Source of the DNA: Candidatus Pseudothioglobus aerophilus
GTDB lineage: Bacteria; Pseudomonadota; Gammaproteobacteria; PS1; Pseudothioglobaceae
Length of the DNA: 39,449 nt
Direction: 5' to 3'
NCBI GenBank assembly: GCA_014384565.1
Contig: JACNFO010000034.1
Location: 34,852-74,300 of the forward strand
Program-made: the position numbers and the translations under genes
Notes under the pieces: generated by a model
Told to the model about the DNA's origin: nothing
What the model saw: the letters and a program-made list of their open reading frames with translations, nothing else
Database searches by the model: none
Shown here: positions 1-39,449 of the stretch, piece by piece
Numbering within the stretch: position 1 is the first letter of the stretch
Layout: every line of letters begins with the position of its first letter

Positions 1-177
1 AAGCCTGCTGCTAAGACTGAAGCTGCTACTGAAGAAAAGAAGCCTGCTGCTAAGAAGCCTGCTGCTAAGAAGCCTGCTGCTAAGAAGCCTGCTGCTAAGA
101 AGCCTGCTGCTAAGAAGCCTGCTGCTAAGAAGCCTGCTGCTAAGAAGCCTGCTGCTAAGAAGGCAGATACTGAATAA
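1..177 (+). CDS. rpsB: Probable 30S ribosomal protein S2, C-terminal tail (5' truncated)
   Basis: An open frame enters from the left edge and stops with TAA at 175-177. The 58 visible residues are almost only Lys, Pro and Ala, with a few Glu, Thr and Asp, built from repeats of the pentapeptide KPAAK. The S2 identity is inferred from position: the reading frame ends 33 bases before tsf on the same strand, and rpsB-tsf is a nearly universal bacterial pair. The conserved S2 fold lies outside the window, so it cannot be checked here. S2 normally ends in a short variable tail; a strongly basic tail of this length would be unusual and resembles the tails of histone H1-like proteins. A different basic protein inserted before tsf is the alternative. 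Confidence 0.6.
   Translation, partial: KPAAKTEAATEEKKPAAKKPAAKKPAAKKPAAKKPAAKKPAAKKPAAKKPAAKKADTE
40..162 (+). repeat. In-frame 15-bp tandem repeat encoding KPAAK
   Basis: Eight identical 15-base units (AAGCCTGCTGCTAAG) run head to tail from 40 to 159, plus one extra AAG codon. A further unit at 1-15 is separated from them by a diverged TEAATEEK stretch. Every unit uses the same codons, which points to recent slippage or unequal exchange rather than old selection on sequence. The 15-base period keeps the frame whatever the copy number. Confidence 0.95.
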
Positions 178-210
178 ATAGCTATACAAAGTATATATAG
201 GAGATAAATT

Positions 211-1089
211 ATGGCAATTACAGCCGCTTTAGTTAAAGAACTAAGAGAAAGAACTGGCGCAGGCATGATGGACTGCAAAAAAGCATTAGTTGAGACCAAT
301 GCTGACCTAGAGGCAGCAATTGATTTAATGCGAGCATCTGGGGCAGCAAAAGCTGCAAAAAAAGCTGGTCGAGTAGCCTCTGAAGGACTTGTAAGTGTTA
401 CTATTAGTGAAGATAAAATGCATGCTGCAATTCTTGAAGTTAACTCTGAAACAGACTTTGTAACTAAAGGATCTGCTTTTATTGATTTTGTTGACACTTT
501 AGGCGCCTTGGCACTAAAGAATAAACCGGAATCTGTTGAGATCTTTTCAGAGCAAAAACTAGACTCTGGCGTTACTGTTGATCAGGCAAGAGAAGAAATT
601 ATCGCTAAAATTGGTGAAAATATTTCAGTTAGAAGAGTTCAAATTGTCAGCACTGAAAGCGGAGTTTTAGGGGCATACAAGCATGGTGAGCGAATTGCTG
701 TACTCACAGTATTGTCTTCAAATGACGCCGAACTTGCAAAAGATATTGCTATGCATATCGCAGCCTCAAAGCCTGAATGTGTAAGTGAAGATCAGCTCTC
801 AACTGAACTCCTTGAAAGAGAAAAGGCAATTTTTATTGAACAAGCTAAAGAAAGCGGTAAGCCTGATAACATTATTGAAAAAATGATTGTTGGTAGAATG
901 AAAAAATTTGTCAATGAAGTTACTCTTTATGGCCAAGCTTTTGTTAAAGATCCAGACACTACCGTTGGCGCTTTAGTGAAATCTAAAAATTCAGAGGTTG
1001 AGTCTTTTATTCGCTATGAAGTTGGTGAGGGTATTGAGAAAAAAGAAGATAATTTTGTCGAAGAGGTTATGGCTCAAGCCCAGGGCTAA
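211..1089 (+). CDS. tsf: Elongation factor Ts
   Basis: EF-Ts is the guanine nucleotide exchange factor that recharges EF-Tu with GTP in the cytoplasm. The 292-residue product has the family's usual length. It opens with the UBA-like N-terminal domain, including the hallmark LRERTGAGMMDCKKAL (residues 11-26), and then the core segment LEVNSETDFV that contacts EF-Tu. The ATG is preceded by a clear AGGAGA ribosome site (199-204) six bases upstream, which fixes the start. It follows the probable rpsB by 33 bases, so the two are very likely cotranscribed, and a strong hairpin terminator lies 15 bases after the stop. Confidence 0.97.
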   Translation: MAITAALVKELRERTGAGMMDCKKALVETNADLEAAIDLMRASGAAKAAKKAGRVASEGLVSVTISEDKMHAAILEVNSETDFVTKGSAFIDFVDTLGALALKNKPESVEIFSEQKLDSGVTVDQAREEIIAKIGENISVRRVQIVSTESGVLGAYKHGERIAVLTVLSSNDAELAKDIAMHIAASKPECVSEDQLSTELLEREKAIFIEQAKESGKPDNIIEKMIVGRMKKFVNEVTLYGQAFVKDPDTTVGALVKSKNSEVESFIRYEVGEGIEKKEDNFVEEVMAQAQG

Positions 1090-1103
1090 GCTTTAAGATC
1101 TTC

Positions 1104-1130
1104 AAAAAGGCGCCGAAGGCGCCTTTTTTT
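1104..1130. terminator. Bidirectional Rho-independent terminator between tsf and the RND gene
   Basis: A perfect six-pair GC stem, GGCGCC (1109-1114) and GGCGCC (1118-1123) around a GAA loop, is flanked by A5 on the left and T7 on the right. It can end transcription of rpsB-tsf on the plus strand. On the minus strand the loop reads TTC and is followed by T5, so it can also end the convergent exporter gene, whose stop lies 7 bases away. Confidence 0.93.
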
Positions 1131-1136
1131 CAATTC

Positions 1137-3662
1137 CTACATACTGGCCTTATCTTTAATAATCAGCTTCATTATTGCCGGCATCAAAAAAAAGTCTGCC
1201 AATACTGCTACCAAAATTGCACTAGCTGTTAAAACGCCAAAGTCAAACATGTTGTTCATTTGAGAAAAGGTCAGCACAAGGAAGCCAAGAGCAAGGACTA
1301 TAGAAGTTAGTGTAATAGCTCTTCCAGTGCCAAGCAATGTAAGCCTTACTGCCTTATCAACATCATTATATTGAAGCTCATATCTTCTAAAGTTATGCAT
1401 AAAATGAACAGTGTCGTCCACTGCAAGTCCAAGTGCTATAGCACCAATCAACAAGGTAAACATATCAAGAGGCATTTTAAAGACAACCATAATTGTTGAA
1501 AGAAAAATTATGGGCAAGATATTTGGAATCATACTAATAAGGCCAATTTTTACGTTGCCAATTAATAGCACCATAAGAATAGTTATTAATGAAAAGGCAA
1601 GAACATAACTAAATGCACTACTATAAATTGCCTCTTCAAAGGTTACTGTCATCAGAGTTCCAATGCCAGTGAAAGTAACTTTAGCAAGAGGGCCAAACTT
1701 TTGGTCTAAGTAAACCTGTGCATTGTCTATAAAAATATTAGCTTCAAGTGAGTCAATAAAAGGGGTTTTAAGGGTTAGCCGAGCTTTAGAATAATTTGCA
1801 TCTACAAGGCTCGAAAGGTCGTCATTACCGCTGCTTTCAAAAAGCAAAAATTCCTGAGCAATCAGATCAGGGTCTTCAGGAATAGCATAATACTCTTCAC
1901 GATTTTCGTTTAGCGCTCTATTTGTTTCCTTAATAACATCAATATAACTAATAACTTTGCCAACAAACATATTTCCTGTTGAGATAGAATTTATGTTTTT
2001 AGAAACATCATCAATTACCCTTAAAAGCTCTGGGTTATAAAGCCCGTTTGTTTCTCCAGTGTCAATAATAACTTCAAGCGTTAGGGAGCCCTTAAGATTT
2101 TCGTCAACCGCCTCCGTTGCGACGCGCGCAAAGTTATCTTCTGGAAGCCATTGAAGTGGAAAATGGGAAAACCTAAGTTGTGAAGCGACAATAGCTGCGC
2201 AAATAATTAATACAGCACTTACCGACACTATAAGTTTTGGGCGTCCAGTTGCGAACACACTTATTCCAATAAGAGACCTATCCATTAGGGTTTGGTCTTC
2301 TTTATCTGAGTTCGTCTTAAGGGTTTTAACTCTAGTTATAGATATTAAAGCAGGCAGAAAGATGAGAGTAAAAACCAAGCCAATCATTACGCCGCTGCTA
2401 GCAAAAACACCAAGATCGGCTACGGGTGCAACTCCCGAAAAAGAGAAGGACCATAAGCCAACAGCTGTAGTAATAGAGGTCATTATAATTGCTAGACCAG
2501 AGTGGCCCATTGCATACCTGAGGGATGCTTTCTTGTCATTTGTTTTTGAAAAGTCCTTATAAAAAACTGCCAGCAAATGTATAGATGCACTAGTCACCAC
2601 TGCCAACAAAAAGGTTGGCATTATTTGGGTAGCCATTGTAAAAGGAGCTGAAAATACCGACATTAATGAGACGGTTGTTATAAGGGTAAGAGAGACGCAG
2701 GCTAATGGTAATATAACGCCTGAAATACGCCTAAATAGAGCAAACAAAACAACCATAATAACAATCATCATTAAGCTAATAAAAATAACTGAATCATTCA
2801 TTAGGGCTTGCTTAAAAATCCCTGCAATTGCAGCAGAGCCTGACAAGTATATTTCAAAATTATCTCCATCAAAACGCTGCATGATGCTCTGGGTTTTTGC
2901 AATTATTTCGTCGTTCTCAGCATCAGTTAAATACACCCTCTGCCCGCCCAAGCTATCATCATCAAACTCTAGGCCATCATCAAACTCTAGGCCATCATCA
3001 AACTCTAGGCCATCATCAAACTCTAGGCCATCATCAAACTCTAGGCCATCATCAAACTCTAGGCCATCATCAAACTCTAGGCCATCATCAAACTCTATAT
3101 TAACTGGCTCATTTGACAACCCATCGTTAGAGTATGTTTCTGTGTCAATCGTAACAGTAGTCATAGTAAAGTCTTCACTGTAAAGTGAGTTTTCATAGAG
3201 ACTGTTGCTAATGACTGTTTCTTTTAGTTTGAATAATTCACCCTTAGTTTCTGGGAGGCTGACAATTAAGGGCTCAACAATTAACTCACCCTCGATTCCA
3301 TAAGTATTTCTTGCATTTATTAGAGAGTCAACGCCTTTAATATTTGGTAGCTCGTTCTCGAGAGCATCATGAAAGCTATCAAGCTTCTTTAAAAAACTTA
3401 AGTCAAAAATGTTTTCAGTTTTAACAGCGATCATTAGCTTTTCATCTCTGCCAAACTGGTCTCTAAATATATCGTACTCAACGCGCATTGGGTCTGATTT
3501 ATGTAAAAACCCTTCGGTGGTTGTATCAATCTTTAAAGATGGCAATTGCGAGCCAAGAGCAGTCACAAGAAGAAAAATAATTAGTATTGTTTTCTTGGCG
3601 TTATCAAAAAGCCAATCAGAAAATAGCTCGATCTTTGCTTCAGTTTTTGTTCGCCAATTCAT
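1137..3662 (-). CDS. RND/MMPL-family exporter with an acidic hexapeptide repeat
   Basis: This 841-residue membrane protein belongs to the RND superfamily, 'predicted exporter' MMPL type. It has one N-terminal membrane segment (about residues 25-42), a large periplasmic loop, five or six clustered segments (about 285-445), a second membrane segment and loop, and a final cluster (about 680-835). The two-fold organisation is typical of single-chain RND pumps such as those moving lipids, hopanoids or sterols. The segment GLAVDDTVHF near the C-terminal half matches the conserved acidic stretch of the proton-relay helix. Residues 190-237 are a run of EFDDGL repeats in the first periplasmic loop, which the family does not normally have. 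No fusion or outer-membrane partner is adjacent, and the substrate is unknown. No clear Shine-Dalgarno site precedes the ATG. Confidence 0.85.
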   Translation of the reverse strand: MNWRTKTEAKIELFSDWLFDNAKKTILIIFLLVTALGSQLPSLKIDTTTEGFLHKSDPMRVEYDIFRDQFGRDEKLMIAVKTENIFDLSFLKKLDSFHDALENELPNIKGVDSLINARNTYGIEGELIVEPLIVSLPETKGELFKLKETVISNSLYENSLYSEDFTMTTVTIDTETYSNDGLSNEPVNIEFDDGLEFDDGLEFDDGLEFDDGLEFDDGLEFDDGLEFDDGLEFDDDSLGGQRVYLTDAENDEIIAKTQSIMQRFDGDNFEIYLSGSAAIAGIFKQALMNDSVIFISLMMIVIMVVLFALFRRISGVILPLACVSLTLITTVSLMSVFSAPFTMATQIMPTFLLAVVTSASIHLLAVFYKDFSKTNDKKASLRYAMGHSGLAIIMTSITTAVGLWSFSFSGVAPVADLGVFASSGVMIGLVFTLIFLPALISITRVKTLKTNSDKEDQTLMDRSLIGISVFATGRPKLIVSVSAVLIICAAIVASQLRFSHFPLQWLPEDNFARVATEAVDENLKGSLTLEVIIDTGETNGLYNPELLRVIDDVSKNINSISTGNMFVGKVISYIDVIKETNRALNENREEYYAIPEDPDLIAQEFLLFESSGNDDLSSLVDANYSKARLTLKTPFIDSLEANIFIDNAQVYLDQKFGPLAKVTFTGIGTLMTVTFEEAIYSSAFSYVLAFSLITILMVLLIGNVKIGLISMIPNILPIIFLSTIMVVFKMPLDMFTLLIGAIALGLAVDDTVHFMHNFRRYELQYNDVDKAVRLTLLGTGRAITLTSIVLALGFLVLTFSQMNNMFDFGVLTASAILVAVLADFFLMPAIMKLIIKDKASM
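2957..3096 (-). repeat. 18-bp tandem repeat encoding EFDDGL within the RND exporter
   Basis: An 18-base unit (CATCATCAAACTCTAGGC on the plus strand) recurs with exact period; the AAACTCT core starts at 2964, 2982, 3000, 3018, 3036, 3054, 3072 and 3090. On the coding strand it gives seven EFDDGL units and an eighth, diverged EFDDDSL. The copies are identical at the nucleotide level, so the array is recently expanded and probably variable in length between strains. It also creates spurious long open frames on the plus strand. Confidence 0.95.
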
Positions 3663-3787
3663 ATTATTTTATGGTTAATTGCAATGTTGCGTATATAGGG
3701 TCTACATAAGAAAATTAAAGCCTGCATATTATATGTTGAGCGTTAAAGAATAAGAATAGACTTGATAAAAGGCTGCTCTATCCTTTT

Positions 3788-4699
3788 TTATAAGTGCTCT
3801 ATCAAGGCATCTTGTTTATTTTCCTGATCTTGATTATTTTTCATTGCTCGCCAGGAGACATAAAGACCACTAAGAATAATAATAATTAATCCAAGTATCG
3901 CTTGAAAATTTGGCAAAACACCAAAAACTAAATAGCTCAAAATAATGGCAACTACGATCTCAAAATAATTAAAGGGGCTTAGCTCTGAGGCGCTAGCAAA
4001 CTCAAAAGCCTTGATAATCATAAAGTGCGAAGCTGCAGCAAAAAAACCCATTGCCGCCCCCATTAGAACGCCCTTTAAATCTGGAGTTGTCCAATAAGGC
4101 ACAACAAAAAACGTCATAATAACTATTCCAACAATGGCAGAATAAAATAAAGTCAAAACTGGTGGGGCACGAAAAGATAATTTTTTGGTTATGATAATAT
4201 AAAGGGCATAGCAAACCCCGGCAACTAGGGCAAACAATAAAGTCGGATCAAACTGCTCGCTATCTGGCTGAAGAACTACTATAACCCCTATAAAACCTAT
4301 TAGAACACCAGCCCCAATAAAAATATCAAAACGCTCCCCTAAAATAAAGGGTGAGAGAACTGCAACAACAAGAGGGGAGATAAATAAAAGCGTAAGCGCT
4401 TCAGGGATATCATTGGTTACAATGGCTGCAAAAAAGAATAGTGTTGCTAGCGTAAGCATCAAGCCCCGTAAAAACTGTAAGCCGGGCTTTTCAGGGATTG
4501 AAAATAGCTTAACCTTTTGCCACATAATCATTGGCAACAACCAAACAGCATGGAAAAAAAACCGTGTCCATGTAACCTGTGTTACGTGATAACCTTCTTG
4601 GCTCAAAAGCTTAGCAATAATATCTAAAAAAGGAACAATAGTCATGCCTAAAAGCATTAAACCTATTCCTTTAAGTACTTTTATATTCGTAAATTTCAT
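3788..4699 (-). CDS. EamA/DMT-family transporter
   Basis: The 303-residue product is hydrophobic throughout, with about ten predicted membrane segments arranged as two similar five-helix halves. This is the EamA (drug/metabolite transporter) pattern. Characteristic features are the early segment with FLDIIAKLLS, the TWTRFFFHAVW stretch after the first helix, and the GERFD sequence near the end of the first half. Such proteins export or import small metabolites such as amino acids, nucleosides or adenosylmethionine; nothing here identifies the substrate. The C-terminus is a short hydrophilic tail rich in Asn, Gln and Asp. It lies downstream of tRNA-Leu on the same strand, where other Gammaproteobacteria often carry rimP-nusA-infB. 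Confidence 0.87.
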   Translation of the reverse strand: MKFTNIKVLKGIGLMLLGMTIVPFLDIIAKLLSQEGYHVTQVTWTRFFFHAVWLLPMIMWQKVKLFSIPEKPGLQFLRGLMLTLATLFFFAAIVTNDIPEALTLLFISPLVVAVLSPFILGERFDIFIGAGVLIGFIGVIVVLQPDSEQFDPTLLFALVAGVCYALYIIITKKLSFRAPPVLTLFYSAIVGIVIMTFFVVPYWTTPDLKGVLMGAAMGFFAAASHFMIIKAFEFASASELSPFNYFEIVVAIILSYLVFGVLPNFQAILGLIIIILSGLYVSWRAMKNNQDQENKQDALIEHL

Positions 4700-4783
4700 T
4701 AACTCTAAATTATGAAAGAATGCTGATTGTACATAACAACCTTAAGAAACTGTACGAATAACGCTTGAGTTAAAACATGCGTA

Positions 4784-4868
4784 TGGTGCCGTCGGACGGA
4801 GTCGAACCGTCACAGCTTGCGCTACAGCCCCCTCAAGGCTGCGTGTCTACCAATTTCACCACGACGGC
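4784..4868 (-). tRNA. leuU: tRNA-Leu (anticodon GAG)
   Basis: The minus strand reads GCCGTCG, then a D-arm with GGTAGACACG, an anticodon loop CTTGAGG (anticodon GAG), a long class II variable arm, a TTCGACT T-loop, the complementary CGACGGC, discriminator A and an encoded CCA. The 85 bases fold as a class II leucine tRNA. The 5' end lies only 4 bases after the secG stop codon, so the tRNA is probably processed from a tpiA-secG-tRNA transcript. The secG-tRNA-Leu(GAG) order is the same as in Escherichia coli (leuU). Confidence 0.95.
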
Positions 4869-4872
4869 TTAA

Positions 4873-5202
4873 TTAATTGCTGGGAATTTCGCTTGCGTCT
4901 GAATCAAACCCATCATCACTCATAGTTGTCTGGGACATAATACTTTGGTCGGACTCTGCTGCAGACCTTTCATTTGAAGCGAAGTAAGCAAGACTTATGC
5001 TAGTTACAAAAAAACTAATAGCCATGACTGCAGTTAATTTATATAAAAATGAATGCGCGCCTCTAGCTCCAAAAACTGAGCCTGCCGCCCCAGAACCAAA
5101 TGCGGCGCCCGCATCTGCTCCCTTGCCGTGCTGTATTAATATGAGCCCGACTAGCCCAAGAGCCAAAAGCACATGAATTACTAAAATTATTTGAAATGTC
5201 AT
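4873..5202 (-). CDS. secG: Preprotein translocase subunit SecG
   Basis: SecG is the small accessory subunit of the SecYEG channel in the inner membrane and assists SecA-driven export. The 109-residue product has two membrane segments (about residues 3-22 and 54-72). Between them is the conserved loop with LIQHGKGADAGAAFGSG, followed by SVFGARGAHSFLYKLTA. The C-terminal 35 residues are hydrophilic and acidic, as in many SecG tails. The start is one base after the tpiA stop codon, so the two are translationally linked, with an AGG-containing site inside the end of tpiA. Confidence 0.95.
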   Translation of the reverse strand: MTFQIILVIHVLLALGLVGLILIQHGKGADAGAAFGSGAAGSVFGARGAHSFLYKLTAVMAISFFVTSISLAYFASNERSAAESDQSIMSQTTMSDDGFDSDASEIPSN

Positions 5203-5203
5203 A

Positions 5204-5950
5204 TTAACCTGCCTTACATATTTGTAAAAAATCCTCTGCTTTTAGAGCAGCCCCACCAATTAGCCCACCATCAATATCTGGGCAAGAAATTAACTCAACA
5301 GCATTACCTGCATTCATACTTCCACCGTATAGTATAGGTGTTTTTTGAGCAATATTTTCATTACTCTCACCTAAAAGGTTTCGTATAAAAAAATGAACCG
5401 CTTGTGCTTGTTCCGGCGTTGCTGTCATGCCTGTTCCTATTGCCCAGACTGGTTCATAAGCAATAATAATATTGTCAAAAGACTCTATGCCAACTAACTC
5501 TATAACAGCATTAATTTGCTCCGCAACAACCGCCTCAGTTTCTCCAGACTCCCTATGCTCTAGAGACTCTCCAACGCATAAGAGAGGGGTCAGCCCAGCA
5601 CCTAATGCAGATTTCGTTTTTTCCGCCACGACCGAACTTGTTTCGCCGTAGAGGCTTCGTCTTTCAGAATGTCCAACGATAACGTGTTTTGCGCCAAAGT
5701 CCTTTATCATATCTGCACTAACTTCGCCAGTAAATGCGCCTGATGAGTTTATGTTAATGTTCTGGGCGCCAAGCTTTAAATTACTGCCTTCTATCAAAGA
5801 CTCAACTTGGGACATATATGGAAAAGGAACACAAACCAAAACCTCTGAATTAACGCCTTCCATTCCAGACAATATTCCATCAATTAAGCTCTTAACAGAG
5901 ACCTTACTGGCGTTCATTTTCCAGTTTCCAGCAATAATTGTCTTGCGCAT
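5204..5950 (-). CDS. tpiA: Triosephosphate isomerase
   Basis: This enzyme interconverts dihydroxyacetone phosphate and glyceraldehyde 3-phosphate in glycolysis, gluconeogenesis and the Calvin cycle. The 248-residue product has the family's length and all catalytic segments: GNWKMN near the N-terminus (catalytic Lys), VGHSERR in the middle (catalytic His), and AYEPVWAIGTG (catalytic Glu followed by the flexible loop 6). The phosphate-binding LYGGSMN and GGLIGGAAL close the barrel. It heads the tpiA-secG-tRNA-Leu unit on the minus strand. Together with phosphoribulokinase in this window it fits a CO2-fixing metabolism, though tpiA is also universal. Confidence 0.97.
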   Translation of the reverse strand: MRKTIIAGNWKMNASKVSVKSLIDGILSGMEGVNSEVLVCVPFPYMSQVESLIEGSNLKLGAQNININSSGAFTGEVSADMIKDFGAKHVIVGHSERRSLYGETSSVVAEKTKSALGAGLTPLLCVGESLEHRESGETEAVVAEQINAVIELVGIESFDNIIIAYEPVWAIGTGMTATPEQAQAVHFFIRNLLGESNENIAQKTPILYGGSMNAGNAVELISCPDIDGGLIGGAALKAEDFLQICKAG

Positions 5951-6045
5951 ACTTTATTAGGCCATATAAAAAGAGGGCAATGTTACTCTAAAACACGCAC
6001 AAAATCAATTGTGAAATAGGCCTTAGCCCCTCTCCAGTATTGTCT

Positions 6046-8115
6046 TTACTTAAGACTTGGCATTTCACGCATAAACATGGCCTTTTGTATTTCTTGTTCC
6101 GGCTCCTCAAAACTTTGCGCGGCGAGGTGGCCTAAAAAGACTGCATCTGCTATTAAACCTGGAGACTCGGCATCTCCAATTAACTGAATGTGTTTTGCTA
6201 CGCCCTGTTCAGTGTTATTTTCTTGCTCCACAAGCTGATCATAGAGCGTAGTGTTTGGAATGCGCTCTGTAACCATTACTAATGATGAACATTTTAAAAG
6301 TGAAATCTCTCCAGTAAATACACACTTAAGATTAAGACTACTACCTTCAGCCTTATCTATGGTCTTATTGCAAATTACGTTAACGCCGCTAACCAAAAGC
6401 GCCTTCTGAATTCTTTTTTGTTCTAGAGTTGACTCTGTCCATGGAGACACTACGCTTGCTGGGGTTATAAAAATTACTTCGTGTTCATCAAAACTTAAAT
6501 GATCCGCAATTACCCCTGCCAAATATCCCTGCTCATCATCATAAACAACAATAGGCCCGCTTAAATTTGGGCTCTGCTTTATCGCCTCTTCTGGAGTTAG
6601 CACCTGCAGTGACTCTAGGCCCTGAACTGGTTTTCTTCTACTTCTGCCGACACCGTCTTTGCGCCAACTTGACCCAGTAGCTAAAAATATATTTTTGATT
6701 CCAAGTTCATTTATATGTGAAAGAGTTAATTCGCTTTCTTTATAAATTTCAATATTGTTTTTTTGCTGTATCTCATAAATTCTATTATCAGAGACTCGTT
6801 TCCAAGCAGAAAGCCCTTTAAGCCCAGACTCAAAAAGCACTCTGCCTCCTAACTTATTATCTGCCTCTGCCAACGTAACATGATAACCACGTCTTGCTAG
6901 CTGCATAGTGCATTCTAATCCGGAAGGTCCAGATCCAATAACAAGTGCTTTTTGATCTGTCTTTTTAGGTTTAATTGATTCTGGGTCCCAGCCCCTTCTC
7001 CACTCTTCTCCCATAGTTGGGTTTTGTGTACAACGAATTGGAACTGCAAAATTATCGCTCGAGACGCAAATATTACAACCAATACATTCTTTTATTTGAT
7101 CAGTCTTTCCAGCTTTTATTTTGTTAGGAAGATAAGGATCTGCTATTGAAGGTCTCGCTGCACCAATAAGATCTATAGCTCCTCGCTCAATTAGACTAAC
7201 CATTAGGTCTGGAGAGGTAAGCCGACCAACCCCAACTACGGGCTTTGTTGTTATGCTTTTCACAAATTCAACATATGGAATTTGATAGCCCTCATTTGGC
7301 TCAAAACGAGAAGTTTGTGAGTCATTAGCCCAGTCGGAAACATTTACATCCCAAAGGTCAGGAATTTCTGCCAGCATTTCTACTACAGCCCTTCCTTCCT
7401 CAAAGAATTGCATTCCATCTTTGCCCTTAAGCTCGTCAACAGCAAACCTAAAAGCTACCGCGCAGGTGTCACCAACAGCATCTTTAGTTTCCTCGAGCAA
7501 CTCTCGTGTTAAACGAACGCGATTTTCAATACTGCCGCCATACTCATCAGCACGGTCGTTAATTTCTGGAAGCAAAAACTCTTGGGTAAGCGTCATTCCA
7601 TGGCCCGCATAAACATAAATAATATCAAAACCAGCGGCCTTTGCGTTTAAAGCGGCGTTACGATGCCAGCGCCTAAACTCAGCAATGTCTTTCTTATTCA
7701 TACGCCTAGTTTGTTTGGGATAAATAAGATCTATAGATTGGCTTACAGGCGAAATAACAGGAAGCCTTGAATATAAGTTAGCAGCGTGGTTTCCATTGTG
7801 GGCTAATTCTATTGCCGCAAGAGCGCCATGCTCATGAACAGCTTCTGTCATAAGACTTAGAGCTGGGATATCCCTTTTATCCCATATTCTTTGTTCAACA
7901 TATGGCGACAAATCGGAGGTGGGGTGTATTTCTGACTCCTCTGTGCTAACGACTCCCCACCCACCCTTTGCTTTTAAGGCCCTCATAGCAGCGTGTGCTT
8001 GTGGCCTTTGATGCCCCATACCACAACAATGTGGAACCTGATAAAAGCGATTTTTTGTAACAACAGGGCCAATCTTAACAGGCTCAAAAAGCCTACTATA
8101 GGGGGTTTTTTTCAT
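6046..8115 (-). CDS. Trimethylamine/histamine dehydrogenase-family flavin iron-sulfur enzyme
   Basis: The 689-residue product has the layout of trimethylamine dehydrogenase (TMADH): an Old Yellow Enzyme-like FMN barrel (about 1-340), a 4Fe-4S cluster (Cys344, Cys347, Cys350, Cys362 in CIGCNIC and RCTQN) and a C-terminal FAD/ADP-binding region starting at GSGPSG (394-399). Cys30 lies where TMADH attaches its FMN covalently (YQVPHC). Tyr169 and His172 match the TMADH catalytic relay, with Asp265 as a possible third member. Family enzymes oxidatively remove methyl or amino groups and pass electrons to a flavoprotein. The substrate pocket differs: Glu60 stands where TMADH has Tyr60, and Asp354 where it has Trp355. 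The substrate is therefore uncertain; N-methylated amino acids, dimethylamine or a diamine are possible. It stands alone, back to back with dnaA. Confidence 0.85.
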   Translation of the reverse strand: MKKTPYSRLFEPVKIGPVVTKNRFYQVPHCCGMGHQRPQAHAAMRALKAKGGWGVVSTEESEIHPTSDLSPYVEQRIWDKRDIPALSLMTEAVHEHGALAAIELAHNGNHAANLYSRLPVISPVSQSIDLIYPKQTRRMNKKDIAEFRRWHRNAALNAKAAGFDIIYVYAGHGMTLTQEFLLPEINDRADEYGGSIENRVRLTRELLEETKDAVGDTCAVAFRFAVDELKGKDGMQFFEEGRAVVEMLAEIPDLWDVNVSDWANDSQTSRFEPNEGYQIPYVEFVKSITTKPVVGVGRLTSPDLMVSLIERGAIDLIGAARPSIADPYLPNKIKAGKTDQIKECIGCNICVSSDNFAVPIRCTQNPTMGEEWRRGWDPESIKPKKTDQKALVIGSGPSGLECTMQLARRGYHVTLAEADNKLGGRVLFESGLKGLSAWKRVSDNRIYEIQQKNNIEIYKESELTLSHINELGIKNIFLATGSSWRKDGVGRSRRKPVQGLESLQVLTPEEAIKQSPNLSGPIVVYDDEQGYLAGVIADHLSFDEHEVIFITPASVVSPWTESTLEQKRIQKALLVSGVNVICNKTIDKAEGSSLNLKCVFTGEISLLKCSSLVMVTERIPNTTLYDQLVEQENNTEQGVAKHIQLIGDAESPGLIADAVFLGHLAAQSFEEPEQEIQKAMFMREMPSLK

Positions 8116-8305
8116 TAGTCAGTTTTCCAGCTTGAAGTTAATATTTTTTATGTTAAATTAGTTAAATTATATAGATATGGAGTTAATAAAAAACAACAAA
8201 TCCGAAGGTCTAGGTATCAACCAAATCTAACAAAGGCTTTAATCTTTTTTAGAATTATTACAGGTATCATTAGTACATTGTTTTCCAATTTTAACCTTCT
8301 TTCTT

Positions 8306-9619
8306 ATGTCTCAGACTTGGGTCCAGTGCCTAGATTCGCTAAAAAATACACTGCCATTAGGTGAGTTCAGTGTATGGGTCAAACCCCTGAAAGCTGCAGA
8401 AAGAAATGAGACGCTTTACCTCTACGCACCTAGCGCATCTGCACTTAAGTACCTAAACAACCATAAAAGCCTTGAAGCTGCAATTATTCTCGCAGTGTCA
8501 GAGTTTGATCGCAAACTAAAAGTTAGATTTGGCGTTGTTGATTCTAGTAAAAAAACTGCTAGCCAAACAAAACATCATACAACTCCACTATTCCCAGAAT
8601 ATACTTTTTACAACCTTGTTTTAGGAAGCGCCAATCAGGTTGCGGCTCTTGCGAGCAGACAAATTGCGGAGAAGATTGGAGCGTCTCCATACAATCCTTT
8701 TATTATTTATGGAGAGTCTGGTCTGGGAAAAACCCACTTAATGCAAGCTGCTGGGCATCTAGCGCTAGAAAAAAACCCAAATGCAAAAATAATCTATGTT
8801 CCATTAATGGATTTTGTAAGGAATATTACAACCAGCCTTCGCCATAATACAATAGAAAATGTTAAGCTCTTTTATCAATCTGCTGATTTGTTATTGGTTG
8901 ACGATATTCATTTGATAGCTGGTAAAGATAAATCACAAGAAGAGTTTTTTCATATTTTTAATTTTTTGTTTGGCACAAAAAAACAGATTATTTTTACATG
9001 TGACCAGCCACCTAAAAACATTAAAGATCTGGAAAATAGGCTTAAAACTCGTTTTTCACAAGGCTTAAATTTACAGCTTTCGCCCCCAGAGTTGGAAATG
9101 AGGGCAGCTATCTTATTAAAGAAGTCTCAAAATCCACAGATATCTCTAAATCTTAGTGAGGATATTGCTTTATTTATTGCAAGCCATGTTGTCTCAAATG
9201 TTAGAGACCTAGAAGGGGCGCTTCTTAAACTAAAGGCTTTTGTTGACTTTTCTCAAATAGACCATTCTTTTATAACCAAAGATGTTGTAGAAGGAGCGCT
9301 GGGTGATCTAATTAAACCAAAAAAACTTATTATTGAAGTAAACGAAGTTCAAAAAACAGTTAGTAAGTTTTATGGAATAACAGTTTCTGATTTAATTTCA
9401 AATTCGCGAAAACAGCATTTAGTAAAAGCCAGACAAATGGCAATCTACTTATGTCATGAACTAACATCTTTATCGCTGGCAAAAATTGGTCAAAATTTTG
9501 GAAACAGGGACCACTCTACAGTTTTATATTCCTGTGAAAAACTAAAAGGTCTCATAAACACAAATGAAGAGATTAAAAACGATATTGAAAATATAACAAT
9601 TAAAATTACTAACTTATAA
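8306..9619 (+). CDS. dnaA: Chromosomal replication initiator protein DnaA
   Basis: DnaA binds origin DNA boxes and melts oriC with ATP. The 437 residues contain a short N-terminal domain I (about 1-75), a brief linker, the AAA+ domain with Walker A GESGLGKT (136-143) and Walker B LLLVDDIH, the sensor region NVRDLEGAL, and the C-terminal helix-turn-helix ending in NRDHSTV. The recognition helix differs from the usual GGRDHTTV by Gly to Asn and Thr to Ser, and the preceding basic loop SRKQHLVKARQ is less arginine-rich than in E. coli. The ATG follows a pyrimidine-rich leader without a Shine-Dalgarno site. It opens the classical dnaA-dnaN-recF-gyrB order. Confidence 0.97.
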   Translation: MSQTWVQCLDSLKNTLPLGEFSVWVKPLKAAERNETLYLYAPSASALKYLNNHKSLEAAIILAVSEFDRKLKVRFGVVDSSKKTASQTKHHTTPLFPEYTFYNLVLGSANQVAALASRQIAEKIGASPYNPFIIYGESGLGKTHLMQAAGHLALEKNPNAKIIYVPLMDFVRNITTSLRHNTIENVKLFYQSADLLLVDDIHLIAGKDKSQEEFFHIFNFLFGTKKQIIFTCDQPPKNIKDLENRLKTRFSQGLNLQLSPPELEMRAAILLKKSQNPQISLNLSEDIALFIASHVVSNVRDLEGALLKLKAFVDFSQIDHSFITKDVVEGALGDLIKPKKLIIEVNEVQKTVSKFYGITVSDLISNSRKQHLVKARQMAIYLCHELTSLSLAKIGQNFGNRDHSTVLYSCEKLKGLINTNEEIKNDIENITIKITNL

Positions 9620-9825
9620 ACAAAAAATTATAAGTTGTGTTGTTGATAAGTAACAAAACATCTTATAATTAGAGCAATAACTAACAATAGTGTAAAAACA
9701 AGCCTGAAGATATTAACAAGATATACCCCACTTATGGTGTTGATTTTAAAAAGAAAAAGAAAGAAATTAACAAAGAATAAGAACACTAATAATAATAATA
9801 ATTAATTTATAAAGACATCCAGCCT
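9620..9825. other. dnaA-dnaN intergenic region, candidate replication origin
   Basis: This 206-base gap is very AT-rich. It holds TGTTGATAA (9641-9649), whose complement TTATCAACA differs from the DnaA-box consensus TTATCCACA at one base. Five uninterrupted TAA triplets (9787-9801) run into an AT-only stretch that could unwind. All genes to its left back to 1137 are on the minus strand, and the genes from dnaA to 15487 are on plus. This divergence is expected on either side of an origin. However, I found no cluster of strong DnaA boxes, so the origin could lie elsewhere. Confidence 0.4.
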
Positions 9826-10929
9826 ATGAACACTGAATTAAGCGTTGAAGAATTAATTGAACCATTACAAACTGTAATTGGCGTTGTTGAAAAAAAACAA
9901 ACCCTCCCAATACTTTCACACGTTTTAATTCAACTGAAAGATAAGATATTAACGCTTACAACAACAGATATGGAGCTTGAAATAAGTGCTTCAAATGAAA
10001 TAAAAAGTGAAACAGAAGTGACATTCACAATATATGCAAAAGACCTCATTGATATTGTAAGAAAACTCCCAGAAAAAACAACAATTAAATTTAAAATTGA
10101 AGAAAATAAAGTTTATCTGAATGCAAATAAGAATACATTTGAGTTAAATACATTCAATCATCTAGATTTTCCAGCACTTCCTAAAACACAAAATACAAGC
10201 GTAATAAAAATAAAACAAGAAGCACTAAAAGAGCTAATAGAAAACACAAGTTTTTCTATGGGAAACCAAGATATAAGGGCTTATTTAAACGGATTGTTTT
10301 TTGAATTAAACAAAGACTCATTAACTGTTGTAGCAACTGATGGGCATAGACTCTCAATTGGTGAAGTAAAACAAAGCAATAATTTAGAAGATAAAAAGAC
10401 AGTAATTCTTCCAAGAAAAGCAGTATTAGAATTAACTAAACTACTAAATAAAAGCACCCAAAATATGGCAGAAATCCATCTATCAGACAACTATTTCTCA
10501 TTAGTAGATACAAATACGAAAATTATCAGCCGCTTAATTGATGGGAATTTTCCAAATTATAAACAAGTGATGCCTACCGACTTCAGCAACACAATTGTTA
10601 TAGATCGAGCAGATTTTCTCTCTAGCTTACAACAGGCATCAATTTTTGTTGACGAAAGAACAAAAGGTGTAAAACTGGTTTTTAGAGATGACAAGCTTAG
10701 TATATTTTCTCACTCAGAAAGGGGAAGAGCCGAAACTCAAATAGAAGTTACAAAACAAGAAAAAGAACTTGAAATTGCTTTTAATATTCACTACCTAATT
10801 TCTGTTTTAGAAAAACTAACCTCAAAAGAAGTTAATATGGTTATACCAGGCGGTGAAAATAAATCTTGTTTACTAAGTGCGATGGGTGATGAAAGCTATC
10901 AGTACATAATCATGCCAATGAGAATATAG
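9826..10929 (+). CDS. dnaN: DNA polymerase III subunit beta (sliding clamp)
   Basis: The beta clamp is a ring-shaped dimer that tethers DNA polymerase III and many repair proteins to DNA. The 367-residue product has the expected length and three repeated clamp domains. Recognisable pieces are KKQTLPILSHVLI near the N-terminus, TDMELEIS, ATDGHRLS in the second domain, DGNFPNYKQVMP at the domain 2-3 junction, and the conserved C-terminal YIIMPMRI that helps form the peptide-binding groove. It lies between dnaA and recF; recF starts 13 bases after the stop. No Shine-Dalgarno site is visible before its ATG. The coding sequence is unusually rich in Lys, Asn and Ile codons, in keeping with the AT bias. 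Confidence 0.97.
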   Translation: MNTELSVEELIEPLQTVIGVVEKKQTLPILSHVLIQLKDKILTLTTTDMELEISASNEIKSETEVTFTIYAKDLIDIVRKLPEKTTIKFKIEENKVYLNANKNTFELNTFNHLDFPALPKTQNTSVIKIKQEALKELIENTSFSMGNQDIRAYLNGLFFELNKDSLTVVATDGHRLSIGEVKQSNNLEDKKTVILPRKAVLELTKLLNKSTQNMAEIHLSDNYFSLVDTNTKIISRLIDGNFPNYKQVMPTDFSNTIVIDRADFLSSLQQASIFVDERTKGVKLVFRDDKLSIFSHSERGRAETQIEVTKQEKELEIAFNIHYLISVLEKLTSKEVNMVIPGGENKSCLLSAMGDESYQYIIMPMRI

Positions 10930-10942
10930 CCAAAATTAATAC

Positions 10943-12028
10943 ATGGCAATAATTGAGAAACTGCATGTTGCAAGATTTAGAAATTTAAACGATCAGTATC
11001 TAGAGCCCAACAAAAATATAAACCTAATTCTTGGTAGTAATGGTCAAGGAAAGACTAACTTTATTGAGTCTTTATATTATCTAGGACATAGTCGATCATT
11101 TAAAACAAAAAACATTAAAGATGTAATTCCTTTTGAAAAAGACCTTATTCAAATAAATGCAATAATCGATGGTGAAAAGGTAACTTTAAGTAAATCTAAA
11201 AGTAAAAGCACCATCGTAATTGGTAATGAAAAAATTACCAGCAATAGCCTTTTAAGCCAACACCTGCCCACACAAATTATTTCTCCTGACAGGGGTTTTG
11301 TAGTAGGGGGAACACCAAAACTTAAAAGATCTTATCTTGATTGGGGTGTTTTTCATGACAACAAAGAAGTATTAAAAGCATATAAATCCTATAATAAAGC
11401 CCTAAAAAATATAAATGCAATACTAACAGGAAATAATCAAAACCAACTCGAAGAATGGTTCTCAAAATTCGCCTTTTTATCTGTTGAGATTACTCAAGCT
11501 CGAATAAACTACATACAGAAACTGACACAAATACTTGAAGAGAGCTCCTTGCTATCTCTTAAGAGTTTTGTTGATTCCACAAAAAGCCTGGAGTTTAAAT
11601 TACAAACAGGCTGGGTAAAGGATGTTGATAGCCTTAACCAATACGAAATTAAAAAATATCTCCAAAACAATAAAAGTTCTTTTATAAAAACCAAACATTT
11701 GGGGTATGGCCCACACAGGGCCTCAATTGATTTCTATTTAAGTAAAAAAAATGAAGGCTTTCTTTCAAGGGGAGAGCAAAAAAAACTTTCAATTGTTTTT
11801 TGGATGCTTCAAGTACTTGTTTTAGCAAAAGACAGCTCTGACCCAGTCGTTCTGATTGACGATATTTCTTCGGAGCTTGACCAGGAAAAAATTAACTCAA
11901 TACTTGATTTTTTGACAAACCTAAATATACAAATATTTATAACCGATATTGGAAATAAAGATCTTCCTTTAGACCCAAAAAAAACTAATATTTACCATAT
12001 TAAGAATGGAGTTATCACTAGTGTTTAA
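10943..12028 (+). CDS. recF: DNA replication and repair protein RecF
   Basis: RecF is an SMC-like ATPase that, with RecO and RecR, loads RecA at single-strand gaps. The 361-residue product carries the N-terminal ARFRNL motif, Walker A GSNGQGKTN (about 32-40), FIESLYYLGHSRSFKT, the ABC-type signature SRGEQKKLSI and Walker B VVLIDDISSELD near the C-terminus. Length and motif order are normal. It sits in the conserved place between dnaN and gyrB and begins 13 bases after dnaN, so it is presumably cotranscribed; no Shine-Dalgarno site is seen. A perfect inverted repeat begins on the base after its stop codon. Confidence 0.96.
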   Translation: MAIIEKLHVARFRNLNDQYLEPNKNINLILGSNGQGKTNFIESLYYLGHSRSFKTKNIKDVIPFEKDLIQINAIIDGEKVTLSKSKSKSTIVIGNEKITSNSLLSQHLPTQIISPDRGFVVGGTPKLKRSYLDWGVFHDNKEVLKAYKSYNKALKNINAILTGNNQNQLEEWFSKFAFLSVEITQARINYIQKLTQILEESSLLSLKSFVDSTKSLEFKLQTGWVKDVDSLNQYEIKKYLQNNKSSFIKTKHLGYGPHRASIDFYLSKKNEGFLSRGEQKKLSIVFWMLQVLVLAKDSSDPVVLIDDISSELDQEKINSILDFLTNLNIQIFITDIGNKDLPLDPKKTNIYHIKNGVITSV

Positions 12029-12050
12029 GCTGTAATTTCTCTATTACAGC
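12029..12050. promoter_or_regulatory. Perfect inverted repeat between recF and gyrB
   Basis: GCTGTAAT (12029-12036) and ATTACAGC (12043-12050) form an exact 8-base inverted repeat around TTCTCT, directly after the recF stop. No T-run follows, so it is not a standard terminator. It lies about 25 bases upstream of the gyrB -35 hexamer, where a regulator could bind. It may also only stabilise the recF 3' end. Confidence 0.4.
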
Positions 12051-12072
12051 AATGTGAAAAATGTTATATGAT

Positions 12073-12103
12073 TTATCGACAAAGTTACTACCCGTGGTAT
12101 AAT
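12073..12103 (+). promoter_or_regulatory. gyrB promoter overlapping a DnaA-box-like site
   Basis: A -35 hexamer TCGACA (12076-12081, one mismatch to TTGACA) is followed after 16 bases by a perfect TATAAT (12098-12103). The preceding TGG makes it an extended -10. The sequence TTATCGACA (12073-12081), one mismatch from the DnaA box TTATCCACA, covers the whole -35. This suggests gyrB has its own strong promoter, possibly sensitive to DnaA. The transcript would start near 12110, with AAGGG upstream of the ATG as the ribosome site. Confidence 0.65.
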
Positions 12104-12118
12104 AAATTCATTTTTTAA

Positions 12119-14515
<2,397 letters not shown>

Positions 14516-14609
14516 TCAAGTAAGCACCCCCGTGATTTAAATTCAAGCGGTTATGAATTTATTTATTAACAATTTAACTTTGTTTGTAAGATAATAAAAA
14601 TTCTTTTCT

Positions 14610-14615
14610 TATAAT
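14610..14615 (+). promoter_or_regulatory. Probable -10 element for phosphoribulokinase
   Basis: A perfect TATAAT lies 12 bases upstream of the prkB start codon in the 111-base gyrB-prkB gap. No convincing -35 hexamer is found at 16-18 bases, so an activator may be needed or the match may be chance in AT-rich DNA. A start here would give a very short leader; GGGG before the ATG could serve as the ribosome site. Confidence 0.35.
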
Positions 14616-14626
14616 GAAGCGGGGCC

Positions 14627-15487
14627 ATGTCAATAAAACATCCGGTAATTGCTATAACTGGTTCTTCTGGTGCTGGAACATCGACCGTTAAAAATGCGTT
14701 TAATCATATTTTCTCCCGTGTTGGAGCAACTCCAGTAATTATTGAAGGCGACAGCTTTCATAAATTTGATCGCAAGCAAATGAAAAGCGCTATGGAGGCC
14801 GAAGATCAAAAAGGAAATAAATACTTTAGTCATTTTGGTCCTGAGGCTAACCATTTTGATTTGATTGAAAGCACCTTTAGAGATTATGGTGAAAAAGGCC
14901 ATTGTAAGCGCCGCTACTATATTCATTCTGACGAAGAAGGCATCCCTTTTGGAAAAAAAGCTGGAGAGTTTACTGGTTGGGAGGAGGCAGGAAGGGACAG
15001 TGACTTGCTTTTCTATGAAGGGCTTCATGGCGGAGTTAAAGATGGAAATATAGATACCGCAAAGTTTGTTGACCTGTTGATTGGTGTAGTGCCTGTAGTA
15101 AACTTAGAGTGGATTCAAAAAATTCATAGAGACAAGGAGCAAAGAGGCTATTCGGCTGAGGCAACAGTAGACACAATTCACAGAAGAATGTGGGACTACA
15201 TTAACTATCTAACACCTCAGTTTTCAAGAACACATATTAATTTTCAGCGTGTTCCAACGGTTGACACTTCAAACCCCTTTATTGCAAGAGACATACCAAC
15301 CCAGGACGAAAGCTTTGTGGTTGTTAGGTTTCAAGATCACAAGTACTGCGACTTTGTTTATTTACAAGATATGGTTGCGGGCTCTTTTATGTCAAGGCCA
15401 AACACCTTGGTTGTTCCAGGAGGCAAAATGGGCTTTGTAATGGAGCTAATATTAAGAGAACAAATCGAAAAAATGTTAAATCGTTAA
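14627..15487 (+). CDS. prkB: Phosphoribulokinase
   Basis: Phosphoribulokinase makes ribulose 1,5-bisphosphate from ribulose 5-phosphate and ATP, the step dedicated to the Calvin-Benson cycle. The 286-residue product matches the short proteobacterial PrkB type. It has the P-loop AITGSSGAGTSTV near the N-terminus, EGDSFHKFDRKQM with the catalytic-region Asp, the substrate segment HFGPEANHFDLI, the RRYYIHSDEEG region and LLFYEGLHGGV with the Walker B-like Glu. No RuBisCO or other Calvin-cycle operon genes are adjacent, so the cycle is encoded in separate places. Its location next to gyrB near the origin gives it high gene dosage during growth. It is the clearest metabolic marker of autotrophy in the window. 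Confidence 0.95.
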   Translation: MSIKHPVIAITGSSGAGTSTVKNAFNHIFSRVGATPVIIEGDSFHKFDRKQMKSAMEAEDQKGNKYFSHFGPEANHFDLIESTFRDYGEKGHCKRRYYIHSDEEGIPFGKKAGEFTGWEEAGRDSDLLFYEGLHGGVKDGNIDTAKFVDLLIGVVPVVNLEWIQKIHRDKEQRGYSAEATVDTIHRRMWDYINYLTPQFSRTHINFQRVPTVDTSNPFIARDIPTQDESFVVVRFQDHKYCDFVYLQDMVAGSFMSRPNTLVVPGGKMGFVMELILREQIEKMLNR

Positions 15488-15511
15488 ATCCATTCACAAT
15501 AAATATAATTT

Positions 15512-17971
15512 TTATTTAACAACTATGTTTATAAGCTTGTTTGGAACAACAATAACTTTAATTATCTCCTTGTCTTTTATATGTTTACTAACCCCTTCGT
15601 CAGTAAAAGCTAACGCTTCGACTTTTTGATTGTCAGAGTTTAGTGGGACCATCATTTTTGCTCTTAGTTTTCCATTAACTTGGACTATGGTTTGTATATT
15701 GTCTTGAATAAGTGCAGATTCGTCAACAACTGGCCATTTAGCATTAACTACAGCCTCTTTGCCGCCCAATAAAAACCAAAGGTGATGGCATAGATGAGGA
15801 ATTACTGGGCTAAGACACTTGACCATGATTTCAATCGATTCTTTTCTAACAGCGACTCCTTTTTCAGAAAAATCTGTAAATTTAGACAAAGTGTTATTAA
15901 GTTCCATCATGGTTGCTATGGCAGTATTGAATGAATGTCTTCTACCTAAATCATCACCTACTTTTTTGAGCGCTAAATGTGTTTTTTTCCTAACCTCTTT
16001 TTGCTGATCACTTAAATTTTCAAGATTAACTTTCAAAGCTTTAATGTTTTTATTAGAATCCACAAAACCAGTAACAAGACGATAAAATTTGTTTACAAAC
16101 CTATAGGCGCCTTCAATTCCAGTGTCTGACCACTCAAGATCTTGTGTTGGTGGCGCTGCAAAGAGTATAAAAAGCCTTGCCGTATCAGCTCCATACTTAG
16201 CAATCATTTCTTGAGGATCAACTGTATTTCCTTTGGATTTGCTCATTTTAGCGCCATCTTTCAAAACCATTCCTTGTGTAAGTAGGTTTGTAAAAGGCTC
16301 ACTTGCTTCAATTATTCCCTCATCACGCAGTAGTTTTGTGAAAAAACGCGAGTACAAAAGGTGTAAGATTGCATGTTCAATTCCACCTACATATTGATCT
16401 ACAGGAAGCCAATAGTTAGCACGATCATCCAAAATAGCATTGCTTTGATCGACACATGTGTATCTTGCAAAGTACCAAGAAGACTCAAAAAAAGTATCAA
16501 AAGTATCCGTTTCTCTTTCCGCCTGTGCGCCGCATTTAGGGCACAATACGCTATAGAAGTTAGGCATCTTTTTTAATGGTGAGCCAACACCATCAAGCTC
16601 AACATTTTCAGGAAGCCGTACAGGAAGGTTTTCAAGGTTTTCTGCAACAGCTCCGCACGAAGGACAATTAATTATCGGGATTGGACAGCCCCAGTAACGC
16701 TGTCTTGAAACACCCCAATCCCTAAGACGATAATTAGTTTTTAGCTCTCCCATTTTCAGGATTGAAAGTTTTTCACTAATTGCACTAAACGCCTGGTCAA
16801 AGCCTAAGCCGTTAAACTCGCCAGAGTTTATAAGAATGCCTTTTTCAACGTACGCTGTTTTGCTAGTATCTACATTACCACTTTGGTCGGAAATAACATT
16901 AACGATAGATATATTATATTTTTTTGCAAACTCATAGTCTCGTTGATCATGCGCCGGAACACTCATTACTGCCCCAGTCCCATAGCCCATAAGAACAAAG
17001 TTTGCTATCCAAATTGGAGTAGATTCGCCCGTTATTGGATGAACACAAGTCAATCCAGAATCAATACCTTTTTTCTCCATAGTTTCAATAGCTGCTTCAG
17101 CCGTTTCCATTTTTTTACACTCCTCAAGAAACGTTTGAATTTCATTGTTACCCTTTCCAGCTTTAATAGCCAGAGGGTGTTCTGCAGCAATTGCAAGATA
17201 AGTAACGCCTAATAAAGTATCTGGCCTTGTTGTATATACAGTTAGTGCTTCAGATCCATGAAGCTTAAATTTAATATCAAGCCCAACAGATTTACCAATC
17301 CAGTTTGTTTGCATCATTTTTACAGCATCTGGCCAGCCATCGAGTTTTTGTATATCCGCAAGAAGCTCTTCTGCGTAATCAGTTATTTTCATATACCACT
17401 GAGAAATCTCTTTCTTTTCAACAGGAGCACCTGATCGCCAGCCACAGCCTTCAACCACTTGCTCATTAGCCAAAACTGTTTGGTCTACAGGATCCCAGTT
17501 TACAACCGCTTTTTTCTTATACACAAGGCCTTTTTCAAATAGCTTTACAAAAAACCATTGTTCCCAGCGATAGTACTCTGGATGACAAGTTGCTAATTCT
17601 CTTGACCAGTCATAACCAAAACCTAACTCAACAAGCTGTTCTTTCATGTGCTTAATATTTTCGTAAGTCCATCCAGCAGGAGGAACCTGGTTTTTTATAG
17701 CAGCATTTTCAGCTGGAAGCCCAAATGCATCCCAGCCAATAGGCTGCATAACATTCTTTCCAAGCATTTTCTGGTATCTTGAAATTACGTCACCAATACT
17801 ATAGTTTCGAACGTGGCCCATATGAAGCCTTCCAGAAGGATAAGGCAGCATTGATAGGCAGAAATACTTTTCTTTAGTTTTATCTTCAACCACAACAAAT
17901 GAATTATTGGTGGCCCAATATTCTTGTGCTTCTTTTTCAATTAAAGCGGCGCTATATTCTTTTTGCATCAT
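15512..17971 (-). CDS. leuS: Leucyl-tRNA synthetase
   Basis: LeuS charges tRNA-Leu isoacceptors. The 819-residue protein is a class I synthetase: the HIGH-type motif HMGH lies in [16 protein letters not shown] (about 43-58), a large CP1 editing domain follows with the [12 protein letters not shown] segment, and the KMSKS loop is present as KMSKSKGN near residue 580. A zinc-binding insertion is indicated by paired cysteines (CPSCG and CPKCG around residues 440-480). The C-terminal anticodon-binding and tail domains are complete, ending in IINIVVK-type strands; overall it is about 40 residues shorter than E. coli LeuS. It converges on prkB with a 24-base gap and is followed upstream by pyrD on the same strand. 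lptE and holA, its frequent partners, are absent here. Confidence 0.97.
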
Positions 17972-17986
17972 TAATTTTATAAGTTT

Positions 17987-18925
17987 CTAATTTAAGTTAA
18001 GAGAGCCAACTAAAGATTGAACATCTTTCAAGTTGTGCTCTGTTAGATATTTACTAATCCCTTCATTAATTCCTTGACAAACAAGGGGGTCGTAAAAAAG
18101 AGCAGTACCGATACCAACTGTATCTGCTCCAGCAATAATGAACTCAATCGCATCTTTAGCCGAAACAATCCCGCCCTGACCAATTATAGGAATATTATAT
18201 TTTTTACTAACCTGATAAACTTGGTGAACTTTTAGAAGTGCAATAGGTTTTATGGCAGGTCCAGATAAACCTCCTTGATTGTTTCCTATTATTGGTTTTT
18301 GTTTTTCAATATCAATCGCCATGCCCATGACTGTATTTATAACTGCGAGCCCATCACTGCCAGCATCAATGCACCTTAATGCATTAGAGGCAATATCTGT
18401 TTGATTTGGGGATAGTTTTGTAATAATTGGTTTAGAGGTATTTTTTCTACAAATCTCAACAACTCTAAAAGACATCTCAGGGTCATTACCAAAAGCAACA
18501 CCGCCTTCTTTTACATTTGGACATGAAATATTGATTTCGATAGCATCAATATCAGAGTCATCAAAGTGCCTTGCAATTTCACCATATTCTTCAACGGTTG
18601 ATCCAGAAATATTAATAATGAATCTAGTTTCTGCTTTATCTAGGCTGGGCATTATGTCATTTATGACAGCAGTTGTGCCTGGGTTTTGCAGACCAATAGC
18701 ATTGAGCATTCCGTTAGGGGTTTCAGCAATTCTGTGAAGTTTGTTTCCAAGTCGTGGCTCAAGTGTAGTCCCTTTTAAGCAGACCGCACCAACATCGGAG
18801 TTAGAGAAGCCTTTGATTCGAGTGTACTCTTCACCAAACCCAACACATCCGGAAAGCAAAATGATTGGTGAGTTTAATGCCATCCCACAAAAGCTTGTTT
18901 TAAGATTATTTTGCATTGTCGCCAT
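17987..18925 (-). CDS. pyrD: Dihydroorotate dehydrogenase, class 1B-like catalytic subunit
   Basis: The enzyme oxidises dihydroorotate to orotate in pyrimidine synthesis. The 312-residue product is a soluble FMN barrel of class 1: it has no N-terminal membrane-anchoring domain, uses Cys135 (NISCPN) as the active-site base where class 2 enzymes have Ser, and carries NAIGLQNPG, TKLSPN and GGLSGPAIKP. This resembles the class 1B catalytic subunit, which normally works with an FAD/2Fe-2S partner, PyrK; no pyrK is seen in the window. Most Gammaproteobacteria use the membrane class 2 enzyme. The first ATG (MATMQNN) is taken; the next ATG, three codons in, is equally possible. It diverges from bioD across 50 bases. 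Confidence 0.9.
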   Translation of the reverse strand: MATMQNNLKTSFCGMALNSPIILLSGCVGFGEEYTRIKGFSNSDVGAVCLKGTTLEPRLGNKLHRIAETPNGMLNAIGLQNPGTTAVINDIMPSLDKAETRFIINISGSTVEEYGEIARHFDDSDIDAIEINISCPNVKEGGVAFGNDPEMSFRVVEICRKNTSKPIITKLSPNQTDIASNALRCIDAGSDGLAVINTVMGMAIDIEKQKPIIGNNQGGLSGPAIKPIALLKVHQVYQVSKKYNIPIIGQGGIVSAKDAIEFIIAGADTVGIGTALFYDPLVCQGINEGISKYLTEHNLKDVQSLVGSLNLN

Positions 18926-18975
18926 TATACTTTTATGGTGACTTGGGGGTTGATAACTTCGTCTAAAATGTCGCT

Positions 18976-19617
18976 ATGAATGGAGTTTTTATAACAGGCA
19001 GCAATACAGAGGTTGGTAAAACTACTGTGGCCATTGAAATTGTTAAGCACCTTAGCAAGGCAAGACAAGTTAAGGTTCGAAAGCCTGTTGAAACAAATTG
19101 TGAGTTTTTGAAGGGAGACTATATTCCAAAAGATGCTATTGCGCTTAAAGAGGCATGCAATTCAAAGGAGCCTTTAAACATAGTTTGTCCTAATTGTTTT
19201 GCTCTTGAGGCTAGTCCAGAAGAGGCCAGCATAAGCGCTGGAAAAGTCCTTGGTCTAAGCGACTTGGTACATGCCTGTAATGATCAAGTGGGAGAGAGCT
19301 TTGTCTTGGTAGAGGGGGCAGGTGGGTTTTATTCACCAATTGCAGAAAAAACACTTAATTCAGACCTTGCTGTTTGTCTTCAATTACCAGTTATCATTGT
19401 TGTTCGAGATGAATTAGGCGCTGTTAGTCAAGGGTTGCTGGCAATAGAGGCTGTAAAGAAAAATAATCTAGAGGTTGCATGTCTTGTATTAAATGAAATT
19501 AATCCGAATATGCTTTCTAATAAAGAGTCTCTTGCTGCATACACCGATGTTCCAATACTTGCATTTGCAAAAGGCAATCTTGAACTTTTTAATTCTAAAA
19601 TTGAAAAATTAATCTAA
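18976..19617 (+). CDS. bioD: Dethiobiotin synthetase
   Basis: BioD closes the ureido ring of dethiobiotin from diaminopelargonate, CO2 and ATP, the penultimate step of biotin synthesis. The 213-residue product begins almost at once with the P-loop ITGSNTEVGKTT (about 6-17), followed by RKPVET with the substrate-binding Lys, and VLVEGAGGFYSPI in the middle. Length and order are normal. It stands apart from other bio genes. Its 3' end overlaps the convergent sspB stop by 9 bases, and its 5' end faces pyrD across a 50-base divergent region. No clear terminator fits between it and sspB. Confidence 0.94.
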   Translation: MNGVFITGSNTEVGKTTVAIEIVKHLSKARQVKVRKPVETNCEFLKGDYIPKDAIALKEACNSKEPLNIVCPNCFALEASPEEASISAGKVLGLSDLVHACNDQVGESFVLVEGAGGFYSPIAEKTLNSDLAVCLQLPVIIVVRDELGAVSQGLLAIEAVKKNNLEVACLVLNEINPNMLSNKESLAAYTDVPILAFAKGNLELFNSKIEKLI

Positions 19618-19968
19618 TATAGTTAGATTTGGCTTCGGGTTTTCTTGATCAATGGGGTCGGCTTTGTTGTCAAAAAACATACCCTCACCGTTTTCTTTGG
19701 CATAAATAGATAATACCGCGTTGCAGGGTACAATAATTTTTTCAGGCTTTCCATTAAATCTTGCTTTAAAGCTAATAAACTTGTTTGTTATTGCTCGACC
19801 CTCTGTTGCCGAAGAGGCGATGTTTAAAATAATTTTACCGTCACTTGCAAAGCCTTCAGGAATCGAAACACCAGCTTTTTCAGAGCTAACTAGTATGTGA
19901 GGCGTAAAATTAGAGTCCTCTATCCAATCACAGTATGCTCGGATTAAATAGGGGACTACACTTGACAT
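19609..19968 (-). CDS. sspB: ClpXP protease specificity-enhancing factor SspB
   Basis: SspB tethers ssrA-tagged, ribosome-stalled polypeptides to ClpXP for degradation. The 119-residue product starts with VVPYLIRAYCDWIEDSNFTPHI, typical of the family's first helix and strand. It continues with IILNIASSA, FKARFNGKP and the IYAKENGEGMFF strand, the core substrate-binding fold. The C-terminus ends in a short conserved tail (PNLTILD) corresponding to the ClpX-binding peptide of other SspB proteins. It follows sspA by 8 bases, the usual sspA-sspB arrangement downstream of the cytochrome bc1 genes. Confidence 0.95.
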   Translation of the reverse strand: MSSVVPYLIRAYCDWIEDSNFTPHILVSSEKAGVSIPEGFASDGKIILNIASSATEGRAITNKFISFKARFNGKPEKIIVPCNAVLSIYAKENGEGMFFDNKADPIDQENPKPNLTILD

Positions 19969-19976
19969 AAGTTTTT

Positions 19977-20609
19977 TTAATTAAAGTCCTTTTCAGCAAA
20001 AGTTAGGCTTTCATGAAAACCTTCTTTTTCAAAAAGCCTGTTTGCATAATCCATGATTGGTTTTGCTTTTTTAGCATCTAAAGAGATTCCTAAAAGATTA
20101 AGGCGCCATAGAATGGGGGCGATACAGACATCAACAAGAGTCATGGTCTCACTTTTAAAATAGGGCTTATGAGAGAATAAAGGCAACAGCTCTATAAGAT
20201 TTCCGTGCAAAGTTTTTCTTGCGGCCTCACTTTCTTTTTTGGCGCCATGTAGAATTTTTTCGACCAGCTCGTACCAGCAGCCCTCTGATCTTGTGAAACG
20301 ATAAATTAGCAGCCGCTTTTCCGCTTTTTCAATAGGATCAACAGGTAAAAGAGGAGGGAAGGGGAACCTTTCATCTAGGTATTCCATAATTACAGAGAGG
20401 TCATATAGAACCATCCCTCTGTCAAAAAGTGTTGGAAGAGTTTCACAAGGATTGAGCTCTAAAACCTCTTCTGGCATTTCATCAAACTTAAGCTCTATAA
20501 CCTCTCGCTCAATTAGCTTGTGAGCCATAACAAATCGAACTGCATGTGACTCAAGCTCTTCAGAGGCAGCATAGAGGGTCGTTGAAGACGGATTAGGTTT
20601 AGATAGCAT
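19977..20609 (-). CDS. sspA: Stringent starvation protein A (GST-like)
   Basis: SspA is a glutathione S-transferase-fold protein that binds RNA polymerase during stationary phase and starvation in E. coli. The 210-residue product has the thioredoxin-like N-terminal part, with LNPCETLPTLFDRGMVLYDLSVIMEYLDERFPFPPLLP, here about residues 52-92, followed by the all-helical C-terminal domain. The PxLP and DLSVIMEYLDE stretches match the SspA family rather than enzymatic GSTs. It starts 18 bases after the T-run of the pet-operon terminator, so it is either expressed from a promoter within the terminator region or by readthrough. No Shine-Dalgarno site is evident. Confidence 0.92.
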   Translation of the reverse strand: MLSKPNPSSTTLYAASEELESHAVRFVMAHKLIEREVIELKFDEMPEEVLELNPCETLPTLFDRGMVLYDLSVIMEYLDERFPFPPLLPVDPIEKAEKRLLIYRFTRSEGCWYELVEKILHGAKKESEAARKTLHGNLIELLPLFSHKPYFKSETMTLVDVCIAPILWRLNLLGISLDAKKAKPIMDYANRLFEKEGFHESLTFAEKDFN

Positions 20610-20626
20610 AGTTTTTGCACCAAATT

Positions 20627-20658
20627 AAAAAAAAATAGCCTTGCCTTTTAGGGCAAGG
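20627..20658 (-). terminator. Rho-independent terminator after petC
   Basis: On the minus strand CCTTGCC pairs with GGCAAGG (plus positions 20652-20658 and 20639-20645) around a six-base loop, and CTA plus T9 follows (20627-20635). It lies 29 bases beyond the petC stop codon and separates the bc1 operon from sspA-sspB. Confidence 0.88.
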
Positions 20659-20686
20659 GATGTAAAGATAAAGATTGTATCAGAAA

Positions 20687-21370
20687 TTAATCGCGCGGCC
20701 GCCATATGCCGTATTTAACATCTTTCCAGTACTCTTTCTTAAGCATATAGGCAAGAATAAATAGAATACCAAGGAATAGCAATACCCATTTACCAAGTTT
20801 TAGGCGAATTAGCTTTGCTGGCTCACCAACATAGTCTAAGAAATTGGTTATATCAAGAACACTCTGGTCGAACGCTGCTTCAGATTGACTTTCTCTTAAT
20901 GGCCACAAGACATCTGGCATAGAGGCATTTACCAGGACTTTATTGTTTACCCCAAAAATTCTCTCCTCATCATCATAAAAACTTCTGAGGTAGGTGTAAA
21001 TCCAATCAGTTCCTTTGGATCTTGAAACTAAAGAGAGGTCTGGTGGAACGCCTCCAAACCACTTAGCTGCAGCATCTTCTGGCATAGCTGTAGTAATAGC
21101 TTCCCCTACTTTATTTCCAGCAAACATTAGATTTTTAGCAACATGCTCTTCGGTAAGGTTTAGGTCCTTGGCAATTCGATTGTAACGCATCAAGCTTATC
21201 TCATGACAGCCTGAGCAATAATTCATAAAAAGTTTTGCGCCATTTTGTAAGGAGGCTTCGTCAAAAATATCAGTATTTGCATGATCTAAATGAACCTTAC
21301 CAGCAGCAAAAATGTTTACGGAAAAAAGAAGAACGGATAAGCCAACAATTAATTTTAATTTTATATTCAT
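20687..21370 (-). CDS. petC: Cytochrome c1 of the bc1 complex
   Basis: Cytochrome c1 receives electrons from the Rieske protein and passes them to soluble cytochrome c. The 227-residue precursor has a cleavable signal (about 1-22, ending IFAAG), the heme-binding CSGCH motif followed by EISLMRYNR, the GGVPPDLSLVSRSKG segment, the axial Met candidate in NASMPDVLWPL, and one C-terminal membrane anchor (about 195-212). This matches the short proteobacterial c1. Its start is 3 bases after the petB stop, so translation is coupled. It is the last gene of petA-petB-petC before a strong terminator. Confidence 0.95.
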   Translation of the reverse strand: MNIKLKLIVGLSVLLFSVNIFAAGKVHLDHANTDIFDEASLQNGAKLFMNYCSGCHEISLMRYNRIAKDLNLTEEHVAKNLMFAGNKVGEAITTAMPEDAAAKWFGGVPPDLSLVSRSKGTDWIYTYLRSFYDDEERIFGVNNKVLVNASMPDVLWPLRESQSEAAFDQSVLDITNFLDYVGEPAKLIRLKLGKWVLLFLGILFILAYMLKKEYWKDVKYGIWRPRD

Positions 21371-21373
21371 ATG

Positions 21374-22597
21374 TTACCCAGTAACCCTCTCTGGAACCTC
21401 TTTAGTTTTTCCTAGAGTGCTAAACCAGGGCATTAAGATAAAAAATGAAAAATACAAGATCGTAAAAATACGAGCCATTAAAACATATAAAGGAGTAACC
21501 GGTTGAACGCCAAGCCAGCCTAGCACAATAAAGCTTAAAACAAAAACCCCAAGAATCCATTTATAGATTGGGCTTCGATAGCGTATTGATTTAACTGGGC
21601 TTCGATCTAGCCAAGGAAGGAGGAAAAATACTCCAAGCGCTGCAAACATTCCTAATACTCCAGGAAATTGTGAGCCAAACAGGGGAGGAATTGCCCTTAA
21701 TACAGAGTAATAGGGTGTTAAGTACCATAATGGCGCAATATGTTCTGGAGTTTTAAGTGGGTTAGCCTCGATAAAATTTGGAGCCTCAAGAAAATACCCA
21801 TTTAGTGCTGGTGCATAAAAAACAACTGCACAAAATATCCATAAAAATCCAACAACAACAACACTATCTTTAATTGTGAAGTATGGGTGAAAGGGGATTC
21901 CATCTTTTGGTATACCGTCGGCATCTTTATTTTTCTTTATTTCAATTCCATCTGGATTATTTGATCCAACGTGGTGAAGAGCAACAATATGCAAAAAAAC
22001 AAGAACAACAAGAATAAGTGGAATAACAACAACATGTAATGAAAAGAAACGATTTAAAGTCGCGTCACCAACAGCATAATCACCCAGAATCCAAACTAAT
22101 AGATCTGGCCCTACAATGGGAACTGAGCCAAAAAGTGAAATAATTACTTGAGCGCCCCAAAACGACATTTGCCCCCAAGGCAAAACATAGCCCATGAAAG
22201 CTTCAGCTAATAAAAGAATATATAGCACCATTCCCAGTATCCATATCAATTCCCTTGGCCCCTTATAAGAGCCGTATAAAAGGGCGCGCATCATATGAAG
22301 ATAAATTATTACAAAAAAAGCTGAGGCTCCTGTCGAATGCATATAGCGTATAAACCAGCCCCATTCAACGTCTCTCATAATATACTCAACTGAGGCAAAA
22401 GCGTACTCTGCGTCAGGTTTATAGTGCATAGTTAAGAATATCCCAGTAACCAGCTGCATTATAAGCATCACCACTGCTAAACCGCCAAAGAAATACCAGA
22501 AATTAAAGTTTCTGGGGGTGTAGTATTCTGCTAAATGCTCATTAATAACTTTAGATAACGGAAATCTTTGGTCTATCCAGCTTTGTTTATTATTCAT
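21374..22597 (-). CDS. petB: Cytochrome b of the bc1 complex
   Basis: This membrane subunit holds hemes bL and bH and the two quinone sites of the bc1 complex. The 407-residue product has eight predicted helices; the first half carries the paired histidines in helices B and D (FIRYMHSTGASAFF, and RFFSLHVVVIP with the later LHIVALHHVG) and the GYVLPWGQMSFWG stretch of helix C. The Qo-site motif, usually PEWY, reads PLWY, so the Glu of the classical motif is replaced by Leu; related proteobacterial proteins often have PVWY. The start lies 9 bases after petA, and it ends 3 bases before petC. Confidence 0.96.
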   Translation of the reverse strand: MNNKQSWIDQRFPLSKVINEHLAEYYTPRNFNFWYFFGGLAVVMLIMQLVTGIFLTMHYKPDAEYAFASVEYIMRDVEWGWFIRYMHSTGASAFFVIIYLHMMRALLYGSYKGPRELIWILGMVLYILLLAEAFMGYVLPWGQMSFWGAQVIISLFGSVPIVGPDLLVWILGDYAVGDATLNRFFSLHVVVIPLILVVLVFLHIVALHHVGSNNPDGIEIKKNKDADGIPKDGIPFHPYFTIKDSVVVVGFLWIFCAVVFYAPALNGYFLEAPNFIEANPLKTPEHIAPLWYLTPYYSVLRAIPPLFGSQFPGVLGMFAALGVFFLLPWLDRSPVKSIRYRSPIYKWILGVFVLSFIVLGWLGVQPVTPLYVLMARIFTILYFSFFILMPWFSTLGKTKEVPERVTG

Positions 22598-22606
22598 ATA
22601 TTTCTT

Positions 22607-23224
22607 TTATGTTTTTTGTTGGTCAACTCCAATACGAATCAATGAATCAGTGACGTATTGATACGGAGGTATTGCTAGGTTAGTTGGAGCAGGTACACCT
22701 GCATAAACTCTTCCAGCAAGATCAAACTTAGAGCCATGACATGGGCAATAAAAACCACCTTTCCAACTATCCCCACCAAGATCAGCGGCACCAGGCTCTG
22801 GTCTATATGTTGGAGAGCAGCCCAAGTGCGTGCAAACCCCAACGATAACAGCAATACTTTCTTTGTTTTTGATAGTTCGAAAATTAGAGGTTACATAATT
22901 TGGTTGTTGGTTTTTAGAGTTGCCTGTTCCATCTGGATCATCCAGATTTTTAATTAGGTCTTCTGAGTCAAGAGATTCTAGTGCTTTTTCATCACGTTTA
23001 AATATCCACACAGGTTTTTTACGCCATAAGACACGAACAAGCTGACCAGACTCTAATTTAGAAATATCAACATCTATAGGCGCTCCAGCCGCTTTAGCTT
23101 TAGCCGACGGCTTCCATGTTGATAAAAAAGGCCACGCTGCAAAACCAACACCAACCGCACCAACTACACTAGTTGCTTTGGTTAAAAAACGTCTTTTCTT
23201 TAAGTCAATTGTTTGTTCAGACAT
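22607..23224 (-). CDS. petA: Rieske iron-sulfur subunit of the bc1 complex
   Basis: The Rieske protein carries the mobile 2Fe-2S cluster that takes electrons from ubiquinol. The 205-residue product has an N-terminal twin-arginine signal-anchor (KKRRFL, Arg11-Arg12, followed by a membrane segment to about residue 35) that targets it to the Tat pathway. The cluster ligands are complete: CTHLGC (Cys131, His133, with Cys136 in the disulfide) and CPCHGS (Cys160, His163, with Cys162 in the disulfide). It is the first gene of petABC, and a TATAAT lies about 38 bases upstream. Confidence 0.96.
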   Translation of the reverse strand: MSEQTIDLKKRRFLTKATSVVGAVGVGFAAWPFLSTWKPSAKAKAAGAPIDVDISKLESGQLVRVLWRKKPVWIFKRDEKALESLDSEDLIKNLDDPDGTGNSKNQQPNYVTSNFRTIKNKESIAVIVGVCTHLGCSPTYRPEPGAADLGGDSWKGGFYCPCHGSKFDLAGRVYAGVPAPTNLAIPPYQYVTDSLIRIGVDQQKT

Positions 23225-23261
23225 AAAAATGTTTTAAGATATTAAGATAAAAAACCGCACT

Positions 23262-23290
23262 ATTATAATGTAAATGGTTGATATTTAAAA
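23262..23290 (-). promoter_or_regulatory. Probable promoter of petABC
   Basis: On the minus strand a perfect TATAAT (23267 to 23262) lies 17 bases after TTTTAA (23290 to 23285), a poor -35 match. It is in the 89-base gap between the dciA-like gene and petA and would give a leader of about 30 bases. The -10 is palindromic in AT-rich DNA, so chance cannot be excluded. Confidence 0.42.
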
Positions 23291-23313
23291 GCAAAAAATG
23301 ATTCAAATGACCA

Positions 23314-23616
23314 CTAGTTTTTTTTATCAACTTTAATGGAGATTGATTTTATATTTGTAAGGCCGTCGATTTTTTTAATTAAAGAGAGGAGCTGTTTTTT
23401 TTGTTTTTCAGCGCGGAAAGCTATGGATGAGTTTTTAGCAAGCAAGGTAGCGCTTTGAGAGCCTAAAAAGCAAAGATTGAGGCCTTTAAATTGATCCGAG
23501 AATTCGGCCTTAATTAACGCGTTTAAGTGGTTGTGTTCTTTTGCTTTTTCAAATAAGTCGCTTAGATTGCTGCCAACTTTAAAATTTCTAGGGTTTCCTT
23601 TTGTTTTGTCTTGCAT
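23314..23616 (-). CDS. dciA: DciA/DUF721-like protein (putative helicase loader)
   Basis: The 100-residue product resembles the DUF721/DciA family, the ancestral bacterial loader of the replicative helicase DnaB. Its C-terminal half has the expected pattern of alternating strands and helices: LNLCFLGSQSATLLAKNSSIAFRAEKQKKQLL, here about residues 47-78, with a hydrophobic strand, a run of small residues and a basic helix. The family's KH-like domain looks like this. In many Gammaproteobacteria a DUF721 gene lies back to back with secA, as here, which supports the call. A role in loading DnaB fits if dnaC is absent, but that cannot be judged from this window. It is short, so similarity alone is weak evidence. 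Confidence 0.7.
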   Translation of the reverse strand: MQDKTKGNPRNFKVGSNLSDLFEKAKEHNHLNALIKAEFSDQFKGLNLCFLGSQSATLLAKNSSIAFRAEKQKKQLLSLIKKIDGLTNIKSISIKVDKKN

Positions 23617-23663
23617 ATATGAGAAAATACCTCAGTTTTGTTAATTAATTGCGTTCTTCTTCT

Positions 23664-26336
23664 ATGAGTATTATAAATAATGTTTTATCAAAAGTTTTAG
23701 GGTCTCATAATGACCGGCTAATAAAAAAGTATAACGGCCAAGTTTCCAAAATCAATTCGTTGGAAGAAAAGATGCGCTCAATGAGCGATGATGAGCTTGT
23801 CTCAATGACAGAAGCGTTAAAAGAGAGGCTTAATAATAAAGAGAGTATGGAAAGTATTCTAGCTGAGTCCTTCGCTGTTGTCAGAGAAGCAAGTCAAAGG
23901 GTTTTGGGTCTTAGGCATTATGATGTTCAGCTTATTGGAGGCATGGTTCTTAACGAGGGCAGCATTTCGGAAATGGGAACTGGTGAAGGAAAGACATTGG
24001 TTGCAACTCTTCCAGCCTATCTGAACGCTCTTTCTGGAAAAGGAGTCCACATTGTCACCGTGAATGACTATTTAGCAAAGCGTGACTCGGAATGGATGGG
24101 AAAAGTATTTTCTTTTCTTGGGCTTTCAGTTGGAACGGTTTTTTCAGGAATGTCTGGCGATGAAAAACAAGCAGCATATTCTTGCGATATCACTTATGCA
24201 ACAAATAACGAGCTTGGTTTTGACTATCTTAGAGACAATATGGCGTTCTCTCAAGAGCAAAAAACACAGAAAAAGCTAGCCTTTGCAATTATTGATGAGG
24301 TCGACTCGATCTTAATCGATGAGGCTAGGACGCCACTAGTTATATCCGGCCCAACAGGCGATCACGCTGAGGTTTACATCGCGATAGATAAAATGATTCC
24401 AAGCTTCACACTGCAAACCGAGGTTGGGGAAGGTAAGGAGGTTGAGATTATAGACGCAGGCGACTATACGCTTGATGAAAAGCATAAACAAGTTTTTCTT
24501 ACTGATGACGGACATATTAAAGCTGAAGATATGCTTATAGAGGCCGGAGCCTTGGCTCCTGAGTCAAGCCTATATGACTCCAGCAATATTATTTTGATGC
24601 AGCACTTGTTGTCCGGACTAAGAGCCCATGTATTGTTTAAAAAAAATATTGACTATCTCGTTAAAGATGATGAGGTTGTCATTGTTGATGAGTTTACTGG
24701 AAGAACAATGGAAGGCAGAAGATGGTCGGAAGGTCTTCATCAGGCAATAGAGGCAAAGGAAAATGTAAGCATTAAAAAAGAAAATCAAACGCTGGCGTCG
24801 ATAACCTATCAAAACTACTTTAGGCTTTACGAGAAGCTATCAGGAATGACTGGAACAGCTGAAACAGAGGCCTCTGAACTTCAAGATATTTATGGCCTAG
24901 AGGTTGTTGTTGTCCCCCCTAATACAATCTCCTCAAGGATTGATCACTCAGACCTAATTTATGGAACGATGAATGAAAAGCTTGACGCTGTTATGAAAGA
25001 CATTCAGGCGTGTCAAAAAATTATGCAGCCAGTTCTTGTGGGAACAAACAGCATCGAAAGCTCGGAAAGTGTTTCTGCCCTTCTAACGAAAAATAAAATT
25101 AAACACGAGGTTCTTAACGCGAAGCAGCACCAACGCGAAGCTGAGATTATTGCAAATGCTGGGGCTCCAGGAGCCGTAACTATTTCAACAAATATGGCTG
25201 GAAGGGGAACAGACATTGTTTTAGGGGGAAGGCCCTTAGAAGGCGCCAGTGAGGCTGAAACAGAGTCTTGGAAAGCTAAGCATCAAAGCGTTATAGACTC
25301 GGGAGGGCTGCATATAATTGGTACAGAGCGCAATGAGTCACGAAGGGTTGACAACCAACTACGTGGTCGATCAGGAAGGCAGGGAGATATTGGTTCAACG
25401 CGATTTTATCTGTCACTTGAAGATAGCTTAATGAAGATATTCGCATCTGAAAAAACAGCCTCCATGATGAAAAAGCTTGGTATGAAGGAAGGAGAAGCCC
25501 TTGAGCATAGTTGGCTGAATAAAACAATTGCCAATGCACAAAAGAAAGTAGAGGGGATGCATTATGATGCGCGAAAACACCTTCTTGAATATGATGATGT
25601 TGCAAATGATCAAAGAAAAGTGGTTTACCAGCTAAGAGATGAGTTAATGGGGACAGAAGATGTCAAGGAGCGGTATGAAAACATTAGGGATGGCGTAATT
25701 AGCGACCTATTTTTTGAATATATTTCTCCAAAAGTGCTTGAGGCAGATTGGGATGTTGGGGGTCTTGAAAGTGCTTTAGCTTTAGATTACTCTTCAGATA
25801 TACCAGTACAAAAAAGTATTGACGAAGGCCTTAATGTGGACCAGGTTTTAAAAATGATATTGGAAGGCTTTATGGTTTCACATAAAGTTAAAGAGACCGC
25901 TATAGGCAGCGAAACTATGAGAACCTTTGAAAAAGCAGTTATGCTTAAAGCCCTTGATCATCATTGGAAAGACCATCTTGCGGTTATGGATCAGTTAAGG
26001 CAAAGCGTTAATTTACGAGGATATGGGCAGAAAAATCCTGTGCAGGAATATAAGCGCGAGTCTTTTTCGATGTTTACAGTTTTGCTTGACACAATCAACA
26101 GTGAAATGGTTAAAGCGCTTTGTAGTCTTAATATTGAGAATATTGAGCAAGTCAAAGATCAGCTTTCCTCGGCATCAAGCGACATGGAGGGCCAGGAAAC
26201 AAATAGCCCTTCCCCGGCAAAAAAACCAACAGCCCCAAGACCAAGAGTTATTAGACAACCCTCCAAGTTAAAGGTTGGGAGAAATGACCCTTGCCCTTGT
26301 GGCTCTGGAAAAAAATATAAGCAGTGCCATGGTTAA
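23664..26336 (+). CDS. secA: Protein translocase ATPase SecA
   Basis: SecA drives proteins through SecYEG using ATP. The product has the family's full architecture: the N-terminal helix with GSHNDRLIKKY, Walker A MGTGEGKTLVATLP (near residue 105), HIVTVNDYLAKRD, the DEAD-box region AIIDEVDSILIDEARTPL, motif TGTAETEASEL, the second nucleotide-binding fold (NMAGRGTDIVLGG), the scaffold and wing domains, and a C-terminal zinc finger CPCGSGKKYKQCH that binds SecB. I chose ATG at 23664 (MSIINNVL), giving 890 residues. An upstream TTG at 23649 would add five residues, but this has no support and homologs begin near here. No Shine-Dalgarno site is visible. It diverges from the dciA-like gene. Confidence 0.96.
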   Translation: MSIINNVLSKVLGSHNDRLIKKYNGQVSKINSLEEKMRSMSDDELVSMTEALKERLNNKESMESILAESFAVVREASQRVLGLRHYDVQLIGGMVLNEGSISEMGTGEGKTLVATLPAYLNALSGKGVHIVTVNDYLAKRDSEWMGKVFSFLGLSVGTVFSGMSGDEKQAAYSCDITYATNNELGFDYLRDNMAFSQEQKTQKKLAFAIIDEVDSILIDEARTPLVISGPTGDHAEVYIAIDKMIPSFTLQTEVGEGKEVEIIDAGDYTLDEKHKQVFLTDDGHIKAEDMLIEAGALAPESSLYDSSNIILMQHLLSGLRAHVLFKKNIDYLVKDDEVVIVDEFTGRTMEGRRWSEGLHQAIEAKENVSIKKENQTLASITYQNYFRLYEKLSGMTGTAETEASELQDIYGLEVVVVPPNTISSRIDHSDLIYGTMNEKLDAVMKDIQACQKIMQPVLVGTNSIESSESVSALLTKNKIKHEVLNAKQHQREAEIIANAGAPGAVTISTNMAGRGTDIVLGGRPLEGASEAETESWKAKHQSVIDSGGLHIIGTERNESRRVDNQLRGRSGRQGDIGSTRFYLSLEDSLMKIFASEKTASMMKKLGMKEGEALEHSWLNKTIANAQKKVEGMHYDARKHLLEYDDVANDQRKVVYQLRDELMGTEDVKERYENIRDGVISDLFFEYISPKVLEADWDVGGLESALALDYSSDIPVQKSIDEGLNVDQVLKMILEGFMVSHKVKETAIGSETMRTFEKAVMLKALDHHWKDHLAVMDQLRQSVNLRGYGQKNPVQEYKRESFSMFTVLLDTINSEMVKALCSLNIENIEQVKDQLSSASSDMEGQETNSPSPAKKPTAPRPRVIRQPSKLKVGRNDPCPCGSGKKYKQCHG

Positions 26337-26366
26337 CACATATTTTTTGGAGGCAGTGCGTTCTAA

Positions 26367-27404
26367 ATGGAGAGAATAACGCTCACTAAGCCAGACGACT
26401 GGCATCTTCATCTTAGAGGAGGGCGTGCAATGAAGTCTGTTGTTGGCATGAGCGCTCTTCAGATGGGAAGAGGGGTCATTATGCCAAATCTTTCTCCGCC
26501 AATAAGAAACGTATCGCAAGCAATAGATTATCGTAAAGAGATCATGAGCGCCTTGCCAGCAGAAACAACTTTTAACCCTCTGATGGTGCTTTATCTCACA
26601 GACCAGACAACTAAAAATGAAATTATTGAGGCGAGCGAGGCACAAGAGGTTCATGCTGTAAAACTTTATCCTGCTGGAGCTACAACTAACTCAGATAGCG
26701 GAGTGACAAACCTATTAAGTACTTATCCTGTTTTAGAGCAAATGCAAAAAGAAGGACTGCCACTGCTAATACATGGAGAGGTAACTGATAATGACATTGA
26801 TATCTTCGACCGAGAAAAAGTTTTTATAGACAAAACGTTAACTAAACTAGTTCGAGACTTCCCTGACCTCAAAATAGTCCTTGAGCACATAACCACAAAA
26901 GACGCTGTTGACTTTATAAATGAATGTGAAGCAAACATAGCAGCAACAATAACTCCACACCATCTTTTAGCAAACAGAAACCATATGCTTGTAGGTGGAA
27001 TTAAGCCACATTTTTACTGCTTACCTGTGCTGAAAAGACAATCCCCGCACCAAGAGTCACTAATTGCAGCAGCGACCTCAGGAAGGCCAAAATTTTTTCT
27101 AGGCACAGATTCGGCGCCACACGAGAAGCATCAAAAAGAGTCCTCCTGTGGATGTGCAGGAGTCTTTAGCGCACATGCAGCTATTGAGCTTTATGCCGAA
27201 GCATTTGATGGGGCTGGAAAAATTGATAAGTTAGAGGGGTTTGCATCTTTCTTTGGCGCTGATTTTTATGGTCTTGAAAGAAACCACGAAAAAATTACAC
27301 TAGAAAAGACTACGTGGGGAATACCTGAGAGCTATAATTTTTCTGGCTCACAGGTAGTTCCCTTTTTTGCAGGAGAGGACCTCTCTTGGAAGCTAGTAAC
27401 TTAA
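26367..27404 (+). CDS. pyrC: Dihydroorotase (class II, homodimeric)
   Basis: PyrC cyclises carbamoyl aspartate to dihydroorotate. The 345-residue product is the E. coli-like class II type. Metal ligands are visible: the HLH pair in DDWHLHLRGG (about 12-20), the carboxylated lysine in AVKLYPAGATTNSDSG, His in LLIHGEV and in LEHITTKDA, and the catalytic Asp in GTDSAPHEKHQKE. A GGAGG ribosome site precedes the ATG by about 12 bases. It lies 30 bases after secA on the same strand and its end overlaps the convergent ribF by 12 bases. With pyrD in this window, two steps of UMP synthesis are present, though in separate units. Confidence 0.97.
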   Translation: MERITLTKPDDWHLHLRGGRAMKSVVGMSALQMGRGVIMPNLSPPIRNVSQAIDYRKEIMSALPAETTFNPLMVLYLTDQTTKNEIIEASEAQEVHAVKLYPAGATTNSDSGVTNLLSTYPVLEQMQKEGLPLLIHGEVTDNDIDIFDREKVFIDKTLTKLVRDFPDLKIVLEHITTKDAVDFINECEANIAATITPHHLLANRNHMLVGGIKPHFYCLPVLKRQSPHQESLIAAATSGRPKFFLGTDSAPHEKHQKESSCGCAGVFSAHAAIELYAEAFDGAGKIDKLEGFASFFGADFYGLERNHEKITLEKTTWGIPESYNFSGSQVVPFFAGEDLSWKLVT

Positions 27405-28325
27405 AAAATCCATATTTTTAAAGTAATCTTTGCTTTTTTCAACATCATTTTTAATTTGAATTTTTAGTTCTTTAAGCGAATTAAACTTTAATTCATCCCT
27501 GCACTTTTGTTTGAAAATAACAGTCGCATGTTCACCATAAATTTCTTGATCAAAGTTAAAGATAAAAACCTCCAAAAGAACCTTAGTGCCTCCTATTGTT
27601 GGTCGTTTCCCAATATTACACACCCCAGTATAGGTAGTATTATTAATATTAACTAGTACACTATAGACGCCAAGAACAGGGCTCAGCTTTCGCCTGATAC
27701 TTATATTTGCCGTAGGAAATCCAATTGTTCTCCCCATTTTTTCACCATGCGCAACCCTGCCGCTAATTGAAAATGGTCTTCCAAGGTAACTTTGAGCCTT
27801 TTTAAAGTCTCCTTCGGAGAGTAATTTTCGTATTGCTGAGCTGCTAACTCGCTGACCTTCAAGATGAACTGCTTTGATCTTGTTAACTAAATAGCCTTTT
27901 TCAGATGACATCTCTTGAAGCATTGAAAAGTCTCCAAGACGACCCTTACCAAAACGAAAATCATCACCAATAAAGCAATGCTTTGCGCCAACTTTGTTAA
28001 CTAGTATTTGGCTAATAAAAGACTCTGCACTTATTTCGGAAAAAGTTTTGTTAAACCTTATTAAAAGGTGTTTATCTATCCCAAGCGACTCAAGAAAAAG
28101 GTGTTTGTCACGAAAGCTGCTTAGTTTCGCTTTTGTTCTTCCAAAAAAAGATTCAGGGGTCACAGAAAAAGAAATTACAAGAGATGGCATGCCTTTATTT
28201 TTTGCAGTTGAGACAAGTTTTTTTAGTATTTCTTGATGGCCCACATGTACACCATCAAAATTACCAATGGTAAGAACACAGTCAGACTGGTGTTTAAGAT
28301 TATGAAGGCCACGTATTAGTTCCAT
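27393..28325 (-). CDS. ribF: Bifunctional riboflavin kinase/FAD synthetase
   Basis: RibF phosphorylates riboflavin to FMN and adenylates it to FAD. The 310-residue product has the N-terminal nucleotidyltransferase domain with the HxGH-type motif GNFDGVHVGHQEIL (about 22-36) and the later RVSSSAIRKLL, then the C-terminal kinase domain starting at GRVAHGEKMGRTIGFPTANI with the PTAN motif, followed by GVYSV and GVCNIGKRPT. Length is typical. It is the last gene of the purC-to-ribF minus-strand run, 21 bases after mutY, and overlaps the end of pyrC. In many proteobacteria ribF precedes ileS-lspA; that link is absent here. FAD and FMN feed enzymes such as PyrD and the amine dehydrogenase. Confidence 0.95.
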   Translation of the reverse strand: MELIRGLHNLKHQSDCVLTIGNFDGVHVGHQEILKKLVSTAKNKGMPSLVISFSVTPESFFGRTKAKLSSFRDKHLFLESLGIDKHLLIRFNKTFSEISAESFISQILVNKVGAKHCFIGDDFRFGKGRLGDFSMLQEMSSEKGYLVNKIKAVHLEGQRVSSSAIRKLLSEGDFKKAQSYLGRPFSISGRVAHGEKMGRTIGFPTANISIRRKLSPVLGVYSVLVNINNTTYTGVCNIGKRPTIGGTKVLLEVFIFNFDQEIYGEHATVIFKQKCRDELKFNSLKELKIQIKNDVEKSKDYFKNMDFLSY

Positions 28326-28346
28326 TAGGTTATTTTACTCACAGCC

Positions 28347-29378
28347 TTAATGATGGTTTAGTAAATCAAGTGAATGAATAATTTTTTTAACTGGAGCAGG
28401 AACGCCAAGAGCGATGCTGTTTATTTTATGGTAATTATCAGCTGACCCTGGGGAGTTTACAATAATCGGATTAATCCAAAGAGTGTAATGACTAAATGAA
28501 TGTTTGAATCTAGTCAGTGATTCGACAATTTTTGCCTTAGGGTTGTGGTTAATAATTGTCTCTTCTATTTCTGCTTCATTTTCTGAGCACTCAGCAAAGC
28601 TCCATAGCCCACCCCAGATGCCTTCGCTTGGTCTTTTTTTAAGGTGAATTTCACCTTTTTCATTTTTATAAATTAAGAATACAATATTTCGTTCGGGTTT
28701 TATTTTTTTAGGCTTTTTATTTGGATAGGTGTCCTGTTGATTGTGAATAAAGGCACCACAATTCTTAGATATAGGGCAGCTTTGACAGTTTGGATTTCTT
28801 GGGGTGCAAACAGTAGCCCCAACATCCATTATTGCTTGTGTGTATTCTGCATTTTGTTTTTCAGGAGTATGAAGCTCAGCAAGTCGCCATAATTCATTCA
28901 TAACACTGCTCGAGCTATAATGACCTTCTACTCTATGATACCTTGCCAAGACCCGTTTAACATTGCCATCAAGGATTGCATGTGGCTGGTTGAACGTAAG
29001 AGATAAAATAGCTCCAGCAGTTGACTTGCCAACCCCAGGAAGCGCTATAACTTCTGAATAGGTTTTGGGAAAAATACCTCCGTAAAGAGATAAGGTAATT
29101 TGTGCAGTTTTATGTAAATTACGAGCTCGACTATAGTAGCCAAGGCCAGCCCATGCGGCCAAAACATCATCCTCGCTTGCAGTAGCGAGCGAAGTTATGT
29201 CTGGAAATTTTTTAATGAAGTTGTTGAAATAATCAATAACAGTTTTAACTTGAGTTTGTTGCAACATAACCTCAGATAGCCATACGTGATATCCATTTGG
29301 AGGGCTAGATTGCCAAGGAAGGTTTTTTCTGCCATGCTTTATAAACCAACTTAAGAGGTCACTCGTTAACTCCGTCAC
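28347..29378 (-). CDS. mutY: A/G-specific adenine DNA glycosylase
   Basis: MutY removes adenine mispaired with 8-oxoguanine. The 343-residue product has the catalytic Glu in SEVMLQQTQV (about 36-45), the helix-hairpin-helix ALPGVGKSTAGAI, the catalytic Asp in AILDGNVKRVLARY, and a complete 4Fe-4S loop (CTPRNPNCQSCPISKNC). The C-terminal third has a NUDIX-like fold that recognises 8-oxoguanine, with the RPSEGIWGGLWSF segment. The start overlaps the metA stop by 4 bases (ATGA), so the two are translationally coupled. It is a normal, full-length repair enzyme. Confidence 0.97.
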   Translation of the reverse strand: MTELTSDLLSWFIKHGRKNLPWQSSPPNGYHVWLSEVMLQQTQVKTVIDYFNNFIKKFPDITSLATASEDDVLAAWAGLGYYSRARNLHKTAQITLSLYGGIFPKTYSEVIALPGVGKSTAGAILSLTFNQPHAILDGNVKRVLARYHRVEGHYSSSSVMNELWRLAELHTPEKQNAEYTQAIMDVGATVCTPRNPNCQSCPISKNCGAFIHNQQDTYPNKKPKKIKPERNIVFLIYKNEKGEIHLKKRPSEGIWGGLWSFAECSENEAEIEETIINHNPKAKIVESLTRFKHSFSHYTLWINPIIVNSPGSADNYHKINSIALGVPAPVKKIIHSLDLLNHH

Positions 29379-30433
29379 TTCTCTAGGTTTAGCGGATTAT
29401 TTGGGTCAATAGTCTGCATAAAAGGCTTTCTAATGTTTTCATTAGTTACCTGATAAACACAGCCAATCCAGTTGTTAATAACAGCACTAGCACTATCATG
29501 CCAGGTGTTATCTAGGGTTTTTGTAAGAAGCTTTTCCGGAAAGTCGTTAATAGTCGCCGTTTTATTTATGAGCCTAGCGCGATACTCTGTCAAAATAGCG
29601 CGACTTTGTAGTGACAAATAATTGCTTGGAAATGGCGGGTAGTCTGAGCTTCTTTTTTCGAGGTAAAGCAAAACTTCTCTCTTATATTCCTTTAAAAGAC
29701 TGACGGAGTCATACTCAGGATGCCCTTGAAAGAAGACAATTCTAAAAAGATCAGGACTAACAGCAAGGTGAACACCAATAGGACTTTTAGCTAAAACTAC
29801 AGCCTTTGCCTCTTCAAATTGCGACTCAGTGACCTCATTAAATCGTGAGTGTGGTATGTCAAAGCGTGTGTTAACGCCCTTAACAAGAGGATGTGTTCTA
29901 TCAATTACCTGATGAGGAAATACACCCCAATGTTTTTTTCCAACGGCCTTTCTTTTCTGGCCATACTTAAACTCTAAAACAGCATGGGTTGCAAGGCAAG
30001 AGCATAAGGTCGAGGTTACGTTTTCATAAGACCAGTCAACTACCTCTCTCAGCTGTTCATAAAATGGAGCGAGCTGAAGGTCTGGATCAGTCACATTGGC
30101 GCCCGTAATAATTAGCGCATCAAGTCCTTGAAGTTTAATTTCTTCAAAGGTTTTATAGTGCTCTTTAATGTGCGCTGTCGCATGTTTTCCTCTTTTGATG
30201 CTTGAAAGTGAAAAAGGGTGGACATAAAACTGAGCAATTTGATTTGAATGGCCTACCAATCGAAAAAATTGCCTCTCTGTTGCTTCAAGCGCAGAATCGG
30301 GCATCATATTTAATAACCCAATATGAAGCTCTCTAATGGTTTGATGTTGGGCTCTCTCAACAGAAAGAATTGTTTCGCCTTGTTTTGCAAGACGTTCAAA
30401 TGAAGGTAGTTTAGAGTGTGCTATTAGAGGCAT
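29375..30433 (-). CDS. metA: Homoserine O-acyltransferase (MetA family)
   Basis: MetA activates homoserine with succinyl-CoA (or acetyl-CoA) as the first committed step of methionine synthesis. The 352-residue product has the HTS family sequence: LLNMMPDSALEATERQFFRL, here about residues 40-60, the ITGANVT strand, the nucleophile Cys in STLCSCLATHA, and FFQGHPEYD with the catalytic His/Glu region. It is about 40 residues longer than E. coli MetA, the extra length lying at the N- and C-termini. Whether it uses succinyl- or acetyl-CoA cannot be read safely from the sequence. It follows the P-loop gene by one base and precedes mutY with a 4-base overlap. Confidence 0.94.
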   Translation of the reverse strand: MPLIAHSKLPSFERLAKQGETILSVERAQHQTIRELHIGLLNMMPDSALEATERQFFRLVGHSNQIAQFYVHPFSLSSIKRGKHATAHIKEHYKTFEEIKLQGLDALIITGANVTDPDLQLAPFYEQLREVVDWSYENVTSTLCSCLATHAVLEFKYGQKRKAVGKKHWGVFPHQVIDRTHPLVKGVNTRFDIPHSRFNEVTESQFEEAKAVVLAKSPIGVHLAVSPDLFRIVFFQGHPEYDSVSLLKEYKREVLLYLEKRSSDYPPFPSNYLSLQSRAILTEYRARLINKTATINDFPEKLLTKTLDNTWHDSASAVINNWIGCVYQVTNENIRKPFMQTIDPNNPLNLEK

Positions 30434-30434
30434 G

Positions 30435-31283
30435 TTATTTAAGCGCGCTAGAGATTAAATTTAAAACGTCCTTTGCAGAGTTGCACTTATGAAGCGCATC
30501 ACTTTCAATTGTGCAGCCATATTTATCCGCAAGTGCGCTGTATTTTTTAAGCCTATCTGCAACTAGTTTTGGAAACACCCAGGTAACAAATGCATTTGGG
30601 TTAATTTGAGCTGCGTAAGCTAAACTATTTTCTTTCAAGTAGGAGTGGAGAGCTCCCTCAAAAAACTTTGGGTTATAGTACATTGGCTTTGGCTGGCTTT
30701 TGGCTCTATCAATAAGCAATCTCTCATTTTCCTTGCTTGTTTTAATATAAATAATTAGCGTTTTCTCTGACAGAAGTTGATAAAGTTTTTTGTCTTCTAG
30801 CTCGCATAGACTTCCCCCAGCATCATTAATAAAATGGGCATAACCGTCTTTTAAAGACTGATTAATAAAATGAGGAACCTCATACATTGTCTTTTTTTCT
30901 GCTTCCAAGAAAAGACTTTGGCGATGAATAAACTCCTCAACAGGAAGACCACCTTCTTCAGGATTGCCAACCTTTCCAAGGAACGCAGAAATTGGCTCTA
31001 AGTTATCAAAAGTAACTTGACTATTAATACTTATAGAGTTATTTTCTAGAAGTGGCTTAAGCCATGAATCATTTTTCATTTTATTAGCTACATTATTAAT
31101 GATGTCCTCTTTAAGATGAGTCGCTCCAATTCTATAATCTCCAGAAAAATGGTACCATCCACCTTCTTCGCCAACAAGTTTAGCAAGATGAGTCTTACCT
31201 ACGCCAGACATGCCAAGAAGGGTTAATCGCTTATTTTTTTGATTTATAAATTGTTTGGCAGAATTTATCATATTGACTTTCAT
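30435..31283 (-). CDS. Uncharacterised P-loop NTPase
   Basis: I do not recognise a characterised function. The 282-residue product has a clear Walker A motif, GMSGVGKT (24-31), after a short strand (RLTLLG). GDYRIG (48-53) follows, a conserved-looking segment at the position where small-molecule kinases bind substrate. Other notable segments are a long helical middle, the HFINDAGGSLCEL stretch (a possible Walker B or catalytic Asp), the strand LIIYIKT, and KPMYYNPKFF. I recall similar unnamed 'ATPase' proteins in marine Alpha- and Gammaproteobacteria; this is memory, not a search. The fold looks like a P-loop kinase, not AAA+. It is tightly packed (7-base gap from DUF2797, one base to metA), implying shared expression. 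The start could be residue 5 instead. Confidence 0.75.
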   Translation of the reverse strand: MKVNMINSAKQFINQKNKRLTLLGMSGVGKTHLAKLVGEEGGWYHFSGDYRIGATHLKEDIINNVANKMKNDSWLKPLLENNSISINSQVTFDNLEPISAFLGKVGNPEEGGLPVEEFIHRQSLFLEAEKKTMYEVPHFINQSLKDGYAHFINDAGGSLCELEDKKLYQLLSEKTLIIYIKTSKENERLLIDRAKSQPKPMYYNPKFFEGALHSYLKENSLAYAAQINPNAFVTWVFPKLVADRLKKYSALADKYGCTIESDALHKCNSAKDVLNLISSALK

Positions 31284-31290
31284 TAGTCCA

Positions 31291-32091
31291 TTAGCTACTG
31301 ATTGTAAGGTGATATGAGCTAAATTTTCTTATATTAAGCACACCAGTATTCAACAGCAAATATTGTCCTTTTATGCCCTCTAGAACACCTGAGATGATAG
31401 GCGTTTTATCAAAGTTTAAAGACACAACCTTTGCAGGATATTTTAGCACAGGGTAGCTAATATTTACCTCATCATCGCTGAGGACTGAAGCCTCAGTTTC
31501 TTTTACCGTAGCTGCAATTTCACCAAGTAATGTCTCTTTTAGGGAGGTAAGATCTGATAGCTCCACTTCATTTTTCAGCATATTTCGCCAGTTTGTTTTG
31601 TCGGCCACAAATTGTTTTAATGCAACCTCAATCTTCCCAGAGTCTAGACGTGACTTTGCCTCAATTATAGGCAGCGCTGAAACTGCCCCTTGTTCAATCC
31701 AGCGGCTATAAAGCCTTTTTTTATTGGTGATTCCAACCTTCGGCTTAGATGTATTTGCAAGATAAATAATGGTTGGTTGGAAACAGTAGTTAAGGCCCCA
31801 TTGCGGCTCCCTGCAGGTGCCCTTAGAATAGTGACAAGTCTCAGGCCTCATGATGCATAAGTCGCATCTAGCTAAAACCTGGGTGCATGGAAAGCAATAG
31901 CCCCCAGACCAGCTTTTTTTTGTCCTCATTCCACAATTAGCACAAAGTATTACGTCATTATATTTGAGCTCAATATGCTTTCCTACAACAGCGTTCATGT
32001 CAATTAGATCCTCGCCAATAGGAAGGCTGTATTTTGCACTGCCTCCTTCAAGAGAGGTATTCATCATTTTTATGTGGCCACTTAACTGCAT
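31291..32091 (-). CDS. DUF2797 family protein with a cysteine-rich N-terminal region
   Basis: Function is unknown; the sequence fits DUF2797. The 266-residue product has eight cysteines in its first third: Cys50, 53, 66, 69, 76, 79, 86 and 93, in three CxxC pairs plus two singles near His87. This suggests two zinc sites or an iron-sulfur cluster. It then has IIYLAN (108-113), KVGIT (118-122) and RWIEQGA, with the spacing of a GIY-YIG-like nuclease core (Y, then KxGIT, then an Arg helix), though the usual catalytic residues are not clearly complete. It overlaps the end of purC by 10 bases and precedes the P-loop gene by 7 bases. A nucleic-acid role is inferred only. Confidence 0.75.
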   Translation of the reverse strand: MQLSGHIKMMNTSLEGGSAKYSLPIGEDLIDMNAVVGKHIELKYNDVILCANCGMRTKKSWSGGYCFPCTQVLARCDLCIMRPETCHYSKGTCREPQWGLNYCFQPTIIYLANTSKPKVGITNKKRLYSRWIEQGAVSALPIIEAKSRLDSGKIEVALKQFVADKTNWRNMLKNEVELSDLTSLKETLLGEIAATVKETEASVLSDDEVNISYPVLKYPAKVVSLNFDKTPIISGVLEGIKGQYLLLNTGVLNIRKFSSYHLTISS

Positions 32092-32987
32092 AGTATCACT
32101 TGTATGTCCCTATATTTTTCAGCAGTTTTATTCATAATTGACCCTGGAATTATCGGAGCAGGAGGGGCTTTATCCCAGTCAAGCGTTTCAAGATAGTCCC
32201 TGATAATTTGCTTATCAAAGCTTTTGGGGCTTTTCCCTGAAGCATAGTCAGGCAAAGACCAGAATCTCGACGAGTCTGGGGTTAAAATTTCATCCATTAG
32301 GGTCAGCTTATTTTCAGAGTCTAGGCCAAATTCAAATTTTGTGTCAGCAATAATAATGCTTCGAGATAGCGCGTGTTTTTCAGCAAAATTATAAAGAGCA
32401 AGGCTTATTTTTTTGATTTGCTCTGCAATATCTGCACCCACTAGCGAAGCAACTTCTTTAAAAGATATATTGGCATCATGCTCACCTGCTGCAGCTTTTG
32501 AAGAAGGAGTAAAAATAGGGTTTTTAAGTTTTTCAGCAAGCACCATATTAGGAGGGAGGTCTATTCCACAAACAGATCCAGACCCTAAGTATTCTTTCCA
32601 GCCAGAGCCAATTAAGTAGCCCCTTACAACAGCTTCAATAGGCAGTGGTTTGAGTTTTTTTACAACTATCGCCCTACCTTCAAGCGCTTCAGCCTCATCG
32701 CTTGACAACACTTCTTCAAGCCCAATATTAGTTAAGTGGTTTTGAACAATATGCTCAGTTTTGCCAAACCAATAGTTTGCTATTGATGTAAGAACCTTCC
32801 CTTTTTCTGGAATTGGCTGGTCAAAAACAACATCAAAGGCTGAAAGTCTATCGGTTGTAACTATGAGCATGTTGTTTTTGTCAATATCAAAAATATCCCT
32901 CACCTTGCCACGATGAAGAAGAGGTAGGGATAGCTTTGTTTGCAAACTGGAATGCATAAGGACTATAAAACGAACTAAAGTATTCAT
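32082..32987 (-). CDS. purC: SAICAR synthetase
   Basis: PurC joins aspartate to CAIR in purine synthesis with ATP. The product is the long type (about 290-300 residues) similar to yeast Ade1: LLHRGKVRDIFDID, LIVTTDRLSAFDVVF, EAVVRGYLIGSGWKEYLGSG and the C-terminal DKQIIRDYLETLDWDKAPPAP, here about residues 256-276. The first ATG gives 301 residues, starting MNTLVRFIVLMHSS. A second ATG eleven codons in, MHSSLQTKL (start 32957), fits homologs better because the first ten residues are hydrophobic and unlike the family; neither has a clear Shine-Dalgarno site. It heads a compact minus-strand run ending with ribF. Confidence 0.95.
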   Translation of the reverse strand: MNTLVRFIVLMHSSLQTKLSLPLLHRGKVRDIFDIDKNNMLIVTTDRLSAFDVVFDQPIPEKGKVLTSIANYWFGKTEHIVQNHLTNIGLEEVLSSDEAEALEGRAIVVKKLKPLPIEAVVRGYLIGSGWKEYLGSGSVCGIDLPPNMVLAEKLKNPIFTPSSKAAAGEHDANISFKEVASLVGADIAEQIKKISLALYNFAEKHALSRSIIIADTKFEFGLDSENKLTLMDEILTPDSSRFWSLPDYASGKSPKSFDKQIIRDYLETLDWDKAPPAPIIPGSIMNKTAEKYRDIQVILCS

Positions 32988-33042
32988 TTTAATCGATTGC
33001 GCTATAGCTGGGGTATTGATAAAACTGAAGAATAAAAGAGTG

Positions 33043-34161
33043 TTACTTTATGTTAAGATCCTGAAGAATTTGTCTTGCTCTTTTTTGAAACTCTGGCATT
33101 GCGCTACTTGGCACGAAAGACTGCTTAGGTAATTTTATTTTTTCAGGATCTTGGTGGACCCCATTAACGCGAATTTCATAATGAAGATGGGGGCCAGTTG
33201 ATTGGCCTGTAGACCCTACATAACCAATTAATTCCCCTTTTTTAATCTTTTTTCCAGACTTTAGGCCCGTAGCAAATTTTGATAGGTGGGCATAGACGGT
33301 AAGATAGTTTAAGCCATGCGTTAAATAGATAACGTTGCCATAGCCAGATAACGTGGCCCTATATTTCACAATTCCTTTTGCAGGCGCGTAAATTGGCGTC
33401 CCAGAGGGGGCAGCAAAATCAGTGCCTCGATGAGAGCGATAGATCTTGAGCGTAGGGTGGAATCGCCTTTTTGTAAAGCCAGAGCTAATTCGATTATATT
33501 TCGCAGGCGCAAATGCAAAGGTGTCGTTTGTAGTGGCACCCTTTGAAGTAAAGTATTTATTTTGACCAAGGGTATTTTTATATGAAAAAAGTGCAATAGT
33601 CTTTCTATTCCCAACGTAAACCATTGCAATTGGAGTTTTTCCTCCATTCCAAGACAAAATAAATTTGTCACCCTTTCTTAGGTCTTTGCTAAAGTCCATC
33701 TCCCATGAAAAGTTATCAACCACCATTTTGGTCACTTCAGCAGCTACCCCGGCTTTTTTGGCGTCGTAGTTTAGAGACTTATTGATCGTAATTATGGTTT
33801 CAGATAATTCACCAATTGGCTGGATGCTGGCTTTTCCATAATTAAAAGATTGGCCATCATAGGTTATAAATAGAGGTTTATCATTAGCTGGACTATAAAT
33901 GACTTGGTCGAGTTCATGATTATCATTAAGGGTTATCCTAAACTTATCGCCAGGATAAATATTGTTGAGTCTCTGAGCCCTTTCATCAGAGGCCATTAGT
34001 TTTTTGAGAAGTTTTCCTGATAGGCCCGTGCTAAAGAAGAATTTGTAAAACGCGTCGCCTCTTGACACTTTAAAACTATAGTCATGTGTTCCACTGGCAG
34101 AAGAAGGAGCGCTTAAAAAAACGCAAAATACTAACAAGGAGATTAAGAAAGATTTATACAT
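33043..34161 (-). CDS. M23 family peptidoglycan endopeptidase, MepM-like
   Basis: This is a predicted periplasmic LytM-type metallopeptidase that cuts peptidoglycan cross-links or glycyl bonds. The 372-residue precursor has a signal peptide (about 1-23, ending SSASG), an OapA/LysM-like N-terminal domain (about 25-90), a central beta domain and the LytM domain (about 225-345). Zinc ligands are present: His244 and Asp248 in HRGTDF, and His327 in HLHYE with His325; His292 (YAHLS) completes the site, so it is likely active. It follows dxr by 13 bases, the last gene of uppS-cdsA-dxr, where rseP and bamA commonly sit. Cell-wall remodelling next to the undecaprenyl phosphate gene is a sensible grouping. 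Confidence 0.92.
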   Translation of the reverse strand: MYKSFLISLLVFCVFLSAPSSASGTHDYSFKVSRGDAFYKFFFSTGLSGKLLKKLMASDERAQRLNNIYPGDKFRITLNDNHELDQVIYSPANDKPLFITYDGQSFNYGKASIQPIGELSETIITINKSLNYDAKKAGVAAEVTKMVVDNFSWEMDFSKDLRKGDKFILSWNGGKTPIAMVYVGNRKTIALFSYKNTLGQNKYFTSKGATTNDTFAFAPAKYNRISSGFTKRRFHPTLKIYRSHRGTDFAAPSGTPIYAPAKGIVKYRATLSGYGNVIYLTHGLNYLTVYAHLSKFATGLKSGKKIKKGELIGYVGSTGQSTGPHLHYEIRVNGVHQDPEKIKLPKQSFVPSSAMPEFQKRARQILQDLNIK

Positions 34162-34174
34162 TTAGGGCGGCTTG

Positions 34175-35329
34175 TTATGAAAGACTCGGCTCAATAATAG
34201 ACTGAGCTATTTGACGAGAAAGATAGTCATTTTCCACAACACTTGCAAGTGTGTCAAGCCTTGAAATAGGGGCTATAGCTAAGGTTTTTTCTATAGTTTT
34301 GCTAATGTCTAGAAACCCTATTTTTTTATTTAAAAAAGCGTCTACAGCAACCTCATTAGCAGCATTAAGCGTTCCAGGCATGCTCTGTCCTTGCTCTAAA
34401 GCAGCGTATGCTAGTCCTAGGCACTTGAACCTATCCATATCGGGCGATAAAAATTCAAGTGATGTTTGCTTGGTTAGGTCAAGCTCTTCAACACCAGAAG
34501 TTTGTCGGCTTGGATAGGACAGTGCATAAGATATTGCGCTTCTCATGTCTGGCAGTCCAAGTTGTGACAACACACTGCCATCATTAAAATAAACAAACGA
34601 GTGAATAATGCTTTGAGGATGAATTACTACCTCGATTTTAGAAGGTGAAAGTTGAAATAAGAAGTGAGCTTCAATTACCTCCAGGCCCTTGTTCATCATG
34701 GTGGCAGAGTCAACTGATATTTTTTGGCCCATTTTCCATTTTGGGTGAGCGCAGGCTTGTTTTGGGGTTGCTTTATTAAGCCCTGCTGCTGGTATTTTTA
34801 GAAATGGACCGCCTGACGCTGTTAACTGTATTTTATTAAGCCCCTCTTTGCCACCTTGGAGGCATTGAAATATTGCGCTATGTTCTGAGTCCACAGGGAT
34901 TAATTGTGCGCCAGCTTCTTTGGCGGCATCAACTAATAAATTACCGCCTAAAACTAGAGACTCTTTATTTGCAAGCATAACTCTTTTTCCTGAGGACGCC
35001 GCTGCAAAAGTTGAGGACAGTCCAGCGCTTCCAACTATTGCCGCCATAACAAAATCTGTATTTTTATGAGAGGCTATATCATTTAAAGCGTCCTCGCCTT
35101 GTAAAACGATAACCCCTTCTGGCGCTACCTTTCTTAAGCTCTCTGCAGCCTCTTCATTAGCCATCACTGCAAATTTTGGCATGTGTTTAATGCAAAGCTT
35201 TTCCATTTCCTCCCAGTTTTTGTTTGCTGTTAAGGCAAAGACATTATATTTTTTTGGATGAAGAGACATAACAGCTAGTGTATTTAGCCCAATTGAGCCC
35301 GTTGCCCCTAAAATAGCTACATTTTTCAT
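34175..35329 (-). CDS. dxr: 1-deoxy-D-xylulose 5-phosphate reductoisomerase
   Basis: Dxr (IspC) converts deoxyxylulose phosphate to methylerythritol phosphate, the committed step of the MEP isoprenoid pathway. The 384-residue product has the NADPH-binding GATGSIG near the N-terminus, LANKESLVLGG, PVDSEHSAIFQ with metal-binding acidic residues, SGGPF and the substrate-binding HPKWKMGQKISVDSATMMNKGLE, here about residues 195-217. Length is normal. Its start overlaps the cdsA stop by 4 bases. The order uppS-cdsA-dxr is widely conserved and links isoprenoid supply to undecaprenyl carrier and phospholipid synthesis. Confidence 0.97.
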   Translation of the reverse strand: MKNVAILGATGSIGLNTLAVMSLHPKKYNVFALTANKNWEEMEKLCIKHMPKFAVMANEEAAESLRKVAPEGVIVLQGEDALNDIASHKNTDFVMAAIVGSAGLSSTFAAASSGKRVMLANKESLVLGGNLLVDAAKEAGAQLIPVDSEHSAIFQCLQGGKEGLNKIQLTASGGPFLKIPAAGLNKATPKQACAHPKWKMGQKISVDSATMMNKGLEVIEAHFLFQLSPSKIEVVIHPQSIIHSFVYFNDGSVLSQLGLPDMRSAISYALSYPSRQTSGVEELDLTKQTSLEFLSPDMDRFKCLGLAYAALEQGQSMPGTLNAANEVAVDAFLNKKIGFLDISKTIEKTLAIAPISRLDTLASVVENDYLSRQIAQSIIEPSLS

Positions 35330-36129
35330 AGCAAAAAGAAAGTTAAAAGAAAAAATATTGGAGCAGACGATGTTAGGCTATCAATTCTGTCTAGTATGCC
35401 GCCGTGCCCAGGAAGCATATTGCCACTATCTTTTACTTCTGCAATGCGTTTTAAAACGCTCTCAAATAAGTCACCAAGAACTGATACAAGTGAAACCACC
35501 AGGGCTATAAAACTAAATATTAGAAAATCACTCAATAACGGCGTTTGGGTTGAAACATATGCGTACGAAATAGCAATTACTTGGGCGAGAGCAGCACCAC
35601 CAAGCAGCCCTTCAAGTGTTTTTCCAGGACTAACACGTGGACACAATTTAGTTTTACCAAAAAGCTTGCCTGCAAAGTAAGCGCCGATATCTGCTGCCCA
35701 GATTAAAATCAAAAGAAACAAGACTAATATGGGGTCTAGCAAGTGAAGCGCCATTAGTGCGATTGCCATGGGCACAAAAATAAATAAACCGTTGACTAGC
35801 TTAACGAATAAATTTTTTCTAAGTAGGTGAGAGCCTTTTGGATATACTGATACCCAAATTAAGGCGATTATCCACCAAATTGCAGCAGCATATAGGATGG
35901 TTAAATTTGAAGGCGCAGTACTTAGAAAATAGGTTACTAGTAATATAAGTAAAGCATAAAGTGCCTTACCTGCTAACTGTTTTATTTGAATTAGATTGCA
36001 ATACTCCCAAGAACTAATAACAAGAATTAAAGCAACGGCTAATGCAAAGCTAGCTTGAGTCAATACCAGGATACCAAAAACTGTAATTGGCGCAACAATA
36101 GAGGCCGTTAAGATTCTCTTAAGAAGCAT
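35326..36129 (-). CDS. cdsA: Phosphatidate cytidylyltransferase
   Basis: CdsA makes CDP-diacylglycerol from phosphatidic acid and CTP in the inner membrane, the branch point for phospholipids. The 267-residue product has about eight membrane segments and ends with the family signature, SVLKRIAEVKDSGNMLPGHGG followed by ILDRID, containing the two catalytic Asp residues. Length is typical. Its ATG overlaps the last base of the uppS stop region, and its end overlaps dxr by 4 bases, so the three are translationally coupled. Confidence 0.96.
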   Translation of the reverse strand: MLLKRILTASIVAPITVFGILVLTQASFALAVALILVISSWEYCNLIQIKQLAGKALYALLILLVTYFLSTAPSNLTILYAAAIWWIIALIWVSVYPKGSHLLRKNLFVKLVNGLFIFVPMAIALMALHLLDPILVLFLLILIWAADIGAYFAGKLFGKTKLCPRVSPGKTLEGLLGGAALAQVIAISYAYVSTQTPLLSDFLIFSFIALVVSLVSVLGDLFESVLKRIAEVKDSGNMLPGHGGILDRIDSLTSSAPIFFLLTFFLL

Positions 36130-36884
36130 TATTTTTCACCATTTCGCTTTCCAAATCGGCGCTCTCTCAAGTGAAAGGATTCTATGGCAGTGTCTAATTC
36201 ATGTTCATCAAAGTCGGGCCACAAGGTGTTACAGAAATATAGTTCACTATAAGCAATCTCCCACAGCAAGAAGTTGCTTATCCTGAGTTCTCCACTTGTT
36301 CGAATTAACAGGTCTACCTTGGGGAACTCTGCGAGAGAAGAATGCGCGTTAAAAAGGGAGGTATCAATTTTTTCAGGATCGAGTTCTCCATTGACAGATT
36401 TAATAGCAATTTTTTTGGCAGATTCTACGATATCCCACCGTCCACCATAGTTTGCAGCTATAACAAGATTAAGGCCATTATTATTTGAGAGCTGTTTTTC
36501 TGCGTCATTAGCTAGCCGCTGAATTTCAGGGGTAAAAACGGAAAGATCTCCGATAATTTTGAGCTTAATATTGTTATCGTTTAGTTTCGTTGTTTCATTT
36601 TTCAAAACAGTTAAAAAAAGCTTGAACAAAAGTCCAACTTCTTCACTAGGTCGATTTAAGTTTTCACTACTAAAAGCAAATAGGGTTAAAGTATTAACAC
36701 CAAGCTGTCCACAATGCTTAACAATTTTTCTAACGCTTTGAACCCCTTTTTGGTGCCCACTTGAGCGAGGAAGGCGCCTTGATTTTGCCCATCTTCCATT
36801 GCCATCCATTATGATAGCTATATGCTGGGGCGGTAGTTTTTCGCCTTTCAATGAGCCTAGTTTTTGTTCAGTCATGGAGCGCAA
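36129..36884 (-). CDS. uppS: Undecaprenyl diphosphate synthase
   Basis: UppS extends farnesyl diphosphate to the C55 undecaprenyl diphosphate carrier for peptidoglycan and O-antigen. The 251-residue product has the cis-prenyltransferase motifs: HIAIIMDGNGRWAKSR with the catalytic Asp (about 21-36), the GHQKG segment, FAFSSENLNRP, and the C-terminal DLLIRTSGELRISNFLLWE, here about residues 191-210, with the substrate-binding Arg pair. Length is normal. An alternative start four codons in (MTEQKL) is possible. It heads the uppS-cdsA-dxr-M23 run and diverges from hisF across 118 bases. Confidence 0.97.
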   Translation of the reverse strand: MRSMTEQKLGSLKGEKLPPQHIAIIMDGNGRWAKSRRLPRSSGHQKGVQSVRKIVKHCGQLGVNTLTLFAFSSENLNRPSEEVGLLFKLFLTVLKNETTKLNDNNIKLKIIGDLSVFTPEIQRLANDAEKQLSNNNGLNLVIAANYGGRWDIVESAKKIAIKSVNGELDPEKIDTSLFNAHSSLAEFPKVDLLIRTSGELRISNFLLWEIAYSELYFCNTLWPDFDEHELDTAIESFHLRERRFGKRNGEK

Positions 36885-37002
36885 TTATACCTATTAGGGC
36901 CGTCAAAACCTAATGCAAAGTAGTCATTGATGAGGCTAGATACTATCATTAACATAATGCACTAAAAAACTTGATTAGGTTTATGCGGTAAAATAATGCA
37001 TC

Positions 37003-37776
37003 ATGAGCTTAGCAAAAAGAATAATCCCATGCCTTGATGTCCGCGACGGGAGGGTTGTCAAAGGCATCAAGTTTGTTGATATTAAAGACGCTGGAGATCC
37101 GGTTGAGGTGGCAAAGCGTTATGATAATGAAGGCGCTGACGAGATAACATTTCTAGATATTACGGCATCACATGAAGGAAGAAACACCACGATAGAAATG
37201 GTTGCGAGGATTGCTGATCAGGTCTTTATTCCTCTTACTGTTGGTGGCGGTATTCGAAACGCTGATGATGTTCGGGCAATGTTAAAGGCGGGCGCTGACA
37301 AAGTTGCAGTGAACTCTGCTGCAATTTTTAACCCAAAGCTTATTAATGAGCTTTGCGCTATTTTTGGCTCACAGTGTATCGTTATAGCGATTGATGCAAA
37401 GCGAGTGTCCTCTAATCCATTGAAGTGGGAAATATTCACCCATGGAGGGCGAAAACCTACAGGCATTAATGCCATAGATTGGGCCATAAAAATGACAGAA
37501 GGAGAAAATGGTGCTGGAGAAATTCTTCTTACATCAATGGACAGGGACGGCACTAAAGATGGATTTGATCTTGAGCTAACTAAGGCAGTGTCTGACGCAG
37601 TTGACGTTCCTCTAATTGCCTCTGGCGGTGTTGGTAATTTATCACATTTATCTGAGGGCGTTATTGATGGCGGAGCTGATGCAGTTCTTGCTGCGAGCAT
37701 CTTTCACTTTGGGGAGTTTACTGTAGAAGAGGCTAAAAAAGCAATGCGAGAAAATGGCATAGAAGTTAGGCTTTAG
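37003..37776 (+). CDS. hisF: Imidazole glycerol phosphate synthase subunit HisF
   Basis: HisF is the cyclase half of the HisH-HisF complex and makes imidazole glycerol phosphate and AICAR from PRFAR and ammonia. The 257-residue TIM barrel has the catalytic Asp11 in [12 protein letters not shown], the GGGIR phosphate-binding loop, and the second catalytic Asp near residue 130 in VIAIDAKR, then [14 protein letters not shown]. The length is typical. It is separated from hisH and hisA, which are not in the window. It diverges from uppS and lies 59 bases before the oxidase-assembly genes on the same strand, with only a weak hairpin (GCGTA/TACGC at 37801-37814) between. Confidence 0.97.
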
Positions 37777-37835
37777 CTGGTTGAGTTTTTAAGTTCATAA
37801 GCGTATCATTACGCAGTTTTGACTCTAGGGAACAA

Positions 37836-38372
37836 ATGACAGTAAAAAAAGATTTTTGGGTATTGTTATCGATATTTATTCTGCCCATAGCCATTGGCAC
37901 TTTATTTTTTTATTTGAATCCGACTTATTTCAGTCAGAATACGGTTAACTATGGTGAGCTTATTCGCCCAGTTATAACAACTGAAAAAGCTGATATTGAA
38001 TTTGAAGAGGAGGCCACTTTTAATGGCTTTTGGACGCTAGCATACGCTTCAAAAAACTGTGATAGCACCTGTGAACAGGCTGTTGCAGATATTAAAACGA
38101 TTCGCACCCTCATAAACATGGACATGCGAAGAATTCAAAGAGTTTTGATTACTGAAGATGGGTCGCTACCTATGGGTAGTGATGAAAACTTACTTATAGC
38201 TAGAGTTACTAATAAAAAGTTAGCTGCTAAGCTTGCAGAGTTTCCAGAAAATTCAATTTTTTTAATTGATCCAATTGGTAACTTTATGCTGTATTACAAC
38301 TCAAAAGACATCAACATTAAGTTTGTGCTAAAGGATCTTAAGCGCCTACTCAAATATTCAAGGATAGGCTAA
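37836..38372 (+). CDS. Membrane-anchored Sco/thioredoxin-like oxidase assembly protein
   Basis: The 178-residue product has one N-terminal membrane anchor (about 8-27) and a periplasmic thioredoxin-like domain. Cys75 and Cys79 form CDSTC, a CxxxC motif as in Sco1/SenC copper chaperones, and IFLIDPIGNFMLYY matches the later Sco strand. No histidine occurs anywhere in the protein, so the third copper ligand of Sco is missing; it more likely acts as a thiol reductase or a non-copper relative. Genes of this type occur near ctaA and ctaB in oxidase assembly clusters. Its stop overlaps the ctaB start by one base, and AGGG precedes its ATG. Confidence 0.72.
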   Translation: MTVKKDFWVLLSIFILPIAIGTLFFYLNPTYFSQNTVNYGELIRPVITTEKADIEFEEEATFNGFWTLAYASKNCDSTCEQAVADIKTIRTLINMDMRRIQRVLITEDGSLPMGSDENLLIARVTNKKLAAKLAEFPENSIFLIDPIGNFMLYYNSKDINIKFVLKDLKRLLKYSRIG

Positions 38373-39268
38373 TGGGCAGCCTTCCCTCTCTTAGAGACCT
38401 CTTGGGGCTTTGTAAGCTGAAAGTTGTCTCGCTGATTTTGCTTACTGCTGTTGTTGGAATGTTATTAGCGGTGCCATACCTTCCTAATCTTTTTCTGATT
38501 GTTGTCGCTTCTGCAGGAATATCATTAGCCGCAATGTCTGCTGCAGTTTTTAATCACGTGGTCGACGAAAAAATTGATACAAAGATGTCTCGTACCGATC
38601 GTCGTCCTCTGCCTGAGGGCAGAGTAACTCGAAACCAAGCGCTGATATGGGGGTTCTTTTTAGGCGTTGTAGGCATTTCACTATTGGTAATTTATGTTAA
38701 TTTATTGACTGCAATTTTGACGCTTATTTCTTTGATAGGCTATGCTGTTTTTTATACAATGTATTTAAAGAGAGCCACACCTCAAAATATAGTTATTGGC
38801 GGCGCTGCAGGGGCTGCTCCTCCAGTTCTTGGATGGACCTCTATAGCAGGATCTCAGGGAATTGAATATGCACTTTTGCTTTTTTTAATCGTCTTTATTT
38901 GGACACCTCCCCACTTTTGGGCTTTAGCTATTCATAGGCGAGAGGAATATAAGAAAGCTGAAATACCAATGCTCCCAGTTACCCATGGCCTTGAATTTAC
39001 TCGAGTACAAATTCTCTTATATACAGTGCTATTATTTTTGGTCGCTCTTTTGCCTTATCTTACTGGGATGAGCGGTTTAATCTACTTAGTTTCTGCTGCG
39101 ACCCTAGGCGCACTGTTTTTAGGCTACTCCATCAAGATTTTTATAGAGCCAGAAAATCCAAAGATTGCATTTAAAACCTTTAAATTTTCGATTAATTATT
39201 TAATGGTTTTGTTCTTAGCCTTGCTGCTTGATCACTATCTTTTGATGACCTTTGGAATCTCCTCCTAG
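38372..39268 (+). CDS. ctaB: Heme O synthase (protoheme IX farnesyltransferase)
   Basis: This inner-membrane prenyltransferase (CtaB/CyoE, UbiA superfamily) farnesylates heme B to heme O for heme-copper oxidases. The 298-residue product has about nine membrane helices and the two Asp-rich motifs: NHVVDEKIDTKMSRTDRRPLP, here about residues 50-70, and the second region with the polar loop between later helices (HRREEYKKAEIPMLPV). The length is standard. It is coupled to the upstream Sco-like gene by a one-base overlap and followed two bases later by a DUF2970 gene. Heme O may then be converted to heme A if ctaA is present elsewhere. Confidence 0.95.
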   Translation: MGSLPSLRDLLGLCKLKVVSLILLTAVVGMLLAVPYLPNLFLIVVASAGISLAAMSAAVFNHVVDEKIDTKMSRTDRRPLPEGRVTRNQALIWGFFLGVVGISLLVIYVNLLTAILTLISLIGYAVFYTMYLKRATPQNIVIGGAAGAAPPVLGWTSIAGSQGIEYALLLFLIVFIWTPPHFWALAIHRREEYKKAEIPMLPVTHGLEFTRVQILLYTVLLFLVALLPYLTGMSGLIYLVSAATLGALFLGYSIKIFIEPENPKIAFKTFKFSINYLMVLFLALLLDHYLLMTFGISS

Positions 39269-39270
39269 TA

Positions 39271-39449
39271 ATGGGCTCTTTATTGCAAGTCTTTAGAGCG
39301 GTAGCTTCTGCAATGATTGGGGTGGGAAAAAAGAAACATTTAGCGCAAGATTTTGAGTCTACAGAGAAGACTGGCCCTTGGCCTTACGTTATTGTTGGAG
39401 TTATTATGACAACGCTTTTTATTGGAACTATTCTATTTGCAGTTAGGCT
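39271..39449 (+). CDS. DUF2970 family small membrane protein (3' truncated)
   Basis: An ATG two bases after the ctaB stop opens a frame that runs off the right edge after 59 complete codons. It reads as a short helical N-terminus (MGSLLQVFRAVASAMIGVG), a polar KKKHLAQDFE segment and a membrane helix from about residue 39. The SAMIGVG, then KKxxxxxDF, then single-helix pattern is that of DUF2970, small proteins often found in cytochrome c oxidase operons. The function of the family is unknown; position suggests an oxidase-related role. The C-terminus is outside the window. Confidence 0.75.
   Translation, partial: MGSLLQVFRAVASAMIGVGKKKHLAQDFESTEKTGPWPYVIVGVIMTTLFIGTILFAVR

Follow-up and report, generated by a model that had tools for sequence, protein, structure and literature searches.

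The window analysed here, a stretch of 39,449 nucleotides (G000:C20:34852-74300) from a 1.47-Mb genome in 62 contigs, begins with a lysine-rich coding repeat. This raises the question of which gene carries the repeat, how the repeat varies among relatives and what a protein tail of this kind may do. The closest named relatives of the genome are SUP05-cluster bacteria, and the organism is a marine SUP05-type bacterium with a small genome.

The first-pass annotation had named the gene as probable rpsB and had proposed following the contig leftward. A Ribosomal_S2 domain (PF00318) was found just outside the window, directly upstream on the same scaffold (G000:C20:34071-34712, E = 1.6e-89). The match scores 298.3 bits against a cut-off of 26.1 and covers positions 1-215 of the 216 in the profile, which makes the product a member of the uS2 family; it also matches TIGR01011 (E = 9.5e-94). 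An Rfam t44 element (RF00127), which we take to be the rpsB leader, precedes the gene (L001:1371-1463, 48.3 bits against a cut-off of 44). The S2 core and the leader bear out the naming as rpsB, and a gene other than rpsB is ruled out by the Ribosomal_S2 match in the same gene. The next open reading frame, presumably tsf as judged by its position, confirms the rpsB-tsf order and places the lysine-rich tail directly before tsf, as had been described (Table 1). A tsf homologue adjoins rpsB in 61 of the 65 loci used for trees.

Table 1. Features of the rpsB-tsf region, in positions of the window
Feature	Position	Strand	Basis
rpsB 3' end: last 58 codons of the visible S2 tail and TAA stop (175-177)	1-177	+	ORF reading, PF00318, 88-N gap; 5' part outside the window
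KPAAKTEAATEEK, a single copy of a higher-order 39-base unit that occurs repeatedly in the close relatives L002 and L003	1-39	+	
Eight uninterrupted codon-identical KPAAK units (AAG CCT GCT GCT AAG)	40-159	+	TRF, codon count, run length
AGGAG, likely ribosome-binding site of tsf	199-203	+	Sequence; inference
Presumed tsf, elongation factor Ts, 292 aa	211-1089	+	ORF; position

Read in frame 1, the visible tail consists of KPAAKTEAATEEK, (KPAAK)8 and KADTE before the stop, with a net charge of +15. It contains KPAAK nine times, and eight of these copies form the tandem run. TRF delimits the array at 37-162 (period 15, 8.4 copies, 100% match), far above chance, and both the identical units and the long, basic character of the tail were thus found as first described. 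The KKPAAKK pattern has eight matches in the assembled genome, all of them in the rpsB tail, and the notion of KPAAK as a genome-wide motif was dropped.

The S2 gene has 239 readable residues, followed by an 88-N scaffold gap (L001:2194-2281) that ends where the window starts. Because this gap lies inside the tail, the visible tail is partial and the whole tail is longer than what is seen; a gap of exactly 88 bases is not divisible by three and would break the reading frame, and its length is thus only an estimate if the gene is intact. Of the 61 family loci, four (L013, L019, L021 and L056) have a contig end within the S2 tail, besides the gap in the window genome, and KPAAK-type arrays seem to break assemblies. 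The existence of the array is confirmed; the count of eight in the window genome may be wrong.

A search of 29 genomes of the genus returned an S2 match in 24. The window's own locus in this set (L085) is gapped and three others are cut by a contig end (L096, L104 and L105), leaving 20 complete tails. The comparison of copy number among relatives, also proposed at first pass, showed that in these 20 other genomes, read in nominal frames, the longest uninterrupted KPAAK run varies from 0 (L084, L097 and L100) to 7 (L095, in the single-contig genome G002), with 6 in L086 and L089. L003 has six uninterrupted units, and the window's run of eight is the highest among the genus tails compared. The tail is in frame with rpsB in relatives, and its length changes largely by whole 15-base and 39-base units. 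The rpsB core of the window genome shares 96.6% nucleotide identity with that of L002 and 94.1% with that of L003, and the 900 bases past the stop are 96.8% identical between the window genome and L002. In L002 (from L002:3179) and L084, the array is thrown out of frame by an apparent one-base deletion, which is either a true frameshift or a sequencing error; the resulting open frame encodes SLLLR repeats and closes shortly beyond the normal stop. The L084 tail equals that of L002, and its run of 0 arises only because the array is frameshifted, with a long run in the shifted frame. Apparent frame changes inside the tail, seen in L002 and L012, are counted against a role of the tail in RNA binding.

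All units are one and the same 15-mer in the window (all nine visible units), L002 (11 of 11, in the shifted frame), L003 (10 of 10) and L007 (4 of 4), whereas the KPAAK peptide is encoded by mixed codons in L009, L010, L011, L012 and L017. This pattern across relatives indicates a recent expansion of the array, which agrees with what had been proposed from the identical codons of the window. The KPAAK peptide is kept while codons differ between units, which points to selection on the peptide. Mean unit identity is 0.947 within genomes vs 0.865 between genomes (16 loci with at least three units). In a shuffle test the observed within-genome identity was reached in 0 of 1000 shuffles; related loci are not independent in this comparison, and the choice of KPAAK-only units hides non-synonymous change. 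As a comparison of sequences, it shows homogenisation and peptide retention, and not a measured strength of selection.

A second perfect array is present at window positions 2957-3097 (18-base unit, 7.8 copies, EFDDGL), inside an open reading frame at 1137-3662 on the minus strand that encodes an MMPL-family protein (PF03176, E = 7e-25). The EFDDGL pattern was matched in 11 of the 29 genus genomes, with six overlapping matches in the window genome vs one or two in the 10 others. This array, too, is longest in the window genome among the matching genus genomes.

The family set comprised 61 loci within L001-L081 with core identity over 80%, four of which are cut in the tail. The 55 complete tails (L001 and L002 set aside) range from 31 to 138 residues, with a median of 87; the tail of 138 residues is that of L050, where the reading frame continues through N beyond the terminal module, and the longest clean tail has 134 residues (L035). 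The tail has shrunk to 35 residues in two Vesicomyosocius genomes, and L006 has a single KPAAK. A tail that spans 31 to more than 130 residues, with one KPAAK in L006, indicates that neither length nor copy number is held to a set value. Net charge ranges from 0 to +24 (median +7) and is positive in 53 of the 54 complete N-free family tails, L001 and the frameshifted L002 being set aside.

In most sister genera, a conserved stretch of about 40 residues closes the S2 tail (mean column identity 64% over 32 rows). This conserved module lies outside the window and is the more interesting and surprising part of the comparison. The first-pass reading of the tail was right in gene identity and is plausible in the function that it suggested, possible contact with rRNA, mRNA or nucleoid DNA, but it missed both this module and the scaffold gap inside the tail. 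The module is present in 34 of the 61 family loci. At the level of the order, 45 of the 83 genomes have it (45 of 54 outside the window genus and 0 of 29 within it), and the idea that the window genus shares the folded module was dropped on that count. It stands at the S2 end in all 30 of the 45 genomes for which loci were returned, and the match in G041 lies in a 32-residue frame that looks broken.

A search of the class (369 genomes) gave 11 module matches, of which three are family members and eight are weaker (E = 1.9e-8 to 0.0066), and a recognisable S2 core was absent from all eight non-family loci. One of the eight, L145 (E = 4.1e-4), is judged by its sequence to be presumably the N-terminal part of Rho. 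Another of the eight is the module-like sequence (E = 1.9e-8) in genome G351 at L144:3-254 on the minus strand, in an 84-residue frame that is cut by a contig end and lies beside a presumably trmD-like gene. This frame has an FFSRLFGR stretch near its start and no Pfam match.

Of the 32 modules scanned in isolation, 18 show a Pfam Rho_N match at E <= 0.1 (best 2.9e-5) and one shows a Pfam SAP match (6.5e-5). Neither the Rho_N nor the SAP cut-off was reached by any of the ten full-length S2 proteins scanned; the Rho_N (PF07498) scores of L047 and L040 are 16.8 and 15.0 bits, respectively, against a gathering cut-off of 24.9, and L060 gave no match to either family at E <= 0.01. The AF2 model of the module is a confident helix-loop-helix (pLDDT 90.2) with helices at residues 7-12, 15-25 and 35-42. 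Foldseek on this 43-residue model ranked T4 endonuclease VII first (E = 0.09) and the Rho N-terminal domain (1pv4_E) fifth (TMq 0.78, probability 0.89, E = 1.5). None of the matches had E <= 0.001, which is unsurprising at so short a length. The module profile found no credible match among PDB sequences by hmmsearch; the single match (E = 3e-4), to an unrelated lipoprotein, was pieced together from two weak halves and was disbelieved. On these profile matches and the predicted fold, the module is read as Rho_N/SAP-like and not as a proven member of Rho_N.

Phylogenetic analysis groups the window genus as one clade (support 100/99, 18 rows). A careful tree, built after leaving out the four cut tails and two distant outgroups, has L060, which bears the module, branching outside the window genus and the rest (92/79), and a quick tree leans the same way. 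This placement implies gain of the module at the family root followed by loss in the window genus. An AU test starting from the quick tree preferred the topology in which all family members other than the window genus form one clade (p = 0.81), which allows a gain after the split from the window genus. The window genus may therefore have lost the module or may never have had it. The module is absent from the complete tails of L054, L057, L058, L064 (truncated module) and L038, and these absences are probably separate losses. Three of these loci (L057, L058 and L064; two Vesicomyosocius and one Ruthia) have shortened S2 tails, and related Ruthia and Ruthturnera genomes keep the module, which gives a natural loss series in symbiont genomes.

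Substitution ratios (pN/pS) are 0.385 in the linker, 0.213 in the terminal module and 0.060 in the core (79 pairs, with L001, L002, L012, L020, L050 and the cut tails left out); the pairs were chosen at >= 60% tail identity, and the linker value is biased low because of this choice. Over all pairs without the identity filter, pN/pS is 0.391 in the module (32 rows) and 0.086 in the core (30 rows). The tail evolves faster than the core, which is counted against the RNA-binding reading. In the AF2 model of the L003 S2 protein, residues 231-329 all have pLDDT below 50, in a model whose core is also poor (whole-model mean 54.8), and DSSP on this weak model (from 17 rows) assigned no secondary structure past residue 233. 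The arm is probably intrinsically disordered, as far as such a model can indicate.

S2 tails are variable across the class. Past residue 226, the tails of the best-scoring 30 of 182 class genomes with S2 have a median of 41.5 residues (15-159); these 30 are mostly acidic, and several contain K/A-rich blocks. Most non-family S2 tails sampled are acidic or near neutral overall, which also counts against an RNA-binding arm. Many of 20 further class tails have K/A-rich blocks, in a set biased by its selection for long frames. In L163 and L193 the tail finishes with a second kind of small S2 module, a helix-hairpin-helix (PF14520); the E-values are 4.5e-6 and 7.2e-5, respectively, and only the first of these matches passes the cut-off. 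A 228-residue S2 tail was observed at L189:514-1197 on the minus strand, and a part of it that is not of low complexity has no Pfam match at E <= 0.01. A published survey, in the portions at hand, places S2 among three bacterial ribosomal proteins with more than 100 orthologs bearing low-complexity regions (PMC6821194). Together with the variation in the class, this indicates that the tail of the window belongs to a known kind of feature. The S2 regions described in those portions of the survey include no KPAAK array, SUP05-clade bacteria or Rho_N-like module at the S2 end (PMC6821194). No paper on this S2 tail was found within one open-access library.

A ribosomal core with an added C-terminal part, as found here, is also represented by PRK14537 (a fusion of L20 with an unknown domain), PRK12278 (L21), PRK12311 and the sunset-variant S2. 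The similarity of the L047 module to the end of PRK14537 is weak (E = 0.039), and the helix-hairpin-helix module of L163 and L193 can be aligned to the end of PRK12278 as well as to that of PRK12311. None of the four models was over its cut-off for the S2 proteins scanned; against the 710 bits set for the sunset-domain S2 (NF051451), L003, L029, L059 and L047 score 274.1, 272.6, 279.7 and 255.1 bits, respectively. Unlike these proteins, the window genus has a linker only, and the module of the sister genera is Rho_N/SAP-like.

AlgP and PhaF, in the sections available of PMC9239181, have C-terminal, predicted disordered regions of tandem Lys-Pro-Ala-Ala units, the number of which varies in AlgP. 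The window tail likewise consists of C-terminal tandem KPAA units, whereas it is attached to a ribosomal S2 core, has the 5-residue KPAAK period and lacks an N-terminal domain of the AlgP/PhaF type. The tail had also been called histone-H1-like, and this description holds for composition and fails for family membership, as the window tail scores 21.7 bits against the histone H1-like model NF038053, for which the cut-off is 80 (E = 1.9e-4). The best HC2 (PF07382) score among ten S2 proteins is 25.4 bits against a cut-off of 40, and the HC2 match of L035 (E = 1.7e-5) is under the curated cut-off.

The tail may be a disordered polycation arm of uS2 that gives the 30S subunit non-specific affinity for RNA and drifts in length by slippage, a reading to which we give about an even chance. 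In the excerpts consulted, uS2 is located behind the 30S hinge; the binding of bS1 depends on it, and it may shield the Shine-Dalgarno helix (PMC10931766). A flexible arm would hang from uS2 behind the head/body hinge, near the Shine-Dalgarno helix and the docking site of bS1, and with a net charge of at least +15 at that site its most likely target would be RNA. Such an arm could add non-specific electrostatic affinity for mRNA, for rRNA in late assembly or for the rpsB leader in autoregulation. Copy number would drift by replication slippage because only charge and flexibility would matter. KPAA peptides bind DNA in vitro, according to the part of PMC9239181 at hand, and the Rho_N/SAP-like helix-loop-helix that tips the arm in sister genera would fit a nucleic-acid-binding role. 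The tail as a substitute for a missing or shortened bS1 was dropped, since all 10 genomes tested encode a full-length bS1; the arm would thus add to bS1 and not replace it. A bolder proposal, which is unlikely, is that uS2 of the SUP05/Pseudothioglobaceae carries a nucleic-acid capture arm, with a variable KPAAK linker and in most genera a Rho_N/SAP-like tip, which would keep mRNA or a transcript still being made close to the mRNA exit site, next to bS1; in the window genus the arm would then be a bare expanded polycation.

The main rival to the RNA-binding arm is neutral slippage, a real but minority possibility in which the solvent-exposed C-terminus of S2 tolerates the growth and shrinkage of an Ala/Lys repeat without function. 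The spread of tail lengths from 31 to more than 130 residues, with only 35 in the two Vesicomyosocius genomes, is consistent with such drift, as are the codon-identical arrays that fresh slippage would give and the second perfect array in the MMPL-type gene, which is also longer in the window genome than in its relatives. However, nearly all tails (53 of 54) are net positive, the KPAAK peptide survives synonymous turnover, the arm is retained in small genomes and most sister genera have a conserved folded module at its end.

A tether is quite improbable: a KPAA-type arm would bind DNA or polyphosphate as in AlgP and PhaF and would link ribosomes to the nucleoid. The disordered C-terminal domain of AlgP, with its variable number of KPAA repeats and its DNA-binding repeat peptides (PMC9239181, in part), and the compositional matches of L035 to HC2 and of the window tail to NF038053 are in its favour, whereas every HC2 or H1-like match is under its curated cut-off and the tip module of the sister genera is no less similar to Rho_N than to SAP. 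As S2 is on the ribosome, the nearest polyanion would moreover be RNA. An assembly artefact, in which the scaffold was broken and joined inside a mis-sized or spurious array, would account for the gap abutting the visible tail, the four contig ends inside family tails and the one-base problem in L002, but is very improbable given the like arrays in other assemblies, including the seven uninterrupted units of single-contig G002 and the six of L003.

If the RNA-binding arm works as proposed, then the arm with its tip, the bare arm and the shortened arm would form a natural series among free-living and symbiotic relatives. This series would inform the role of ribosomal-protein tails in small-genome marine bacteria, and the conserved tip would be a concrete, testable addition to the ribosome. 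If the tail is neutral, it would cleanly illustrate how an essential ribosomal protein can tolerate in-frame slippage.

Follow-up and report, generated by a model that had tools for sequence, protein, structure and literature searches.

A candidate homoserine kinase family with a predicted shikimate-kinase-like fold encoded beside metA

The window analyzed here is a stretch of 39,449 nucleotides from the genome G000, whose closest named relatives are gammaproteobacteria of the SUP05/Thioglobus group. At positions 30435-31283 on the minus strand it carries a real open reading frame of 282 amino acids, with an ATG start and all 282 codons open. Close relatives begin at Met5, and this comparison suggests that the first four codons are possibly untranslated. 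The genes on the minus strand are arranged in the order purC, DUF2797, P-loop gene, metA and mutY. The DUF2797 gene is separated from the P-loop gene by 7 bp and the P-loop gene from metA by 1 bp, and mutY overlaps the end of metA. Both direct neighbors were confirmed, DUF2797 by PF10977 with 300.7 bits and MetA/HTS with 277.6 bits (500 bits for NF003776). The earlier note on this DNA had described the gene as wedged between DUF2797 and metA with gaps of 1-7 bases, which agrees with the coordinates. It had also pointed out a Walker A motif at residues 24-31, GDYRIG at residues 48-53 and HFINDAGGSLCEL, all of which are present in the translation, the last one at residues 150-162. The features are as follows.

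30435..31283, minus strand: P-loop kinase gene, candidate homoserine kinase of 282 amino acids (open reading frame, orthologues, model pLDDT 92.5, predicted shikimate-kinase-like fold)
31191..31214, minus strand: Walker A GMSGVGKT, residues 24-31, including K30 and T31 (S26, G27, G29, K30 and T31 invariant in 68 sequences)
31125..31142, minus strand: GDYRIG, residues 48-53 (D49 and R51 invariant; D49 may correspond by spacing to Asp34 of shikimate kinase)
30810..30827, minus strand: NDAGGS, residues 153-158, opposite ATGGG of shikimate kinase in a low-probability profile alignment (D154, G157 and S158 invariant)
30552..30554, minus strand: R244, invariant in the 68-sequence alignment and opposite the RxPLY arginine of shikimate kinase in a low-probability profile alignment
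29375..30433, minus strand: metA, homoserine O-succinyltransferase, the conserved partner (NF003776, 500 bits; adjacent in 79 of 79 testable loci and in 32 of 33 genomes)
31291..32091, minus strand: DUF2797 gene, a neighbor in the window's own group only (PF10977, 300.7 bits; nearby in 11 loci)

Of 95 relatives, 59 carry an orthologue that is free of internal stops. Wider sampling revealed such orthologues in 134 of 370 genomes of the window's class (Gammaproteobacteria), in 15 of 199 from across the phylum, and in 117 of 120 from an alphaproteobacterial family termed f201, which was sampled with one genome per genus; when only good genomes of that family are counted, the figure is 107 of 108. 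As a rule, there is a single copy per genome. The gene is far from chance, because the intact orthologues are 34-96% identical across two proteobacterial classes and share 28 invariant columns among 68 aligned family sequences. The family f201 probably represents the Rhodobacteraceae/Paracoccaceae, since plasmid matches in Paracoccus and Pseudorhodobacter have 58% identity to an f201 protein, and its high count among good genomes suggests that the gene is also present in Phaeobacter inhibens and Dinoroseobacter shibae. In a Paracoccus ferrooxidans record the gene is annotated as 'ATPase' and abuts homoserine O-succinyltransferase, and in Methylococcus capsulatus Texas the orthologue (L143:10001-10822) lies beside metA.

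No Pfam or NCBIfam model scored above its cut-off for the window protein or for the 25 family members profiled, and searches of PHROGs and PDB sequences yielded weak P-loop matches only. The matches to AAA, IstB, STAND and NB-ARC proteins cover the Walker A motif alone and stay below the cut-off, and these identities were ruled out given the kinase fold. A match of the C-terminal part to PDB 4z7e (E 6e-4) spans a short stretch without functional sense and was taken as chance. In a literature search that mostly lay outside subscription journals, the function of the family was assigned nowhere.

The AlphaFold2 model built from alignment A1 has a mean pLDDT of 92.5 and a pTM of 0.88. Foldseek gave adenylate, shikimate and uridylate kinases as the best matches. 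Shikimate kinases, as whole proteins or as domains, take 29 of ranks 1-30 in the VIA-align comparison, with Z scores of 10.8-13.0, and the other one is the designed protein 4loa; thymidylate kinases come next with a Z score of 10.4. The core of the window protein is predicted to adopt the shikimate-kinase-like fold of P-loop small-molecule kinases, with a large helical insert. The motif GMSGVGKT conforms to the Walker A pattern GxxGxGK[ST], and its core is invariant in the 68 sequences. The earlier note had taken the product for a kinase-like P-loop protein without known function and the best candidate for something undescribed. This description holds, with no Pfam or NCBIfam model above cut-off and shikimate kinases in 29 of the 30 top structural rows, and the profile and structure searches gave no clear match to a characterized kinase or transporter ATPase family.

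Similar to shikimate kinase (AroK/AroL, PF01202), the window protein has the P-loop kinase core and the Walker A motif, and the following Asp, the GG motif and the RxPxY arginine may be in matching places. The helical insert, which separates DYRIG from AGGS, makes it about 110 residues longer. Comparison of the family profile with that of AroK from the same genomes aligned NDAGGS with ATGGG, R...PKP with R..D..RPLL, and R244...Y248 with RxPLY, at a probability of only 17-19% and a P value of about 0.0014. The arginine of the RxPLY motif binds the substrate carboxylate in shikimate kinase. Judged from the spacing after the Walker lysine, D49 may be the counterpart of Asp34 of shikimate kinase. 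PF01202 itself matched 2 of 25 members weakly, with a best E value of 0.017 and under the gathering score. The P-loop protein was rejected as AroK itself, as a true AroK is encoded separately in 28 of 28 genomes. A few P-loop genomes encode extra PF01202 proteins besides AroK (L195 in G498, L196 in G573, and G005:C1:1349958-1350305).

A relative of shikimate kinase, DvMF_0971 of Desulfovibrio, is a homoserine kinase that rescues E. coli thrB, which provides a precedent for homoserine phosphorylation in the shikimate-kinase-type fold family (PMC5764234). The NCBIfam model of this enzyme, NF040667 (homoserine kinase, 163 positions), is the best weak match in 21 of 25 members. However, its score on the window protein is 21.4 bits, far under the cut-off of 197, and residues 20-76, the P-loop half alone, are matched. 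The match is suggestive at most as a pointer to homoserine kinase. We know of no metA link for DvMF_0971.

In the P-loop family, metA is found directly downstream in 79 of 79 testable loci. Among 80 named loci, clustering recovered a co-directional metA downstream of the gene in 71, and tblastn added eight of the remaining nine; the 80th locus was left out, as its contig ends 62 bp past the P-loop gene. The spacing is often 1-20 bp or a short overlap. Of 33 whole genomes that carry the P-loop gene, 32 have metA next to it; the exception is G515, with the two genes on different contigs. The G515 orthologue apart from metA (L154:8282-9184) is alphaproteobacterial and belongs to family f208. The other neighbors of the window are of narrower range. 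Within the window's group, most of 11 loci (L069-L079, L142; window 31291-32091 and 32082-32987) have purC and DUF2797 close to the P-loop gene, and DUF2797, purC and mutY were rejected as functional partners because they are confined to this group. Of the 'purine-methionine-repair operon' proposed earlier, the metA link is thus general, but purC and DUF2797 stand near the gene in just these 11 own-group loci, leaving the purine and repair genes outside the conserved unit. In eight loci of the wider group (L072, L074-L079, L142), alaC, encoding alanine transaminase, lies directly upstream and the order is alaC - P-loop - metA; in other gammaproteobacteria inspected (L211, L212, L213), alaC heads alaC-hom-thrC.

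The constant pairing with metA, often so tightly spaced, together with the 'ATPase' label on the one annotated record, would also suit a chaperone-like or adaptor NTPase that serves MetA itself, by regulating, assembling or protecting it. We consider this very improbable, as the fold is that of a small-molecule kinase with conserved residues resembling a substrate site, and the gene is found with two very different MetA subfamilies and once, in G515, apart from metA. Such a role would also leave the exclusion of thrB unexplained. The two MetA subfamilies bear on the substrate as well. MetA is succinyl-type in the window (NF003776, 500 bits) and in Methylococcus (523 bits), both against a cut-off of 358, and acetyl-type in the f201 genome G599 (NF047918, 462.8 against a cut-off of 460.5). 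Therefore, homoserine, and not the acylated product, is common to both pairs. A substrate cannot be read from the fold alone, and the gene that constantly accompanies the family is metA, which belongs to methionine synthesis, rather than hom-thrC. A small-molecule kinase of the same fold might instead use a different methionine-branch metabolite, such as O-acylhomoserine, homocysteine or a compound of the SAM cycle, with homoserine phosphorylated by another enzyme. We regard this as unlikely: the acyl-product varies between the linked MetA types, the exclusion with thrB would have no explanation, and the homoserine kinase gap would stay in all lineages.

This exclusion was analyzed with the thrB models TIGR00191 (GHMP type) and TIGR00938 (thrB_alt). 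A set of 52 genomes was assembled from P-loop carriers and non-carriers, and thrC scores over the cut-off in 51 of them. The GHMP-type thrB is over its cut-off in none of the 33 genomes with the P-loop gene and thrB_alt in one of them (G279), resulting in a pathway gap, with thrC present and known thrB absent, in 32 of 33; one or other thrB type is found in 15 of the 19 genomes without the P-loop gene. Throughout the class, 11 of 134 genomes that carry the P-loop gene have thrB over the cut-off, compared with 129 of the 236 that lack it (p of about 1e-20 in a Fisher test that ignores phylogeny), which leaves 123 of 134 carriers without thrB. The distribution is near-exclusive. Both genes occur together in 11 genomes over the cut-off, or in 15 at E <= 1e-20, and at this looser threshold such genomes are spread over eleven families. 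In eight families, P-loop-only genomes are found alongside thrB-only ones. Neither the P-loop gene nor a known thrB is found in 96-107 of the 370 genomes. These approximately 100 genomes may be auxotrophs, incomplete assemblies or carriers of another homoserine kinase, and one of them, G089, is also without thrC. The window's genome itself has a hom-thrC pair without thrB. Neither TIGR00191 nor TIGR00938 was listed for the window protein at E <= 10, yet the same reaction is proposed for it as for the two ThrB types, and its distribution is largely complementary to theirs. The folds of GHMP ThrB and thrB_alt are unrelated to that of the window protein.

Gaps at this step have been published for several lineages in which the P-loop gene is present or probably present. 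In 2008, thrB was reported missing in the symbionts of vesicomyid clams (PMC2642828), which are relatives of the window's organism. Neither thrB nor thrH was identified in Methylococcus capsulatus Bath in 2004, and Ward et al. proposed a phosphoserine phosphatase as a stand-in (PMC517821); the M. capsulatus flux model of 2024 includes a reaction HSK_GAPFILLING for homoserine kinase (PMC11594979). For Phaeobacter inhibens, fitness data named no homoserine kinase candidate in 2018 (PMC5764234), and in 2020 ThrB appeared among the novel gaps of P. inhibens and Dinoroseobacter shibae (PMC7311316), which was repeated in 2024 (PMC10809761).

The stand-in of Ward et al. favors the alternative that a different protein is the homoserine kinase, namely ThrH (phosphoserine:homoserine phosphotransferase) or a phosphoglycerate-mutase-like gene adjacent to thrC, and that the P-loop protein has another role. 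Several P-loop gammaproteobacteria indeed have a gene with weak TIGR02535/apgM similarity between thrC and recJ. However, M. capsulatus Bath was reported to lack thrH (PMC517821), and a mutase-like neighbor of thrC is missing from the window's genome, from its relatives L217 and L218, and from the f201 genomes L219 and L220. TIGR02535 (BT2402 type), which has also been proposed as a ThrB substitute but is phosphoglycerate-mutase-like, is over the cut-off in 0 of 80 genomes, nearly all of them P-loop carriers, and was rejected as the missing kinase of these genomes; BT2402 also failed to rescue E. coli thrB (PMC7311316). We consider this alternative improbable. The thrC-recJ protein is 315-343 amino acids long, with weak apgM/TIGR02535/PhosphMutase similarity (L208:4482-5513, L209:3917-4909, L211:5472-6419), and is a minor rival.

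We propose, at a probability of about three in four, that the P-loop family is an ATP-dependent, non-orthologous homoserine kinase paired with metA. The metA linkage, thrC without thrB, the predicted kinase fold, the Desulfovibrio precedent, the published gaps, the hom-thrC pair without thrB in the window's genome and the alaC position in its group support this assignment. Homoserine is the likely substrate, given that metA is linked to the gene and thrB is absent, and the pairing with metA would be accounted for by both enzymes acting on homoserine. The P-loop protein would convert ATP and L-homoserine to O-phospho-L-homoserine and ADP, and would be unrelated by descent to both the GHMP-type ThrB and the aminoglycoside-phosphotransferase-like ThrB. 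In the active site, K30 and T31 may hold ATP-Mg, D49 may contact the hydroxyl group of the substrate, R244 (with R51 and R121) may hold the carboxylate, and R193 and K199 may form the LID. ThrC would turn the O-phosphohomoserine into threonine. By co-encoding with metA, the two competitors for homoserine would be made together, MetA leading to methionine and the kinase to threonine. The earlier suggestion that the protein may phosphorylate a metabolite is supported by its predicted small-molecule kinase fold, with shikimate kinases in 29 of the 30 top rows, and a substrate is now put forward in addition.

Several observations count against homoserine kinase. Eleven genomes have both genes and about 100 have neither. 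Some gammaproteobacteria have the phosphoglycerate-mutase-like gene next to thrC. The fitness data of P. inhibens (PMC5764234) should have shown a threonine auxotroph, unless insertions in the gene were absent or polar. The profile similarity to AroK is weak, and the NF040667 score lies far under its cut-off.

Taken together, it is likely that the P-loop proteins form a new homoserine kinase family with a helically enlarged shikimate-kinase-like fold, which would serve threonine synthesis in about one third of the sampled gammaproteobacterial genomes and in nearly all of a Rhodobacteraceae-type family, closing the gaps reported in 2004, 2008, 2018 and 2020. If so, the homoserine kinase step would be filled in SUP05 bacteria, methane-eating bacteria and roseobacters, and it would be the second case of a shikimate kinase fold turned to homoserine. 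Predicted auxotrophies of abundant marine groups would then become prototrophies, and their metabolic models would be corrected.
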